From the NCBI RefSeq assembly GCF_000622365.1, contig NZ_JASC01000013.1, forward strand, positions 310,001-374,000: a stretch of 64,000 nucleotides of DNA, read 5' to 3'. The stretch is from Sulfitobacter noctilucae. GTDB taxonomy: Bacteria > Pseudomonadota > Alphaproteobacteria > Rhodobacterales > Rhodobacteraceae. The notes under the pieces were generated by a model. That model saw only the letters and a program-made list of their open reading frames with translations, was not told the origin of the DNA and did no database searches. Each line of letters starts with the position of its first letter. Position 1 is the stretch's first letter. Positions 1 through 64,000 of the stretch are shown here, piece after piece. The translations under genes were made by a program, and so were the position numbers.

Positions 1-1391
1 AATTGCTGCAAAGCGATGGAGACACCGAAAGTCGCCAGCAATGTTTCAAGCGGACGGTGATAAAGCCAGCGCACCACCAGACGTTCCAGTGCCACACCGG
101 CAGCAAAGGTCACCGCAAAGGCAACGGGCACAGCAATCAGGATCGACGCGGTATGATTGGGCACAAACAGCTGCACCACATAGCCCGTGTAAGCGCCCAT
201 CATGATGAATTCACCATGCGCCATGTTGATCACGCCCATCACGCCAAAAGTGACGGCAAGGCCAATCGCTGCGAGGAAATAAATCGACATCAGCGATAGA
301 GCATCGAGGCCCAGATCAACGGCTTGTCCGACGGCGACCCGCCCCTCTGACGCGGCAAGGGCGGCTTCGGCGGCTTCAGTCACTTCCGCAGAAGGTTCAT
401 CGTAGACTTGGAAAAAGCGGTAGGCCGCGAGACTGGCCTCAACATCCTTGGGCGTAACCATCGGCGCTGCAAGGCCTTGATCGACCAGAACACCATAGGC
501 CTGATCGCGTGCAGCTTCGGTATTCAGCTGCGCCACCGGAAAGCCGCCAACGCGGCCACCCTCGATGTTGGCCTCAAGGGCGGCATCACGGGCATCTGCG
601 CTGATCTGAACCGGGACGAGGTCTTCCGCGACCAGAAGAGCATATGCGCCTGAGTAGGAGAGCGCGTCACCGCCCGGCGACAATTCTGCGGCGATATTCC
701 CATCCGGCGGTGCACCTGCAGGTGCGGCCACCAGTTTAGTGCTGAGGATCGGGTTCAATGTGGCGCGGAAATCGACGCCCAGATCGCCAGACATGTCGTT
801 GATTGCTGCCACGCGTGCTTCTGCATCATTGTCGTAGGCCATCGTCATCAACCGTTCGAGACGAGTCTTGCGGGCCAGAATGTCGGGGTCGGCTTCATCA
901 GGGATCGCAGCCCGCAGGGGGGCAAGCAAATCGGGGCCGGGATCACGCGCAATCGAATCCAGCGCATCGCGGCGTTTGGTAACGTCGGGATCTGACAGTT
1001 GGAACTGCACCAATGCGGTGGCGATCATGGCGCGCACCCCGCTGTTGGGCTTCAGTTGCTTCAGATCGGTTGAGGGCGCCGTTCCCACCTCGGCACCATC
1101 TTCGAAATCGCGCAGAGTATAGCTGCCATCATCATTCTTTGTTGCGGTGAAAAACAGCCCGTCCGCCTTGCGCTGCCATATCTCCTTGGCCTGCCAAAGC
1201 TCCAGCACGGTTTGCATCTGCGGCAAACCGCTGTCGACCAATGCATCAATCGCCGGACCAATCGTCCGCCGCGAGCTTTTTTCGATCAGTTCGCGCTGGC
1301 TTTGCAGAACGTCCTGAACGGTCAGCGGTTGCGCCGAAACCACATGGGACATCATCAGCAGGGCGAGCACTGCAAACAGCAGGTTTTTCAT
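1..1391 (-). CDS. urtB: Urea ABC transporter permease UrtB (partial, 3' end outside window)
   Basis: Inner-membrane permease of the high-affinity urea importer UrtABCDE. Read from an ATG at 1391, the product starts with a hydrophobic signal-like segment (MKNLLFAVLALLMM). A long soluble region of about 350 residues follows, of the kind UrtB carries in front of its LivH-type permease domain. The membrane part (motifs such as YFLAAIGLAV) begins near position 300 and runs off the left edge, so the C-terminus is missing. It lies 67 bp downstream of urtA on the same strand, the usual urtAB order. Low ambient nitrogen normally drives this operon; I see no clear NtrC site. Family assignment is secure from context and architecture. 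Confidence 0.85.
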   Translation of the reverse strand, partial: MKNLLFAVLALLMMSHVVSAQPLTVQDVLQSQRELIEKSSRRTIGPAIDALVDSGLPQMQTVLELWQAKEIWQRKADGLFFTATKNDDGSYTLRDFEDGAEVGTAPSTDLKQLKPNSGVRAMIATALVQFQLSDPDVTKRRDALDSIARDPGPDLLAPLRAAIPDEADPDILARKTRLERLMTMAYDNDAEARVAAINDMSGDLGVDFRATLNPILSTKLVAAPAGAPPDGNIAAELSPGGDALSYSGAYALLVAEDLVPVQISADARDAALEANIEGGRVGGFPVAQLNTEAARDQAYGVLVDQGLAAPMVTPKDVEASLAAYRFFQVYDEPSAEVTEAAEAALAASEGRVAVGQAVDLGLDALSLMSIYFLAAIGLAVTFGVMGVINMAHGEFIMMGAYTGYVVQLFVPNHTASILIAVPVAFAVTFAAGVALERLVVRWLYHRPLETLLATFGVSIALQQ

Positions 1392-1420
1392 CAGGTCTTT
1401 CCGGAAATACTTTGAGAACA

Positions 1421-1446
1421 GGCGGGCGCCGAAATTCGCGCCCGCC
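1421..1446 (-). terminator. GC-rich stem-loop between urtA and urtB
   Basis: Perfect 9-bp inverted repeat GGCGGGCGC/GCGCCCGCC with an 8-nt loop, just after the urtA stop codon. There is no T-tract. It is better read as an mRNA-stabilising or attenuating hairpin that keeps the binding protein above the permease in expression than as a full terminator. Confidence 0.55.
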
Positions 1447-1458
1447 CGGATCTTGCGA

Positions 1459-2733
1459 TCAGTAGTTAGACAAAGTCTGCACGCAGGTCTTCGTCTCGGT
1501 GTTGTACATACCGCAATCAAGGTCTTTCCAATCGGAGGTCAGCTTGGCTGATTCCGGCAGGTAATCTGTCCACGCATCGCCTGGCACTTCTTCGGTCTGG
1601 CTGATGATGTCGAACTGACCCTCGGCTGTGATTTCGCCAATCAAGACAGGCTTGGCCAAGTGGTGGTTCGGCAACATCACTGCTGTGCCGCCGGTCAGGT
1701 TTGGAAACTCCTGACCATACATCGCTGTGCGGACAGCATCCACATCGGTGGTTTCTGCGGCTTCGACCGCGTTCACCCACATGTTGAAGCCGATGTAATG
1801 CGCTTCCATCGGGTCGTTTGTCACACGCTCTTCACCCATGCGCTCTTTCCACGCCGCGATCCATTCGGTGTTCGCAGGCGTGTCGGCAGATTGAAAATAG
1901 TTCCACGCCGCCAGGTGACCGACAAGGTTGCTGGTATCCAAACCAGAAAGTTCTTCCTCGCCCACAGAAAAGGCAACCACGGGGATGTCATCCGCAGAAA
2001 TACCAGCCGCCGACAGCTCCTTGTAGAACCCGATGTTGGCGTCACCATTGATGGTCGAGATCACGCCGACCTTTTTGCCATCTGCGCCCAGCGCCACCAC
2101 GTCGGCAACAATCTTGGACCAGTCGGAATGACCGAAGGGCGTATAGTTCACAAAGATATCGCTGTCAGGAATGTCCTTGGATTGCAGATAGGCTTCGAGA
2201 ATGTTGTTCGTCGTGCGCGGATAGACGTAATCGGTGCCCAGCAGCGCGAATTTTTCGATGCCCAGCTCTTCGAGAAAGTAATCCGTGGCCGGGATCGCCT
2301 GCTGGTTCGGCGCAGCGCCAGTGTAGAACACGTTCTTCGAGCTTTCCTCGCCCTCGTACTGCACGGGGTAGAACAGCAGGCCGTTCAGCTCTTCGATCAC
2401 GGGCAGGACGGACTTGCGGCTTACGCTTGTCCAGTTGCCAAAGATTACGTCGACCTCGTGCACCGTCAGCAATTCGCGGGCTTTTTCCGCAAACAGCGGC
2501 CAATCGGATGCCGGGTCCACGACAACAGCCTCAAGCTGGCACCCCAGCACACCCCCGTCGGCGTTCTGCTGGTCGATCAGCGTGAGCATCGTGTCCTTCA
2601 ATGTGGTTTCAGAAATGGCCATCGTGCCAGACAGGGAATGCAGCACACCGACCTTGATCGGGCAATCAGCAGCCATCGCCGGCGCGGCGACGCTTATTGT
2701 CAGGGCAGTAACAAGAGCAGATGTTGTTTTCAT
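1459..2733 (-). CDS. urtA: Urea ABC transporter substrate-binding protein UrtA
   Basis: Periplasmic binding protein of the urea importer, 424 aa. The ATG at 2733 is preceded by GAGGAG at good spacing and opens a typical Sec signal peptide (MKTTSALVTALTISVAAPAMA) ending in AMA. The mature part starts with CPIKVGVLHSLSGTMAISE, characteristic of UrtA/FmdD-type receptors of the LivJ class, and contains VDPASDWPLFAEKA and the FGNWTSVSRKSVLP stretch. The reading frame stays open upstream to 2805, but that extension has no ribosome site and would bury the signal peptide. First gene of the urt operon; urtB follows. Confidence 0.93.
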   Translation of the reverse strand: MKTTSALVTALTISVAAPAMAADCPIKVGVLHSLSGTMAISETTLKDTMLTLIDQQNADGGVLGCQLEAVVVDPASDWPLFAEKARELLTVHEVDVIFGNWTSVSRKSVLPVIEELNGLLFYPVQYEGEESSKNVFYTGAAPNQQAIPATDYFLEELGIEKFALLGTDYVYPRTTNNILEAYLQSKDIPDSDIFVNYTPFGHSDWSKIVADVVALGADGKKVGVISTINGDANIGFYKELSAAGISADDIPVVAFSVGEEELSGLDTSNLVGHLAAWNYFQSADTPANTEWIAAWKERMGEERVTNDPMEAHYIGFNMWVNAVEAAETTDVDAVRTAMYGQEFPNLTGGTAVMLPNHHLAKPVLIGEITAEGQFDIISQTEEVPGDAWTDYLPESAKLTSDWKDLDCGMYNTETKTCVQTLSNY

Positions 2734-3089
2734 GTGATAACTCCTCGCAGAGAGCGCCGAAGCACCTTGTCCCGACCGGACGGCAGCACTAGCTACTCTC
2801 TGCAACTTATTGTTGCGATCCGTGTGGCGGCTGGGCTGAGGTCCAATTCATCCGGTCGTCACACACCCCCAGTTTCAGCGCCGATTCGACGCGCGGAGAT
2901 GGGGCATCGTCCCCAGTTCGCCGCACTGCGGCAATTGAGATGGGTGTCAGTTCCAACGATAACGCCCGACTGCCTATTTTTTAGGCACTTCAGGGGTAAA
3001 CTGCACCGCGAATGGGCAGCAACAGCACGCAGCTGTCCCTCATCGCCCGTTTTCTAAGAGGGAGACGACTAAAAGGGAGGCTGTTATTG
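2734..3089. other. Intergenic region between divergent urtA and the glucosylglycerate genes
   Basis: About 356 bp holding the promoters of two divergent operons. I see no convincing gene here. One short perfect inverted repeat (2802-2816) is listed separately. A GGGAGG ribosome site at 3075-3080 precedes an ATG at 3090 that is in frame with the following phosphatase. Confidence 0.5.
2802..2816. promoter_or_regulatory. Inverted repeat upstream of urtA
   Basis: GCAAC-TTATT-GTTGC, a perfect 5-bp dyad with a 5-nt spacer, about 70 bp upstream of the urtA start. Geometry suits a dimeric regulator on the urea operon. It does not match the standard NtrC consensus, and a chance occurrence cannot be excluded. 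Confidence 0.3.
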
Positions 3090-4019
3090 ATGCCGACAGC
3101 CATGCCTGATCCCGAGCAGCGCGGCGCTAATTCCGCGCATCCGGGGCATCGCGCGCCGGTCTATACCGCTTTCCGGTTGCGGGTCGGAAACACCGGCCAC
3201 ACAATGATGGCGATGATTGCTGATCTTCCTCTTCTCGTTTTTACCGACATCGACGGTACGCTGATCGACCATGACACTTACCGTTGGGACGCGGCGGCCC
3301 CCGCTTTGCGCAAACTGCGCGACATAGGCGCTGGGGTGGTCCTTGCAAGCAGCAAAACCGCAGCAGAGATTGTAGAGTTGCGCGACGCGCTCGACCTCAC
3401 CCGATGGCCTGCGATCGTGGAGAACGGCGGCGGTGTCTTGGCCGCAGGTGCGCAGACAACAGATGACACAGCGCGCTACGCAGAACTGAGGGCAATCCTG
3501 GCCAAAACGCCCCCAGCTTTGCGGACGCACTACCGGGGCTTTGGGGATATGGATGTCAGCCAGATCGCAGCGGTTACAGGTCTATCGCACGAAGCAGCAG
3601 CACTCGCCGCACACCGCGACTATTCCGAGCCGGGATTATGGTCGGGCACAGATACGCAGCGGGACCACTTCCTTGATTTCCTGGCAAGCCACAGCATTTC
3701 AGCACGGGAGGGCGGCAGATTTCTTACGCTGTCCTTCGGAGGGACAAAGGCAGACCGGATGATCGAGATCACATCGCAGTATCAAGCGAAGCATACGGTC
3801 GCCCTAGGCGATGCGCCCAACGATATAGAAATGCTGGAGGCTGCCGATTTTGGTATCGTGGTTGCAAACCCGCACAGCGCGACTTTGCCCCCGCTTTCCG
3901 GCGAAGACAGCGGCAAGATCATTCGCACAACGGCCAGGGGGCCGGACGGCTGGAACATCGCAATGCTCGATCTGATCGCGCGACTGGAACTGAAAGAAGG
4001 ACGGACACTTCATGGCTGA
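3090..4019 (+). CDS. HAD phosphatase, glucosyl/mannosyl-3-phosphoglycerate phosphatase type
   Basis: Predicted to remove the phosphate from glucosyl-3-phosphoglycerate, the second step of glucosylglycerate synthesis. HAD motif I is FTDIDGTLIDHDTY and the C-terminal acidic motif is GDAPNDIEML; the overall pattern is that of mannosyl-3-phosphoglycerate phosphatase (HAD-IIB, Cof-like cap). The start is uncertain: ATG 3090 has a GGGAGG site 9 bp upstream, but the homologous core begins only at the ATGs at 3204/3207, so the first 38 residues may be a non-conserved extension or untranslated. Its last 8 bases overlap the synthase gene, so the two are co-translated. Family is secure; the sugar is inferred from the neighbour. 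Confidence 0.82.
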   Translation: MPTAMPDPEQRGANSAHPGHRAPVYTAFRLRVGNTGHTMMAMIADLPLLVFTDIDGTLIDHDTYRWDAAAPALRKLRDIGAGVVLASSKTAAEIVELRDALDLTRWPAIVENGGGVLAAGAQTTDDTARYAELRAILAKTPPALRTHYRGFGDMDVSQIAAVTGLSHEAAALAAHRDYSEPGLWSGTDTQRDHFLDFLASHSISAREGGRFLTLSFGGTKADRMIEITSQYQAKHTVALGDAPNDIEMLEAADFGIVVANPHSATLPPLSGEDSGKIIRTTARGPDGWNIAMLDLIARLELKEGRTLHG

Positions 4020-5232
4020 TTTCCATCAGAACGGACATATCGCAACGCTGCACAATCTGCGCACCCGCTCGCTGGATGAAATGACCTACGAGCTTCAGAC
4101 CTTTGCCCAAACCCGCAAAATGTCGTTGATCCTCCCCTGTCTTTATTCAGAACTCGAAACCCCCGCGATGCCCAAGATCGTCGCGGAACTGTCCAAGGTC
4201 AGCTATCTACACCGCATCATCATCGGACTGGACCGCGCAAATGAAGCGCAATATCGCCATGCCAAGGCATTCTTTCGTGATCTTGGTCAGGATCATATCG
4301 TCATCTGGAACGACAGCCCGCGCATGTTGGCTCTGGGCCAGCAACTGAACGAGATGGGCCTCGCTCCGTCCGAGCCGGGCAAGGGCAAGAACGTCTGGAC
4401 CGCGATGGGTTATCTGATGGCCTGTCAGGACAGCGCCGTCATGGCGATCCATGATTGTGACATCGTCACCTATACAAACGAATTGCTGGCGCGGTTGATC
4501 TATCCCGTGGCGAACCCGAACTTCAGCTACCAACTCGCTAAAGGGTACTATGCCCGCATCGGTCAGGACAAACTGAACGGACGGGTCACGCGCCTGTTGG
4601 TCAGCCCTTTACTGATAGCGCTGAAACGTGTGGTCGGCGACCGCGATTATATCGACTACCTGCGCAGCTTTCGCTATCCGCTGTCGGGTGAGTTCGCGAT
4701 GCGCACGGCCATGCTGCCCGACTTGCGGGTGCCCTCCGACTGGGGACTGGAGATTGGCGTGCTGTCAGAGGCATGGCGCAATCTGGCACCTAAGGCTGTC
4801 TGTCAGGTAGAGATCGCAGATGCATACGATCACAAGCATCAGGATCTGAGCGAAGAAGACGCAAACGCGGGCCTCAGCCGCATGTCCACCGACATCTGCA
4901 AAGCGGTGTTCCGCAAATTGGCTGCCGAAGGGGTGGTCTTTACCCCGAACGTATTCCGCACGCTCAAGGCGACATACTACCGGGGCGCGCTGGACCTGCT
5001 GGAAGCCTATTACAACGATGCTCAGATGAACGGCCTGCACATCGACCGCCACCAAGAAGAACGCGCAATCGAGTTGTTTGCCGAGAACCTGATGCGCGCG
5101 GGTCAGTCGTTTCTGGATAACCCGAACGAGACACCCTTCATTCCCACCTGGAACCGCGTGCATTCGGCCGACCCGTCGTTCCTGTCTGATCTACATGCAG
5201 CGGCAGCAGCAGACGAGGCAGAGTTCAGCTAG
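4012..5232 (+). CDS. gpgS: Glucosyl-3-phosphoglycerate synthase (GT81 type)
   Basis: Transfers glucose from a nucleotide-glucose donor to 3-phosphoglycerate, the first step of glucosylglycerate (compatible solute) synthesis in the cytoplasm. The 406-aa product has the GpgS-like core MSLILPCLYSELETPAM near residue 38, a metal-binding DxD motif in HDCDIVTYTNELLARLIYP, and KGYYARIGQDKLNGRVTRLL. The usual DAD reads DCD here, keeping both acidic residues. It overlaps the phosphatase gene by 8 bp and converges tail to tail on the phosphorylase gene, sharing the CTAG at 5229-5232 as both stop codons. The assignment rests on motif recall plus context. Confidence 0.82.
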   Translation: MADFHQNGHIATLHNLRTRSLDEMTYELQTFAQTRKMSLILPCLYSELETPAMPKIVAELSKVSYLHRIIIGLDRANEAQYRHAKAFFRDLGQDHIVIWNDSPRMLALGQQLNEMGLAPSEPGKGKNVWTAMGYLMACQDSAVMAIHDCDIVTYTNELLARLIYPVANPNFSYQLAKGYYARIGQDKLNGRVTRLLVSPLLIALKRVVGDRDYIDYLRSFRYPLSGEFAMRTAMLPDLRVPSDWGLEIGVLSEAWRNLAPKAVCQVEIADAYDHKHQDLSEEDANAGLSRMSTDICKAVFRKLAAEGVVFTPNVFRTLKATYYRGALDLLEAYYNDAQMNGLHIDRHQEERAIELFAENLMRAGQSFLDNPNETPFIPTWNRVHSADPSFLSDLHAAAAADEAEFS

Positions 5233-6977
5233 GTCCAATTCGTGATCCATGCACATTGGTAGGGGGCCAGAGTGATGCCATCCGGGTCCGCCACCACTGT
5301 CTCCCCGCTTAGCAGGTCCACCCATTTCACATCTTCGATCAGATTCAAATCGGCATCAGGCACCGTTACTGTATCCCCGCTGACATTATGCAGGGCAAAG
5401 ATGCTTTGCCTGCGGTCAAGGCTTTGCCGCCAGACGCCCAAAATGCGCTCATCGCTTAGCCGCAGGGTGAACTGTGTGGCATTGGGGTGAAAGGCCTTCT
5501 GGTTTTGCCGGATGTGCAGCCGCGCTGACAGATCCTCCAACACACGCGCTTGCGGTGTATCCGGGTCATCCAGCAAATCACGCAACGTCGGGTAATCCCA
5601 GCGATGGCGGTTGATCGCCCGGTTCATACCACGGTGCGCAACCTGTTCGTGATCATTGGGCGTCGCCAACAGCGCATGAATGTAGAAGGCGGGAATACCT
5701 TCCAGTGACATCACGATGGTCTGCGAACAGATGAACCGCGCATGGTGGTGGTTGTCCGGCCCGTCAAAGGTCCGCTCCATAGCGTCATAGAAGGTTGTGT
5801 TCAGCTCATAGGCGCTTTCCCCGCCACCCGGCAGCGTCCGCATGGACACAAGCCCGCCGTCCGCCTTGACCGTTTCGATAACGCGGTCGACCTCTTCGGG
5901 AGGCAGCAACCCCTCAACAGGGCGCATCCCGATGCCGTCGTGGCTGGCGGTGAAATTCAGATAGGTACACCCCATCGGCGCGGGTGGCATGGCACGTTGC
6001 CAACGGCGCAAATGCTCCGCACTGCCTGAAAGCATCGCATGCAGGATCAGCGGCGGCAGCGGGAAGTTATAGATCGCATGCGCCTCGCGCCCCTCCCCGA
6101 AGTAGCTGAGGTTTTCCGCTTTGGGGACATTGGTCTCGGTCAGCAAGACGATCTTTTCGGACGCGTGATCGCACAACAGGCGCATCAAACGGATCACTGC
6201 GTGGGTCTGGGGCAAATGAATGCTGTTGGTGCCGATCACCTTCCACAAGAATGCCACGGCATCGAGCCGGATGATCCCTACGCCATTGTCCACATGCAGG
6301 CGGATGATGCGCAGGAATTCGAGCAACACCTCGGGGTTGCGGAAATCCAGATCAATCTGGTCGTGGCTGAAGGTACACCAGACGTGGCGCGTGCCGTTCA
6401 CTGTCTCTACTTCGCGCAACAATGGCGTGGTGCGCGGGCGTACGACGGCGCTTAGGTCATCTTCGGGTGAGGCTTCGAAAAAGAACCGGTCATAGGGTTC
6501 ATGCCCCTGGAGGTAGGCATTGAACCAATTGCCCTGACTGGACACATGGTTCAGCACCAGATCAGACATCAGCCGGAACGAACCGGCAATCCGCTGGATG
6601 TCGGGCCAATCACCCAACTGAGGATTGACTGCGCGAAAGTCGGACACGGCGAACCCGTCATCGGATGTATAGGGAAAGAACGGCAGGATATGCACCGCAT
6701 TCATCGTTCCCTTCAGGTATCGCAGCAAAAAATCGTAAAGCAGATCGAGGGGCTTGTGCACCCCGTCCACGATCGAATTGCCGTATGTAATGAGCAGCGC
6801 ATCCTGTTCGGACCACAGTGAATTGCTAGGCACGCGCGCCCTTTTGCGCCGCGTTGTGCCCTCGGGCCAGAAGGCATCAATTACCATACTTGACAGAATG
6901 TCGGCATCCAGATCGGGATAGATCTGCTGCAATAACCGCGCGATACGGATGCTGAGAGAAGCGGTGTTTTCTTTCAT
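5229..6977 (-). CDS. GH13 glycoside phosphorylase (sucrose/glucosylglycerate phosphorylase type)
   Basis: Cytoplasmic alpha-amylase-fold enzyme, 582 aa, of the GH13 sucrose phosphorylase subgroup. It probably cleaves glucosylglycerate with phosphate to glucose-1-phosphate and glycerate. Visible motifs: HILPFFPYTSDDGFAVSDF near the N-terminus, DLVLNHVS, GIIRLDAVAFLWK with the nucleophile Asp, LLTETNVPKAEN with the acid/base Glu, and FTASHDGIGMRP. The glucosylglycerate specificity comes from the adjacent synthase and phosphatase; sucrose cannot be excluded. The ATG at 6977 is chosen because the open frame to 7016 adds only a Cys-rich, unconserved stub. Opposite in strand to the synthesis genes, which suggests separate control of make and break. 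Confidence 0.8.
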   Translation of the reverse strand: MKENTASLSIRIARLLQQIYPDLDADILSSMVIDAFWPEGTTRRKRARVPSNSLWSEQDALLITYGNSIVDGVHKPLDLLYDFLLRYLKGTMNAVHILPFFPYTSDDGFAVSDFRAVNPQLGDWPDIQRIAGSFRLMSDLVLNHVSSQGNWFNAYLQGHEPYDRFFFEASPEDDLSAVVRPRTTPLLREVETVNGTRHVWCTFSHDQIDLDFRNPEVLLEFLRIIRLHVDNGVGIIRLDAVAFLWKVIGTNSIHLPQTHAVIRLMRLLCDHASEKIVLLTETNVPKAENLSYFGEGREAHAIYNFPLPPLILHAMLSGSAEHLRRWQRAMPPAPMGCTYLNFTASHDGIGMRPVEGLLPPEEVDRVIETVKADGGLVSMRTLPGGGESAYELNTTFYDAMERTFDGPDNHHHARFICSQTIVMSLEGIPAFYIHALLATPNDHEQVAHRGMNRAINRHRWDYPTLRDLLDDPDTPQARVLEDLSARLHIRQNQKAFHPNATQFTLRLSDERILGVWRQSLDRRQSIFALHNVSGDTVTVPDADLNLIEDVKWVDLLSGETVVADPDGITLAPYQCAWITNWT

Positions 6978-7132
6978 TCCGGGCGACGGCGTCCTGTTGC
7001 TTTGGCACCAGCACAAGCGGGCCAGAAAGTTTCTGCATATGCAGCATAGCGCCAGCGTGGAATTCCGTCGACCTGTTTGACAGGTAAGTGATGTTGCCGT
7101 CGTTCGGATTGTCTCTTTTGGTCGCAGGGTGA

Positions 7133-7801
7133 ATGCAGTACGCCCACCGCATGACCAAATTTGAAACCATTATCTTCGATCTCGACGGCACCCTGATCCA
7201 CAGCGCGCCTGACATGCATGCCGCCGTGAACACCGCATTGTCCGAGATTGGCAGGGCACCTTTGGATCTGCCCACCATTACCTCCTTTGTCGGCAACGGC
7301 GTTGAGAACCTTGTCGCCAAGAGTGTCGCCGCCACAGGCGACACCGATGAAGACACGATGCACAAAGTACTGAAGCGCGTTCGCGGCATCTATGATGCAG
7401 ATCCCTGTAGCCGAACAACGATTTATCCGGGCGTGGAAGAACGCCTTGCCGAACTGCAAGCGCTGAATATTCCTCTTGGGATTTGCACCAACAAACCGAA
7501 CGGCCCGGCGCAAAGCATTTGCGGTGCATTGAAACTCGAACCGTACTTCGACGTGATCGCAGGGGCCGAGGATGGTATGGCAAAAAAACCGGATCCAGCG
7601 CCCCTTTTTGACGTCATCAAGCGAATGGGAGGGACACCGGCGTCTACTCTCTATGTCGGCGACAGCACGGTTGATCAGCAGACTGCACAGAATGCCGACG
7701 TAGCTTTCGCCTTGTTTACAGGCGGTTATCTGAACGCCCCTCTCGCAGGAACACCACCGCTGTTTACCTTCGATGACTGGAAAACGGAGTGGCCTGTTTA
7801 A
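7133..7801 (+). CDS. gph: Phosphoglycolate phosphatase-like HAD hydrolase
   Basis: HAD subfamily IA phosphatase, 222 aa, similar to Gph, which converts 2-phosphoglycolate to glycolate. Motif I is IFDLDGTLIHSAPD, motif II GICTNKPNGPAQ and motif III/IV YVGDSTVD. GCAGGG sits just before ATG 7133; the alternative ATG at 7151 lies closer to the conserved start but has no ribosome site. It lies 75 bp upstream of the PhnD-type binding protein gene on the same strand. With another HAD enzyme at the far end of that transporter operon, it may instead serve an imported organophosphate. Confidence 0.78.
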   Translation: MQYAHRMTKFETIIFDLDGTLIHSAPDMHAAVNTALSEIGRAPLDLPTITSFVGNGVENLVAKSVAATGDTDEDTMHKVLKRVRGIYDADPCSRTTIYPGVEERLAELQALNIPLGICTNKPNGPAQSICGALKLEPYFDVIAGAEDGMAKKPDPAPLFDVIKRMGGTPASTLYVGDSTVDQQTAQNADVAFALFTGGYLNAPLAGTPPLFTFDDWKTEWPV

Positions 7802-7876
7802 TTCAGTTCGCGCGGCCAGAAAAACTTTGTGCCTGGTTGGTTTAGCGACTAACTTCGCGGCAGGGAGGAACCTTAC

Positions 7877-8851
7877 ATGAAACTTATGACAACACTTCTG
7901 TCCGGTGCAGCACTTAGCGTCGCGATGGGCCTGACCACATCCGCATCCGCACAGGACTGCCCTCATGGCGATCTCGACGCGCGTTTCTGCGATGTTGACG
8001 GCGATTTGATTGCGGATACGCCGACAGATGCGGCTGACCAGCTTGACCCGGACACGCTGATTTTTGCCTACACACCCGTCGAAGATCCCGCGGTCTACAA
8101 AGAAGCTTGGTCCGATTTCCTGACCCATCTCGAAGAGGAAACCGGCAAGGATGTTGTGTTCTTCCCCGTCCAGAGCAACGCTGCACAGATCGAAGCGATG
8201 CGCTCGGGCCGGTTGCATATTGCCGGCTTCAACACCGGGTCCAACCCGCTGGCCGTGAACTGTGCAGGCTTCCACCCCTTCACGATCATGGCGTCCAAAG
8301 ATGGCAATTTCGGCTATGAGATGGAGATCATCACCTATCCCGGCTCCGGCATCGAAAAGGTCGAAGATATCAAAGGCAAATCACTTGCCTTCACCTCGCC
8401 TACATCGAACTCCGGGTTCAAGGCCCCATCGGCGATCCTGAAATCCGAATTCGGTCTGGAAGCAGAGCGTGACTTTGAACCGACATTCTCGGGCAAGCAC
8501 GACAATTCGATCCTGGGTGTCGCCAACAAGGACTACCCCGCTGCCTCTATCGCAAACTCGGTCAAGGCACGGATGATCAGCCGCGATGTGATCAGCGAAG
8601 ATGACGTCAAGGTGATCTATAAATCACAGACATTCCCGACCACCGGCTTTGGCACGGTCTATAACCTCAAGCCTGAGCTGAAAGACAAGATTCGCAACGC
8701 GTTCTTCAACTTTGAATGGGAAGGCACATCGCTTCAGGCAGAGTTCGAAAAATCGAACGAGGGCCAGTTCCTTGAGATGACCTACAAGGAATTCTGGGAC
8801 GTCATTCGCAAGATTGATTCAGCCAACGGCGTCAGCTACGCCTGCGAATAA
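7877..8851 (+). CDS. phnD: PhnD-type phosphonate/organophosphate ABC substrate-binding protein
   Basis: Periplasmic receptor of a PhnCDE importer, 324 aa. A signal peptide ends near ASAQ (residues 23-26) and GGGAGG precedes the ATG. After cleavage comes a short Cys-Asp-rich segment, with Cys 28 and 38 and the pattern D39-V-D-G-D-L-I-A-D47. This resembles a thrombospondin type 3/dockerin calcium loop. The PhnD fold follows: LIFAYTPVEDPAVY, FFPVQSNAAQIEAMRSG, FNTGSNPLAVNCAG and TSPTSNSGFKAPSAIL. First gene of a phnD-C-E-E order. The ligand is not evident: phosphonate, phosphite or phosphate ester. Confidence 0.87.
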   Translation: MKLMTTLLSGAALSVAMGLTTSASAQDCPHGDLDARFCDVDGDLIADTPTDAADQLDPDTLIFAYTPVEDPAVYKEAWSDFLTHLEEETGKDVVFFPVQSNAAQIEAMRSGRLHIAGFNTGSNPLAVNCAGFHPFTIMASKDGNFGYEMEIITYPGSGIEKVEDIKGKSLAFTSPTSNSGFKAPSAILKSEFGLEAERDFEPTFSGKHDNSILGVANKDYPAASIANSVKARMISRDVISEDDVKVIYKSQTFPTTGFGTVYNLKPELKDKIRNAFFNFEWEGTSLQAEFEKSNEGQFLEMTYKEFWDVIRKIDSANGVSYACE

Positions 8852-8870
8852 TAGATAATCACGGTGATTG

Positions 8871-8898
8871 ACCGGGCGGGCCATGCAGCCCGCCCGGT
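8871..8898 (+). terminator. GC-rich stem-loop between phnD and phnC
   Basis: Perfect 11-bp inverted repeat ACCGGGCGGGC/GCCCGCCCGGT with a 6-nt loop, 19 bp after the phnD stop and 26 bp before phnC. Only a short T-run follows. It probably stabilises the phnD message or partly terminates, favouring the binding protein over the ATPase and permeases. Confidence 0.6.
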
Positions 8899-8923
8899 TT
8901 CATATTCAGGGGGGGGTGCTTTC

Positions 8924-9724
8924 ATGTTGCGACTTGAGAAGCTGGTAAAGACTTACAAAACCGGGGATCAGGCGCTGAAAGCTGTCGATCTGGATATTCC
9001 CGAAGGGCAGGTTCTGGCGTTGATCGGGCCGTCTGGGGCGGGCAAATCTACATTAATCCGCTGCATCAACCGCCTGGTGGAACCGACCACCGGCAAGGTT
9101 TGGCTCGACGGGACCGAATTGACCGGTCTGTCCTCTTCCGGCCTGCGCCGCGAACGGCGCCGCATGGGCATGATATTTCAGGAATATGCGCTGGTTGAAC
9201 GCCTCTCGGTCATGGAAAATGTGCTGTCGGGTCGTCTTGGTTATGTCGGGTTCTGGCGCAGCTTTCTACGGCGTTACCCACAGTCTGACGTCGACGAAGC
9301 CTTCCGCTTGCTCGACCGCGTGGGCCTTGCCCATATGGCGGATAAGCGCGCGGATGAGCTGTCTGGCGGACAGCGCCAGCGCGTGGGCATTTGCCGCGCG
9401 CTGATCCAGAACCCTGCAGTTCTATTGGTCGACGAACCCACCGCCTCGCTTGATCCAAAAACATCACGCCAAATCATGCGCCTGATCTGCGAGCTGTGTC
9501 GCGAACGCGGGTTGGCCGCGATCATCAACATCCACGATGTGGCGCTTGCCCAGATGTTCGTGCAGCGGGTGATCGGCCTGCGTTTTGGTGCGGTCGAATT
9601 TGACGGCCCGCCCGAAGGGCTGACACCCGAGGTGCTGACCACGATCTACGGCGAAGAAGACTGGGAGGCGACAATTGCCCCCGTCGACGAAGACGAAGAA
9701 ACCGCAGTCGAGGCCGCAGAATGA
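8924..9724 (+). CDS. phnC: PhnC-type ABC transporter ATP-binding protein
   Basis: ATPase of the PhnCDE importer, 266 aa. Walker A is GPSGAGKST, the signature [11 protein letters not shown], Walker [14 protein letters not shown], and the switch His lies in [12 protein letters not shown] 8924 follows an eight-G run (8909-8916) that doubles as ribosome site. An upstream in-frame start at 8864 would run through the stem-loop and is rejected. The C-terminus is acidic ([13 protein letters not shown]). It overlaps the first permease gene by 4 bp (ATGA). Confidence 0.9.
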
Positions 9725-10542
9725 GCGCCCCAAGTACCGCAGCGCCTCTGCCCATCGGCCAACCCTGGCGCAAACCACCTTTCATCAAGCGGCCCTGGCT
9801 GCGCTGGACATTGATCATCGGCTTTATCGCCTATCTGATCGCTGCCTTCCTTACCATCGATGTGAACTGGTCACGCGTCTATGACGGACTGGAGCGCGGC
9901 AAGCAATTTGTGCTGGCGTTTACCAGCCCCGACTTCACCTCACGCTCCGGCGACATCTGGGAAGGTATGATCGAAAGCATTGTGATGACCGTCGCCGCGT
10001 CAGTGGTCGGTATCGCCATTTCAATCCCCATCGCACTGGGGGCTGCACGCAACGTAGCACCCTTGCCCATCTATCTGATCTGCCGCAGCATCATCGCCGT
10101 CAGCCGCGCCTTGCAGGAGATCATCGTCGCGATCCTGCTGGTTGCCATCTTCGGTTTTGGCCCATTGGCCGGGTTCCTTACGCTCAGCTTTGCCACCATC
10201 GGATTTCTGTCGAAACTTCTGGCCGAAGATATCGAAAGCATGGATCGCGTGCAGGCCGAAGCGATCAAGGCATCGGGAGCCAAGTGGACGCAATGGATTA
10301 ACTACGGCGTGCAACCGCAGGTGATGCCCCGCCTGATCGGGCTCAGCATCTACCGCGTCGACATCAATTTCCGCGAAAGCGCCATTCTGGGGCTGGTCGG
10401 AGCGGGCGGCATCGGTGCCACGCTGAACACCGCGTTTGACCGCTATGAATACGACACCGCAGCGGCCATCCTGATTTCAATCATCGTGATCGTCATGGCA
10501 CTGGAATACCTGTCCGGTGTCATCCGCGCGAGGGTTCAATAA
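9721..10542 (+). CDS. phnE: PhnE-type ABC transporter permease (first copy)
   Basis: Inner-membrane permease, 273 aa. About six hydrophobic segments follow a polar N-terminus. The EAA-type cytoplasmic loop that docks on PhnC is [21 protein letters not shown], and the PhnE end motif is [19 protein letters not shown]. It overlaps phnC and the second permease gene at 4-bp and 1-bp junctions. With its paralogue it forms the likely heterodimeric channel. Confidence 0.9.
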
Positions 10543-11357
10543 TGCCAGTGCGCGAGAACGGGAGCCTGAAGGTGTGGCAACGCCGCTCGGGACGTGAAAG
10601 CCTGTTTCACTGGCTGATCTGGCTGGTGGGCATCGCCATCTTTGCCTATTGCTGGCAACAGATTTCAAACGCAACGACATGGTTCTTTGTCTGGGATGCA
10701 CCGCGCATTTCCCAGGATATCTGGACCCGTGCAACCCCGCCGCGCTGGGAATATATCAGCCAGTTGGGCAAACCCATATGGGACACGCTGAACATCGCGA
10801 CACTGGGCACGATCATCTCGCTTTTTCTGGCCGTTCCGGTCGCCTTTCTTGCCGCCCGCAACACCACACCTTCCGCCTTGTTCATTCGCCCGATTGCGCT
10901 GCTGATCATCGTCTCGACACGCTCCATCAACTCCCTGATCTGGGCGCTCTTGCTCATTGCGATCATCGGGCCGGGTGTCTTTGCCGGAGTGGTGGCCATC
11001 GCTATCCGGTCCATCGGGTTCTGCGCCAAGCTGTTGTATGAGGCGATCGAGGAGATCGACGCCACTCAGGTCGAAGCCATCACCGCGACCGGCGCATCCC
11101 GTTGGCAGGTCATGGCCTACGGCATCGTCCCCCAGATCATGCCGGCCTTTGCGGGCATTGCCGTCTTCCGCTGGGACATCAACATCCGCGAATCGACCGT
11201 ACTGGGCCTTGTTGGCGCGGGCGGTATCGGCCTTCAGCTGTCATCGTCGCTGAACGTGCTGGCATGGCCGCAGGTGTCGTTGATCCTGCTGGTCATCCTT
11301 GCGGCTGTTGTGATCTCCGAATGGGTGTCGGCCAAGGTGCGGGCAGCAATCATTTGA
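10542..11357 (+). CDS. phnE: PhnE-type ABC transporter permease (second copy)
   Basis: Second inner-membrane permease, 271 aa, paralogous to the one before it. The EAA loop is VEAITATGASRWQVMAYGIVP and the end motif [20 protein letters not shown]. It starts on the last base of the preceding stop codon and its own stop overlaps the start of the HAD hydrolase, so the operon is tightly translationally coupled. Confidence 0.9.
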   Translation: MPVRENGSLKVWQRRSGRESLFHWLIWLVGIAIFAYCWQQISNATTWFFVWDAPRISQDIWTRATPPRWEYISQLGKPIWDTLNIATLGTIISLFLAVPVAFLAARNTTPSALFIRPIALLIIVSTRSINSLIWALLLIAIIGPGVFAGVVAIAIRSIGFCAKLLYEAIEEIDATQVEAITATGASRWQVMAYGIVPQIMPAFAGIAVFRWDINIRESTVLGLVGAGGIGLQLSSSLNVLAWPQVSLILLVILAAVVISEWVSAKVRAAII

Positions 11358-12247
11358 ACCGGACCGAAGCATTTGCGGCCTATGAGGCTGTCCGGCATCG
11401 GCTGCCGCCGGTCCGGTCCGCCGGCCTTGGCCAACAGGTCGCAACGCTGGATGCTCTGACGGATGAGATCGATGTGTTCTTGCTGGACGCATTTGGCGTG
11501 CTGAACATCGGCGAAACCGCCATTGCCGGCGTGCCTGAACGCGTCGCGGGGTTGCAAAAGGCGGGCAAACGGGTGCTCGTCGTGTCGAACGCTGCCGGGT
11601 TTCCCCATGCCAAGTTGATCGAGAAATACGCAAAGCTGGGGTACGAATTTGACCCCGACGATGTGATTACCAGCCGCAAAGCCGTGCTGGCCGCCGTGCA
11701 GCAGGAGCCTGAACGCCACTGGGGACTGATGGCAACCGAGAGCTTGGGCCGCGCCGATCTAGACGGGATCGACCTGACGTATCTGGCCGAGGACGCCCGA
11801 GCCTATGACGCTGCGGAGGCCTTCTTGTTGCTTGGCAGTGCGGTCTGGACAGAAGAACGGCAAAGCCTGCTTTGCGCATCTTTGGAACGTGATTCGCGGC
11901 CTGTCTATGTCGGGAACCCCGACATCGTAGCCCCCCGCGAGACCGGGTTTTCCTCTGAGCCGGGCAGCTTTGCCCACCGGATTGCGGATCAGACAGGCGT
12001 TGCCCCACAGTTCTTTGGCAAACCTTTCCAGAACATATTCGATCTGGCCCTCGCCCGCATTGACGCTCCTGATCCTTCTCGGATTGTGATGGTGGGCGAC
12101 AGCCTGCATACCGATATTCTGGGCGGCCAAACCGCCGGGGTGAAAACCGCTCTGATCTCGGGTTACGGATTCTTCGGGGGCAGCGACGTGGCCGGACCTA
12201 TCGCTGCGAGTGGTATCACCCCTGACTATATCGTGGCGCGGCCCTAG
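11354..12247 (+). CDS. HAD class IIA hydrolase (TIGR01459-like)
   Basis: Cytoplasmic HAD phosphatase, about 297 aa. Motif I is FLLDAFGVLNIGET (DxFGVL, class IIA with C2 cap), motif II VLVVSNAAGFPH and the C-terminal motif VMVGDSLHTDILGGQTAG. The TTG at 11354 is proposed because it overlaps the permease stop codon and gives MNRTEAFAAYEAV; no strong ribosome site is visible and longer frames would sit inside phnE. As the last gene of the transporter operon it probably dephosphorylates the imported compound. The substrate is unknown. Confidence 0.78.
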   Translation: MNRTEAFAAYEAVRHRLPPVRSAGLGQQVATLDALTDEIDVFLLDAFGVLNIGETAIAGVPERVAGLQKAGKRVLVVSNAAGFPHAKLIEKYAKLGYEFDPDDVITSRKAVLAAVQQEPERHWGLMATESLGRADLDGIDLTYLAEDARAYDAAEAFLLLGSAVWTEERQSLLCASLERDSRPVYVGNPDIVAPRETGFSSEPGSFAHRIADQTGVAPQFFGKPFQNIFDLALARIDAPDPSRIVMVGDSLHTDILGGQTAGVKTALISGYGFFGGSDVAGPIAASGITPDYIVARP

Positions 12248-12481
12248 CAGGCCAAGCGGCCGGTGTGATCCAGTTTACATACGGCTCCCGTTCCGCAGGG
12301 TACCAAAGCTCAGATGCCGAGATGATGCGGCAGAGCTGGGCAAAGCGTTTCGAGAAAACTCTTGGCGCGACTCAATCTCTCGGCATAGCCTTTGGTAAGG
12401 GCCCGTTTTGATGGCCTTGTGCGACAGTATTTAATCTATTCAATTCCTTGGGCTAATGCCCATCTTTGTGGAAAATTGCTC

Positions 12482-14164
12482 ATGTCCGAATATCAGGTCG
12501 AGGGGCCGGAACTTAAAAAACTTATCACGCTGGCCAAGCGCAAACCGCTGGCCTTTGCGTTCAATCCTGCCAAGAACGACGAAGATCATTACTTCGGTAT
12601 GGACCGCAAAAAACCTGCCGATCTGCTGGGTCGTGACGCAAAAAAGAACGGAGAGGGCAGCAAGGTTGCCTTTGGCATGGCCACGGTCGAAGGCAAGCAG
12701 ATGACCCTGACCTGCGAACAGGTGGTTCCGGGCATCGCCAAAAAACTGAAGCGTTATCTCAAGACGCAAAAGCTGACGATGAACATCGAGGTTCTGGACG
12801 CTAACGGCGCGGTGGTCGATTCCGATATCACCGACATTCCGGATGATCCCGATGAAGAGATTACTGACGGGGAAGACATCCCACCCGCCTTTGACCAGAA
12901 GGATCTGATTGCGCGGTTGAACCTTTGCAAACCCAAGGTGCAAGCGGCGCCGGAAAACCTGATCAAGCCACTGAGTAAATTGTTCACAGACACCGCCGGT
13001 TTGATCAAAGCGGGCGACGGTGCGGGCGCTGAGGCGAACCTGCAAAAGCTTGAAGCCGCTTTGGCCAAGATCGCAGCGGCAGCTGAAGGGGCACCAGCCA
13101 CACCGCAACTTGATGCCAAGGCGATACAGGCTGAACTGGTCGCCGTCGGTGGCCGCGTCAAAGCGCTGCCACCCGAACAAGCGGCCAGGCTCGCCAAACC
13201 GATGAAACAGGCGGTCGATTTTTTCAAAGCCGGTGATCTGCCCAAGACTCAAGCCGCGACCGCAAAAATCTCCGCCGTCTGTGACACGTTGGAAGCGGCA
13301 GCACCGCCCAAAGCGGACGGACCCGCCGATCTAGCCAAGCGCGCCAAGACGCTGCGCGACCAGATCGCAGCTTTGCCGGACCCCGCCCAAAGCAAGGCGC
13401 TGATGGCCGAATTTGCCAAGGGCGTCGGACAGATCAAGGCGGGTGACCTGAATGCCGCCACTGCGACCTTTGACCGGGTCGAAGCAGAGGTTGCCGCTGC
13501 ACCTGCCGAAACAAGCGATAACGCGGAGCAGGAATGGGCAGCGCTCTGGTCCAGTCTGGAGCCCCGCGTCACTGCAGAGATCAAACAAGATGGGCCGTTG
13601 TCATCAACACTGAGCGCCAGAAAAATGGCTGCGGAGGAGGCGGTCATTGCGCGCGACTTCGCAAAAGCCCTCAACATCGGCAAACGTCTTGAAGCGATGT
13701 TGGATGAAGCAGCGGAAGCCCGGGTTGGTGCGGATGAAGCCAAGAAACAGCGCGTTAACGCAATCGACTTTTCTAAAGCACGTATCACATGGCGCGACAC
13801 CAAGGCCGCGTTACAGGCCGAGATGAAGACGCTTGCCGATACGATCATCGCAGACCTTAAAGGTGGTGATGTCGAAGGGATCGAAAGCGCCGCGCAAGAG
13901 CTTGCAAGCTATCTCGACCCGATCACCGACACGCTCGAGACCGCGCTGAACAAACTGGCCGAAGCCACGGACCCCGCTGATATCGCCACCCGAAAGCAAA
14001 GCTGCATCGCCATCATCAACGATCTGGAAACCCAGCTGGAACAAGGCATTTTTGCCGAGATCGACGATAACAACGGCTTTGCCAGTGTCAGCGTGCAGAA
14101 AAAAGCGTTGTCCGCCCTGGATGCAGTCGCAGCAGAAATCAACAAGACACCCGAGGCCGCCTGA
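12482..14164 (+). CDS. Unknown protein A with five ~70-residue KAGD helical repeats
   Basis: Soluble 560-aa protein of unrecognised family, with no signal peptide or membrane segment. Residues 1-115 look like a small mixed alpha/beta domain (LKKLITLAKRKPLAFAFNP, KVAFGMATVEGKQMTLTCEQ). An acidic linker (DIPDDPDEEITDGED, 118-132) follows. The rest is helical with five tandem units marked IKAGD (175), FKAGD (248), IKAGD (318), VIARD (388) and LKGGD (459), a 70-73 residue period. Each marker is followed by an Ala-rich helix ending LExxL. ARITWRDT at 433 resembles RVTWREA near the end of protein B. ATG 12482 is chosen because the upstream frame looks non-coding. 140 bp separate it from gene B. Confidence 0.8.
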   Translation: MSEYQVEGPELKKLITLAKRKPLAFAFNPAKNDEDHYFGMDRKKPADLLGRDAKKNGEGSKVAFGMATVEGKQMTLTCEQVVPGIAKKLKRYLKTQKLTMNIEVLDANGAVVDSDITDIPDDPDEEITDGEDIPPAFDQKDLIARLNLCKPKVQAAPENLIKPLSKLFTDTAGLIKAGDGAGAEANLQKLEAALAKIAAAAEGAPATPQLDAKAIQAELVAVGGRVKALPPEQAARLAKPMKQAVDFFKAGDLPKTQAATAKISAVCDTLEAAAPPKADGPADLAKRAKTLRDQIAALPDPAQSKALMAEFAKGVGQIKAGDLNAATATFDRVEAEVAAAPAETSDNAEQEWAALWSSLEPRVTAEIKQDGPLSSTLSARKMAAEEAVIARDFAKALNIGKRLEAMLDEAAEARVGADEAKKQRVNAIDFSKARITWRDTKAALQAEMKTLADTIIADLKGGDVEGIESAAQELASYLDPITDTLETALNKLAEATDPADIATRKQSCIAIINDLETQLEQGIFAEIDDNNGFASVSVQKKALSALDAVAAEINKTPEAA

Positions 14165-14304
14165 TGCCCGCATCAGCGCAGCCCATAGATAAATTCGTAA
14201 CCTGACAAGCCGCAGCATTTTTGCGTGCTGCCGCCACAGATATTTTAACGATTTTTTTCTTTCAGGCCTTCGGGCCCCCATAATTTACTTTGCGGAGCAA
14301 TGCT

Positions 14305-17300
14305 GTGCCCAAGAATTTTGCCGATCTGACATCAACACAACAGAAGTTCCTCAAGAAATACCTGCGCAGCGGCGGGGTGTTCAAGGATACCCGCGAGAAG
14401 AACGAGGCGTTCAACTCTGATTTCGACGCCGCCGTCAGCCCGCTGTTCAAACAGATCAACCGGATCGAACAGACCATCACACAGATGGCTGCGACCGATG
14501 AAACCTTTTCGGAAGAGATCAACCGCACCCGTTTAACCGGGCATCAGGAGGCCCTGAATCAGCGCATCAAAGACAGTGCCAAGATGCTGAAACAGCGCGA
14601 AATTCCTGATTTCGCTGATATCGCGACAAACCTGCAATCGCTGGAAGACATGCTGGCACGACGCCAGCAGCAAGGCGTTGATCGCCGGGACGCAGCGGCA
14701 GAACTTCAGGGCGAAAAGGAAGCCCACGCTGAAGAGGTGCTGCTTGCCTTGGAAGATCACGGTGTCGTTGCGGCGCGTGTGTTTGCCGAAGCCCGCGCCC
14801 TCAAATTGTTGCCGGACGATGTGCGTGCCCGCGAAGCGGCGATTGCCATCTACGAAACAACGCTGCTGGCGGCGCGGACCGACATCAGCGGATTGGTGGA
14901 CAGTCAAGCCGCCGATCCGGGCGTCAAGCCAAACGACTTTGAAGCCAATTGCGCGACCGTCACAGCCGCGTTCGAGCAGGCTGCCAATGTGCAAATCACG
15001 GTCATTGAAGATATCATCGGCAAACCTGCGCCCACGCTGGACGACATTCAGGCGCAGTTGAGCGAAAAGTATGGCGAAACCGATACCGTCAAGGTTGAAG
15101 CAGCCCGTATGGCAGGCATCGCCGCAGAAGCCCAAAAAGTCGAAGCCGCACTGGTCGCCAAAAATGCAGAGCTTGATGCCCTTGCGGCAAAGATGGCCAC
15201 CGCATCCCCCGCCGAGCAAAAGAGGATGCGTGGGGAAAAGGCAGCGCTTTTGGCGTTGATAAATCAAATCAGCATGCGCGACGCTCAATTGACCGCATTT
15301 CAGGAGGCCCAGCCAGAGAGGGAGCGGGTCTTGCTGCTTGTCGCTGGTGAGGCCGAGGAAGCCGAAAAACGCGCTCAGGCTCTTGCGGATGGCGAGGCCG
15401 CGGACTGGCTTGACGTTCATCTGGCACATTTGCTGGAAGGCGCGGTCTATGGGCACCGCACTGATTACGACGCCCCCTCCGAGCTGTTCTCGTTGAGCGA
15501 GATCACAGAGAAAATCGACGCCACCCGTGTGATGTTGGTGGCAGCGTCAGAACGCGATGTCATCATCCCGCGTCTCACCGCAGATGAACCCCGGATGAAA
15601 GAATTATCCGCATCTGAACTGACAACGTTGGAAAAGATGCTCGACGAAGCGATGAATTTTGCCAACGCTGGCCGTACCGACCTCGCCTTTGCGCTGCACG
15701 AAGAAGTGCGGATTTTGCGACAGAAATTTACCAGCGCGCGCAACATACTAAAATTGCCTGCTCCTGCGCCTCCACCTCCCTCTCCGGCGCAAAAGCTGCT
15801 GGATCAGCTGACGGTCATCCTTGGCGAATTGGGCGACCTTTGGGGCCAGGGCGTTGATGATGCGCAAACCATCATCACCGATGCCAAGACGCTTGTTGCG
15901 GCGGTTCAGGCTTCGGAAAAGACGCATGCTTTCGTGGATACACCGGAGCTGCACGCAGCAGAGGTCGACACACTACGCCGGAGAATGGAAGCCTTGGACC
16001 CGCCTCCGGCAGAGACAGCCGCCTTGGCAGAAGCCAAGACAAAAGCGAACGAGAACGCGGCACGGGTCGACGAGTGGCTCGACGTGTTCATGAAAACCAA
16101 GAAAATCACCGACAGCGACATCATTGAAGAACCCGGCAAGACTTACTCCAAATCAGAACGGAAAAAGCTGATCCGGCGCGACGAAATTCTCACTGTTAGC
16201 GATGGGAATGGCGGGTTTGAAAAGCACCGTCTTGTGATGGAGCGCAAGGGCAAAGGCGGGGAGGATCACGCACAACATACCGGGAAGACTGCGAAAAAGA
16301 TCCCTATGGAAGTGCTCCAAGCACTGCATACCCGAAGCGAAACTTTGCGCATGATGGCTGAATCCGGCACCCCCGGCAGTGAAGAGGCGATTGCCCGCTA
16401 CAGCACAGAAACAGAAGAGCTGATGGAGGAAATCGGCAATCAAGGTTTGACGCTCTTCCCCGAGATCGCAGCCATCCTGAAGGACTGTGACAAGATCATC
16501 GAAAAAGGCACAATGGCTGAATTTCTGCCGGACAATCTTGGCGAGGCAAAGAACCGCTATCAAGCGTTCAAGGACAGTTATTTGTCCGAACGTCCCAGCG
16601 TGGCCAAAACCAAGGCTCAAGCCTTCAAGGTCGAGATTGACGCGCTGGAAGTGGCCGCCGAAGCGGTCAGGACAGAGTATAATACGCAGCGCACCGTCTA
16701 TGGTAAGATCATCAAAGATTTGAAGGGTGCCAAGGGCAAATCGCCCGATGCAATTGCGGTCGGCAGGCTGATGGAGGAGATGCTGCAAAGCGATCCTGAT
16801 ACGCTCTTTGCAGGCTCGTCCGATGGTGCCGACGACGCCACCAATAAGAAATTGGTACGGGCGCGCAAACAGTTTGCAGCACTCAAGGAATTCTACACCG
16901 CCAACGCGAAAATCTTTTCCAGCAGAGAGATGACTGGCCCGTGGCTTAACAAGACCGAAACAGCCTACAAAAAGCTGTCCTCGAAAGTCGGGACAAACGT
17001 AAATGATGCCAAGGATGAGCTCGCCGCCATCAAAGCGGAGATGCTGGCATTCTATACCAAGATGAAGAATATCAAGACGGCCACTGGTTCTGACCTTGCG
17101 GACAAATTGATAGAGCTTTTCGAAACACTGAAAGAAAGCGCGGTGACCGCCTACAACGACCATGAGGCACGCCGGCTTTATCTGGTAAAGAACAGAGAGC
17201 TGAAGGACGCGATCAAAGAACAGCAAAGACTGGTTGGCAAGAAAGGCAAGAACGCGATTGCACAACAACTGGCGTCAGACCTTGATGCACTGGCGACCCG

Positions 17301-17892
17301 TCGCAAGGGAACCAAGTCCAAATCAGATGCCGACGAAGACTACAGTTCCGCTATGCGTGATTTCGAAGAGATCGAGCGCGAATTGGAGACGCTGACCGAG
17401 AAGGTTACAGAAGCTGCGAGCGGGAAGCGGGTGAAGCCCAAGAACATCAAGATTACCGACAAGCTGCCGGTGCTTGAGAATTTCCTTGAACGGATGAAAA
17501 CCACCGCAACCGGGCTGGCAGAAACGACGATCCGGCCCAAGCTGGATACAGATGATGCGAAAACGGAATACAATCCGAAGATCGACATCATCAAGGCTGA
17601 TCTGGCGCGCGTTTCTTCGGTTTACGATGTGGGTCCATTGAAAAGACTGGCAACAGACATCGACGCCGACAACGCCTCTGAAACGCCGGACAAGCAAAAG
17701 CGCGTCACCTGGCGCGAGGCAGCACTTAGCGAGGTGCGCAAGCTGCGCACTGCGCTTGAGATGGACCCCGCAACGCAGATCTACGCCAAGAACCCCTTCG
17801 ATCTCGGCACCGATCTAAGCCTGGTGCGGACCGCCCTGCATCAGGTCGAAGTGGCCGTGCTGGTCAGTGTTGACCCCAAAGAACAAGCATAA
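14305..17892 (+). CDS. Unknown protein B, large coiled-coil/helical
   Basis: A 1195-aa, charged, almost entirely helical protein of unrecognised family, without signal peptide or membrane segments. The GTG at 14305 has GGAG 8 bp upstream and gives MPKNFADLTSTQQKFLKKY; a TTG at 14290 is less likely. Long heptad-like stretches rich in Glu, Lys and Ala are broken near residues 487-499 by a proline run (PAPAPPPPSPAQ), probably a hinge. Around residues 441-472 a segment (LDEAMNFANAGRTDLAFAL) resembles the KAGD repeat of protein A. The C-terminus has RVTWREA (1133) followed by NPFDLGTDLSLVRTALHQVE. Gene C starts 12 bp downstream, so B and C are surely co-transcribed. Confidence 0.8.
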   Translation: MPKNFADLTSTQQKFLKKYLRSGGVFKDTREKNEAFNSDFDAAVSPLFKQINRIEQTITQMAATDETFSEEINRTRLTGHQEALNQRIKDSAKMLKQREIPDFADIATNLQSLEDMLARRQQQGVDRRDAAAELQGEKEAHAEEVLLALEDHGVVAARVFAEARALKLLPDDVRAREAAIAIYETTLLAARTDISGLVDSQAADPGVKPNDFEANCATVTAAFEQAANVQITVIEDIIGKPAPTLDDIQAQLSEKYGETDTVKVEAARMAGIAAEAQKVEAALVAKNAELDALAAKMATASPAEQKRMRGEKAALLALINQISMRDAQLTAFQEAQPERERVLLLVAGEAEEAEKRAQALADGEAADWLDVHLAHLLEGAVYGHRTDYDAPSELFSLSEITEKIDATRVMLVAASERDVIIPRLTADEPRMKELSASELTTLEKMLDEAMNFANAGRTDLAFALHEEVRILRQKFTSARNILKLPAPAPPPPSPAQKLLDQLTVILGELGDLWGQGVDDAQTIITDAKTLVAAVQASEKTHAFVDTPELHAAEVDTLRRRMEALDPPPAETAALAEAKTKANENAARVDEWLDVFMKTKKITDSDIIEEPGKTYSKSERKKLIRRDEILTVSDGNGGFEKHRLVMERKGKGGEDHAQHTGKTAKKIPMEVLQALHTRSETLRMMAESGTPGSEEAIARYSTETEELMEEIGNQGLTLFPEIAAILKDCDKIIEKGTMAEFLPDNLGEAKNRYQAFKDSYLSERPSVAKTKAQAFKVEIDALEVAAEAVRTEYNTQRTVYGKIIKDLKGAKGKSPDAIAVGRLMEEMLQSDPDTLFAGSSDGADDATNKKLVRARKQFAALKEFYTANAKIFSSREMTGPWLNKTETAYKKLSSKVGTNVNDAKDELAAIKAEMLAFYTKMKNIKTATGSDLADKLIELFETLKESAVTAYNDHEARRLYLVKNRELKDAIKEQQRLVGKKGKNAIAQQLASDLDALATRRKGTKSKSDADEDYSSAMRDFEEIERELETLTEKVTEAASGKRVKPKNIKITDKLPVLENFLERMKTTATGLAETTIRPKLDTDDAKTEYNPKIDIIKADLARVSSVYDVGPLKRLATDIDADNASETPDKQKRVTWREAALSEVRKLRTALEMDPATQIYAKNPFDLGTDLSLVRTALHQVEVAVLVSVDPKEQA

Positions 17893-17904
17893 GGAACGCG
17901 ACCC

Positions 17905-20900
17905 ATGGCATTGAGCGAATACGAAGCAGATTGGATCGTCAAAACATCGAATGCCCCTCTGGCGGACCCGGAAGTGGACGCGGACGGCAATCCGGTCACG
18001 GCCTTCACCAAACGCGAGGCGCGACTTGAGTTTTTTCTCGGCCCCGAATCCGATCTGGCCGTCGGCAAGGCGGATATTCTGGCTGCTCAGGACTTCACTC
18101 TGGACACACGCCAGCAAGCGAACCTTTGGGACAAGATCATGCGCCGGCCAGAGGGCAAGCTGCTCTCTATGAAATGGAAAGCCGACGATAGCGATCTGCC
18201 CTATTTCGGCCATGACATGCGCGCGGATCACGAGGTGGATACCATTGCCGACGTGGGTCAGGACAACGTCGAAGTGCCCGAGGAGACGCTGAATGCGCTG
18301 ACCGCAGCCTTTGACCGGCTGATGGGGCTGTCCTACCAGATGGCGAACGAGTTGGACGATACCGGCAACCGTATGTTCAAGGACGAGGACATCCGCCGCG
18401 AGCTTTGGGCACCCTTGGTCCGCGAAGGCACCATTCCCGAAAACCTCGTGCCGCAGAAATTCTCCGAACAGGCGATTGCTTTCAAAGGTGCCGCGGAGGT
18501 TTATCAGGACAGGATCGACGATTACTCCAAGAACTCTCACGGCAAAGAAGACTTGCTGCGCGGGCTTGGCATCGCGGGCGATACCCTGAGTGTCGTCAAC
18601 ACCATCGTCGGCAGCAGTGTCACCATCGGCAATGCTGACAAAATGGCTGATCTGAACAAATCCATTGACGATGGCACCAAACTTGACGGCTCAGCGGCAT
18701 CAGCAGCCGATACTAAGGCGCTCAAGCTAGAGCGGGCGCAATTGCAGCAACAGGAAGCATTTGTGAAGTTTGGGGGCACCGTTCTGACCGGTGGTTTTGG
18801 ATTGGTCAAATCTGGCGTTGAAGAAAATGCCAGGGGCGAAGAAGCGAACTGGGCCAAATTCGCTGACCAATCCATTAAGGTGCTTACCTCTGTTGTCGCG
18901 GCCGGGATCGGACCGATCGCTACAGAGATCGTCGGCGTATCGGATTCGATGAACACCGATGAGGGCGAGGCCAAGATGCGCACCGCTGATGCGATTAAAG
19001 CCGGTGTTTTGGGCGGATTGTCCGCCTGCCGTATGGTGCCGACCCTCGTGACCGTCATTAAGGCCAAGCCAGGCGACCGCCGCAAGATCGTCGATCAGAT
19101 GATCGAGCAATTCGCCGATGCGGTGCAGCTGGCCATCCAATCCGCCGCAGCGCTTGAGACTGACAATTCCCGCAAGGCCGATATGATCATGGTGGGCGCC
19201 AGCGTCCGTACGCTGATCCTGCTGACCGGTAAATCGGAACGCGCGATTGAGTTGATGATCGAAGGCAAGCCCAATCAGGCAGCGTTGCTTTTGGGGGGGG
19301 CGTTGTTCATGGACGGCGCCGCCGCTGTGTCCGGCCTGATCGCTGATGGTGTGCGCAAGGATGTTACGGCAGAGGAATACAAGAATGCCTCGCCCGAAGA
19401 GCGGCTTTATATGGAAAGCGTGGGCGATCCAAACGCCAGCGCCGAAGATCAAGCAAAAGCGCTTGCGGATGCCAAGAAAGCCCGCGCCGATGCAATGGCC
19501 GCCCTGCAAGCGGCCGTCGACAGCAATGTGGCCTCTGTCAGCGAAGACCTGCTAAAACAGATGGAAGACAGTGAGCCGCCTGTCATCGATCCTGCGCAGG
19601 AAGAATTTGCCAAGAGAATGCAGGCGCAAATTAATGAGGCGCAGCAGGCCAAAGCCGCCGCCGAATTGGAAGAGCAGTTTGGCGACCCCGAAGCCGTCGC
19701 CGCGATGTTTGCGCAATTCGATCACGACATGGGCGAATACGGTGAGCTTTACGAACAGGCCACGCCCGAAGCCGCCATGGAAGGCGAACCCGACCAGATC
19801 GCCGAGAACCTCAAGGCTATTGATCGTGCCATCGCCAATACGTCCGCCCTGCGAACGCGGGCCGAGTTGATTAACGGCGTTTCTTCCGGTGCTGCCGCAA
19901 TCACCGCGTCCTTTGTGCCCGGTGCCGGTGCGGTGGTCGCCGCACAAGCCGTCGCATTTGACATCTATTGCGTCAGCAAAGCGGTCACCATGCACAACAA
20001 ATGGGTCGATAGCATGGAAGTCGCCTTTCGCGCCGGATCGGCTTACAGCCCCGCGATTGAGAAAACGCTGACCAACGCGCGGATCACCCTCAGCCACAAG
20101 AGCGTCAAGCTGATCCTCGACAGTGTGAAACTGGGCAATGAAATCGCCAAGTGTTTCGATATCACCGGCACCACCACGATCATCGGCGCGTCGCTTACGA
20201 TGACTTCTGCGCTGGTCGACTACGGCTATAAGATGAACAAGGAAGTCGAGATCACCAATGGCTGGAATGCCTACAAAAAGGCACGCAGCAATCCAGCGAA
20301 CCGTAAAGCAGCCCGGGCAGCGCTGCGGTTGAATTCGACGTTGGCGAAATGTTGTATCGCCTATGGGGCCTGTATGGAGAAAGACCCCTCTGCCATCGAA
20401 GCGATTCGCATTTCCGGCCTTTCCCCATCTGTATTGGCCGACGACAAGGACGTTTGCAAAAAGCTGGTGAACTATCTTGAAAACGAGATGAATGAGGACC
20501 CCGTTGTGATGCATGTTGAGCGGCAACCCAAGAAGTGGCAGCCGGGAAGGCCTGAACTGACCTCCGCCTCTTGGTTCGAGACCAAAACCGCCGCTGTGAT
20601 GTCAGCCGAGCCGCGTCTTGATCCCGCTTCGGCCAAGACACCGGGCATGGACCGCCTGATGGCCCAATTGGATGCGGCATGGGAGGGAGAAAAGAACTAC
20701 AAGGCATGGCGCGTGGCCAAAGCCCCTGCGCCCGACGATATCGAGAAGCGGCGCACCTGCGCGAACACCACAATCTCACTTCTCAATAGCGTGATCTCGC
20801 AAATGGAGGCCTATGCGCCCGTAGAAGCGGGCAAATCCGACCGGCACGACGAAATGTCTGATATCGCACAGACGTTCCGCGCATTGGCCATTCTGAACCT

Positions 20901-21000
20901 GCCCCAGGCAGAGGCCGATTCTGCCGCCGCGCCGATCGTTGCGGTGCAACAGAACGACACCGATGACGATAGCGATGAGGACAGTGACGATGATGCATGA
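17905..21000 (+). CDS. Unknown protein C with hydrophobic Gly/Ala segments and acidic tail
   Basis: A 1031-aa protein of unrecognised family; AAGGAA precedes the ATG. No signal peptide. The first 200 residues are soluble (ALSEYEADWIVKTSN). Glycine/alanine-rich hydrophobic stretches follow near 221-245 (TLSVVNTIVGSSVTIGN), 328-350 (VLTSVVAAGIGPIATEIVG), 460-483 (LLLGGALFMDGAAAVSGLIA), 658-694 (AAITASFVPGAGAVVAAQAV) and 753-777 (TTTIIGASLTMTSALV), separated by charged helices. This is like proteins that insert into membranes conditionally. The tail is highly acidic (NDTDDDSDEDSDDDA). It contains an eight-G run at 19293-19300 in frame. Last gene of the cluster; tRNA-Lys lies 120 bp beyond on the other strand. 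Confidence 0.8.
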   Translation: MALSEYEADWIVKTSNAPLADPEVDADGNPVTAFTKREARLEFFLGPESDLAVGKADILAAQDFTLDTRQQANLWDKIMRRPEGKLLSMKWKADDSDLPYFGHDMRADHEVDTIADVGQDNVEVPEETLNALTAAFDRLMGLSYQMANELDDTGNRMFKDEDIRRELWAPLVREGTIPENLVPQKFSEQAIAFKGAAEVYQDRIDDYSKNSHGKEDLLRGLGIAGDTLSVVNTIVGSSVTIGNADKMADLNKSIDDGTKLDGSAASAADTKALKLERAQLQQQEAFVKFGGTVLTGGFGLVKSGVEENARGEEANWAKFADQSIKVLTSVVAAGIGPIATEIVGVSDSMNTDEGEAKMRTADAIKAGVLGGLSACRMVPTLVTVIKAKPGDRRKIVDQMIEQFADAVQLAIQSAAALETDNSRKADMIMVGASVRTLILLTGKSERAIELMIEGKPNQAALLLGGALFMDGAAAVSGLIADGVRKDVTAEEYKNASPEERLYMESVGDPNASAEDQAKALADAKKARADAMAALQAAVDSNVASVSEDLLKQMEDSEPPVIDPAQEEFAKRMQAQINEAQQAKAAAELEEQFGDPEAVAAMFAQFDHDMGEYGELYEQATPEAAMEGEPDQIAENLKAIDRAIANTSALRTRAELINGVSSGAAAITASFVPGAGAVVAAQAVAFDIYCVSKAVTMHNKWVDSMEVAFRAGSAYSPAIEKTLTNARITLSHKSVKLILDSVKLGNEIAKCFDITGTTTIIGASLTMTSALVDYGYKMNKEVEITNGWNAYKKARSNPANRKAARAALRLNSTLAKCCIAYGACMEKDPSAIEAIRISGLSPSVLADDKDVCKKLVNYLENEMNEDPVVMHVERQPKKWQPGRPELTSASWFETKTAAVMSAEPRLDPASAKTPGMDRLMAQLDAAWEGEKNYKAWRVAKAPAPDDIEKRRTCANTTISLLNSVISQMEAYAPVEAGKSDRHDEMSDIAQTFRALAILNLPQAEADSAAAPIVAVQQNDTDDDSDEDSDDDA

Positions 21001-21120
21001 TCCCATCTGAGGGAGCCTACCTCTGGCTCACTGGGGAATGTGAAGTGTGCCACACTTAATCGGACCGCATAATACTGCCTACCGGACCTAAACTGCTTAC
21101 GTCTATCGAGATAGAGAAAA

Positions 21121-21196
21121 TGGTGAGCCGTGTTGGGTTCGAACCAACGACCTACTGATTAAAAGTCAGTTGCTCTACCAACTGAGCTAACGGCCC
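21121..21196 (-). tRNA. tRNA-Lys (anticodon TTT)
   Basis: On the minus strand a full cloverleaf can be drawn. Acceptor stem GGGCCGT/ACGGCTC, D-arm GCTCAGTTGGTAGAGC, anticodon stem ACTGA/TCAGT around loop CTTTTAA (anticodon TTT, Lys), T-arm with GGTTCGAACC, discriminator A and an encoded CCA. 76 nt including CCA. Its 3' end faces the unknown three-gene cluster. Confidence 0.97.
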
Positions 21197-21292
21197 ACGC
21201 TGGGTGTACTTAGAAAGGGAAGCCGAAAGGGTCAAGCCCATAACGTCTTAAATTACGACCACATGCTGGATATGTCGCACAGGGCAGTCTAT

Positions 21293-22135
21293 ATGCGGCG
21301 CATGGTCACCAATCAGACATCCGGTTTGCCTTTCATGAAAATGCATGGGCTGGGAAACGACTTTGTCGTCGTGGATGCGCGCGCGCATTCGCATGCGGTA
21401 ACTCCGGCTTTGGCACAGGGAATCAGCCATCGGCATTTTGGAGTCGGCTTTGACCAGCTTGCCGTGATCACGAAGGGCAGTGGTGACGCGCATCTGACGT
21501 TTTATAACGCTGACGGCTCTACCGCTGCGGCATGTGGCAACGCCACGCGCTGTGTTGCGCGGTTCCTTATGGACGAAACAGGGAAGGCCCTGCTGCATCT
21601 GACAACGGACCGGGGCGATCTGGCGGCGAAGGATATGGGCAACCGGATAACATCGGTAAATATGGGCCATCCACAGCTTGACTGGCAGGACATTCCCCTG
21701 AGCCATGACGTCGATACGCTGAATCTGCCGATCGAGGGGGCACCGGTTGCCACGGGTATGGGCAATCCCCACTGCAGCTTCTTTGTCGATGATGTGTCGG
21801 CCGTGGATCTGGAAACACTCGGCCCCCGAATCGAACATGATCCCCTTTACCCTGAACGCACCAACGTACAGGTCGCCCAGATTGTCGGCCCGGATCACAT
21901 ACGCATGCGTGTGTGGGAACGGGGTGTCGGCGTGACTCTGGCGTCCGGCTCCTCTTCTTGCGCTGTAACGGTCGCGGCTGCGCGGCGCGGACTGACGGGG
22001 AACGCCGTGCGCATGGACCTGGATGGCGGCAGCCTTGAGGTCGCATGGCGCGACGATGGTGTCTGGATGACCGGACCAACCGCACATGTGTTCAGCGGCA
22101 CGTTGACGCCGGAATTTCTGGAGGGTTTGTCGTGA
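21293..22135 (+). CDS. dapF: Diaminopimelate epimerase
   Basis: Interconverts LL- and meso-diaminopimelate in lysine and peptidoglycan synthesis; cytoplasmic, about 280 aa. Conserved start FMKMHGLGNDFVVVDAR. The catalytic cysteines lie in AACGNATRC and in SGSSSCAVTVAA, and GNPHCSFFVDD is also present. The ATG at 21293 has AGGG 8 bp upstream; ATG 21302 is also possible, 21263 unlikely. It overlaps mtaB by 4 bp (GTGA). Confidence 0.94.
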   Translation: MRRMVTNQTSGLPFMKMHGLGNDFVVVDARAHSHAVTPALAQGISHRHFGVGFDQLAVITKGSGDAHLTFYNADGSTAAACGNATRCVARFLMDETGKALLHLTTDRGDLAAKDMGNRITSVNMGHPQLDWQDIPLSHDVDTLNLPIEGAPVATGMGNPHCSFFVDDVSAVDLETLGPRIEHDPLYPERTNVQVAQIVGPDHIRMRVWERGVGVTLASGSSSCAVTVAAARRGLTGNAVRMDLDGGSLEVAWRDDGVWMTGPTAHVFSGTLTPEFLEGLS

Positions 22136-23385
22136 GTGCTCCGGTATTCTCGAATCACGGCTGTCGCCTGAACGCCTACGAAGTTGAGGCGATGAAAGAT
22201 CTCGCCGGGCAGGCAGGGCTTGAGAACGCAATTGTTGTTAATACCTGCGCCGTGACCGCCGAGGCCGTGCGCAAGGCGCGTCAGGACATTCGCAAGCTGC
22301 GCAAATCGCACCCCGACGCCCGCTTGATTGTAACTGGCTGTGCTGCCCAAACCGAACCGGAAACCTTTGCTCGGATGGACGAGGTCGACGCCGTCATTGG
22401 CAACACCGAAAAGATGCAGGCCGATACCTGGTCCGGACTGGCCGCTGACTTTATCGGCGAGACTGAGGCGATGCAGGTCGACGACATCATGTCAGTGACC
22501 GAAACGGCAGGACATCTAATCGACGGGTTCGGCACCCGCAGCAGAGCCTATGTACAGGTCCAGAATGGTTGCGATCACCGGTGTACGTTCTGCATCATCC
22601 CCTTTGGGCGCGGCAATTCGCGTTCGGTCCCCGCAGGTGTTGTGGTGGATCAGATCAAGCGGCTTGTTCAAAAAGGGTTCAACGAGGTGGTGCTCACGGG
22701 TGTCGATCTGACATCTTGGGGGGCCGATCTACCCGCTGCTCCACGCTTGGGTGATCTGGTGATGCGTATCCTGCGGCTGGTGCCGGACCTGCCGCGCCTG
22801 CGCATATCGTCGATCGACAGCATTGAGGTTGATGAAAATCTAATGGCGGCAATCGCCAATGAACCACGACTTATGCCCCACCTGCACCTCTCGTTGCAGC
22901 ATGGGGATGACATGATCCTAAAACGGATGAAGCGGCGCCACTTGCGCGATAATGCCATTGCCTTTTGCCAGGAGGCCAAGCGGCTGCGCCCGGACATGAC
23001 CTTTGGTGCGGACATCATCGCGGGCTTCCCGACCGAGACGGACGCGATGTTCGACAACTCGCTGCGATTGGTGGAAGATTGCGACCTCACCTGGCTGCAC
23101 GTCTTTCCCTATTCCGCCCGCCCCGGCACGCCAGCGGCGCGGATGCCCGCCGTGCATGGCGCGGTGATCAAGGAACGCGCGGCACAATTGCGCAAAGCGG
23201 GTGAGGCCCGTGTTCAGGCGCATCTGGCCCGGCAAGTTGGCGCGGAGCATCATATTCTGATGGAAAGCCCGACAATGGGGCGCACAGAGCAGTTTACAGA
23301 GACCCTGTTCGATACACCGCAGACCGAGGGCGCAATCGTTCACGCGCGGATCAAAGGGATGTCCGGAACCTGTTTGCAGGTTTGA
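22132..23385 (+). CDS. mtaB: tRNA t6A37 methylthiotransferase MtaB-like (radical SAM)
   Basis: Adds a methylthio group to t6A37 of ANN-decoding tRNAs, giving ms2t6A; 417 aa. The N-terminal UPF0004 domain has NHGCRLNAYE, VVNTCAVT and VTGCAAQ for one Fe-S cluster. The radical SAM motif is CDHRCTFCIIPFGRG, and a C-terminal TRAM-like part follows. The GTG start at 22132 overlaps the dapF stop and has GGAGGG 6 bp upstream. MtaB is favoured over MiaB by the compact N-terminus. It faces petC across a shared terminator. Confidence 0.9.
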   Translation: MSAPVFSNHGCRLNAYEVEAMKDLAGQAGLENAIVVNTCAVTAEAVRKARQDIRKLRKSHPDARLIVTGCAAQTEPETFARMDEVDAVIGNTEKMQADTWSGLAADFIGETEAMQVDDIMSVTETAGHLIDGFGTRSRAYVQVQNGCDHRCTFCIIPFGRGNSRSVPAGVVVDQIKRLVQKGFNEVVLTGVDLTSWGADLPAAPRLGDLVMRILRLVPDLPRLRISSIDSIEVDENLMAAIANEPRLMPHLHLSLQHGDDMILKRMKRRHLRDNAIAFCQEAKRLRPDMTFGADIIAGFPTETDAMFDNSLRLVEDCDLTWLHVFPYSARPGTPAARMPAVHGAVIKERAAQLRKAGEARVQAHLARQVGAEHHILMESPTMGRTEQFTETLFDTPQTEGAIVHARIKGMSGTCLQV

Positions 23386-23430
23386 TAAAAGACAACCGGT
23401 TCGATGCAACCGGGTTGAAAAGATCCCGAC

Positions 23431-23466
23431 AAAAAAACCCCGCAGCCAATGCTACGGGGGTTTTTC
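23431..23466. terminator. Bidirectional terminator between mtaB and petC
   Basis: Hairpin with A-tract on one side and T-tract on the other: AAAAAAACCCCGCAGC, loop CAAT, GCTACGGGGGTTTTT. It has one stem mismatch. It can end transcription from both converging operons. Confidence 0.88.
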
Positions 23467-23486
23467 GTTTCACATCTGCCAGGTGA

Positions 23487-24284
23487 TTAGTCTTCTTTGC
23501 GGTACTTTACCGAAGACCAAAGACGCTTGTTCGTCAGATAGAGCAGAACAGCCAACAAAGTTAGGAATACAACGCCGGCAAAACCTGCCTGCTTGCGGGC
23601 CATCATTTTTGGCTCGGCTGTCCACATCAGGAATGCCGATACGTCTTTCGAAAGGCTTTCGATATCGGTCTCGTGGCCATCCGCATATTCGACGTCGTCA
23701 CCATAAAGCGGTGGAGCCATTGCGATCCATGTGCCGGGATAGGCCGTGTTTTCATAGAAAACAACGCCCGCCTGCTCTTTCTCTTCACCGGTATAACCGG
23801 TCAGGAGGGATGCAATATACTCCGGTCCGCCGATGCCATTGATGAACTGGTTGATCCCCAGCCCGTAAGGTCCGTGGAAACCGGCACGCTTTTTCGCCAT
23901 CAAAGACAGGTCAGGAGCGTTTTCAAGATTTGACTCCGGAAAGTGGTCTGTCGGGACAGCCGTACGGAAATCATCAAGCTCGGGATCGAACACTTCGAAC
24001 TGGCTTGCGTATTCGATCACTTGCTCTTCCGGCAGCATCGGCCCGCCATCATCGCTGAGTGTACGCAGAGGAACGAACTTCAAACCATGGCACGCCGAAC
24101 AAATCTCGGTATAGACCTGCAGGCCGCGCTGAAGCTGGTTGACGTCGTACGCGCCGAATGGCCCTTCAAAGGAAAAATCGTAGTTCTCTGTATGGGCTGC
24201 GCTGTCCCCCGCAGCCATGGCACCGGTGGTGCCAAGGCCAAGGATAACCAGCGCAGAAGCGGTAAGTTTCTTCATCATCTTCAT
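23487..24284 (-). CDS. petC: Cytochrome c1 of the bc1 complex
   Basis: Haem-bearing subunit of ubiquinol:cytochrome c oxidoreductase, 265 aa. ATG 24284 has GGAG 7 bp upstream and starts a signal peptide ([16 protein letters not shown] ... AMAA). The haem c site is CSACHGLK near residue 55. Methionine-containing motifs follow, and a C-terminal membrane anchor ([19 protein letters not shown]) holds the domain to the periplasmic face. It starts 5 bp after petB. Last gene of petABC. Confidence 0.95.
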
Positions 24285-24289
24285 ATCGG

Positions 24290-25633
24290 TTACTCCGCCG
24301 GCTTCACGATTGTTTTGGTGCCACCGGCATTCGGCGCGTAATGCGCGTTGAAGTCTTCTTCGATGGTCGCAGGTTGTGGCAGCGGTTTCTCGATCACACC
24401 AAGGATCGGCAAGATCACGAGGAAGTACGCAAACCAATAGGCCGAAGCGATCAACGAGAAGGTCGCATAGGGTTCTTCCGCAGGCATCGCACCCAGCCAC
24501 ATGAGGGCAAAGAAATCGACGACCAGCAGGCCAAACCACCACTTGAACATTGGGCGATAGCGGCCTGACCGTACACTGGACGTGTCCAGCCACGGCACTG
24601 CCGCCAGAACAGCAATCGCACCGAACATCGCCAGAACACCAAAGAACTTCGCATCGATGATGCCGCCGGTGAGCGTCTCGGCGATGATTACGACCCAAAC
24701 GTCAGAGGTGAAAGCCCGCAAAATCGCGTAGAATGGCAGGAAGTACCATTCTGGCACGATGTGTGCCGGTGTCGCCAGCGGGTTCGCCTCGATGTAGTTA
24801 TCGGGGTGGCCCAGATAGTTCGGCATAAAGCCGACGACAGCAAAGAATACGGCCAGAATGACCGCCAGCGCGAACAGATCCTTGATGACAAAGTAAGGCC
24901 AGAAGGGCAGCGTGTCTTTCTCTGCTTCTTCTTTGGACCCGCGACGCACCTCCACACCCGTGGGGTTGTTGTTGCCGGTCGTGTGGAAAGCCCAGATGTG
25001 TAGGATCACAAGACCCGCAATCAGGAAGGGCAAGAGATAGTGCAGGCTGAAGAAACGTGTCAGCGTTGCGTTATCAACAGCAGGTCCGCCCAGCAGGAAT
25101 GTCTGCAGTGTTTCACCCACGAAGGGGATCGCGCCAAACAGGCCGGTAATCACGGTCGCACCCCAGAAGGACATCTGACCCCAAGGCAGAACATACCCCA
25201 TGAAGGCCGTTGCCATCATCAGGAGATAGATCAGCATACCGATGATCCATGTCACCTCGCGCGGTGCCTTGTAGGAACCGTAGTACAGGCCCCGGAAAAT
25301 ATGAGCATAGACCGCGATGAAGAACAGCGATGCACCGTTCGTATGCAGGTAGCGCAGCATATGGCCGCCGTTCACGTTGCGCATGATATGCTCAACAGAG
25401 GCAAAGGCCAGGCTGGTGTCAGGCGTATAGTGCATCACCAGCACGATGCCGGTAATAATCTGAAGCGCCAGACAGAAGGTCAGCACGATCCCCCAAATCC
25501 ACATCCAGTTCAGGTTCTTCGGTGTGGGGATCAAAAGCGTGTCGGACAAAAGGCCAACGATCGGCAGGCGGCGGTGCAGCCACTTTTCGCCGTTCGACTT
25601 CGGCTCGTAATGGTCGTGAGGAATTCCGGACAT
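24290..25633 (-). CDS. petB: Cytochrome b of the bc1 complex
   Basis: Membrane core subunit that binds haems bL and bH and the Qo/Qi sites, 447 aa with eight predicted helices. Visible are the paired haem ligands in [19 protein letters not shown] and [11 protein letters not shown], the Qo motif region [19 protein letters not shown], and [14 protein letters not shown]. Unfused and full length, as in other alphaproteobacteria. Sits 11 bp after petA and 5 bp before petC. Confidence 0.97.
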
Positions 25634-25644
25634 TTTTTGCTCCC

Positions 25645-26205
25645 TTAACCCAGTTTGATCGTGGTTTCATCCACGAATTCGGCCACTGGCACCGGCAGGT
25701 TTGTCGGTGCGGGCCCTCGGCGGATACGGCCGGCTGTGTCATAGTGCGACCCATGACAAGGGCAGAACCAGCCACCAAAATCACCGGCATCGCCAAGCGG
25801 TACACAGCCCAGGTGTGTGCAAACGCCCATCATGACCAACCACTCACCCGCTTCATCAAGTGTGCGGTTTTCGTCCAATGCAGAGGCATCTCCGCTGATA
25901 TTTGCGTTTTCAGCGCCCTGATCAGGCAGATCCGACAGTTCGACCGCGCGACCTTCGGCAATCTCGTCTTCGGTACGGCGGCGAATGAACACCGGCTTGC
26001 CCAACCACTTTACCGTCAGCTGCGAACCGGGCTCGAGGTCAGCCACATCCACACGGATCGAGGACAACGCGAGCACGTCGGCTGAGGGGTTCATCTGGTT
26101 AACCAGCGGCCAAACGGCGGCACCCACGGCCACAGCGCCTGTACCGGCAGTTGCATAGTACAGGAAATCCCGACGGGTTTCTGTGTGATCTTCTGCGTTG
26201 GACAC
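25645..26205 (-). CDS. petA: Rieske iron-sulfur protein of the bc1 complex
   Basis: High-potential [2Fe-2S] subunit that takes the first electron from quinol, 186 aa. The cluster motifs are CTHLGCVP and CPCHGSHYD. The N-terminus has a Tat-like [20 protein letters not shown] uncleaved membrane anchor. The GTG at 26205 is preferred (GGAGA 7 bp upstream, and [15 protein letters not shown] matches the family start) over the ATG at 26223, six codons earlier. First gene of petABC. Confidence 0.95.
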
Positions 26206-26385
26206 GTAATTTTCTCCAATCATTCAGGGTCTGTCTGACCACAGGCGAGGGGACAGCCGAAACGGCATAGCCCGATTTGACACGGTATCTAGCCCGCAGA
26301 CTTACGCCCGTCTAGGTCCCAAACACGCACAAAGGGTCGCAGGGCCGACTTAAGATAATGAAAACGGGGACAAATGGGCGTTTTT

Positions 26386-26994
26386 TCACGCCGGAGGACG
26401 CGTTGCCATCATTGAAGGACGCGAATCAAATGTTTCAAACCAGGCGGCCAGTGCATCGTTGCCCTTGCGCCAACCGCGTGCGTCGTGCCGGAAATCCACA
26501 TAAGCCAGCGCACAGCCTATCGCGATCTGCCCCATATCCAGTGGACCGGACAAATGGCTCATCCACCGCGTATTCAACGCCGCGCAAGCGCGGTCAATCT
26601 TGGCCCATTGGCCTTCAACCCATTCGACCATCTGCTTGGCTTCAGGTCGCATCCGCCCTTCATAGGTCATCGCCAGGGCAGCATCCAAAATACCATCCGC
26701 CGTGGCCTCAAGCGTCAGAATATCCCAGTGCCGCGCTCCTTTGCCATAAAGCGCGCCTCCCGCACGGTCGTTCAGATAGGCGCAGATCACCCGACTGTCG
26801 TAAAGTGCGGGCCCTTCGGTACGCTCCAACGCCGGCACCTTGCCCAAGGGGTTGTTGGGCAGAAGCGCCTGATCAGCAGCCAGAGGGGTGGTCGCAATAT
26901 CGGTAAGCGTCACATCATCAAGCTGGTCTGTCTCGTGCAACAGCACCATTACTTTGCGCACATATGGCGAGGTCGGGGAAAAGGCCAGTTTCAT
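26386..26994 (-). CDS. Glutathione S-transferase family protein
   Basis: Cytoplasmic GST-fold protein, 202 aa. N-terminal thioredoxin-like half: MKLAFSPTSPYVRKVMVLLHE with the possible active-site Ser in SPYVRK, NPLGKVPAL with the cis-Pro, and DSRVICAYL for glutathione binding. The C-terminal half is helical. Preceded by GGAG. Substrate unknown; stands alone between petA and the PaiB-like gene. Confidence 0.88.
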   Translation of the reverse strand: MKLAFSPTSPYVRKVMVLLHETDQLDDVTLTDIATTPLAADQALLPNNPLGKVPALERTEGPALYDSRVICAYLNDRAGGALYGKGARHWDILTLEATADGILDAALAMTYEGRMRPEAKQMVEWVEGQWAKIDRACAALNTRWMSHLSGPLDMGQIAIGCALAYVDFRHDARGWRKGNDALAAWFETFDSRPSMMATRPPA

Positions 26995-27072
26995 GGGGTC
27001 ACTCCAGTTTGGGTTTGTCTTAGTATCATCCGTGCTGCCGCAAGGCGCAATCGTGCCGTTCCACGGCTGTCG

Positions 27073-27693
27073 CTATTTACCTGTACCTTGCATCAGCGCG
27101 GCAAGGATGTCGGCCTCGCTGCCAAAACCATAGGCCGCTGCCCGCCCTGCCGCGGCCATACGCACGGCGTCGGGTTTGTTCTGGCCCAGTTTCCATGTGC
27201 CATCCACCCCCATGATCCGCATCCGGCACGGCACAATCATGCGCATCATCTTGTCCATCGCGTCTGGCGTCATCTTGGTCGTCTTCCACGGTACCTTTGG
27301 CAACAACCTGTCTTCATACATCGCTGACTGACGATCCAGCAAATTACGCAGCTCGTCTTGCGGACGTCGCTCGACCGTGCCTGACAGATGCACCGCAACA
27401 TAGTTCCACGTCGGAACCTGATCCGGAACGCCGTACCAGTCAGGCGAAACATAGCTGTCTGGTCCGGACACGGCGATTTTTGCTGCCATCGGGGCCTTTA
27501 GTGCGCGGACGATCGGATTGGACCGCAACAGATGCAACTCAGCCGTGACGCCATCATCGCTCAGCAGAAACGGAATATGGCTGAGCAACGGCGTGTCTGC
27601 ACCGTTCACCGCCAAGACGCCAAAGCCACGCTCGCGGGCAAACGCCAGATTACGCGCAGCATCAGCGTCATGGTAAACCGGGTTGGGATGCAT
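27073..27693 (-). CDS. PaiB-like FMN-binding protein
   Basis: 206-aa protein of the PaiB/FMN-binding split-barrel family, some members of which act as negative transcriptional regulators. Family stretches: MHPNPVYHDADAARNLAFA, LSHIPFLLSDDGVTAELHLL, KIAVSGPDSYVSPDWYG and VPTWNYVAVHLSG. ATG 27693 has AGAGGAGA upstream; the longer frame to 27756 runs toward the riboswitch and is rejected. It is divergent from the FMN riboswitch/ribH unit, so both genes of the region touch flavin. Confidence 0.85.
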   Translation of the reverse strand: MHPNPVYHDADAARNLAFARERGFGVLAVNGADTPLLSHIPFLLSDDGVTAELHLLRSNPIVRALKAPMAAKIAVSGPDSYVSPDWYGVPDQVPTWNYVAVHLSGTVERRPQDELRNLLDRQSAMYEDRLLPKVPWKTTKMTPDAMDKMMRMIVPCRMRIMGVDGTWKLGQNKPDAVRMAAAGRAAAYGFGSEADILAALMQGTGK

Positions 27694-27758
27694 GACCGAT
27701 CTCCTCTGACGGTACGTCTGCTCTTGCACAGACCACAGGACAGGTGCAGGCTGCAAGT

Positions 27759-27892
27759 ATTCTCAGGGCGGGGTGCAATTCCCCACCGGCGGTAGGGGGC
27801 ACGCCCCAAGCCCGCGAGCGGCCTTTCACGAGGTGCCAGCAGATCCGGTCAAATTCCGGAGCCGACGGTCATAGTCCGGATGGAAGAGAATG
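27759..27892 (+). promoter_or_regulatory. FMN riboswitch (RFN element)
   Basis: Contains the conserved blocks in order: TTCTCAGGGCGGGGTGCAA, CCCACCGGCGGTA, AGCCCGCGAGC, GATCCGGT...ATTCCGGAGCCGACGGTC and AGTCCGGATGGAAGAGAA. It lies in the leader of ribH, about 85 nt before its start, where flavin mononucleotide should repress expression. Confidence 0.95.
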
Positions 27893-27974
27893 CACGCAAT
27901 GCGGGGGCTTTGGGCCATCTGAATTGTGCGCGAATCGCCTTGGGTGGACGTGTCTGAACCAAAGGAGATTCATT

Positions 27975-28427
27975 ATGACGACACATGGCAAAATTGCCCC
28001 CGCCCGCTTTGCATTCATCAAGGCCCGTTGGCACGCGGATATCGTGGACCGCAGCCTAGACGGGTTTAGCGAAGCGATCCCCCTTAACCAGATCGACGTC
28101 TTTGACGTGCCCGGCGCTTTCGAGATGCCCCTGATGGCACAGAAGCTGGCCGGGACGGGCCAGTATGCGGCAATCATCTGCGCAGCTTTCGTGGTCGACG
28201 GCGGCATTTACCGCCATGATTTCGTGGCCAGTGCGGTGGTGGACGGGTTGATGCGGGTCGGTCTGGATACCGGGGTTCCGGTGCTTTCCGTCTCGCTGAC
28301 GCCGCATCACTATCAGGAAACCGATCATCACAATGCCATCTACCGCGATCATTTCGTGGTGAAGGGCCGTGAAGCGGCGTCCGCAGCACTTCAGACACTA
28401 GAGGCTATGAACAAGGTTCCGGCTTAG
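27975..28427 (+). CDS. ribH: 6,7-dimethyl-8-ribityllumazine synthase, type II
   Basis: Penultimate enzyme of riboflavin synthesis, condensing the ribityl-pyrimidine with dihydroxybutanone phosphate; 150 aa. AAAGGAG precedes ATG 27975. Start [32 protein letters not shown], and [20 protein letters not shown] with [11 protein letters not shown]. These match the RibH2 (decameric, Brucella/rhizobial) type rather than the icosahedral RibH1. It stands alone under an FMN riboswitch; the main rib operon is probably elsewhere. Confidence 0.92.
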
Positions 28428-28428
28428 T

Positions 28429-28471
28429 CGTTTTCTTTTAGAGAAAACGGCCGGAAACATTGAAAGTTTCC
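28429..28471. terminator. Tandem hairpins between ribH and thiQ
   Basis: CGTTTTCT/AGAAAACG stem (28429-28449) followed by GGAAAC/GTTTCC (28453-28471), placed between two converging genes. Likely a shared terminator, without a long T-tract. Confidence 0.55.
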
Positions 28472-28477
28472 GCGCCC

Positions 28478-29170
28478 TTATCCAAGGTAGGCCTTCAGCT
28501 CCGGCGGTGGATTGTCCATCAGTTCTGCCGCCGGTTCAGGTGCCCGCGCGACACCATCGTCGACAAATATCACCTGATCCGCAATCCGGCGCACATCTTC
28601 GGGCGTATGGGTGACCATGATCAGACCGGCACCTGTTTCGGCCACCAGCCCGGCGACCAGATCCAGCATCTCCAGACGCAGCGCCGGACCCAGCGCTGCA
28701 AAGGGTTCGTCCAACAAAACCCAGGGCCGTGCCTGCACCAACACCCGTGCCAGCGCCACGCGGCTTTGCTGCCCACCCGACAACGCACCTGGCTTTTTGC
28801 CTGCTTGATCGGCAAGGCCGACGCGCGCCAAAGCGGCAGCCACACGGTCCTTGTCCTCAACACTCAGCCGCATATCTGGTCTGATCCCCAATCCAACGTT
28901 CTGCGTGACACTCAGATGCGGGAACAGGTTATTGTCCTGAAACAACATGGTCATAGGCCGTTCACCGGGGGGCGCGGTCGTAATATCCTGGCTTTGCCAG
29001 ACCACCCGACCCGCTCTCAGCGGTACAAACCCACAAAGCGCTCCCAGCAAGGTAGACTTGCCCGCACCAGAAGGTCCGATCACAGCATAGGACTGCCCTT
29101 GTGCCAACTCCATCTCGGCACGCAGGCGAAAGTCCCCAAGTGCAATCTCGATCCCCTCAAGCCGCAGCAT
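28478..29170 (-). CDS. thiQ: Thiamine ABC transporter ATP-binding protein
   Basis: ATPase of the thiamine/TPP importer ThiBPQ, 230 aa. Walker [10 protein letters not shown], signature LSGGQQSRVALARVL, Walker B WVLLDEPFAALGP, switch VTHTPEDVRR. MLRLEGIEIALGDFRL at ATG 29170 overlaps the end of thiP by 14 bp, so the two are translationally coupled. Last gene of the TPP-riboswitch operon. Confidence 0.93.
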   Translation of the reverse strand: MLRLEGIEIALGDFRLRAEMELAQGQSYAVIGPSGAGKSTLLGALCGFVPLRAGRVVWQSQDITTAPPGERPMTMLFQDNNLFPHLSVTQNVGLGIRPDMRLSVEDKDRVAAALARVGLADQAGKKPGALSGGQQSRVALARVLVQARPWVLLDEPFAALGPALRLEMLDLVAGLVAETGAGLIMVTHTPEDVRRIADQVIFVDDGVARAPEPAAELMDNPPPELKAYLG

Positions 29171-30713
29171 AGTGTTTCCCCACTGCATCACAGGCCCAGA
29201 AAGCACCCAGCGCCATCACCAGCAACAGCAGGGCCGCACCGGACGCCGCTTGCATCTGATAGGCCCCCATCAAACGATACATTTGCAGGGGCAAGGTCGC
29301 ACGATCCATATCCGCAAATAACGTGATCACTCCCAAATCCCCCATCGACAGCGCCCCGGTCAGCCCCGCCGCAAATCCCAGTTGCGGGGCGAGACGTGGC
29401 AAAATCACCCAGCGCCACAGCGGCCAACCCCTCATTCCCAGTGTTTCGGTCACCCGTCCAAAATCCTGCAAGGTATCGCGCAGACGCGGCACGATAATCC
29501 GCAACACAAAGGGCAATGCCATCAGCGCATTAACCAGCGCCGTCACCGGCAAGGCGAGCGCCGCCGGATTCATCAGCGGATTGATCACGATAAACCATCC
29601 CGTCCCGATCATCAGCGGGGAGGCGGAGAGACCCAGCAGGCCAACCGCCTCGACCCCGCCTGCCCTGCGGCTGGCGATCCAACCTGCCATCGGCAGCGCA
29701 ATCGCACCCAACACCAAGACGCTAAGCACGGAGACATAGAAGGAAGCACCTGCAGCTTGCCAAACGCTGCCCGGCATCACCACAATACCCGTCACACCGC
29801 GCAAGACGACCGCGCAAAGTGGCACCAAGAGAAATCCGGCGGCCAGGGCGATCACGCAACCGTCCCATAGCCTTTGCCAGCCGCCCCGCGCATCCCAGCG
29901 CAGCAGCGGACGGTCCTGCCCGCTGCCCATCGAAATCGCCGGAATGATCCATAGCGCCAGCAGCGCGGCACCGCCCGCCATCACCAACTGCACCACCGAC
30001 AAAAGCGCAGCCCGCCCCAGATCAAAATCAAAGCGGAACGCCTGATAAATCGCCAGTTCCAACGTGGTCGCACGCGGCCCACCGCCCAGCGTCAGGGCCA
30101 CAGCAAAACTGGTCAGGCAAATGACAAAGATCAACGCCGCTACCCCCGGCACCACCTTCCGCAAGAGTGGCAATTCCAGCGTGCGGAACACGGCCCAAGG
30201 GGTCAGACGCAATTGCGCGGCCAAACGAAACCGCTCTGCCGGAACGGTCTGCCAGCCTTGCAACAAAAGCCGCGTGGCCAAAGGCAGGTTGAAGAAAACA
30301 TGCGCCAGAACTACACCTTGAATGCCATAAATCGACACCGCAGGCAGGCCCAAGCCTTCAAGCAAAAGGTTCAGCCAGCCGCTGCGTCCAAAAACCGCCA
30401 GCAACCCCAGCACCGCGACGATCACGGGCAAGATGAACGGCGCGCCCAAGAGCGTCACAAGAACCCCGCGCCCCAAAAACCGCCGCCGCGCCAAAGCACG
30501 GGCCACCGGCACGGCCAACAGAACCGAAAACAGCGCCGATAGAAACGCTTGCCAGACCGTAAACCGCATTGCCGCCCAATCGGACGGCGCAAAGCCCGTG
30601 CCTGCTTCCGCCCGGCTCAGCACAGCAATCAACGCCCCAAGGATCAGCACAACGACCAACGCCGCCATGCTGACCCCTGATTTTGTGCTTACTGGGACAG
30701 AGCGCCAAGCCAT
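29157..30713 (-). CDS. thiP: Thiamine ABC transporter permease
   Basis: Fused double permease, 518 aa, about twelve hydrophobic helices with two EAA-type loops (AAQLRLTPWAVFRTLELP and TETLGMRGWPLWRWVILP), as in ThiP. ATG 30713 overlaps thiB by 25 bp and has GAGG about 10 bp upstream. The ATG at 30668 has a closer AGGGG and is an equal alternative. Middle gene of thiBPQ. Confidence 0.92.
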   Translation of the reverse strand: MAWRSVPVSTKSGVSMAALVVVLILGALIAVLSRAEAGTGFAPSDWAAMRFTVWQAFLSALFSVLLAVPVARALARRRFLGRGVLVTLLGAPFILPVIVAVLGLLAVFGRSGWLNLLLEGLGLPAVSIYGIQGVVLAHVFFNLPLATRLLLQGWQTVPAERFRLAAQLRLTPWAVFRTLELPLLRKVVPGVAALIFVICLTSFAVALTLGGGPRATTLELAIYQAFRFDFDLGRAALLSVVQLVMAGGAALLALWIIPAISMGSGQDRPLLRWDARGGWQRLWDGCVIALAAGFLLVPLCAVVLRGVTGIVVMPGSVWQAAGASFYVSVLSVLVLGAIALPMAGWIASRRAGGVEAVGLLGLSASPLMIGTGWFIVINPLMNPAALALPVTALVNALMALPFVLRIIVPRLRDTLQDFGRVTETLGMRGWPLWRWVILPRLAPQLGFAAGLTGALSMGDLGVITLFADMDRATLPLQMYRLMGAYQMQAASGAALLLLVMALGAFWACDAVGKHYAAA

Positions 30714-31669
30714 TCGGCCAATGCCTCATCTCTGAGGGCCGGTACTTTGTCCGCCTCGATCAGACGGGCGTTCTCTGGCTGGACCAGCGCCTCGAACCCC
30801 TGTGGCAGGCCACCCGATGGCATCACCGCCGGATACATCCAGTTGGTTGTGGGCAGGATCGACTGCGCCGCGTCGGAGACCATGAATTGCATGAACTCTG
30901 CCGCCAACTCGGGCTGGTCAGATCCTGACAGACGCCCGACAACTTCGATCTGCATATAGTGGCCTTCGTCAAACACCACTGCCGCCTTGGTTTCGTCCTC
31001 TTCGGCGATGATGTGATAAGCGGGCGATGTCGTATAGCTCAGCACCATATCGGCCTCGCCTTCGAGAAACAGACCGTAGGCTTCGGACCAACCCTTGGTC
31101 ACGGTCACGACATTGTCGGCCAAGCCTTCCCATATTGCGGGGGCCTTATCGCCATAAGCATCCTTGACCCACATCAGCAGGCCCAGCCCGGGAGTAGATG
31201 AGCGTGGGTCTTGGATCACGATCTTCAAATCGCTTTCACCCAGCGCCTTGAAATTCGCGGGCGGGGTCATGTCCTTGTTATGGACAAACGCGAAATAGCC
31301 CCAGTCGTAGGGCGCGAACGTGCTATCGGTCCATTCGATCGGCAGCGCGTAATCGGCAGTGACATCGGTATCAGCAAACAGCCCTGTCTCTTTGGCGGCT
31401 GCAATCAGGCTGGTGTCCAGCCCCAGCACCAGGTCCGCGTCCGACCGTTCGCCTTCCAGCTTGAGCCGCGCCAGCAATGCAGCACCATCGCCGTTGCCCA
31501 CGAATTTCAGATCACAGCCGCAGGTTTCCTCGAATGCCTTTTCAATCTGCGGGCCGGGACCCCAGTCAGAGACAAAGCTGTCGTAGGTATAGACGACAAG
31601 TTCAGGTGTTTCGGCCACGGCTGCGGACGCGGCGATAAGTGTTGTAGCAGCAAGTGTAAGAGCCTTCAT
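30689..31669 (-). CDS. thiB: Thiamine-binding periplasmic protein
   Basis: Periplasmic receptor for thiamine and its phosphates, 326 aa. ATG 31669 has GGAGG 6 bp upstream and begins a signal peptide (MKALTLAATTLIAASAAVAE). Family features: LVVYTYDSFVSDWGPGP, FVGNGDGAALLARLKLEG, DLVLGLDTSLIAAA, YDWGYFAFVHNK and PTTNWMYPAV. First gene behind the TPP riboswitch. Confidence 0.94.
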   Translation of the reverse strand: MKALTLAATTLIAASAAVAETPELVVYTYDSFVSDWGPGPQIEKAFEETCGCDLKFVGNGDGAALLARLKLEGERSDADLVLGLDTSLIAAAKETGLFADTDVTADYALPIEWTDSTFAPYDWGYFAFVHNKDMTPPANFKALGESDLKIVIQDPRSSTPGLGLLMWVKDAYGDKAPAIWEGLADNVVTVTKGWSEAYGLFLEGEADMVLSYTTSPAYHIIAEEDETKAAVVFDEGHYMQIEVVGRLSGSDQPELAAEFMQFMVSDAAQSILPTTNWMYPAVMPSGGLPQGFEALVQPENARLIEADKVPALRDEALAEWLGALSQ

Positions 31670-31716
31670 GGCATCCTCCAAAATGCGGCGACGAGAAGTG
31701 CAGGAGAAGTGCCCGT

Positions 31717-31793
31717 ACCTTCCCTCCGCCGGTGTTAACCGGTTCAGGTTCGACGGGTCAGCTTGCGCTATCTCAGCTAGGCACTTTCAGAAT
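31717..31793 (-). promoter_or_regulatory. TPP riboswitch (THI element)
   Basis: On the minus strand the order is AAGTGCC, GCTGAGATAGCG, GACCCGTCGAACCTGAACCGG, TTAACACCGGCGGAGGGA, the diagnostic blocks of the thiamine pyrophosphate aptamer. It ends about 48 nt before the thiB start, so TPP should repress thiBPQ. Confidence 0.95.
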
Positions 31794-31940
31794 TCGAAAA
31801 TCATCATGTATTCGGGTGCGCGCATTCATGGCGGCATCCAGATGCTTCAAAATCCGAAGGCGCGTTAGCCCCCCGAGGTAAGGGAAGGGATAGGTGGGAA
31901 GCATCTGAATGACAAGGGGGCAGGAACGTGCCTCGTTTTG

Positions 31941-32513
31941 TCAAAGCCTGTCGAGGCTATCTGCAATTTCGGATGCAATCGCCTTTGCATCCACGCCTTC
32001 TCTTTCGGCCGAGACGCGCAGGCCCAGGAGGTCGGATTGATAGCGGCGGGCAAGCGCCATCGGATCATGGGACGCAGCAATATCCCCCGCAGTTTGCGCT
32101 TCTTGAAAAAGCTCTGCAAAATTAGCCTCCATCTTCAGCAGATGTTGGTTCGCCTCCTGTGCCAAAGGATGGTTTTGCGCATGCAGCTCAAGCAGCGTCT
32201 TGGACAACATACAGGCCTTTGCGGGGGCCTCATCATTTTCGACCACCATCTCTGGGAACCGTTGCAGCGCTTTGATCGGACCGTTTCTTTCAGCCAAATC
32301 CTTCAAACGTGCACGACCGTCTTGGGCATACTTCTCCATAGCGAGCGCAAACAGCGCCTCCTTTGACCCGAACGCCGCATAAAAACTGCCCGGTTTCATC
32401 TGCAAGGCAGCTTCAAGGTCTTTCAACGATGTGCCTGCCCAGCCGCTCTTCCAGAACAAATCCCGGGCGCGATTGATTAGCTCATCTCGGTCGTAATTCG
32501 GTTTGCGTGGCAT
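31941..32513 (-). CDS. TetR/AcrR family transcriptional regulator
   Basis: 190 aa. N-terminal helix-turn-helix: MPRKPNYDRDELINRARDLFWKSGW, then TSLKDLEAALQMKPGSFYAAFGSKEALF, typical of TetR repressors of the oxidative/electrophile-responsive kind. The C-terminal ligand domain has Cys in AKACMLSKTLLELH. Divergent from the AhpD-like gene with two operator copies in between, so it probably represses itself and that gene. Confidence 0.92.
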   Translation of the reverse strand: MPRKPNYDRDELINRARDLFWKSGWAGTSLKDLEAALQMKPGSFYAAFGSKEALFALAMEKYAQDGRARLKDLAERNGPIKALQRFPEMVVENDEAPAKACMLSKTLLELHAQNHPLAQEANQHLLKMEANFAELFQEAQTAGDIAASHDPMALARRYQSDLLGLRVSAEREGVDAKAIASEIADSLDRL

Positions 32514-32527
32514 GTTGTCACCAATAC

Positions 32528-32567
32528 TTGAATGATCGCTCAATTATATACTTGAGTGATCGCTCAA
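32528..32567. promoter_or_regulatory. Two tandem TetR-type operators
   Basis: Two 16-bp near-palindromes, TTGAATGATCGCTCAA (32528-32543) and TTGAGTGATCGCTCAA (32552-32567), 24 bp apart centre to centre and differing at one base. They sit between the divergent regulator and AhpD-like genes, overlapping the likely promoters. Confidence 0.85.
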
Positions 32568-32614
32568 AAAAGCCTAAATGGCAAGTAATCGTAATTTATA
32601 CAGGATGCCTGAAC

Positions 32615-33181
32615 ATGAACTTCCCCTCACACGATCTCGAAACAGCGCCAGAAGCTTCCAAGCCCCTATTGGAAAACTCACAGAAGGCCTTTGGCCGCTT
32701 GCCGGGTCTGCACAAGGTTCTCGCGGAACGCCCGCAAGCCTATGAGGCCTATCAAGTCCTGCACAAACTTTTCACCGAAACCGATTTCGATGCAGAAGAG
32801 CTGACCGTCGTCTGGCAAGCCATCAACGTCGAGAACGCCTGCCACTATTGTGTTCCGGCCCACACGGGCATCGCGAAAATGATGAAGGTTTCGGACGAGA
32901 TCACCGAAGCCCTTCGCAACGAGACCGCCCTGCCGACCACCAAGCTTGAAGCGCTCCGCACGTTTACCATCCAGATGGTGCGCGAACGCGGCAACGCGAC
33001 CGAAGACCAGCTGAACACTTTCTTTGAAGCTGGATACAGCCACCGCGCCGTGCTGGACGTCATCTTGGGGATCGCTCAGAAAACCATGTCGAATTACGTC
33101 AATCACGTCGCAGAAACGCCCGTTGACGAAGTGTTCCAGCCTCTGAAATGGGAACGCAGCGACACGCCGCTCAAGGTTTAA
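32615..33181 (+). CDS. AhpD-like carboxymuconolactone decarboxylase family protein
   Basis: 188-aa AhpD-fold protein. The redox motif is E-N-A-C-H-Y-C-V-P-A-H (ExxxCxxCxxxH type, near residues 81-90), as in alkylhydroperoxidase-like members. ATG 32615 has AGGA 9 bp upstream. The open frame extending upstream would cross the operators and is rejected. Probably reduces peroxides or acts on an electrophile, under the adjacent TetR protein. Confidence 0.9.
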   Translation: MNFPSHDLETAPEASKPLLENSQKAFGRLPGLHKVLAERPQAYEAYQVLHKLFTETDFDAEELTVVWQAINVENACHYCVPAHTGIAKMMKVSDEITEALRNETALPTTKLEALRTFTIQMVRERGNATEDQLNTFFEAGYSHRAVLDVILGIAQKTMSNYVNHVAETPVDEVFQPLKWERSDTPLKV

Positions 33182-33344
33182 GCCTATCAGGACGCGCTGC
33201 ACATCAGGTGGAGCGCGTTTTGACCGCAGATCGCTTGTACAGCCAGAGACACCGTGTCTCGCCAGCTCATTTTGCATATATGCCAAAACCCCTTGAGGCA
33301 CCTTTCCCCGCCCGTTAATGCAGTCCCTAACAGGAGTGCACCGC

Positions 33345-34448
33345 ATGTCGATCAACAGCTTTGGCCATCTTTTCCGTGTCACCACTTGGGGCGAAAGCCA
33401 CGGGCCTGCTTTGGGTGCAACCGTGGATGGCTGCCCTCCCGGTGTGCCTGTTGATGCCGATATGATCCAACATTGGCTCGACAAGCGTAAACCCGGCCAG
33501 AACAAATACACCACTCAGCGGCGCGAGGCAGACGAGGTGCGCATACTGTCCGGTGTGTTTGAGGGTGTGACGACTGGCACGCCCATTCAGTTGATGATCG
33601 AGAACACCGATCAACGCTCCAAAGACTACGGCGACATCAAGGACAAGTTCCGCCCCGGGCATGCCGACATTACCTATTACCAGAAGTACGGCATTCGCGA
33701 CTATCGTGGTGGCGGGCGGTCTTCGGCGCGTGAAACGGCATCCCGCGTGGCAGCCGGTGGACTGGCCCGCGAGGCGATCAAGGCACTGGCCCCCGACATG
33801 CAGATCACCGGTTACATGGTGCAAATGGGCCCCCACCAGATAGATCGAAGCAGCTTTGATTGGGACCAAATTGACCAGAACCCTTTTTGGGTGCCTGATG
33901 CCAAGGCCGCGACTGAGTGGGCTGACTACCTTGATGGGTTGCGCAAGTCCGGCAGCAGCGTTGGTGCAATCATCGAAGTCACCGCTCGGAACGTACCTGC
34001 CGGTCTTGGCGCGCCGGTTTATGGCAAACTCGACACCGATCTGGCGGCGGCAATGATGTCGATCAACGCTGTTAAAGGTGTCGAGATTGGCGAAGGCATG
34101 TCTGCTGCGATGCTGACCGGAGAGTTGAACGCGGACGAGATATTCATGGGAAACGATGACCAGCCCCGCTATTCCTCCAACCACGCGGGCGGCATCCTTG
34201 GTGGTATCAGCACCGGACAGGACGTTGTTGTACGCTTTGCGGTCAAACCCACCTCCTCCATCCTGACCACGCGCAAGACGATCACCAAATCGGGCGAGGA
34301 AACCGAGATCATCACCAAAGGCCGCCACGACCCTTGCGTCGGCATTCGTGCAGTGCCGGTGGGCGAGGCGATGATGGCCTGCGTGCTGCTGGATCACATG
34401 CTGCTGCACCGGGGCCAGATTGGACAGAATCGCGGTCACATCGGTTAA
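33345..34448 (+). CDS. aroC: Chorismate synthase
   Basis: Last shikimate pathway enzyme, making chorismate from EPSP with reduced FMN; 367 aa. Signatures [18 protein letters not shown], the [29 protein letters not shown] region, and [19 protein letters not shown] lies 8 bp before ATG 33345. Cytoplasmic homotetramer. A hairpin follows the stop. Confidence 0.97.
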
Positions 34449-34454
34449 GCGGAA

Positions 34455-34473
34455 GGAAACTTCCAAAGTTTCC
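34455..34473 (+). terminator. Hairpin after aroC
   Basis: GGAAACTT-CCA-AAGTTTCC, 8-bp perfect stem 6 bp after the aroC stop codon. No T-tract. It resembles the second hairpin after ribH. Confidence 0.5.
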
Positions 34474-34517
34474 GACCCCGCCTTGCACTTCCCTCGACAG
34501 GGGCGCATTAAATCCGC

Positions 34518-35492
34518 ATGGCGGCATCGCGTATTCAAAATCTTCCCGGTCGCGCAATTGCGTTGAAAACCGGAGCAGTCTTTTTGTTCATGGTCATGGC
34601 CGCCCTGATCAAGGCAGCATCGGGCGAAGTGCCGCCCGGACAAGCCGTATTTTTCCGCTCATTCTTTGCAATTCCGGTCATTGGGGTTTGGCTTTGGCAA
34701 TCGGGCCACCTGCATGACGGGCTCAAGGCTAACAACGTCATGGGGCATGTCTGGCGCGGGCTGATCGGCACGTCGGCGATGGCGCTGACCTTTGCGGGTC
34801 TGGCGCTGCTGCCCTTGCCCGAAGTTACCGCCATCGGCTATGCTACGCCCATGTTCACCGTCATATTCGCCGCAGTTCTTCTGGGCGAACGCGTGCGGTT
34901 GTTTCGACTTTCCGCCGTGGCACTAGGCCTGATCGGCGTGATGATCGTCATTGCACCGCGTCTGTCGATGGATCAAAGCTATGGCAACCTTGCGACCATC
35001 GGGGCCTTGATCGTGCTGACGGCCTCGATCCTGCGGGCCTTGGTGCAGATCCATGTGCGCCGGTTGGTGCAAACCGACTCCACCAGCGCCATCGTGTTCT
35101 ACTTCTCGCTGACCGCTACCTGTCTGTCGCTAATGACATTGCCACTGGGCTGGATCATCCCCATTCCTACGCTGGCATGGACCCTGCCGGACATCAGCGT
35201 CTTTGCCCAGATCAGCTGCGCGGGTCTGATCGGTGGAGTGGCGCAGATCATGGTCACGTCGTCCTACCGCTTTGGCACCGCATCTATGCTGGCACCTTTC
35301 GATTATTCCTCGATGATCTTTGCCGTGCTCATCGGCTGGGTGGTCTTTAGTGAAGTCCCAAGCAGCACGATTTTGATCGGTGCCGCCCTTGTCATTGCCG
35401 GTGGTGTGCTGATCATATGGCGCGAACGGCAGTTGGGTCTGGACCGCAGCAAATCCAAACCCAGCATCGCGCCTTCGGGCACCCCGAATTGA
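34518..35492 (+). CDS. EamA-family drug/metabolite transporter
   Basis: Inner-membrane carrier, 324 aa, ten predicted helices in two EamA repeats (VFLFMVMAALIKAASGEVPPGQAVFFRSFF; later ISCAGLIGGVAQIMVTSSYRFG). Substrate unknown. 9 bp upstream of cobO on the same strand, possibly co-transcribed. Confidence 0.87.
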   Translation: MAASRIQNLPGRAIALKTGAVFLFMVMAALIKAASGEVPPGQAVFFRSFFAIPVIGVWLWQSGHLHDGLKANNVMGHVWRGLIGTSAMALTFAGLALLPLPEVTAIGYATPMFTVIFAAVLLGERVRLFRLSAVALGLIGVMIVIAPRLSMDQSYGNLATIGALIVLTASILRALVQIHVRRLVQTDSTSAIVFYFSLTATCLSLMTLPLGWIIPIPTLAWTLPDISVFAQISCAGLIGGVAQIMVTSSYRFGTASMLAPFDYSSMIFAVLIGWVVFSEVPSSTILIGAALVIAGGVLIIWRERQLGLDRSKSKPSIAPSGTPN

Positions 35493-35501
35493 GGAACAAA
35501 C

Positions 35502-36095
35502 ATGTCAGACGATCACAAAACAAAGATGCAGGAACGCCAGACCGAACAGCGCAAAAAGGTCTCAGAACTGGTCGATCCCGACAAGGGTCTGGTGCTGGTC
35601 CATACCGGCGCGGGCAAGGGCAAGTCGTCCTCTGCCTTTGGTGTGATCGTGCGCGCCTTGGGCTGGAAGCAAAAGGTAGGTGTGATTCAGTTCATCAAGG
35701 GCAAATGGAAGACCGGCGAACGCCAGTTCTTCGACCGTCTGGGCGAGGTGACCTGGCACACGATGGGCGAAGGCTTCACTTGGGACACCCAAGACAAGGA
35801 CCGCGACATCGCAGCCGCCCAAGCCGCATTCGCCAAGGGGCGCGAAATGATGGAAAGCGGCGACTACGACTTGATAGTGATGGACGAGATCAACATCGCC
35901 ATGCGCTATGATTACCTTTTGGTCGAGGATGTGATCGCGGGGCTGGATGCACGTGATGAACGCACCGGTGTGATCCTGACGGGCCGCGATGCCAAGGCTG
36001 AGCTGTGCGACTACGCCGATCTGGTGACCGAGATGACCGAGGTAAAGCACCCGTTCAAAGCCGGGATCAAAGCCCAGCGCGGCGTGGATTATTGA
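35502..36095 (+). CDS. cobO: Cob(I)yrinic acid a,c-diamide adenosyltransferase
   Basis: Adds the 5'-deoxyadenosyl group to cobalt of the corrinoid in coenzyme B12 synthesis, 197 aa. P-loop HTGAGKGKSSSAFG, GVIQFIKGKWKTGER, and MDEINIAMRYDYL; the C-terminus ends FKAGIKAQRGVDY, typical of CobO/BtuR. No other cobalamin gene is adjacent. Confidence 0.95.
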   Translation: MSDDHKTKMQERQTEQRKKVSELVDPDKGLVLVHTGAGKGKSSSAFGVIVRALGWKQKVGVIQFIKGKWKTGERQFFDRLGEVTWHTMGEGFTWDTQDKDRDIAAAQAAFAKGREMMESGDYDLIVMDEINIAMRYDYLLVEDVIAGLDARDERTGVILTGRDAKAELCDYADLVTEMTEVKHPFKAGIKAQRGVDY

Positions 36096-36097
36096 AT

Positions 36098-36868
36098 ATG
36101 ACACAGACGCCGCAAAAGGTTGCCCTGATCACCGGTGCTGCCCGTGGAATCGGGCTGGCCACCGCGCAGCTGATGATCGAAGACGGTTGGCGCGTGGCCC
36201 TGCTGGACCGTGACAAGGATGAATTGAGCAGCGCCGCAGCACCTCTCGGCGATGCCGCACTTTGCCTGCCGCATGATGTGTCAAACCCGCAGGCCGCACC
36301 GCTAGCGATCCGCACCTGTCTTGATCATTTCGGGCGACTGGACGCTCTGGTCAACAACGCTGGCGTCGCGGATTTCGGGCCAATCGAAGACACCGACTTT
36401 GCCCGTTGGCGGCGCGTGATGGAAACCAATCTGGATGGCGTGTTCCTGATGTCACAGGCAGCCACGCCCGCGCTGCGCGAGACCTCTGGTGCCATCGTCA
36501 ACATCGGCTCCATCTCTGGTCTGCGGGCATCGACCCTACGCGTCGCTTATGGCACCTCCAAGGCTGCGGTGATCCACCTGACAAAACAACAAGCGGCAGA
36601 GCTTGGCGAATACGGCATCCGTGCCAATTGCGTTTGCCCTGGCCCCGTACGCACCAAACTGGCAATGGCGGTACATACCCAAGACATCATCGACGCGTAT
36701 CACGATGCGATCCCGCTGAACCGCTATGGCTCAGAACGTGAGATCGCCGAAGTCATCGCGTTTTTGTGCAGCACAAAGGCAAGTTATGTGACCGGTCAGA
36801 TCATTGCCGCGGATGGCGGATTTGAAAGCACGGGCGTTGGCCTGCCGTCCTTGCGACGCCCCGACTGA
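36098..36868 (+). CDS. Short-chain dehydrogenase/reductase
   Basis: Classical SDR oxidoreductase, 256 aa. Cofactor motif TGAARGIG, NNAGVADFG, catalytic Ser in NIGSISGLR, YGTSKAA for Tyr/Lys, and a FabG-like end (YVTGQIIAADGGFEST). It starts 2 bp after cobO. Substrate unknown. Confidence 0.92.
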   Translation: MTQTPQKVALITGAARGIGLATAQLMIEDGWRVALLDRDKDELSSAAAPLGDAALCLPHDVSNPQAAPLAIRTCLDHFGRLDALVNNAGVADFGPIEDTDFARWRRVMETNLDGVFLMSQAATPALRETSGAIVNIGSISGLRASTLRVAYGTSKAAVIHLTKQQAAELGEYGIRANCVCPGPVRTKLAMAVHTQDIIDAYHDAIPLNRYGSEREIAEVIAFLCSTKASYVTGQIIAADGGFESTGVGLPSLRRPD

Positions 36869-36977
36869 CGCCACAACACTATGATATTCCGGCTTCGGTC
36901 TAGGGCACCGAACCTTCGAAAGGCTCGCGTTTGCAGCGAATCGTGCTAGCCTGACCTCCTCTAGGGAGGAGAAACAC

Positions 36978-37925
36978 ATGAATACGAAACTACTTATTGG
37001 GGCCGCATTTGCGCTGAGCCTTGGCAGTACGGCGGCATTTGCGCAGGACTGCGCACCATCCAAATGGGGGGCGGATGACACGATCGGTTCGGCCAACCTT
37101 GTGTCGCCAGAGCGTACCTTGGCCGCGACCAAACTGATCAAACAGGGCAAAAGCATGCCGCTTGGCATCACCATCGGCTCAGACACACCTGCGTTTCCAC
37201 CACGGTCGCTGAACCTGCAAGTTGTGCAGCCAAACCAGCAGGGCGGCGTCAAGTTGTCCGGTTTCGGATACGAAGGAAACTACAACGATGACATTCTGCA
37301 AACATGGATCGGTATCGGCTCGCAACTCGACGGCCTGGGACATCTGGGCGAAGGCGGGATGTATTATAACTGCCTGGACGAAAAAGAGATCAGCGTCATC
37401 ACCGGCCTGACCAAGCTGGGAACCCATGCCGTGCCGCCACTGGTCGGCCGTGGTGTCGTGCTTGATATGGCAGCCCAGGCAGGTGTCGATGTGATGCAAG
37501 CAGGGCAAAGCTTTGGCTCTACCGAGATCAAGGCCGCCGCAGAAGCTCAAGGCGTGACGATTGGCGAAGGCGACATCGTGTTGTTTCACACCGGTTGGAC
37601 AGAAGGCATGTTCGAAAGCGACCCGACGGCATGGGGATCTGCCGAGCCGGGGATCACTAATGAAGGGGCGGTCTATATGGCCTCGCTAAACCCGATGGCC
37701 GTTGGTGCGGATACTTGGGGTCTGGACGTGATCCCGCCAGCCGAAGGCGACAAGGTGTTCTATGGCCACGTTACCCTGCTCAAGGAAAACGGCATCTACA
37801 TCCTTGAGACGATGAATGTTGGCCCACTGGTGCGCGAAGGTGTGTCCGAGTTCATGTTCGTGCTCGGCCAACCACGTATCCAGGGCACGGTACAGGCGAT
37901 GATCAATCCGGTCGCTTTGTACTAA
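36978..37925 (+). CDS. Secreted cyclase/kynurenine formamidase-fold protein
   Basis: 315 aa, with a clear signal peptide (MNTKLLIGAAFALSLGSTAAFA) behind AGGGAGGAG. Cyclase family core: the metal site reads SQLDGLGHLGEGG in place of the usual HxDxxxH, so the first His is Gln. Later YMASLNPMAVGADTWGLDVIPP and ILETMNVGPLVREGVSEF match the larger cyclase branch. Probably a periplasmic hydrolase of a cyclic amide or lactone; substrate not known. Confidence 0.82.
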   Translation: MNTKLLIGAAFALSLGSTAAFAQDCAPSKWGADDTIGSANLVSPERTLAATKLIKQGKSMPLGITIGSDTPAFPPRSLNLQVVQPNQQGGVKLSGFGYEGNYNDDILQTWIGIGSQLDGLGHLGEGGMYYNCLDEKEISVITGLTKLGTHAVPPLVGRGVVLDMAAQAGVDVMQAGQSFGSTEIKAAAEAQGVTIGEGDIVLFHTGWTEGMFESDPTAWGSAEPGITNEGAVYMASLNPMAVGADTWGLDVIPPAEGDKVFYGHVTLLKENGIYILETMNVGPLVREGVSEFMFVLGQPRIQGTVQAMINPVALY

Positions 37926-37938
37926 TTACAAACGAAAA

Positions 37939-37960
37939 CGGGGCAGTCTGCGCTGCCCCG
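37939..37960 (-). terminator. Terminator after ilvE
   Basis: CGGGGCAG-6 nt-CTGCCCCG, perfect 8-bp stem followed on the minus strand by TTTTCGTTTG. Well placed after ilvE, and may also serve the converging cyclase gene. Confidence 0.8.
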
Positions 37961-37987
37961 TCCCTAGGTTCGGCTTCAAGGCCGGGA

Positions 37988-38857
37988 TTAGACCCGGACC
38001 AGCTTCTCGTAGCTCTCCGCAATATCGCGCGTCATCGCGCCGACCTCAAAGGTATAGTCCCCGATCTGGCCGACGGGTGTGACTTCGGCGGCGGTGCCGG
38101 TTAGCCAGCATTGCTCGAAGCCTTCCAGTTCTTCGGGCATGATGTGGCGCTCGTGCACTTTGATCCCTTTGTCTTTCAGCATCCCCACAACAGTCTGGCG
38201 GGTGATCCCGTTCAGAAAGCAGTCGGGGTCCGGCGTGTGTACCTCACCGTCTTTGACAAAGAACACATTGGCACCCGTCGCCTCGGCCACATAGCCGCGA
38301 TAGTCGAACATCATCGCGTCAGAACAGCCTTTGGCCTCCGCCGCGTGTTTAGACATGGTGCAAATCATGTAAAGCCCTGATGCCTTGGCGTGACAGGGGA
38401 TGGTCTCGGGTGATGGACGCTTCCATTTGGAGATGTCCAGCTTGGCACCTTTCATCTTGGCATCCCCGTAATAGGCACCCCATTCCCAAACAGCGATGGC
38501 CAACCGGACAGGGTTGCGGGCCGAGGCCACGCCCATGTCTTCGCCCGCACCGCGCCACGCAATGGCCCGCACATAAGCGTCCTGCAAACCGGATGCGGCC
38601 AGCACCTGGACCTTTGCCGCCTCGATTTCGTCAATGGTCCAAGGGATTTCAAAATCAATCATCTGCGCAGAGCGCTTGAGCCGTTCGGAATGTTCGCGGC
38701 TTTTGAAGATCTTGCCGTTGTAGGCCCGCTCGCCCTCGAACACCGACGAGGCATAGTGAATTGCATGAGTCAGAATGTGCACATTCGCATCGCGCCATTC
38801 CACCATTTTGCCGTCGAGCCAGATTTGACCGTCCCGATCATCATATCCACCCGCCAT
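37988..38857 (-). CDS. ilvE: Branched-chain amino acid aminotransferase
   Basis: PLP class IV transaminase, last step of Leu, Ile and Val synthesis, 289 aa. Motifs GVASARNPVRLAIAVWEWGAY, SKWKRPSPETIPCHAKASGLY with the PLP lysine region, GYVAEATGANVFFVKDGE and LNGITRQTVVGMLKDKGI. AGGAGA precedes ATG 38857. Full length. Confidence 0.94.
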   Translation of the reverse strand: MAGGYDDRDGQIWLDGKMVEWRDANVHILTHAIHYASSVFEGERAYNGKIFKSREHSERLKRSAQMIDFEIPWTIDEIEAAKVQVLAASGLQDAYVRAIAWRGAGEDMGVASARNPVRLAIAVWEWGAYYGDAKMKGAKLDISKWKRPSPETIPCHAKASGLYMICTMSKHAAEAKGCSDAMMFDYRGYVAEATGANVFFVKDGEVHTPDPDCFLNGITRQTVVGMLKDKGIKVHERHIMPEELEGFEQCWLTGTAAEVTPVGQIGDYTFEVGAMTRDIAESYEKLVRV

Positions 38858-39016
38858 CGTTGTTCTCCTCGTATCGCGCCTGAATTAGGATTGTTGCGCG
38901 AAAAGGTCCGGTTCGGACATTTCCTGTCGCAAAAGCTTAATTCTGCTAGCGTTTCGTCCTTGGAGTGTCAACAAGGCTGACATAAAGTAATCCCGATCAA
39001 AGCACGGGGGCTTCAC

Positions 39017-39529
39017 ATGGCTGACGGACGCCAAAATTCCGCTGTCAGAGGTGACAGCCTGCTGTTTCTGACGGACGAGCAACTGCGGCAGGGCTCTGAA
39101 GCGATGTTCTTTGCCTATCGCGGGTTCACCGCCGACCCCGACCGTATTCTGGCTGATCTGACCTATGGCCGCGCCCATCACCGGGCCATCCACTTTATTG
39201 GTCGTGCACCGGGTACAACCGTGAACAACCTGCTCAACATCCTTGGGGTTACAAAACAGTCACTGAACCGTGTGTTGCGGACGTTGATTTCGGATGGTCT
39301 GGTCAAAAGCCAGGTGGGGCGGAATGACAAAAGGGAGCGGCATTTGCATTTGACAGACGCTGGCAGGGCTTTGGAGCAAGAGCTGTCCGATGCCCAGCGT
39401 GCCCGATTGCGGGCAGCATTTCGCGATGCGGGGCCAGAGGCTGTCGCCGGGTTTCGCACCGTGCTGGAGGCCATGATGGATCCGGAGATGCGCGCCAGCT
39501 ATGCCCGGTTAAAGGAGAGCGGGACATGA
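39017..39529 (+). CDS. petP: MarR-family regulator, PetP-like
   Basis: 170-aa winged-helix protein. TDEQLRQGSEAMFFAYRGFTADPDRIL, GTTVNNLLNILGVTKQSLNRVL and GRNDKRERHLHLT match my memory of Rhodobacter PetP, which with PetR affects cytochrome bc1 expression. It overlaps the response regulator by 4 bp. In Rhodobacter capsulatus this pair precedes petABC; here it is about 13 kb away. Confidence 0.88.
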   Translation: MADGRQNSAVRGDSLLFLTDEQLRQGSEAMFFAYRGFTADPDRILADLTYGRAHHRAIHFIGRAPGTTVNNLLNILGVTKQSLNRVLRTLISDGLVKSQVGRNDKRERHLHLTDAGRALEQELSDAQRARLRAAFRDAGPEAVAGFRTVLEAMMDPEMRASYARLKESGT

Positions 39530-40227
39530 GCGATATCGACGCCCATCTGCTGATCGTCGATGACGACGAACGCATCCGCACGCTGCTTCAGAAGTTTTTG
39601 GTCCGGCATGGATTTCTGGTGACCGCTGCACGGGATGCGGCCCACGCTCGACGTATTCTGGCGGGACTGGAATTTGATATGATCGTGCTGGATGTAATGA
39701 TGCCCGGGGAAGACGGTCTGGCGCTGACGGCTGCCTTACGCGAAACCCTGCAAACCCCGATCCTGCTGCTGACCGCAAAGGGCGAGACCGGCAACCGGAT
39801 TGAAGGCTTGGAAGCCGGGGCGGATGACTATCTGGCCAAACCGTTTGAGCCGAAAGAACTGCTCCTCAGGATCAATGCGATCCTGCGTCGCATGCCCGAT
39901 ACCAGCGTTCAGGACAGCGCACCAAAGGTATTGTCTCTAGGGCCAATCCGCTATGATCTGGAACGAGGTGAAATGTGGCAGGGGGAAGAGCTGGTGCGGC
40001 TGACCGCGACTGAAATACAGCTGATGAAGATATTCTCGGCCCGCCCCGGCGAGGCTTTGACCCGGTCCAAGCTTGTCGAAGAGCTGGGCCGTGACCGGGG
40101 CCAGGCGCAGGAACGCGCGGTCGACGTCCAGATCACGCGGCTGCGGCGCAAGATCGAACACAACCCCAAGCAGCCGCGCTATTTGCAGACCGTGCGCGGC
40201 GCGGGATATATGCTGGCTCCCGATTGA
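39526..40227 (+). CDS. petR: OmpR-family response regulator, PetR-like
   Basis: 233 aa. Receiver domain: acidic pair in IVDDDERI, phospho-Asp in VLDVMMPGEDGL, Lys in DDYLAKPFEPKELL. The C-terminal winged helix ends RAVDVQITRLRRKIEHNPKQPRYLQTVRGAGYML. No sensor kinase is adjacent. Coupled to petP by ATGA overlap. Confidence 0.92.
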   Translation: MSDIDAHLLIVDDDERIRTLLQKFLVRHGFLVTAARDAAHARRILAGLEFDMIVLDVMMPGEDGLALTAALRETLQTPILLLTAKGETGNRIEGLEAGADDYLAKPFEPKELLLRINAILRRMPDTSVQDSAPKVLSLGPIRYDLERGEMWQGEELVRLTATEIQLMKIFSARPGEALTRSKLVEELGRDRGQAQERAVDVQITRLRRKIEHNPKQPRYLQTVRGAGYMLAPD

Positions 40228-40354
40228 CTGCTGACGCGCGGGCAGGGAGTGCGGGATCGGTATATAAGGCCAAAAAGAGAAAGTACGGCGCATCTGGTGA
40301 AGCCTGTGCAGTTTCTTTAATGTGCCGCCTGATGGATACCTGAAAGGCGCACGC

Positions 40355-40597
40355 ATGACCGACACCCCCGTTGAAGAAATGAGTTTTGAGACCGCGATGG
40401 CGGAGCTTGAAAAAGTCTTGGGCCAGTTGGAAAGCGGGAACGTGGAGCTTGATGCGTCCATCGCGCTTTATGAGCGTGGCGCGGCGTTGAAGGCGCGGTG
40501 TGAAACCAAACTGAAAGAGGCCGAAGAGAAGGTCGCGGCGATCACGCTGGACGGGGACGGCAATCCGACAGGCACCAAACCCGTCGAAGGGCTCTGA
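40355..40597 (+). CDS. xseB: Exodeoxyribonuclease VII small subunit
   Basis: 80-aa helical subunit of exonuclease VII. MSFETAMAELEKVLGQLESG and SIALYERGAALKARCE are family hallmarks. AAAGG precedes ATG 40355. Only 6 bp before ispA; xseB-ispA-dxs is a common proteobacterial order. Confidence 0.95.
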   Translation: MTDTPVEEMSFETAMAELEKVLGQLESGNVELDASIALYERGAALKARCETKLKEAEEKVAAITLDGDGNPTGTKPVEGL

Positions 40598-40603
40598 TCC
40601 GGC

Positions 40604-41470
40604 GTGTTTCGGAAAAGGCTGGATCATGCAGCGGCGGCTGTTGGCGCGCATTTCGATCACGTACTGGCGCAGTTTGATGATGTGCCTGTTGTGCGCGCGA
40701 TGGCCCATGCAACCAGCGGCGGCAAACGGCTGCGCGGGTTTCTTGTGCTGGAAACGGCACGCCTTCACCGTATTGATCCAGCCGCCGCAATCTGGCCTGC
40801 GACAGCGATTGAAGCCTTACATGCCTATTCGCTGGTCCACGACGACATGCCGTGCATGGATGATGATGACCTGCGGCGCGGGCTACCTACGGTGCACCGC
40901 AAATGGGATGAGGCGACTGCGGTGCTGACTGGCGATGCCTTGCAGTCGCTGGCGTTCGAACTGGTCACCGCGCCCGAGGTCGGCTCTGGCGAAGTACGCA
41001 GCCAGCTTGCGCGCACGTTGGCTGTTGCCTCTGGTGCGCAAGGAATGGTGTTGGGGCAGGCGCTTGATATTGCTGCTGAAAGCGCAGAAGTGCCCCTGAC
41101 ATTGGAAGAGATTACCGCCTTGCAACAAGGCAAAACCGGTGCGCTGATTGCTTGGTCCGCTCTTGTCGGGCCACGCATGGCGGGCGCTGATACCGCGCCG
41201 CTTGCGGCTTATGCGACAGCTCTGGGACTGGCGTTTCAAATCGCCGATGATATCCTGGACGTCGAAGGCGATGCCGCTACCCTTGGCAAGGCCACTGGTA
41301 AAGATGCGGGCGCAGGCAAGGCCACATTTGTATCATTGCTGGGCCTTGATGGGGCCAAACGCCGCGCTGATGATCTCGTGCAATCCGCTTGCGACGCTTT
41401 AAATGGTTACGGGCAGGATGCAGAGGTGTTGCGGGACACCGCCCGTTTCGTGATCGCCCGCAAGAACTGA
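40604..41470 (+). CDS. ispA: Polyprenyl (farnesyl) diphosphate synthase
   Basis: Chain-elongating prenyltransferase, 288 aa, making farnesyl diphosphate from IPP and DMAPP. First aspartate motif VHDDMPCMDDDDLRRGLPT, second IADDILDVEGD, and TGALIAWSALVG. Starts with GTG at 40604. Between xseB and dxs. Confidence 0.92.
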   Translation: MFRKRLDHAAAAVGAHFDHVLAQFDDVPVVRAMAHATSGGKRLRGFLVLETARLHRIDPAAAIWPATAIEALHAYSLVHDDMPCMDDDDLRRGLPTVHRKWDEATAVLTGDALQSLAFELVTAPEVGSGEVRSQLARTLAVASGAQGMVLGQALDIAAESAEVPLTLEEITALQQGKTGALIAWSALVGPRMAGADTAPLAAYATALGLAFQIADDILDVEGDAATLGKATGKDAGAGKATFVSLLGLDGAKRRADDLVQSACDALNGYGQDAEVLRDTARFVIARKN

Positions 41471-41479
41471 AGGAAGACA

Positions 41480-43408
41480 ATGACCGACAGACCGACAACG
41501 CCATTGCTGGACCGAGTCCAGCGCCCTGCGGACCTGAAACAGTTTTCCGATGCGGAGCTGACAAAACTGGCGCATGAGGTCCGGGCGGAAACCGTGTCGG
41601 CGGTGTCGGTTACGGGCGGCCATCTAGGCGCGGGTCTTGGCGTTGTCGAACTGACCGTGGCGCTGCATGCGGTCTTTGATGCGCCGCGTGACAAGATTGT
41701 CTGGGATGTGGGCCACCAGTGCTATCCGCATAAAATCCTGACCGAAAGGCGTGACCGCATCCGCACCCTGCGTCAGAAGGACGGTCTGTCCGGGTTCACC
41801 AAGCGCAGCGAGTCTCCCTATGATCCGTTCGGCGCGGCACATTCGTCGACCTCTATTTCCGCAGCACTTGGCTTTGCCGTGGCACGTGATCTGGGCGGCG
41901 CGCCCCCCGAAGGTGCGGGCGACGGCATTGCGGTGATCGGCGATGGCTCGATGTCGGCAGGCATGGCCTATGAGGCGATGAACAACGCGGGACACCTGGG
42001 CAAACGCCTGATCGTGATATTGAACGACAACGAGATGTCGATTGCGCCACCTGTAGGGGCCATGTCGGCCTACCTGAGCCGCCTGTATGCCGAAGCGCCG
42101 TTTCAGGAATTCAAAGCCGCGGCCAAAGGGGCGGTCAGCCTGCTGCCCGAGCCGTTCCGCGAAGGGGCGAAACGTGCCAAGGATATGCTGAAAGGCATGG
42201 CCGTTGGCGGCACATTGTTTGAACAGCTTGGCTTCTCGTACCTTGGGCCAATTGACGGCCACGACATGAACCAGCTTTTGCCGATCCTGCGCACCGTAAA
42301 GGACCGTGCAACCGGGCCGATCCTGATCCATGTCCTGACGAAAAAGGGCAAAGGCTATGCGCCCGCCGAGGAGGCCCGCGACAAGGGTCATGGCGTTTCC
42401 AAGTTCAACGTGGTGACGGGCGAGCAGAAAAAAGCACCTTCCAATGCGCCGAGCTACACCTCTGTCTTTGCGCAGTCCTTGCTGCAAGAGGCCGCTGACG
42501 ATGATAAGATTTGTGCCGTCACCGCCGCGATGCCGGATGGCACCGGACTGAACCTCTTTGCCGAACGCTACCCCTCGCGGTGCTTTGACGTGGGCATTGC
42601 CGAACAGCATGGCGTGACGTTCAGCGCCGCCTTGGCCGCAGGCGGCATGAAGCCGTTTTGCGCGATGTATTCGACCTTCCTGCAACGTGGCTACGACCAA
42701 GTGGTGCATGATGTCGCCATCCAGCGGCTGCCCGTGCGCTTTGCCATTGATCGTGCGGGGCTTGTCGGTGCCGATGGAGCCACACATGCCGGTGCTTTCG
42801 ATGTGGCCTACCTTGCCAACCTCCCCGGGTTTGTCGTTATGGCCGCCGCCGATGAAGCAGAGCTGAAGCATATGGTGGCCACTGCCGCAGCGCATGACGA
42901 CGGGCCGATTGCTTTCCGATTCCCACGTGGTGAAGGCACCGGCGTCGATATGCCCGAACGCGGCATCCCGCTAGAGATCGGCAAGGGCCGGATCATCGCC
43001 AGAGGCAAGCGCGTGGCGCTGTTGTCTTTTGGCACGCGCCTGTCGGAAGTCGAACGCGCCGCCGAGGCATTGGCGGCCAAAGGGGTAACCCCAACCATCG
43101 CAGACGCGCGGTTTGCCAAACCCCTGGACCGCGAGATGATCTTGCAACTGGCCGCGGATCACGAGGCATTGATCACCATCGAAGAAGGTGCCGTGGGTGG
43201 TTTCGGGTCGCATGTCGCACAGCTATTGGCGGATGAAGGCGTCTTTGACCGGGGGCTGAAGTACCGCTCTATGGTGCTGCCCGACACCTTCATCGATCAA
43301 GCTTCTCCTGCCGATATGTATACTGTGGCAGGGATGAACGCGGATCAGATCGAGGCAAAAGTTCTCACCACGCTGGGTATTGCGCAGATCGGTCAGCAAA
43401 CTGCCTGA
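41480..43408 (+). CDS. dxs: 1-deoxy-D-xylulose-5-phosphate synthase
   Basis: First enzyme of the MEP isoprenoid pathway, joining pyruvate and glyceraldehyde-3-phosphate with thiamine diphosphate; 642 aa. ThDP motif [51 protein letters not shown] and [18 protein letters not shown]. Full length. Confidence 0.96.
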
Positions 43409-43415
43409 ACCGCCA

Positions 43416-44195
43416 TTACTTCTGTTGGGCCAATAGCTTGTCCAACCTTTGTTCGATTGCCATCAGCCGCGCCGACACTTCATCACGGTACACACCCGTT
43501 TCGGCGTTGCTTTCCTCTGAATGGGCGTCCTGCATCGAGTTCACGATCAGACCCACAAGCAGGTTCACCACGGCAAAGGTGGTGACCATAATGAATGGAA
43601 TGAAAAATCCCCAGGCGTAGGGATAAGTCTCCATCACGGGGCGCACGATGCCCATCGACCAGCTTTCCAGCGTCATGATCTGGAATAGCGAATAGCCTGA
43701 ACGCCCCAGCGTGCCGAACCAATCCGGGAAGGCCGTGCCGAAGAGCTTGGTCGCAATAACCGCACCGATATAGAAAATCAGCGCCATCAGCGAAAAGACC
43801 GAAGCCATGCCGGGCAGCGCGCTGATGAACCCCTCAACCACCCGACGCAAACGCGGCGCGGTCGAGACCAAACGCAGCACCCGCAGGATACGCAGGGACC
43901 GTAATGCCGACAGACTGTTGCCAGCGGGCACAAGTGCCACGGCAACAACAAGCAGATCGAATATATTCCACCCTTCGCGAAAGAAATGCATCCGGTAGAC
44001 GAAAATCTTGATCAGCAGTTCCGCAACAAAGATCGCCAGACAGATTTTGTCGAGAAACAGCAACGCCGGCCCGACAACCGCCATCACCGAGGGAGAGGTT
44101 TCAAGCCCCAGAAGGACTGCGTTAAAAATGATAACGCTCATGATGAACCAACCAAAAGCTGGCGATTCCACAAGAGTCTTCAATGTGTTGCGCAT
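43416..44195 (-). CDS. Voltage-gated sodium channel (BacNav/NaChBac type)
   Basis: Single-domain six-helix channel that assembles as a tetramer, 259 aa. S4 voltage sensor LRSLRILRVLRLVSTAPRLRR with Arg every third residue; pore filter TLESWSMG, the sodium-selective signature; S6 FFIPFIMVTTFAVVNLLVGL; then a C-terminal coiled coil (SARLMAIEQRLDKLLAQQ). ATG 44195 is chosen; a GTG at 44216 is possible. Confidence 0.93.
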   Translation of the reverse strand: MRNTLKTLVESPAFGWFIMSVIIFNAVLLGLETSPSVMAVVGPALLFLDKICLAIFVAELLIKIFVYRMHFFREGWNIFDLLVVAVALVPAGNSLSALRSLRILRVLRLVSTAPRLRRVVEGFISALPGMASVFSLMALIFYIGAVIATKLFGTAFPDWFGTLGRSGYSLFQIMTLESWSMGIVRPVMETYPYAWGFFIPFIMVTTFAVVNLLVGLIVNSMQDAHSEESNAETGVYRDEVSARLMAIEQRLDKLLAQQK

Positions 44196-44268
44196 GGAAT
44201 GGGTTCGCTCTTTCACGCTTGTTTGGCGTCTATATGCGGTGCGCCGGAAGCAAGGACAAGCGGGCCTC

Positions 44269-44853
44269 TCAGATCACTACAAAATAAGTGATGCCCGCTA
44301 TTACGACGAGGCTAAGATAGCCTGCGAGCACATAAGCTCCGTCACGCGTGAACAGCCCGAATGCCAAGAGCGCTACGATTCCCGCACCGAAAGATGTGAA
44401 AAAGGGCAGTATTTCGAGCGGTGGCCAGCTAAGGGGAACCACCACGCAAAAGAGCAAAGTGACCCAACGCATCGGCCCCGATGTCAGATAGCGCAATCGG
44501 GGTCGCGTGTGTCTGTCTACGAACGCACAGGGTTTGCGCAACCACTCTACCGCCCGATGAATTTTGTGCGAATCCAGTGTCATCCGTTTCATCCGCCCCG
44601 GCAACCACAGCCGCCGCCGCCCGAAAAGCGCCTGCGATGACAAGATCACCAGGATTATTGCCGAAGCAGTCGGCACGCCCGGTATGCCCGATACAGGCGA
44701 GATAAGGATAACCGCGACCAACAGGATCAACGGGGTAATCGCACGGTCGCCGAATTCATGCAGCACATCATCCACCGACACACGCGGTCCTTCCGCGGCA
44801 TGCTCCACTCCATCCAGCAGATGGGTCAGCGTTCGTTCTTCATGGTCAGTCAT
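44269..44853 (-). CDS. ExoD-like exopolysaccharide synthesis membrane protein
   Basis: 194-aa membrane protein of the ExoD family: GDRAITPLILLVAVILISPVSG, GIPGVPTASAIILVILSSQ, and three further helices near the C-terminus. GAGG lies before ATG 44853; the longer frame would overlap the epimerase gene. Biochemical role unclear. 7 bp after the epimerase gene. Confidence 0.88.
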   Translation of the reverse strand: MTDHEERTLTHLLDGVEHAAEGPRVSVDDVLHEFGDRAITPLILLVAVILISPVSGIPGVPTASAIILVILSSQALFGRRRLWLPGRMKRMTLDSHKIHRAVEWLRKPCAFVDRHTRPRLRYLTSGPMRWVTLLFCVVVPLSWPPLEILPFFTSFGAGIVALLAFGLFTRDGAYVLAGYLSLVVIAGITYFVVI

Positions 44854-44860
44854 ATCTGCC

Positions 44861-45721
44861 TCAGGCACCGTTGTGATCACGCAGTAATGCATCCAGCCCG
44901 CTGCGGTAGTCGGGATAAGCTGGTTGCCAACCCAGCGCCTGTTTGATCCGATTGTTCCGTACCTTTTTACTTTCGGCATAAAAACTGCGGGCCATCGGTG
45001 TCATTTCGGCAGTCTCAAAGTCCTCGGCTTCGGGTAAGGGCAGTCGCAGCAGTTCCGCTGCATAGCCAATGACATCTTGCGGCGGTGCCGGGTCATCGTC
45101 ACACAGATTATAGACAGCACCTGGATCAGGCCGCGCCATCGACAGTTCAAGCGCCAGGGCGATGTCGTCTACATGGATACGGCTAAAGACCTGACCTTGC
45201 TTGATCACCCGCCGCGCCGTGCCCTTGCGCACCTTCGCAAAAGGACCGCGCCCCGGTCCGTAGATCCCCGCAAGACGAAAAATATGCAAGGGCAGGTCCT
45301 TGATACCTTGCCATTGCGCTTCGGCGGCAACCCGCGCTTGCCCGCGTTTTGTTGCAGGGGTCAAAGCGGCATCCTCGTCGACCCAGTCCCCTTGATGATC
45401 ACCATAAACGCCGGTGGTCGACAGATATCCCGCCCAGCGCAAATGCGGCGCGAGGGTCGCGATCTCATCTTTCAGCGCGGCTAACACCGGATCGCCCTCC
45501 GGGCCCGGCCCGGCAGAAATCAGCAGATAGGGTGCAGCGCGCAAAAGTGTGCCGACATCAGAACCGGGCCACAGCACAGGCTCTACCCCCGTCGCGGCGA
45601 TCTCTTTCATCTTTTCCGGACTGCGGGTGGTCCCGATGATGCGCCAGCCCTGCGGAATAAGCCGATCGGCCAGCGCACGCGCGCTGTACCCATGGCCGAA
45701 AGAGAATAGTGTTTTATCCAT
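44861..45721 (-). CDS. NAD(P)-binding epimerase/SDR-like protein (YeeZ type)
   Basis: 286 aa, extended SDR fold with an atypical N-terminal loop FSFGHGYSARALADRL. STTGVYGDHQGDWVDE and HIFRLAGIYGPGRGPF follow; the canonical YxxxK is replaced by a KRGQARVAAE segment. Substrate unknown. Upstream of the ExoD-like gene, same strand. Confidence 0.85.
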   Translation of the reverse strand: MDKTLFSFGHGYSARALADRLIPQGWRIIGTTRSPEKMKEIAATGVEPVLWPGSDVGTLLRAAPYLLISAGPGPEGDPVLAALKDEIATLAPHLRWAGYLSTTGVYGDHQGDWVDEDAALTPATKRGQARVAAEAQWQGIKDLPLHIFRLAGIYGPGRGPFAKVRKGTARRVIKQGQVFSRIHVDDIALALELSMARPDPGAVYNLCDDDPAPPQDVIGYAAELLRLPLPEAEDFETAEMTPMARSFYAESKKVRNNRIKQALGWQPAYPDYRSGLDALLRDHNGA

Positions 45722-45762
45722 GCGTCAAAGGTGGCCCGCCAAGCGACCATCGGCAAGGTCCG

Positions 45763-47013
45763 TCATGGCAAAGCAATGCGTTTATCAGCAGAGACCAGCG
45801 CATTAATCTGGCGCAGATGCTCTGGCAGGCATTTTTTCAGGAAGTCGTAGGTCCTGACAACATGGGTGCGCGCAGCCTTGCCCAGATGCGCATATTCGTC
45901 GGGCTTGCCAAGCACGTCGATCACCTGTGCCGCCAAGGCATCGGGATCAAAGAAATCCACCAGCATCCCGGTATCGCCGTGGCTGATCGCCTCGCGCACC
46001 GGCGCCACATCAGATGCGACGATCGTTGCCCCCATCGACATGGATTCAAGTAGTGACCAAGACAGGACAAAGGGCATTGTCAGATAGACATGACAGCGGC
46101 TGATCTGCACCAGCTTTTGATAGTCGGGATAGGGAATGCGCCCCAGAAAATGCAGTCTGTCCCAATCAAGCTTGTCGCCGACTTCGGCCTCCATTTCCCC
46201 GCGCAGACCACGGGGATCGGTGCTTTTCCCGCCATAGGACACTTCATTCCCACCGACAATCAGCACGCGCGCATTCGGGCGTTCTTCCATGATGCGGGGC
46301 AATGCGCGCATGAATTGATGAAAGCCCCGCGCCCGCTCAAGATTACGGGAGACGTAGGTCAGCACCTCATCGCCCGCTCGCAACGGCTGGTCCAGCCGCC
46401 CAAGGCTGAGCGAGGCGTTGGGGTTGGGCAACAGTTTGTCGGTTCTGATCCCGTCGTGGCACACATACATCCGGTCATGAAAGCTGGCCGGAAATCGATC
46501 ACGCTGCCAGGCAGTCGGGGCATGCCCCTGATCAACCACTTCGATATTGGCCAACGGCACGGCATTACGGGCCTGCATCAAAAAGGGCGCATGTTCAGAA
46601 ACCGGTTCTTCAGGGTCGAACCCCACCAGCCCGCCTGCCATATTATAATAGTATTCAAAGAACCCGATGATCGGAACGTCCGGCCATATTTGTTTGAAGA
46701 ATGTCAGTTCCCCCCAGCCCACATGCCCGATCACAATATCAGGCCGAAAGCCCTCTGTGCGCTCCAGCTTGGCCGCAGCCGTTGCCGCACCAAAGCCGGC
46801 ACCTGTGGCTTCCTCCCAAACTCTGGACAGCCCATACGCATCCTCGCGCGGCCTGCGATGCGCCTTGTAGACACAGGTTTCCACGCCCGGTAAATTCGGC
46901 GCATCTTTCTTTTGCGTTAGAAAGAAAATCCGGTGATCACCCTGTGCGGCCAGCCATTGGACCAATTCGCGGTACTGGCCCGGCATGTTTTGATGCACAA
47001 AAAGAATGTTCAT
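45763..47013 (-). CDS. GT4-type glycosyltransferase
   Basis: 416 aa, GT-B fold. N-terminus MNILFVHQNMPGQYREL, donor domain LTYVSRNLERARGFHQFMRAL, VLIVGGNEVSYGG, and the E-x7-E-like SWSLLESMSMGATIVASDVAPVRE. ATG 47013 chosen. Donor and acceptor not known; probably cell-surface polysaccharide. Confidence 0.9.
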   Translation of the reverse strand: MNILFVHQNMPGQYRELVQWLAAQGDHRIFFLTQKKDAPNLPGVETCVYKAHRRPREDAYGLSRVWEEATGAGFGAATAAAKLERTEGFRPDIVIGHVGWGELTFFKQIWPDVPIIGFFEYYYNMAGGLVGFDPEEPVSEHAPFLMQARNAVPLANIEVVDQGHAPTAWQRDRFPASFHDRMYVCHDGIRTDKLLPNPNASLSLGRLDQPLRAGDEVLTYVSRNLERARGFHQFMRALPRIMEERPNARVLIVGGNEVSYGGKSTDPRGLRGEMEAEVGDKLDWDRLHFLGRIPYPDYQKLVQISRCHVYLTMPFVLSWSLLESMSMGATIVASDVAPVREAISHGDTGMLVDFFDPDALAAQVIDVLGKPDEYAHLGKAARTHVVRTYDFLKKCLPEHLRQINALVSADKRIALP

Positions 47014-47079
47014 GGCGGGGCTACCTGGATAATTCCACTGCCGCGCAGTTAATCGAAGCCAACCGCCCAACGCAACGCA

Positions 47080-48042
47080 TCAACCCCGCTTTCGGGCCGC
47101 AAGCCTCGCCTTCATCGCTGCCTTGCCTTCGGCCGTACCATCGTGGAACGACCCGAACAGCTTGTCCCACGGCACATCAAGGTTGCCGTAGTTCACCTCG
47201 AAATAGCGGTGATGGATCTGATGGTGGAAGTTGCCCAGATGCACCCGCTTGGCATTGCGAAACCAAAGCCCTTCAAACCCGGTGTGCGATGTGACCGCAA
47301 GGATCGCATAAAACATCAGATGAAAGATCAGATGCACCGGATGGGTCGGTAGGACCAGATGGATGACCACCGTTCCGAAGTAGAACAGATGTTCGACAGG
47401 ATGCATCGATAGCCCCGACCATGGCCCAACGTCCGTATTGCGGTGGTGCAGCGCGTGGAACCGATAAAACATTCTCGTGTGCAAGAGCCGGTGGATCCAG
47501 TAAAAATAGAAGCTCTCCCAAACAGGGATGAGCAAAAAGAATGCGACGAACCAAACCGGTGCCGCCGTGAAAGTCGTGGTCGGCGCATGGCCATTGGCCA
47601 GCAACCACCAGAACAGCACTTCGAACCCGGACCAGATCGTCGCGCCGCTGGCCAGCGTCCAGAACATGTTATCCCGCGACTGATGATCAAAGCTGAACAT
47701 ACGCCCTTTGCGCGGAAAGGGACGCGGATCGTATTTCATCTCCTGTCCCTGCATTGCGTAGGTATGAAACCAAAGGTGCAGACCACCGGCGATCAGCGAG
47801 ATAAGGATCAGGTTACGCAGATAAACCAGTGCGACCCACGAAAAGCCCAGTGTTTGGCTCTGTTCAAATGTCGGGGAGAGCCAGAGATAGCTTAGCCCCG
47901 CCAACACCAGAATGCCCATGTTGATCGTCAGAAAGAACCAGCCGTCCGCATACCATTTCAGCGTCGCAAGCGGTTTAGGAGGCCACTGCCACAAAGGCGA
48001 TACCGCAATTGGGACATCTGGGCTGTGGTTCCATTCAGCCAT
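47080..48042 (-). CDS. Sterol desaturase/fatty acid hydroxylase superfamily protein
   Basis: 320-aa integral membrane di-iron enzyme. Histidine clusters HRLLH, HALHH, HPVEH and HHQIHH coordinate the metals, spaced among hydrophobic helices. Probably hydroxylates a membrane lipid. The start lies directly after TTAGGGACTGTTTTT, one copy of the recurrent motif discussed in the findings, whose AGGGA may serve as ribosome site. Confidence 0.9.
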   Translation of the reverse strand: MAEWNHSPDVPIAVSPLWQWPPKPLATLKWYADGWFFLTINMGILVLAGLSYLWLSPTFEQSQTLGFSWVALVYLRNLILISLIAGGLHLWFHTYAMQGQEMKYDPRPFPRKGRMFSFDHQSRDNMFWTLASGATIWSGFEVLFWWLLANGHAPTTTFTAAPVWFVAFFLLIPVWESFYFYWIHRLLHTRMFYRFHALHHRNTDVGPWSGLSMHPVEHLFYFGTVVIHLVLPTHPVHLIFHLMFYAILAVTSHTGFEGLWFRNAKRVHLGNFHHQIHHRYFEVNYGNLDVPWDKLFGSFHDGTAEGKAAMKARLAARKRG

Positions 48043-48053
48043 AAAAACAGTCC

Positions 48054-48809
48054 CTAATGGGAATAGTCCGATCCTTCATCGTCCAGTATAGCCTTCAGCT
48101 CTGCCAGATGCCGCGCATCCTGTTCGGGGTATGCCTCAAGCTCCTGCGCGGTCTTCTCGGCCACATCATCGGGGACGCGGCGCAAAGGCATGCCGGTTTG
48201 CAGAGCTTTGATATAGGTCTCGGCAGCGCGTTCGAAATAATAGAGCCTATTAAAGGTTTCTGCGACAGTATCGCCGATCACCATGACACCGTGCGAGCCC
48301 ATGACCATCACCTTCTGCTTCGGGTCCGTCAGCAGCTGCGCACAGCGGGCGCCCTCATCCTCGAAGGCCAGTCCGCCGTATTCCTCGTCGATCACGATGC
48401 GGTTGAAAAAGGTACAGCAGTTCTGGTCGATGGGCGGCAAACGGCTGTCCTGCAGACAGGCCAGAACCGTCGCGTGGATTGAATGCACATGCATGACGCA
48501 CCGCGCATGGGCGCAGGCCTTGTGCACGCCGCCATGCAGGCCCCAGGCCGTTGGGTCAGGCGCATTTGGCCCTTGGTAGGTTTCTGGATCATCCGCATCG
48601 ATCAACAGCAGGTCGCTCGCCTTTATCCGGCTGAAATGCGCCTGATTGGGGTTCATCAGAAACTGGGTGCCGCTCTCGTTCACCGCAAGGCTAAAGTGGT
48701 TCGCGACCCCTTCATGCATGTTCAGCCGCGCTGTCCAGCGAAAGGCCGCAGCCAGATCAACCCGCTCTTGCCAGTGATCCATGTTCGGTTTGAATTGCGT
48801 TAAAGTCAT
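48054..48809 (-). CDS. Class II aldolase/adducin family protein
   Basis: 251 aa. Aldolase II fold: LNMHEGVANHFSLAV, NPNQAHFSRIKASDLLLID, and the zinc-site HVHSIHATVLACL, with SHGVMVIGDTVAETFNRLYYFERA. GAGGAG precedes ATG 48809. Substrate unknown; sits between VOC and hydroxylase genes. Confidence 0.9.
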   Translation of the reverse strand: MTLTQFKPNMDHWQERVDLAAAFRWTARLNMHEGVANHFSLAVNESGTQFLMNPNQAHFSRIKASDLLLIDADDPETYQGPNAPDPTAWGLHGGVHKACAHARCVMHVHSIHATVLACLQDSRLPPIDQNCCTFFNRIVIDEEYGGLAFEDEGARCAQLLTDPKQKVMVMGSHGVMVIGDTVAETFNRLYYFERAAETYIKALQTGMPLRRVPDDVAEKTAQELEAYPEQDARHLAELKAILDDEGSDYSH

Positions 48810-48820
48810 CGAAGAACTCC

Positions 48821-49240
48821 TCATTTCACCCGGCTTGGCACCCAAGCATAGCCGTTGTCACATAGTATGTAAGCTTCGCGCAAACCGTGGGGCTTGTCAG
48901 TGGGCGGTTGCAAGACCGTGACCCCGGCCTTCAGCGCCCGTGCGCATGCGACGTCCGGATCGGTATCATACAGGCGTATCTCGATCCCGGTGCCGCGTGG
49001 CGGGGTTTCAGGCAGCAATGCCATGAGCGGGTTGGAATGGTACGTTCCGTCACTGTGCACCTGAAACACCTGATCACCATACTGCATGATCGCAAAATCC
49101 TGCGTAGGCTGAGACGCCTTCATATCGAAAACAGTCTCTAACATTACAACTTGCGTCCCGACGTCCCTTACCAACAGGTTCAGACCGATGCCCCGCAAGG
49201 AGGCACCAAAATCTTCTGCACCGATGCTGTCGTAGTCCAT
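48821..49240 (-). CDS. VOC-family (glyoxalase-like) protein
   Basis: 139-aa vicinal-oxygen-chelate protein: GIGLNLLVRDVGTQVVMLET, FQVHSDGTYHSNPL, GIEIRLYDTDPDVACARALKAG and DNGYAWVPS. GTGAGGC before ATG 49240; the upstream extension overlaps ade and is rejected. Contains one copy of the TTAGAGACTGTTTT motif. Confidence 0.87.
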   Translation of the reverse strand: MDYDSIGAEDFGASLRGIGLNLLVRDVGTQVVMLETVFDMKASQPTQDFAIMQYGDQVFQVHSDGTYHSNPLMALLPETPPRGTGIEIRLYDTDPDVACARALKAGVTVLQPPTDKPHGLREAYILCDNGYAWVPSRVK

Positions 49241-49289
49241 CTGCCTCACTCTCGCTTGAACCTGGCGAAACCCTGTGGCACCTTTGGAC

Positions 49290-51092
49290 ATGACGCAAGA
49301 AACTTTCCCCACATGGGCCGATATCGCCCCAGATCTGATCAATGTCGCAGCAGGGCGTGCGCCCGCTGATACGATCATCGCCGGTGGCATCTGGGTAAAC
49401 GTCCACACCCGCGAAGCGCTGCCAAATCACGACATCGCCATCATCAAAGGCAGAATCGCCTTTGTAGGGCCTGATGCCAGCCATTGCCGCGGCCCAGATA
49501 CACAGATCATTGAGGCAAAGGGCAGGTACATGATCCCCGGTCTTTGCGACGGGCACATGCATATCGAAAGCGGTATGCTGACCCCGGCGGAATTCGCCCG
49601 CGCGGTGATCCCGCATGGCACCACCAGCATGTTCACCGATCCGCATGAGATCGCCAATGTGCTGGGCCTTGCCGGTGTGCGCATGATGCATGACGAGGCG
49701 CTGATGCAGCCCATCAACATCTTCACGCAGATGCCCTCTTGTGCGCCCTCTGCGCCGGGAATGGAGACGACGGGCTTTGAAATCAGTGCCGAAGACGTGG
49801 CCGAGGCAATGGCATGGCCCGGCATTATCGGTCTGGGAGAGATGATGAATTTCCCCGGTGTGTCCAACGCCGACCCCCAGATGCTGGCCGAGATTGCAGC
49901 GACCCAGCGGGCGGGCAAAACCGTGGGCGGGCATTATGCCTCGCCCGACTTGGGGCCTGCTTTCGCGGCCTATGTCGCAGGTGGTCCCGCCGATGACCAC
50001 GAAGGCACATGCGAGGCCGATGCGGTGGCACGGATGCGGCAAGGTATGCGGTCGATGATCCGTCTTGGCTCTGCTTGGTATGACATCGAAACGCAAATCA
50101 CCGCGATCACCGAACGCGGCCTTGATCCGCGCAACATGATCCTGTGCACCGATGATTGCCATTCCGGTACGTTGGTGAATGATGGCCATATGAACCGCGT
50201 GGTGCGCCATGCCATTGATTGTGGCTGTGACCCTTTGATCGCGTTGCAAATGGCCACGATCAACACCGCGACACACTTTGGGCTGGAACGTGATATCGGG
50301 TCGATCACGCCGGGGCGGCGGGCCGACATTATCCTGACTTCAGACCTTAAAACCCTCCCGATAGAGACTGTTATCGCACGCGGTCAGGTTGTTGCAGAAA
50401 ACGGCACATGTCTGGTCGATTGTCCGCATTACAACTGGCCCGACGCCGCACGCAAGACCGTGAATATGGCGCGCGACCTGACGGGCGACGACTTTACCGT
50501 AGAAGCGCCCAAAGGGGCCAACGCAGTCACTGCCAATGTTATCGGTGTCGTCGAAAATCAGGCCCCCACAAAGGCGCTGCAGTTTGAATTGCCCGTGACC
50601 GAGGGCCGAGTTCAGCCCAGCGGAGATGTCGCACAGATCGCGCTGGTCGAGCGGCATCGCGCAACCGGCAATGTGGTCAACGCCTTTGTGTCCGGCTTTG
50701 GATATACCGGCAAGATGGCGATGGCGTCGACCGTGGCGCATGACAGTCATCATATGATCGTGGTCGGCACCGATGCTGATCAGATGGCGCTGGCCGCGAA
50801 CCGCTTGCGGGCCCTGGGCGGCGGTATCACGATCTTTCGTGAAGGCGAGGAACTGGCATTGATCAACCTGCCGATTGCCGGCCTGATGTCCGACAGCCCC
50901 GCAGCCGAAGTCGCCGCCAATACAGACCGGATGATGCAGGCGATGCGCGACTGCGGGTGTACGTTGAACAACGCCTATATGCAGCATTCCCTACTGGCTC
51001 TGGTCGTGATCCCCGAATTGCGCATCTCTGACTTGGGGCTAGTAGATGTCCGCTCGTTTGAATTTATCCCTGTGTTAGAGCCACAAGTATGA
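49290..51092 (+). CDS. ade: Adenine deaminase
   Basis: Amidohydrolase converting adenine to hypoxanthine, 600 aa. Metal motif GLCDGHMHIESGMLTP, FTDPHEIANVLG, GLGEMMNFPGV, CTDDCHSG, and the Ade C-terminal domain (IALVERHRATGNVVNAFVSGFG). A GTG at 49275 is a possible earlier start. It overlaps amn by 4 bp. Confidence 0.94.
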   Translation: MTQETFPTWADIAPDLINVAAGRAPADTIIAGGIWVNVHTREALPNHDIAIIKGRIAFVGPDASHCRGPDTQIIEAKGRYMIPGLCDGHMHIESGMLTPAEFARAVIPHGTTSMFTDPHEIANVLGLAGVRMMHDEALMQPINIFTQMPSCAPSAPGMETTGFEISAEDVAEAMAWPGIIGLGEMMNFPGVSNADPQMLAEIAATQRAGKTVGGHYASPDLGPAFAAYVAGGPADDHEGTCEADAVARMRQGMRSMIRLGSAWYDIETQITAITERGLDPRNMILCTDDCHSGTLVNDGHMNRVVRHAIDCGCDPLIALQMATINTATHFGLERDIGSITPGRRADIILTSDLKTLPIETVIARGQVVAENGTCLVDCPHYNWPDAARKTVNMARDLTGDDFTVEAPKGANAVTANVIGVVENQAPTKALQFELPVTEGRVQPSGDVAQIALVERHRATGNVVNAFVSGFGYTGKMAMASTVAHDSHHMIVVGTDADQMALAANRLRALGGGITIFREGEELALINLPIAGLMSDSPAAEVAANTDRMMQAMRDCGCTLNNAYMQHSLLALVVIPELRISDLGLVDVRSFEFIPVLEPQV

Positions 51093-52552
51093 CCAAAATC
51101 CTGACCCCGGATGCCCCCAAACCGGAATCATTCACCGATGCCACCGCAGCGGTTGACCGCCTGACAGAGCTGTACATGCAGGCCACAAAGTTCCTGCGCC
51201 AACATTTCGATAGTGTTCTGGAAACGCCACCCAAGGAAACGCGCATCCGTGCCTTTTATCCGCAGGTCAGCTTTCGCACCTCGTCTTATGCACAGGTCGA
51301 CAGCAGGCTGAGTTTTGGCCATGTCTCCTCCCCCGGTACCTTTGCCGCGACCATCACGCGGCCCGATCTGTTCCGGCATTACCTGATCCAGCAGATCGGT
51401 CTTCTGATCGAAAACCACGACCAACCTGTGATCATTGGCCTCTCCGACACGCCGATGCCTGTGCATTTCGCTGTCACCGGCAATAACGCCGCCAATATTC
51501 CACAGGAGGGTGCCGCCGATTTCACCCTGCGCGACATTTTCGATGTGCCGGATCTCAGCACGACGAATGACGACATCGTTAACGGCACCTATGATGCTTC
51601 GGATGGGTTGCGCCCTCTGGCACCCTTTTCGGCGCAGCGGGTGGATTATTCACTCGCGCGTTTGGCTCATTACACGGCCACCGATGCGGAGCACTTTCAA
51701 TGCCATGTGCTTTTCACCAACTACCAGTTCTATGTGACCGAATTCGAAGACTACGCCCGCAACCAGTTGCGCGATCCGAACAGCGGCTATGTGTCATTCG
51801 TATCTACCGATAATGCGGAAATCACAGATGGCGATGCGCCGCTCCCCGAGGCGATCAAAACGCCCCAGATGCCGACCTATCACCTCAAGCGTGAAGACGG
51901 GTCTGGCATTACATTGGTGAACATTGGCGTTGGCCCGTCGAACGCGAAAACCGCAACGGACCATATTGCCGTATTGCGGCCCCACGCCTGGCTGATGGTC
52001 GGCCATTGCGCCGGGCTGCGGAACACGCAGGCCTTAGGGGATTTCGTGCTGGCACATGCCTATTTGCGCGAAGATCATGTGCTGGACGACGATCTGCCCG
52101 TCTGGGTGCCTATCCCAGCGCTGGCAGAGATACAGATCGCGCTGGAGAAAGCGGTCGCGCAGGTCACCCAGCTGGAAGGGTACGAGCTGAAACGGATCAT
52201 GCGCACCGGCACGGTTGCCACCATCGACAACCGAAACTGGGAATTGCGTGACCATTCCGGCCCTGTGCAACGTCTTAGCCAGTCCCGGGCCATTGCGCTG
52301 GACATGGAGAGCGCCACAATCGCGGCAAACGGGTTCAGGTTTCGCGTCCCCTATGGTACGCTTCTATGTGTTTCTGACAAGCCGCTACATGGGGAACTTA
52401 AGCTGCCGGGCATGGCCTCGGACTTTTATAAAACCCAAGTTTCTAGGCATTTGATGATCGGAATTCGCGCGATGGAGTTGTTGCGCAGCACCCCGCTGGA
52501 ACGCATCCATAGCCGGAAATTGCGCTCATTTGACGAAACGGCCTTTCTCTAG
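51089..52552 (+). CDS. amn: AMP nucleosidase
   Basis: Cleaves AMP to adenine and ribose-5-phosphate, 487 aa. N-terminal AMN domain (RIRAFYPQVSFRTSS, SPGTFAATITRP), catalytic nucleoside phosphorylase-like half (HAWLMVGHCAGLRNTQ, LGDFVLAHAYLREDHVLDD, DMESATIAANGFRFRVPYGTL). Coupled to ade by an ATGA overlap, forming AMP to hypoxanthine salvage. Confidence 0.95.
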   Translation: MTKILTPDAPKPESFTDATAAVDRLTELYMQATKFLRQHFDSVLETPPKETRIRAFYPQVSFRTSSYAQVDSRLSFGHVSSPGTFAATITRPDLFRHYLIQQIGLLIENHDQPVIIGLSDTPMPVHFAVTGNNAANIPQEGAADFTLRDIFDVPDLSTTNDDIVNGTYDASDGLRPLAPFSAQRVDYSLARLAHYTATDAEHFQCHVLFTNYQFYVTEFEDYARNQLRDPNSGYVSFVSTDNAEITDGDAPLPEAIKTPQMPTYHLKREDGSGITLVNIGVGPSNAKTATDHIAVLRPHAWLMVGHCAGLRNTQALGDFVLAHAYLREDHVLDDDLPVWVPIPALAEIQIALEKAVAQVTQLEGYELKRIMRTGTVATIDNRNWELRDHSGPVQRLSQSRAIALDMESATIAANGFRFRVPYGTLLCVSDKPLHGELKLPGMASDFYKTQVSRHLMIGIRAMELLRSTPLERIHSRKLRSFDETAFL

Positions 52553-52692
52553 GCCCGTCAAAACCCTAAAAAACAGCGGAAAAGCGCCTTTTTCACTGAA
52601 AATCGGCGCATTCTTCGTTGTGTTACACTACAACATACCGTTACTTTCTGCGCAGGAGGCCCAACATCGGGCGGTCTAAGGAGAAAAAAACA

Positions 52693-52983
52693 ATGGCAAC
52701 CAAACCAATGACAAAGACTCAGCTCGTCGCCGCACTGGCAGAAGAGATGGGTTCCGACAAGAAATCCGCAGGCGCAGCACTGGAAGCGGTCTGTGATCTG
52801 ATCACCAAAGAAGTATCCGGCGGCGGTGCCGTGACCCTGCCCGGCGTTGGCAAAATCTACTGCCGCGAACGCCCAGAGCGTATGGTTCGCAACCCGGCAA
52901 CCGGCGAACAGTTCAAGAAAGAAGCGGACAAGGTTGTGAAAATGACCATTGCCAAGGCGCTGAAAGACAGCGTAAACGGCTGA
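52693..52983 (+). CDS. hup: HU-family DNA-binding protein
   Basis: 96 aa. KTQLVAALAEEMGSDKKSAG, GGGAVTLPGVGKIYCRERP and ERMVRNPATGEQFKKEA form the HU fold with the DNA-embracing arm. AAGGAG precedes ATG 52693. Single gene followed by a strong terminator. Confidence 0.94.
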   Translation: MATKPMTKTQLVAALAEEMGSDKKSAGAALEAVCDLITKEVSGGGAVTLPGVGKIYCRERPERMVRNPATGEQFKKEADKVVKMTIAKALKDSVNG

Positions 52984-53006
52984 TCCGCGACCACTACCTT
53001 AAGTGT

Positions 53007-53035
53007 AAAAGGGTCGCTTTAGGGCGGCCCTTTTT
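53007..53035 (+). terminator. Terminator after the HU gene
   Basis: AAAAGGGTCGC-TTTAG-GGCGGCCCTTTTT: 8-bp stem with one G-T pair followed by a T-run. Intrinsic terminator. Confidence 0.9.
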
Positions 53036-53127
53036 AATTGGTCAAATGGTGGCCTGTGACAATGACGAGCCTTCACTTTTAGGCATGGACGCATCGTCGA
53101 CTATTTTAAGAAAAATGGGCCCTGAAC

Positions 53128-54267
53128 ATGCTTGCTAACCGTCATCCTGCAAATCCCGAGCGTCTGCAGACTTTGCGCGACTACGGTGTTCTCGACACCG
53201 AATACGAAGGTGAGCTGAACGAAATCGTCGAACTGGCCTCTGAAATTTGCGGCATGCCCGTTTCTCTGGTGTCTTTGGTCGATCACGACCGCCAGTGGTT
53301 CAAAGCCAAGGTCGGCATGGAAGAACCCGGCACGCCGATGGATCAATCCATTTGCTCCCATGCGATCCTGCAAGATGGATTGCTGGAAATACCTGATACG
53401 CACGAGGATCCGCGCACCATAGACAACCCTTTGTGTACAGGCCCAAATCCGATCCGGTTTTACGCCGGCGCGCCGCTGGTTGCCTCAAACGGCCTGCCCA
53501 TAGGCACCCTTTGCGTGCTGGATCGGGAACCGCGCAAGCTGACCGGTTTACAGCGCCGAACCCTTTTGGTTCTGGCGCGTCAGGTGATGAAGCAATTCGA
53601 TCTCCGTGTCGCTCTGCGCAATCAGGAAATACTTCAGTCCGAAGCCGACCATCGCGTGAAAAATTCGCTGCAATCCGTGTCGGCCATCGTGCGCATTTAC
53701 ACCCGGACAATCTCGGATGGTGATGCGCTCGAGGCTCTGGACGCGATCCAGCGGCGCATTGATGCTGTCGCGGCACTGCATCAGGAATTACAAAGCACCG
53801 ATGGTCACAACACCATCGATACTGCCGCCTATCTTGATCGCGTTGTGCTGCTGCTGCGCAAATCCGCACCCGAGAACGTTGTTATCGTCTCTGACTTCGA
53901 GCCTGTTGTGATGCCTTCGGCTCATGCTGCGAACTTGGCGATGATCATCAGTGAATTTGTCGCCAATTCGATCAAACATGCCTTTCCAGATGGTAAGGGT
54001 GGCGAAATTAACCTGCGCTTATCAGTCACCGGCGCGGGACAATACCAGTTGGCCTGCCGCGATAACGGGATCGGCAATCAAGGCGACGCGCCCACCTCCC
54101 CCAACCGGACCACGGGCATCGGCATTAACCTGGTCTCTGCCGCGGCGGCCAATCTTGGCGGCAAGACAAACACGGAGATGACAGCAGACGGCAGTCAGTT
54201 GATTGTTGATTTCCGCGATGCGCCGGTCGTCACGGATGATACCGCACCGAATGCGCCCATGCGCTAA
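53128..54267 (+). CDS. GAF-domain sensor histidine kinase (HisKA_2 type)
   Basis: 379 aa, soluble. GAF domain 20-160 (PVSLVSLVDHDRQWFKAKVG, GLPIGTLCVLD), histidine box EADHRVKNSLQSVSAIVRI with the phospho-His, HATPase EFVANSIKHAFP and DNGIGNQG. No partner regulator is adjacent. HisKA_2 kinases in this group often serve the general stress PhyR pathway; here that is only a possibility. Confidence 0.9.
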   Translation: MLANRHPANPERLQTLRDYGVLDTEYEGELNEIVELASEICGMPVSLVSLVDHDRQWFKAKVGMEEPGTPMDQSICSHAILQDGLLEIPDTHEDPRTIDNPLCTGPNPIRFYAGAPLVASNGLPIGTLCVLDREPRKLTGLQRRTLLVLARQVMKQFDLRVALRNQEILQSEADHRVKNSLQSVSAIVRIYTRTISDGDALEALDAIQRRIDAVAALHQELQSTDGHNTIDTAAYLDRVVLLLRKSAPENVVIVSDFEPVVMPSAHAANLAMIISEFVANSIKHAFPDGKGGEINLRLSVTGAGQYQLACRDNGIGNQGDAPTSPNRTTGIGINLVSAAAANLGGKTNTEMTADGSQLIVDFRDAPVVTDDTAPNAPMR

Positions 54268-54380
54268 AGGCGATTGATCGTAGCCTACCAGTTAAGTCGC
54301 TATTTTACGCCGCAGGTGCTTAGGCGCTTGCCGTTCTCGCTCAGTTGGTGGACTTTGCGCAAAAGCAAAGGTGAGGCAGC

Positions 54381-55301
54381 ATGGACATTCGCGCAATATT
54401 GATGGGTCTGATCTTTGCGATGATGTGGTCCTCGGCCTTTACCTCGGCACGGATCATCGTCGTCGATATGTCCCCGCTTTTCGCACTATCTGTCCGCTAT
54501 CTCATCTCCGGTCTGTTGGGCGTGGGCATTGCGTTGGCTCTTGGGCAATCCATGCGCCTGACACCGGCACAATGGCGGGCCACCATCGTTTTCGGCATAT
54601 TGCAGAACGCGGTGTATCTGGGCCTGAACTTCGTCGCGATGCAGACGGTTCAGGCGTCACTTGCCGCTATTATCGCCTCTACTATGCCGTTGCTCGTTGG
54701 CTTTGCCGCCTGGGCGTTTCTGGGCGAGAAGCTGAAGCCACTGGGCATCGCTGGGCTGGTCGCAGGGGTCATCGGCGTTGCAATTATCATGGGTGCGCGG
54801 CTGGGCGGCGGTGGTGTTGATATGATCGGTGTGGGCCTATGCGTGATCGGGGTGATCGCCTTGACAGCTGCGACGCTATTGGTACGAGGCGCAACCTCGG
54901 GCGGGAATTTCCTGATGATCGTTGGATTGCAAATGCTGGTTGGCTGCGTTGCCCTAGCGCTGGCGACCCTGGCATTTGAAACACCGCGCCTGAACCCGAC
55001 GTGGCCATTGTTTTTCGCATTTACCTATACCTGCCTGATCCCGGGCCTTGCCGCGACGATCATATGGTTCTGGCTGGTAAACCGGCTCGGTGCCACACGC
55101 GCGGCAACCTTCCATTTCTTGAACCCGTTCTTTGGCGTTTTGGTCGCTTTCCTCCTGCTGTCCGAATCCTTGGGTGCACGCGATCTGCTGGGCGTTGCCA
55201 TCATCACTGCGGGTATTCTGGCCGTTCAACTGTCACGCCAGAGACAAGCGGCCGTCACGGAAGCCCCTAGTCCAGAAGTGGTTCAATCGCGCCGACGATA
55301 G
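54381..55301 (+). CDS. EamA-family drug/metabolite transporter
   Basis: 306 aa, ten predicted helices in two repeats (GLIFAMMWSSAFTSARIIV; LGEKLKPLGIAGLVAGVIGV; ending GARDLLGVAIITAGILAVQL). GAGG precedes ATG. Its 3' end overlaps gpx tail to tail by 35 bp. Substrate unknown. Confidence 0.88.
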   Translation: MDIRAILMGLIFAMMWSSAFTSARIIVVDMSPLFALSVRYLISGLLGVGIALALGQSMRLTPAQWRATIVFGILQNAVYLGLNFVAMQTVQASLAAIIASTMPLLVGFAAWAFLGEKLKPLGIAGLVAGVIGVAIIMGARLGGGGVDMIGVGLCVIGVIALTAATLLVRGATSGGNFLMIVGLQMLVGCVALALATLAFETPRLNPTWPLFFAFTYTCLIPGLAATIIWFWLVNRLGATRAATFHFLNPFFGVLVAFLLLSESLGARDLLGVAIITAGILAVQLSRQRQAAVTEAPSPEVVQSRRR

Positions 55302-55785
55302 CCCTGCTTTGCGGCTTCGCGGAAGAACCCCATGTTTGTACAACCGCGCCATCCGGCCCAATCAAGACCTTGTTAAAGTTCCAACGCGGGACAAAACCGG
55401 TCTCGGCTTTGACCGCACGGTAGAACGGATGCGCTTTTGATCCTCTGACGCGGGTAATATCCGCCATGGGGAGATCCAGACCAAAGGCAACCTCGCAAAA
55501 TTCCTTCACCTCTTCAGAGGTGCCAAGCTCTTGGTTAAAGTCATCGGAGGGCACGGCAAAGACCACCAGCCCCCGCTCCTTGTAGGTGTCATAAAGCGCC
55601 TGAAGCCCTTCGTACTGCCCGGTAAAACCACATTGCGATGCCGTGTTTACCACCAGGACAGGCTGCCCGGCCCATTGGCTCAGGTTCAGCGTGCCCCCAT
55701 CAATATTTGCGAATGTCATGTCGGGAGGGGCCGCCCAAGCCGCGCTGGCGATAACACTCAGCACAAATCCGAAAATCCAGCGCAT
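55267..55785 (-). CDS. Exported glutathione peroxidase-like protein
   Basis: 172 aa with signal peptide (MRWIFGFVLSVIASAAWA), so probably periplasmic. Peroxidatic Cys in NTASQCGFTGQYEGL, Gln/Trp in PRWNFNKVLI. The ATG at 55785 is preferred because GGGAG is 6 bp upstream; ATG 55791 is possible. Divergent from msrB, suggesting a shared oxidative role. Likely thioredoxin- or thiol-dependent. Confidence 0.9.
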   Translation of the reverse strand: MRWIFGFVLSVIASAAWAAPPDMTFANIDGGTLNLSQWAGQPVLVVNTASQCGFTGQYEGLQALYDTYKERGLVVFAVPSDDFNQELGTSEEVKEFCEVAFGLDLPMADITRVRGSKAHPFYRAVKAETGFVPRWNFNKVLIGPDGAVVQTWGSSAKPQSRAIVGAIEPLLD

Positions 55786-55923
55786 TTTCATCTCCCTTGA
55801 GTGACCCATCGTAGTACGCATGGCCTTTTGACCTCTTTGACGGGCCGCGCTATGCGATTGTCCTTTAATTTCCAAGATAGCACCCCATTTAATAAGGCAA
55901 CCCAAAGCGCCAAGGAGGACACA

Positions 55924-56373
55924 ATGTCAAAGTACGAAAAACGCGCCGAAGTGGTGGACAGCCTGTCACCCGAAGAATTCTACGTCACCCAGGAAAGCGG
56001 CACGGAGCGCCCCGGCACCGGCAAACTGCTGAACAACAAAGAACCCGGCATCTATGTCGATATCGTATCGGGAGAGCCGCTCTTTGCCTCTGCGGACAAA
56101 TACGAAAGCGGCTGTGGCTGGCCCAGCTTTACGAAACCGATTGAACCCGCCTATGTGGTGGACATTGAGGACCGCACCTTGGGCATGGTCCGCACCGAAG
56201 TACGCAGCAAGCATGGCGACAGCCATCTTGGCCATGTCTTTCCAGACGGCCCGCAGGATCGTGGCGGCCTGCGCTATTGCATCAACTCGGCCTCGCTCCG
56301 CTTCATCCACCGCGATGATATGGAAGGCGAAGGTTATGGCGAATATCTGAACCAGGTGGAGGACGCAGCATGA
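55924..56373 (+). CDS. msrB: Peptide methionine sulfoxide reductase B
   Basis: Reduces methionine-R-sulfoxide, 149 aa. [30 protein letters not shown] and [11 protein letters not shown] with the catalytic Cys. The usual zinc CxxC pairs are absent, as in the zinc-free form. AAGGAGG precedes ATG 55924. Overlaps msrA by ATGA. Confidence 0.95.
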
Positions 56374-56885
56374 GCGACACAACAGAACGCGCAGTACTCG
56401 CAGGGGGATGTTTCTGGGGAATGCAGGATTTGATCCGCAAACGCCCCGGTGTCATCTCGACCCGCGTGGGATACAGTGGCGGCGACGTGCCAAACGCGAC
56501 CTACCGCAACCATGGCACGCATGCGGAAGCCATCGAAGTGATCTTTGACCCAAGCGTCACGTCCTTTCGCGAACAGCTTGAGTTCTTCTTTCAGATCCAT
56601 GACCCCACAACGCTGAACCGCCAAGGCAATGACCGCGGCATGAGCTATCGTTCCGCCATCTATTACGTGAACGAAGACCAAAAAGCCGTGGCGCTTGATA
56701 CCATCGCCGATGTCGAAGCGTCAGGCATCTGGCCTGGCAAAGTCGTCACTGAAGTCGAGCCTGTCGGCGATTTCTGGGAAGCAGAGCCAGAGCATCAGGA
56801 TTACCTTGAGCGCATTCCGAACGGCTATACCTGTCACTTCCCCCGTGCTGACTGGGTCTTGCCCAAACGCGCCGCGGCGGAATGA
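56370..56885 (+). CDS. msrA: Peptide methionine sulfoxide reductase A
   Basis: Reduces methionine-S-sulfoxide, 171 aa. Catalytic [40 protein letters not shown] and [14 protein letters not shown]. Cytoplasmic. Second gene of the msrBA pair. Confidence 0.95.
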
Positions 56886-56890
56886 GCTTT

Positions 56891-56917
56891 CGGGCCACTC
56901 AAATTTAGGGTGGCCCG
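56891..56917. terminator. Hairpin between msrA and hydantoinase gene
   Basis: CGGGCCAC-11 nt-GTGGCCCG, perfect 8-bp stem between converging genes, without a T-run. Confidence 0.5.
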
Positions 56918-56939
56918 TCAAACGAACCTGTCTTGGTCA

Positions 56940-58943
56940 TCAATGAGCAACCTTTGGTCGCCCCGATACTTCGACCGTAACCTCCGCTTCGATAAAGACT
57001 TCACGCGCTTCTACACCAGCAGTACGCAGGTCACGTTTTACATTCAGCGTGAGATCCTCGGCCCCTGCTAACCTTGCCTGTGCCATCGCTTCATCTTTCA
57101 AAACAGTCTCTAAAAAAGTCAATGCGGCTTCCTGATCTGCAAAATCTTGCGGACCGTCCTGCAAATGCACTCGAAACTTGCCTTCACTTGGCGAAGTTAC
57201 CGTACCGCTTCGACGCATGGTGACTTTGCCCACCACAGCCCCGATGGCATTGGCGACACCCGCGTATTCCGGCACGATCATCTCGCACCCGAGCAGATCG
57301 CCAACGGCAGGGTAATAGGCCGCCGCCGAGGCACCAAGCCCCACAACCGACACGCTCAGTCCGGTCTCTAGCTTGACAAATCCGCGATGCCCCGCCATTC
57401 CGCGTTGCATCAGCACATGCCGCGCCAAAGCTTCTGGTGGCGCGTCAAAAGGCTGTGCTTCTTCGGCAAAAGCAGTCTCTAACAAGGCCAAAGCAGTCTG
57501 CTGCGTCAGCCGGTTGACAATCGTCTGTGCCACGTCTTCGGCGGTGTTCGACAGTAGATTTCCCGCTCCGGTCCTGCGCCGCCCGAACAATTGCAACGCT
57601 TTGCGTGCAGCATACGCATCCCAGTCTTTCACGCGGCCGAGGGCGTGGCTGGCATCCGATGGCGTGACACCGGCGACCTGCACCAGACCGCGCTCAACCA
57701 ACCGGTTCAAAGCGCTGTGTTCAATCCGCGCCCGCAGGATGTCGCCCAAAGGATGCACCCTGTCCCCGATCCGCGCCAAAAGCTCGGCCTCTCGCGGTCC
57801 AAGGCCCTCGCGGCTCGTCCCCTGCACAGCTCGCACAAAGCGACCATCATGCTCACCAGGCGTCACAGCACGCAACTGTGCATCTAGTGCGGAATGCACG
57901 ACCTCCGGTGCCTCAATGGCGACCAAGGATATCGGCAGCAACCGCTTCGGCCCGAGTGTGACCCCCCCTTGCAAACCTTCCGCGGTGAAATGAACTTCAC
58001 TGTCGCCGCCCAAACCGGTGGTCCGCATTGCGACAGCTTCGACCATGGTGCGGAACGGCCCAACACGTGCACCCGCAGGATCAATCATCGGCCGTCCATC
58101 CCGTAGCAAAGCGACATCCGTTGTGGTCCCGCCAATATCGCTGACCAACGCGAGATCGGCCCCGGTCAACCATCGCGCCCCTACAATGGATGCTGCTGGC
58201 CCGCTCAATATCGTTTCAATCGGGCGTTCGCGGGCCTGCGCGCTGGAGATCAGGGCACCATCGCCACGCACCACCATCAAAGGGGCCGTGATGCCCAGCG
58301 CGATTAGCTTATCCTCGGTCTGGCTAATCAGCCGGTCGATCATCCCGATCAGCCGCGCGTTCAACACCGCAGTCATCGCGCGTTTTGGCCCGTTCAATTT
58401 GGCCGACAGCTGATGTGACGCCGATACCGGCCGCCCTGTAATCTCTTTGACCGAAGCCGCCACGCGAAGCTCATGTGCAGGGTTGCGCGTGGCGAACTGG
58501 CTGGCGACTGCAAAGCCGCTCACATCATCCTTATATGTCTCTAAAAATCGAATTAGACTCTGTTCATCCAGTGCTTTCGCCTCGCCTCCGGCGTGGTTGT
58601 GGCCACCCTCCAACAGCAGATAGGGATCCCCGCGCAGCGCCTCCGCCAAACCCTGTGCGGCAATATCCTTTTCCCTGAACCCGATGTAGATCAACGCGAC
58701 CCGCCCGCCCTGACCTTCGACCAAAGCGTTGGTCGCAAGCGTTGTCGACAGCGACGCCAGCACGATCTCCTCTGGCGCAACTGCAGCCTGTTCCAAAACA
58801 GCAGAAACCGCCGCACCGACCCCGATGGCCAAATTGTGCCGGGTGGTCAATGATTTGGCAGATGCGATCACCGCTTCTTCATCGCGCAACAAGACTGCGT
58901 CCGTGTATGTGCCACCGGTATCAACACCCAAGAGCAAAGGCAT
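56940..58943 (-). CDS. Hydantoinase A/oxoprolinase family protein
   Basis: 667 aa, ATP-dependent hydantoinase/oxoprolinase A subunit. LLGVDTGGTYTDAVLL with the phosphate loop, TNALVEGQGGRVALIY, DIGGTTTDVALLRDGRP, and GLGGDSEVHF. GGGGA precedes ATG 58943. No B subunit gene is adjacent, unlike most homologues, so it works alone or with a remote partner. It holds two copies of the TTAGAGACTG motif. Confidence 0.9.
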   Translation of the reverse strand: MPLLLGVDTGGTYTDAVLLRDEEAVIASAKSLTTRHNLAIGVGAAVSAVLEQAAVAPEEIVLASLSTTLATNALVEGQGGRVALIYIGFREKDIAAQGLAEALRGDPYLLLEGGHNHAGGEAKALDEQSLIRFLETYKDDVSGFAVASQFATRNPAHELRVAASVKEITGRPVSASHQLSAKLNGPKRAMTAVLNARLIGMIDRLISQTEDKLIALGITAPLMVVRGDGALISSAQARERPIETILSGPAASIVGARWLTGADLALVSDIGGTTTDVALLRDGRPMIDPAGARVGPFRTMVEAVAMRTTGLGGDSEVHFTAEGLQGGVTLGPKRLLPISLVAIEAPEVVHSALDAQLRAVTPGEHDGRFVRAVQGTSREGLGPREAELLARIGDRVHPLGDILRARIEHSALNRLVERGLVQVAGVTPSDASHALGRVKDWDAYAARKALQLFGRRRTGAGNLLSNTAEDVAQTIVNRLTQQTALALLETAFAEEAQPFDAPPEALARHVLMQRGMAGHRGFVKLETGLSVSVVGLGASAAAYYPAVGDLLGCEMIVPEYAGVANAIGAVVGKVTMRRSGTVTSPSEGKFRVHLQDGPQDFADQEAALTFLETVLKDEAMAQARLAGAEDLTLNVKRDLRTAGVEAREVFIEAEVTVEVSGRPKVAH

Positions 58944-59008
58944 GACGTCCCCTCTTTCTGCTTAATGACTGTGTAAGCAGAACAGCGCGACCGTCCAGCC
59001 CCTTAGCG

Positions 59009-60037
59009 TCAGTGCGCAGAGAGTTGTGTCACCGCCCAACGGGCCGCATCGGCAACTGTGGCATCTGCATCGTCCGTGAGACCCTGAGCCACGTGGCATA
59101 ATGCAGGCAGACCGGAGTTTCCAATCGCATACAGCACATTGCGCACAAACCGGTCGCGCCCGATACGCTTGATGGGTGAACCGGAGAACCGCGCACGGAA
59201 CCCCGCATCGTCCAAAAGCGCCAGGTCCGCCAAATTCGGCGCGTCGATCGCGGTACCATGATACCGCATATCGCTCGCCGCGACGGCAAACTTGTTCCAG
59301 GGACAGATCGCCAGACAATCATCACAGCCATAGATCCTGTTGCCCATTCTGGCCCGCAGATCGATGTCCACCGGCCCCTTATGTTCAATCGTCAGATAGG
59401 AAATACAGCGCCGCGCATCCAGTTGGTAAGGGACCGGAAACGCATCTGTCGGGCAGATGTCCTGACAGGCGGTGCAAGACCCGCAGTGATCAACCTCCGG
59501 CGTGTCGGGTTCTAACTCCAGCGTGGTAAAAACAGACCCTAAGAAGGCCCAATTGCCCCAGTCCCGGCTCAACACATTGGTATGTTTGCCCTGCCATCCC
59601 AGCCCCGCAGCCTGCGCCAACGCCTTTTCAGGAACGGGTGCGGTATCCACAAACACCTTCACTTCGCAGGGCTCCTGCGCAACCAGCCAACGTGCCAGAC
59701 GCTTCAGCCGTTTCTTGACTATATCGTGGTAATCCCGCCCCTGCGCATAAACGGAAACCGCCGCTTTCTCGGGGCTTTCCAACACGGCCAAGGGATCAGA
59801 TTTAGGCGCATAGCTTTCGGCCAGCATGATCACAGACCGCGCTTCGGGCCAAAGGGCCGCCGGATTGCCGCGCCAGGCCATCCGCTCGGTCATCCAGTTC
59901 ATCTGGCCGTGATAGCCCGCCTCGACAAACCCGGCCAATCGTTCAGGCACCTCCGGTACCGCTTCAGGGCGGCACACCCGGCAGGCAACGAACCCTTCGG
60001 TCAAAGCCTGCGCGACAAGGCGTTCTTTCAGATCCAT
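59009..60037 (-). CDS. queG: Epoxyqueuosine reductase
   Basis: Last step of queuosine synthesis in tRNA, cobalamin and Fe-S dependent; 342 aa. Two 4Fe-4S motifs, [16 protein letters not shown] and [12 protein letters not shown], plus [20 protein letters not shown] and a C-terminal HEAT-like end. ATG 60037 chosen over 60067. Contains TTAGGGTCTGTTTTT. Confidence 0.94.
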
Positions 60038-60100
60038 TCTCTGTTTGGCCTTATATACCGTCCGCACCCTCGACCGCAGCAGGGGCCAGCAATGAAGCGC

Positions 60101-60766
60101 CTAGAAATCCAGATCATTGTAGTGCTTGGGCGGCGGAAATCCGGGCACCTGATCGGCCAGCAAAGCCCGAAAGGCAGGGCGCGATTTGATCTTTGCATAC
60201 CAGTCTTTGACAATCTCCGAGCGGTTCCAATCCACATCAGAGATATAATCCAGCGACGACAAATGCGCCGCCGCGGCGAAATCCGCCAGCGTCATATGAT
60301 CGCCCGCCAGCCAGCGTCGGTGGTCCAGCAGCCAGTGCATGTAATCCAGATGATACTTGATTGCCTTGGCCCCGGCTTTGACGTTCTTGCTGTCGGGATA
60401 GCCTTCTTTCATCACCTTCTTATTGACCCGCTCGTACAGCAATTTTGACGTTACTTCGCTGTGGAACTTGTCATCAAACCAACTGACCAACCGCCGCACT
60501 TCGAGCTTTTTTGTCGAATCGGAAGGCAGCAACGAAGGCTCGGGCCGGGTTTCTTCGATATATTCGCAGATGGCGGCGCTTTCGGACATCATAATGCCGT
60601 CCAATCTCAGCACGGGCACTTTCCCGGCCGGATTGCGCCGCATGAAATCGGGGTCTTGCTCCCAATAGCGTTCCTCAACCAGCTCAACCTCGATCTTCTT
60701 CTCAGCGAGGCTCAGGCGAACCTTGCGGCAGAACGGAGAGAGAGGGACATGAAACAGGCGCGCCAT
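60101..60766 (-). CDS. Glutathione S-transferase family protein
   Basis: 221 aa. MARLFHVPLSPFCRKVRLSLAE (possible active Ser/Cys in SPFCRK), NPAGKVPVLRLDG, SESAAICEYIEE, and helical C-terminal domain with GDHMTLADFAAAAHLSSLDY. Substrate not known. Directly downstream of queG's start on the same strand. Confidence 0.9.
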   Translation of the reverse strand: MARLFHVPLSPFCRKVRLSLAEKKIEVELVEERYWEQDPDFMRRNPAGKVPVLRLDGIMMSESAAICEYIEETRPEPSLLPSDSTKKLEVRRLVSWFDDKFHSEVTSKLLYERVNKKVMKEGYPDSKNVKAGAKAIKYHLDYMHWLLDHRRWLAGDHMTLADFAAAAHLSSLDYISDVDWNRSEIVKDWYAKIKSRPAFRALLADQVPGFPPPKHYNDLDF

Positions 60767-60822
60767 TGGGGATACTCATGCAAATTGTGATAAATACTCA
60801 ATGCCTGCTTACAGGGTCCAGT

Positions 60823-61542
60823 TCAACTCTCGAAACAGGCCGCCCGCCCGTCCGCGCGAATGGTCGCCGCTCCGTCACGGATCTGCCGAGCTCTGGAGTG
60901 TACGAAATTACTGGGCCTAGAGGCAGATCGCTTTTTGGGAGAAGGCAGGACCGCCGCGAGCCGGGCCGCCTGTGTTGCGGACAGATCGGCGGCAGAAACG
61001 CCAAAGTAGTGTTGCGCCGCTGCCTCGACACCAAAAACACCAGCATCGAATTCAGCGATATTGAGATAAACCTCGATGATCCGCCGCTTGGTCCACACCG
61101 CTTCGACCAAGGGCGTCATCATCGCCTCAGCCGCCTTGCGCACCCAAAGCCGGCCGTGCCAAAGGTAGACATTCTTGACCGTTTGCTGACTGATCGTCGA
61201 CGCCCCGCGTGAGGACCCTTCGGCGATGGCCAGTTTGATCGCAGCCATATCAAATCCCCAGTGTTCACAGAAATTCGCGTCTTCCGCCGCAACGGCAGAC
61301 CGCGCCATCACAGGGGCGATCCTGTCAAGCGCGACCCATTCATGTTCGACCCCTCCCAGCCTGCGACCTTCTGAAAACATATAGGCGTTTGTCGGCGGGT
61401 TGATCACAGCCCCCAGGGCGACCAGAAGCACAGCCACCAGAAAAACCACAGAAATCACTCGCAAAAAGAAACGACGAATCCGCTGGTCGATCCGCAGTTT
61501 CGGTTTCGTTTTCTTTTTCACGGATTTCGCGGGTTTGGCCAT
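60823..61542 (-). CDS. mtgA: Monofunctional peptidoglycan transglycosylase
   Basis: Polymerises lipid II glycans, 239 aa. N-terminal basic patch and one membrane helix (VISVVFLVAVLLVALGAVI), then the GT51 core: AAEDANFCEHWGFD with catalytic Glu, GASTISQQTVKNVYLW, KRRIIEVYLNIAEF with the second Glu. ATG 61542 preferred over 61587. Confidence 0.94.
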   Translation of the reverse strand: MAKPAKSVKKKTKPKLRIDQRIRRFFLRVISVVFLVAVLLVALGAVINPPTNAYMFSEGRRLGGVEHEWVALDRIAPVMARSAVAAEDANFCEHWGFDMAAIKLAIAEGSSRGASTISQQTVKNVYLWHGRLWVRKAAEAMMTPLVEAVWTKRRIIEVYLNIAEFDAGVFGVEAAAQHYFGVSAADLSATQAARLAAVLPSPKKRSASRPSNFVHSRARQIRDGAATIRADGRAACFES

Positions 61543-61558
61543 ACCCCAGCTATAGGGG

Positions 61559-62248
61559 TCAGTCGGCGCTTTGTGAACGCTTGGCAATCGCCTGTGCCAG
61601 ATATGTCCCGATCAGGGCCGATCCTTTGACTGAAGGGTGCGTGTTGTCCGAGGCAAACACCGTGGGATCAGCTGGATCAATCACATCTTCGGAATCAATA
61701 AATTGGACACCCGGCGTCGCCGCTGCAAACCGTGCGATCCGCGCTTCCATCCGCACCAGATCGTCCCGGCACCCTTTGAACGACCCCTTGCCGTTGCCCG
61801 CGTAATACCCCATCCAGATCACTTGTGCCCCGCTTTCAGCACGCATACGCGTGATAAAGGAGGGGATTAGACCGCTGGCTGCATCGGCGGCGATCAAACG
61901 GTCAACCGCCGCTGTGCAGTTTCCACAGCCACAATCACCAAAACCCAGATCATTGGCCCCGCCATCCAGCACAATCCAGTTCCAGCTGCCGCCTGGATAT
62001 TGCCGCTGTATGTCAAAGCCGACAGCGCCAGCCAGACGCGAGGCATTGTCAAACTGTGCACCTGAAACGGCACGGCTGATGACTTGGCGGTTCAAGGTTC
62101 GTTCAATGACATCAGGAATGGCATTCGAGCCGTTCCACGCCATGATTGAATCGCCAAGCACAAGGATATCCCCGCGTTCTTTGGGTGCCTGCCCAGCGCA
62201 TCCCGCAAGAAACGCAAGCAGGCACCCTATGATCGCAAAGATCCGCAT
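61559..62248 (-). CDS. SGNH/GDSL hydrolase lipoprotein
   Basis: 229 aa. Signal peptide with lipobox LAGC at residues 14-17, so membrane-anchored. Block I VLGDSIMAW (Ser), block III GGANDLGFGD, block V DNTHPSVKG (Asp/His). Contains an unusual GDCGCGNC cysteine cluster after block III. Esterase-like; substrate unknown. Starts 1 bp after the gltB stop. Confidence 0.88.
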   Translation of the reverse strand: MRIFAIIGCLLAFLAGCAGQAPKERGDILVLGDSIMAWNGSNAIPDVIERTLNRQVISRAVSGAQFDNASRLAGAVGFDIQRQYPGGSWNWIVLDGGANDLGFGDCGCGNCTAAVDRLIAADAASGLIPSFITRMRAESGAQVIWMGYYAGNGKGSFKGCRDDLVRMEARIARFAAATPGVQFIDSEDVIDPADPTVFASDNTHPSVKGSALIGTYLAQAIAKRSQSAD

Positions 62249-62249
62249 C

Positions 62250-64000
<1,751 letters not shown>

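What the first reader, a model, noticed from the sequence alone, without database searches (positions are those of the whole stretch)
12482..21000. Three-gene cluster of very large proteins with no recognised family
Genes A (560 aa), B (1195 aa) and C (1031 aa) are on one strand; B and C are 12 bp apart. A and B are soluble and helical; C has hydrophobic segments. Together they fill 8.5 kb with no known domain. Seen: shared sequence elements and spacing. Inferred: one multi-protein complex, perhaps an injected or membrane-active assembly. No VgrG, Hcp, sheath or baseplate gene is in the window.
Basis: partly seen in the sequence, partly recalled or inferred. Interest (0 to 1): 0.75.

Follow-up and report, generated by a model that had tools for sequence, protein, structure and literature searches.

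The report
Type VI secretion adaptor-cargo gene trio
Three neighbouring genes with no recognised family appear to encode a loading adaptor plus two large cargo proteins for a bacterial harpoon (a type VI secretion system) of marine roseobacters, and they share parts with other likely cargo proteins that are now mostly annotated as unknown.

Summary
In detail: A (560 aa), B (1195 aa) and C (1031 aa) are real, collinear, and match no curated family credibly. They are not an isolated oddity.

B and C lie side by side in 45 of 47 fetched loci. A, or its C-terminal module, lies just upstream in 30 of 47.

All 45 genomes behind those loci encode a type VI secretion (T6SS) sheath protein. In a 198-genome family sample, the 10 genomes with C also have the divergent second sheath protein typical of roseobacter T6SSs (TssCL).

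A starts with a ~115-residue alpha/beta domain ("N-domain") that recurs near the N-termini of otherwise unlike proteins. Some of these end in toxin-like domains: endonuclease, D-Ala-D-Ala peptidase, HExxH metallopeptidase-like. Adaptors built like A (N-domain plus a C-terminal module shared with B) also precede kinase-domain proteins and, in another family, an HExxH protein. Relatives of that HExxH protein carry the N-domain themselves.

Most C and a minority of B proteins share a short N-terminal motif with the kinase proteins.

Best reading: A is a secreted T6SS adaptor and B and C are its cargo, analogous to the RIX adaptors of vibrios but with unrelated parts. Secretion, binding and toxicity are untested. 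C may act on membranes. No consistent linked immunity gene was seen, so a eukaryotic target is possible.

The parts
12482..14164 (+). Gene A: putative secreted T6SS adaptor (N-domain, helical middle, C-terminal module), 560 aa
   Evidence: same architecture in 21 of 51 N-domain ORF sequences, 4 of the 51 being cut copies of others
12482..12826 (+). N-domain of A (residues 1-115), recurrent near the N-termini of other proteins
   Evidence: alignments A3 and A5, genome search, positions, AlphaFold2 model mean pLDDT 90.5
13739..14143 (+). C-terminal module of A, shared with the resident adaptor beside tssA and, distantly, with B
   Evidence: (hhalign probability 96.2%, E 2.1e-9)
14305..17892 (+). 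Gene B: large protein, putative cargo/carrier, 1195 aa (GTG start)
14326..14352 (+). N-terminal motif of B (L-T-x-x-Q-x-x-F-L)
   Evidence: loose motif in 19 of 46 B proteins
17473..17889 (+). C-terminal part of B related to the C-terminal module of A (approximate limits)
   Evidence: profile of B family against profile of A family
17905..21000 (+). Gene C: mostly helical protein in the model, with hydrophobic segments, putative effector, 1031 aa
17911..17937 (+). N-terminal motif of C (loose form)
   Evidence: loose motif in 44 of 51 C proteins
18880..18936 (+). hydrophobic segment of C (residues 326-344)
19285..19341 (+). hydrophobic segment of C (residues 461-479)
19888..19944 (+). hydrophobic segment of C (residues 662-680), the most conserved one: 25 of 38 aligned C proteins have a 19-residue window of mean 1.5 or more here
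21121..21196 (-). tRNA-Lys bordering the cluster; tRNA-Lys and dapF adjacent in 5 of 5 C-less relatives looked at, other side differing

Best explanation
A-B-C is an auxiliary cargo module of the roseobacter-type T6SS. A is a secreted adaptor: its N-domain is the ticket recognised by the T6SS apparatus, and its helical middle plus C-terminal module hold partner proteins. B and C are the partners. C, with its hydrophobic helices, is the likeliest active part, acting at or across a membrane of the target cell; B is the likely carrier or linker. The short helix at the start of most C, some B and the kinase partners may be the docking piece. Shown by computation: gene structure, conservation of order, co-occurrence with T6SS, the N-domain on proteins ending in toxin-like domains, the shared A/B module, the motif. 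Inferred: secretion, physical binding between the parts, toxicity, target.
For: (1) Co-occurrence: C in 10 of 198 family genomes; VipB in 45 of 198; the 10 C genomes all have VipB and also the second, divergent VipB that I read as TssCL (19 of 198 by score and frame), Fisher p 1.6e-7 and 4.6e-12. In a second, partly overlapping set, 45 of 45 C genomes have VipB and 43 of 45 the second one (tallied). (2) N-domain in 18 of 198 genomes, 17 of them with TssCL (p 2e-21), and in 0 of the 26 genomes with VipB but no TssCL. (3) An N-domain gene lies within 3 kb of vipB and beside tssA in 9 of these 18 genomes. (4) Of 13 long N-domain proteins scanned, one has a nonspecific endonuclease end (E 2.9e-13) and one a VanY end (E 1.8e-5, just at the cut-off). 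Three more, and two on Leisingera plasmids, share an HExxH end and have a CpXC gene next downstream, 5 of 5. (5) A-type adaptors precede other large proteins: two with protein kinase domains, E 1.2e-23 and 2.4e-25; in G237, of another family, an adaptor with two N-domains and the module precedes an HExxH protein and a CpXC gene. Relatives of that HExxH protein carry the N-domain themselves, so fusion and adaptor look interchangeable. (6) B-C adjacent in 45 of 47 loci, A or its C-terminal module within 700 bp upstream of B in 30 of 47. B-C directly follows the tssM homologue in four Pseudovibrio loci and lies two genes after it in L159 and L174. (7) A/B C-terminal module. N-terminal motif, loose form, in the first 45 residues of 44 of 51 C, 19 of 46 B, 2 of 2 kinase proteins and 7 of 521 other genes; strict form 18 of 51, 16 of 46, 2 of 2 and 3 of 521.
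Against: No toxin or enzyme domain is recognised in A, B or C, and no consistent downstream immunity gene was seen (inspected by eye). 16 of 47 loci have no A or module next to B. Of 9 such genomes tested, 8 carry an N-domain somewhere and one (G587) does not; G588, with the module but no N-domain before B, has none either; 13 of 15 tested in all. G027 has an N-domain protein but no VipB. Two TssCL genomes, G122 and G188, have no N-domain. G237 has N-domains and VipB but no second VipB; G589 and G605 have C but only one VipB. The motif is missing in 27 of 46 B even in the loose form; it was derived from these sequences, so the counts are not an independent test; profile comparison of B and C N-termini is weak (probability 57.5%, 13 columns). 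The TssCL call outside the own genome rests on VipB score and frame length only. Genomes are not phylogenetically independent, so p-values overstate. The model of C is moderate (pLDDT 72, pTM 0.59). No experiment shows secretion.
Confidence: 0.68

Rival explanations
1. A, B and C are non-secreted accessory parts of the T6SS machine (assembly, anchoring or regulation), and the N-domain is a docking domain that some effectors also use.
For: An A-like or N-domain-only protein sits beside tssA in 9 genomes; B-C lies directly behind the tssM homologue in four Pseudovibrio loci; no toxin domain and no consistent immunity gene.
Against: Of 19 TssCL genomes in the family sample 9 lack C, so it is not a core part; the same adaptor type precedes kinase-domain and HExxH proteins.
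Confidence: 0.2
2. A, B and C are a tripartite membrane-active toxin exported by another route, such as type I secretion.
For: C is mostly helical in the model and has hydrophobic helices; in Qingshengfaniella annotated type I secretion genes lie directly upstream of A.
Against: VipB is in 45 of 45 C genomes; A shares its N-domain with proteins encoded beside tssA. I did not search the other loci for type I genes, so this rival is tested only indirectly.
Confidence: 0.06
3. The trio is an unrelated cytoplasmic complex (for example a defence or chromosome-organising system) that travels with the same plasmids and islands as the T6SS.
For: Patchy distribution, one plasmid record with C, tRNA border.
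Against: PADLOC gives no credible match; A shares its N-domain and C-terminal module with proteins encoded beside tssA.
Confidence: 0.06

Closest known systems
RIX-domain T6SS effectors and secreted adaptors (PMC10435454; abstract, outline and sections 7 and 9 read)
   Same: N-terminal marker on polymorphic toxins; some marker proteins carry no toxin and head an operon whose next gene is the cargo; genomes with the marker nearly always have a T6SS.
   Different: RIX is about 55 residues, arginine-rich, two predicted helices, reported only in Vibrionaceae and Moritellaceae; the N-domain is about 115 residues, richer in lysine than arginine, alpha/beta, found here in Alphaproteobacteria plus weak matches in one metagenome record titled Singulisphaera. 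RIX proteins were reported outside T6SS clusters; N-domain genes sit beside tssA in 9 genomes. Here two large genes follow and no immunity gene is evident.
MIX, FIX and WHIX marker domains (MIX: PMC5666596, passages; WHIX: PMC12135965, passages; FIX: search listing only)
   Same: Modular T6SS delivery domain on polymorphic effectors.
   Different: The MIX motif as I recall it is absent from 36 of 36 distinct N-domain sequences; WHIX in the protein studied is split in two parts of about 150 and 200 residues. No sequence or structure comparison with FIX or WHIX was made.
TssCL-type roseobacter T6SS (PMC9515649; passages and section 12 read)
   Same: The machine that A-B-C co-occurs with: a long VipA-VipB fusion beside normal tssB and tssC.
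   Different: The parts read name no effector domain of the N-domain kind, and state that no function was described for these T6SSs.

Membership tests
T6SS cargo effector/adaptor | Genome carries a T6SS | tested here: met
   VipB in 45 of 45 C genomes and 10 of 10 in the family sample; fuller core shown for the own genome
T6SS cargo effector/adaptor | N-terminal delivery domain shared by proteins with diverse toxin ends | tested here: met
   A's N-domain is shared with proteins having endonuclease, VanY and HExxH ends; that it mediates delivery is inferred
T6SS cargo effector/adaptor | Recognisable toxin domain in the cargo itself (B or C) | tested here: not met
   no credible match in Pfam, NCBIfam, PHROGs or PADLOC; not required of an adaptor module, and a new toxin would also fail this
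T6SS cargo effector/adaptor | Linked immunity gene (antibacterial effectors) | tested here: inconclusive
   no consistent gene after C by eye; PMC10435454 reports none beside anti-eukaryotic RIX effectors
T6SS cargo effector/adaptor | T6SS-dependent secretion | not testable with these tools
   needs a secretome
RIX domain | Arginine-rich N-terminal ~55 residues predicted as two helices | tested here: not met
   N-domain modelled over 117 residues with 3 helices and 6 strands; Arg 4.6%, Lys 13.3% over 36 distinct sequences
MIX domain | Central motif hRxGhhYhh (recalled, not read in a call) | tested here: inconclusive
   0 of 36 distinct sequences; motif from recall and several clans exist
WHIX domain | Split secretion domain with deep cavity that binds the VgrG tail | not tested
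   no WHIX profile was used; passages of PMC12135965 only
Tripartite alpha-helical pore-forming toxins | ClyA-like fold (recalled as typical) | tested here: inconclusive

The most novel reading that the evidence does not exclude
An undescribed two-tier cargo code of alphaproteobacterial T6SSs: proteins are loaded either by their own N-domain or, if they begin with the L-T-x-x-Q-x-x-W-L helix, through a dedicated adaptor (N-domain plus C-terminal module); A-B-C is its largest module seen here, carrying a two-protein, about 2200-residue payload, possibly against eukaryotic cells.
Probability: 0.4. Interest if true: 0.85.

Novelty: new variant of a known kind. Interest (0 to 1): 0.74.

Why it matters
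PMC9515649 (2022, section 12 read) states that no function had been described for any T6SS of the roseobacter reference genomes it examined. If the N-domain is a cargo marker, it gives a sequence handle on proteins now annotated 'hypothetical protein' (8 of 8 plasmid matches; up to 14 N-domain matches in one genome), and makes the question of what these bacteria inject, and into whom, directly testable. It would also suggest that the marker-plus-secreted-adaptor logic shown for RIX in vibrios arose with different parts in another bacterial class.

Full report
What is there. Three genes lie on the + strand: A 12482-14164 (560 aa), B 14305-17892 (1195 aa, GTG start), C 17905-21000 (1031 aa). A tRNA-Lys gene follows at 21121-21196 on the other strand. 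Pfam, NCBIfam, PADLOC and PHROGs name none of the three. Hydropathy finds nothing above 1.6 in A or B, and in C segments at 326-344 and 461-479; at the laxer 1.2 there are six in C, one of them 662-680. In that last region 25 of 38 aligned C proteins have a 19-residue window of mean 1.5 or more.

Distribution. C is found in 10 of 198 sampled genomes of the window's family and only in the own genome in a 385-genome class sample. A scan of species genomes with the C alignment gave 47 loci in 45 genomes, with titles such as Sulfitobacter, Phaeobacter, Leisingera, Ruegeria, Tateyamaria, Pseudovibrio, Limibaculum, Rhodospirillales and Azospirillaceae, and one metagenome record titled Singulisphaera. 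Contig lengths and coordinates show that several of these are genomes of the family sample too (for example L142 and G077), so the two sets overlap. B is adjacent to C in 45 of 47 loci; one has no B (L154) and one is broken (L155). Within 700 bp upstream of B lies a gene with N-domain and C-terminal module in 24 of 47, a gene with the C-terminal module alone in 6 (two of them cut by the contig end), neither in 16, and one locus has no B.

Link to type VI secretion. VipB (sheath) occurs in 45 of 198 family genomes. I counted 19 of these as having a second, low-scoring VipB (142 to 167 bits) in a frame of 601 to 1781 residues (tallied); the choice was made by me on score and frame. PMC9515649 (section 12 read) describes such a protein in roseobacters as TssCL, a VipA-VipB fusion; the VipA part was confirmed here by Pfam only in the own genome. 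The 10 C genomes all have both VipB types (Fisher p 1.6e-7 for VipB, 4.6e-12 for TssCL; phylogeny not corrected). Of the 45 genomes behind the 47 loci, 45 have VipB and 43 the second one (tally). In the own genome this T6SS is on contig C5: TssH and VgrG, TssK, TssL, TssM, TssF, TssG, FHA, TagF, a phosphatase and a sub-threshold Hcp match by NCBIfam, VipA, ImpE and ImpA_N by Pfam. In Pseudovibrio loci L144, L147, L152 and L153 B-C directly follows the tssM homologue, in L154 C alone does; in L159 and L174 B-C comes two genes after tssM; in L167 A-B-C lies near ExbB/ExbD genes and tssA-tssB-tssC.

The N-domain. The first 115 residues of A recur: 6 matches in the own genome, one of them on a 503-residue A-like protein beside tssA. 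In the family sample it is in 18 of 198 genomes, 1 to 14 matches each. 17 of the 18 have TssCL; none of the 26 VipB genomes without TssCL has it; two TssCL genomes, G122 and G188, lack it. The exception, G027, has no VipB. In the 385-genome class sample only the own genome and G237 have it; G237, of another family, has one VipB and no second one. In 9 genomes an N-domain gene lies within 3 kb of vipB and beside tssA. The domain sits near the start of ORFs from 114 to 1928 residues. AlphaFold2 gives a confident alpha/beta fold (pLDDT 90.5) without a clear PDB match.

What the N-domain is attached to. Of 51 N-domain ORF sequences, 21 have A's C-terminal module, 4 are stand-alone (up to 150 residues) and 26 are others; 4 of the others are cut copies of longer ones, leaving 47 distinct. 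Of 13 long ones scanned with Pfam, one ends in a nonspecific endonuclease (E 2.9e-13), one in VanY (E 1.8e-5, at the cut-off), and 11 had no match over a cut-off. Three of those 11 (L112, L113, L114) share an HExxH end, as do two long 'hypothetical proteins' with N-domain on Leisingera plasmids; in all 5 a CpXC gene follows. Three more (L116, L119, L120) share another end and have a downstream gene of 145 to 150 residues.

Adaptors and cargo. Adaptors with N-domain and module are followed by proteins with kinase domains in G026 and G175 (E 1.2e-23, 2.4e-25). A protein with two N-domains but no module is followed by one with a CdiA_C end in G137 (E 1.2e-7). In G237 an adaptor with two N-domains and the module is followed by a 1079-residue HExxH protein and then by CpXC. 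Its relatives L112 to L114 carry the N-domain themselves, so fusion and adaptor look like alternatives. The HExxH protein of the own T6SS contig shows no N-domain and lies in the cluster that holds the A-like protein. An operon headed by a marker-carrying secreted adaptor is what PMC10435454 shows experimentally for RIX (sections 7 and 9 read).

Shared parts in the trio. The last about 130 residues of the A and B families are related (hhalign probability 96.2%, E 2.1e-9). Many C, some B and both kinase proteins start with a motif: in a loose form ([LMFYI][STDNE]xx[QEA]xx[WF][LIVM], first 45 residues) 44 of 51 C, 19 of 46 B, 2 of 2 kinase proteins, 0 of 27 N-domain proteins and 7 of 521 other genes; in a strict form (L[STDN]xxQxx[WF][LIV]) 18 of 51, 16 of 46, 2 of 2, 0 of 27 and 3 of 521. 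The direct profile comparison of B and C N-termini is weak (57.5%, 13 columns). The motif was derived from these sequences, so the counts describe it and are not an independent test. Of four more proteins run through the regex one matched (684 residues, after an A-type adaptor in G237); the own HExxH protein shows the motif by eye after its likely Met, the G237 HExxH protein has a near match, and a 647-residue protein has none.

Mechanism. I think A is loaded by its N-domain and takes B and C along, using the shared module and perhaps the N-terminal helix, and that C acts on or across a membrane. The loading and binding steps are inferred. The lack of a consistent gene after C (by eye) fits an anti-eukaryotic payload, as reported for anti-eukaryotic RIX proteins, but also a non-toxic accessory role. 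Against a core structural role, 9 of 19 TssCL genomes in the sample lack C.

Print. Searches for T6SS with ExbB/ExbD (15 of 143 papers listed), Roseobacter T6SS effectors (20 of 30), TssCL (1 of 1), marker domains (20 of 34), Rhodobacterales effectors with N-terminal domain (1 of 1) and Pseudovibrio T6SS (12 of 710) listed no paper whose title or shown start of abstract describes the N-domain or the trio. Five papers were opened, each in part (PMC9515649, PMC10435454, PMC10673891, PMC12135965, PMC5666596). The library holds open-licence papers only, so a description elsewhere is not excluded.

Noticed in passing
L066:15051-18367 (own genome, contig C5); also L069, L075, L080, L167: An ExbB-ExbD-ExbD module with a 148-residue protein and a DUF4384 protein lies near tssA in these T6SS clusters; a possible proton-driven accessory of this T6SS.
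   Followed up: partly
L066:2-1672 and L068:16852-19998: The long sheath gene runs off both ends of contig C5 in matching frame, which suggests that C5 is a circular replicon of about 95 kb.
   Followed up: no
own genome contig C2:194252-195163: A VipB on another contig, so probably a second T6SS.
   Followed up: no
window 43416-44216, - strand: ORF 55% identical to the ion-channel-like protein of the own T6SS cluster.
   Followed up: no
L144, L145, L147, L152: Pseudovibrio loci carry two C genes in tandem after B.
   Followed up: no
L207:14171-17239 (Qingshengfaniella alkalisoli plasmid): The C homologue is annotated as a VapC family toxin, which its size of over 1000 residues makes doubtful.
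   Followed up: no
L113:853-6510 (G027): N-domain protein with HExxH end and CpXC neighbour in a genome without a VipB match: an orphan cargo gene, or a missed or lost T6SS.
   Followed up: partly
window 21121-21196 and beyond: tRNA-Lys, dapF and the next gene are together in 5 of 5 C-less relatives looked at while the other side differs, so the cluster sits at a variable tRNA border.
   Followed up: partly
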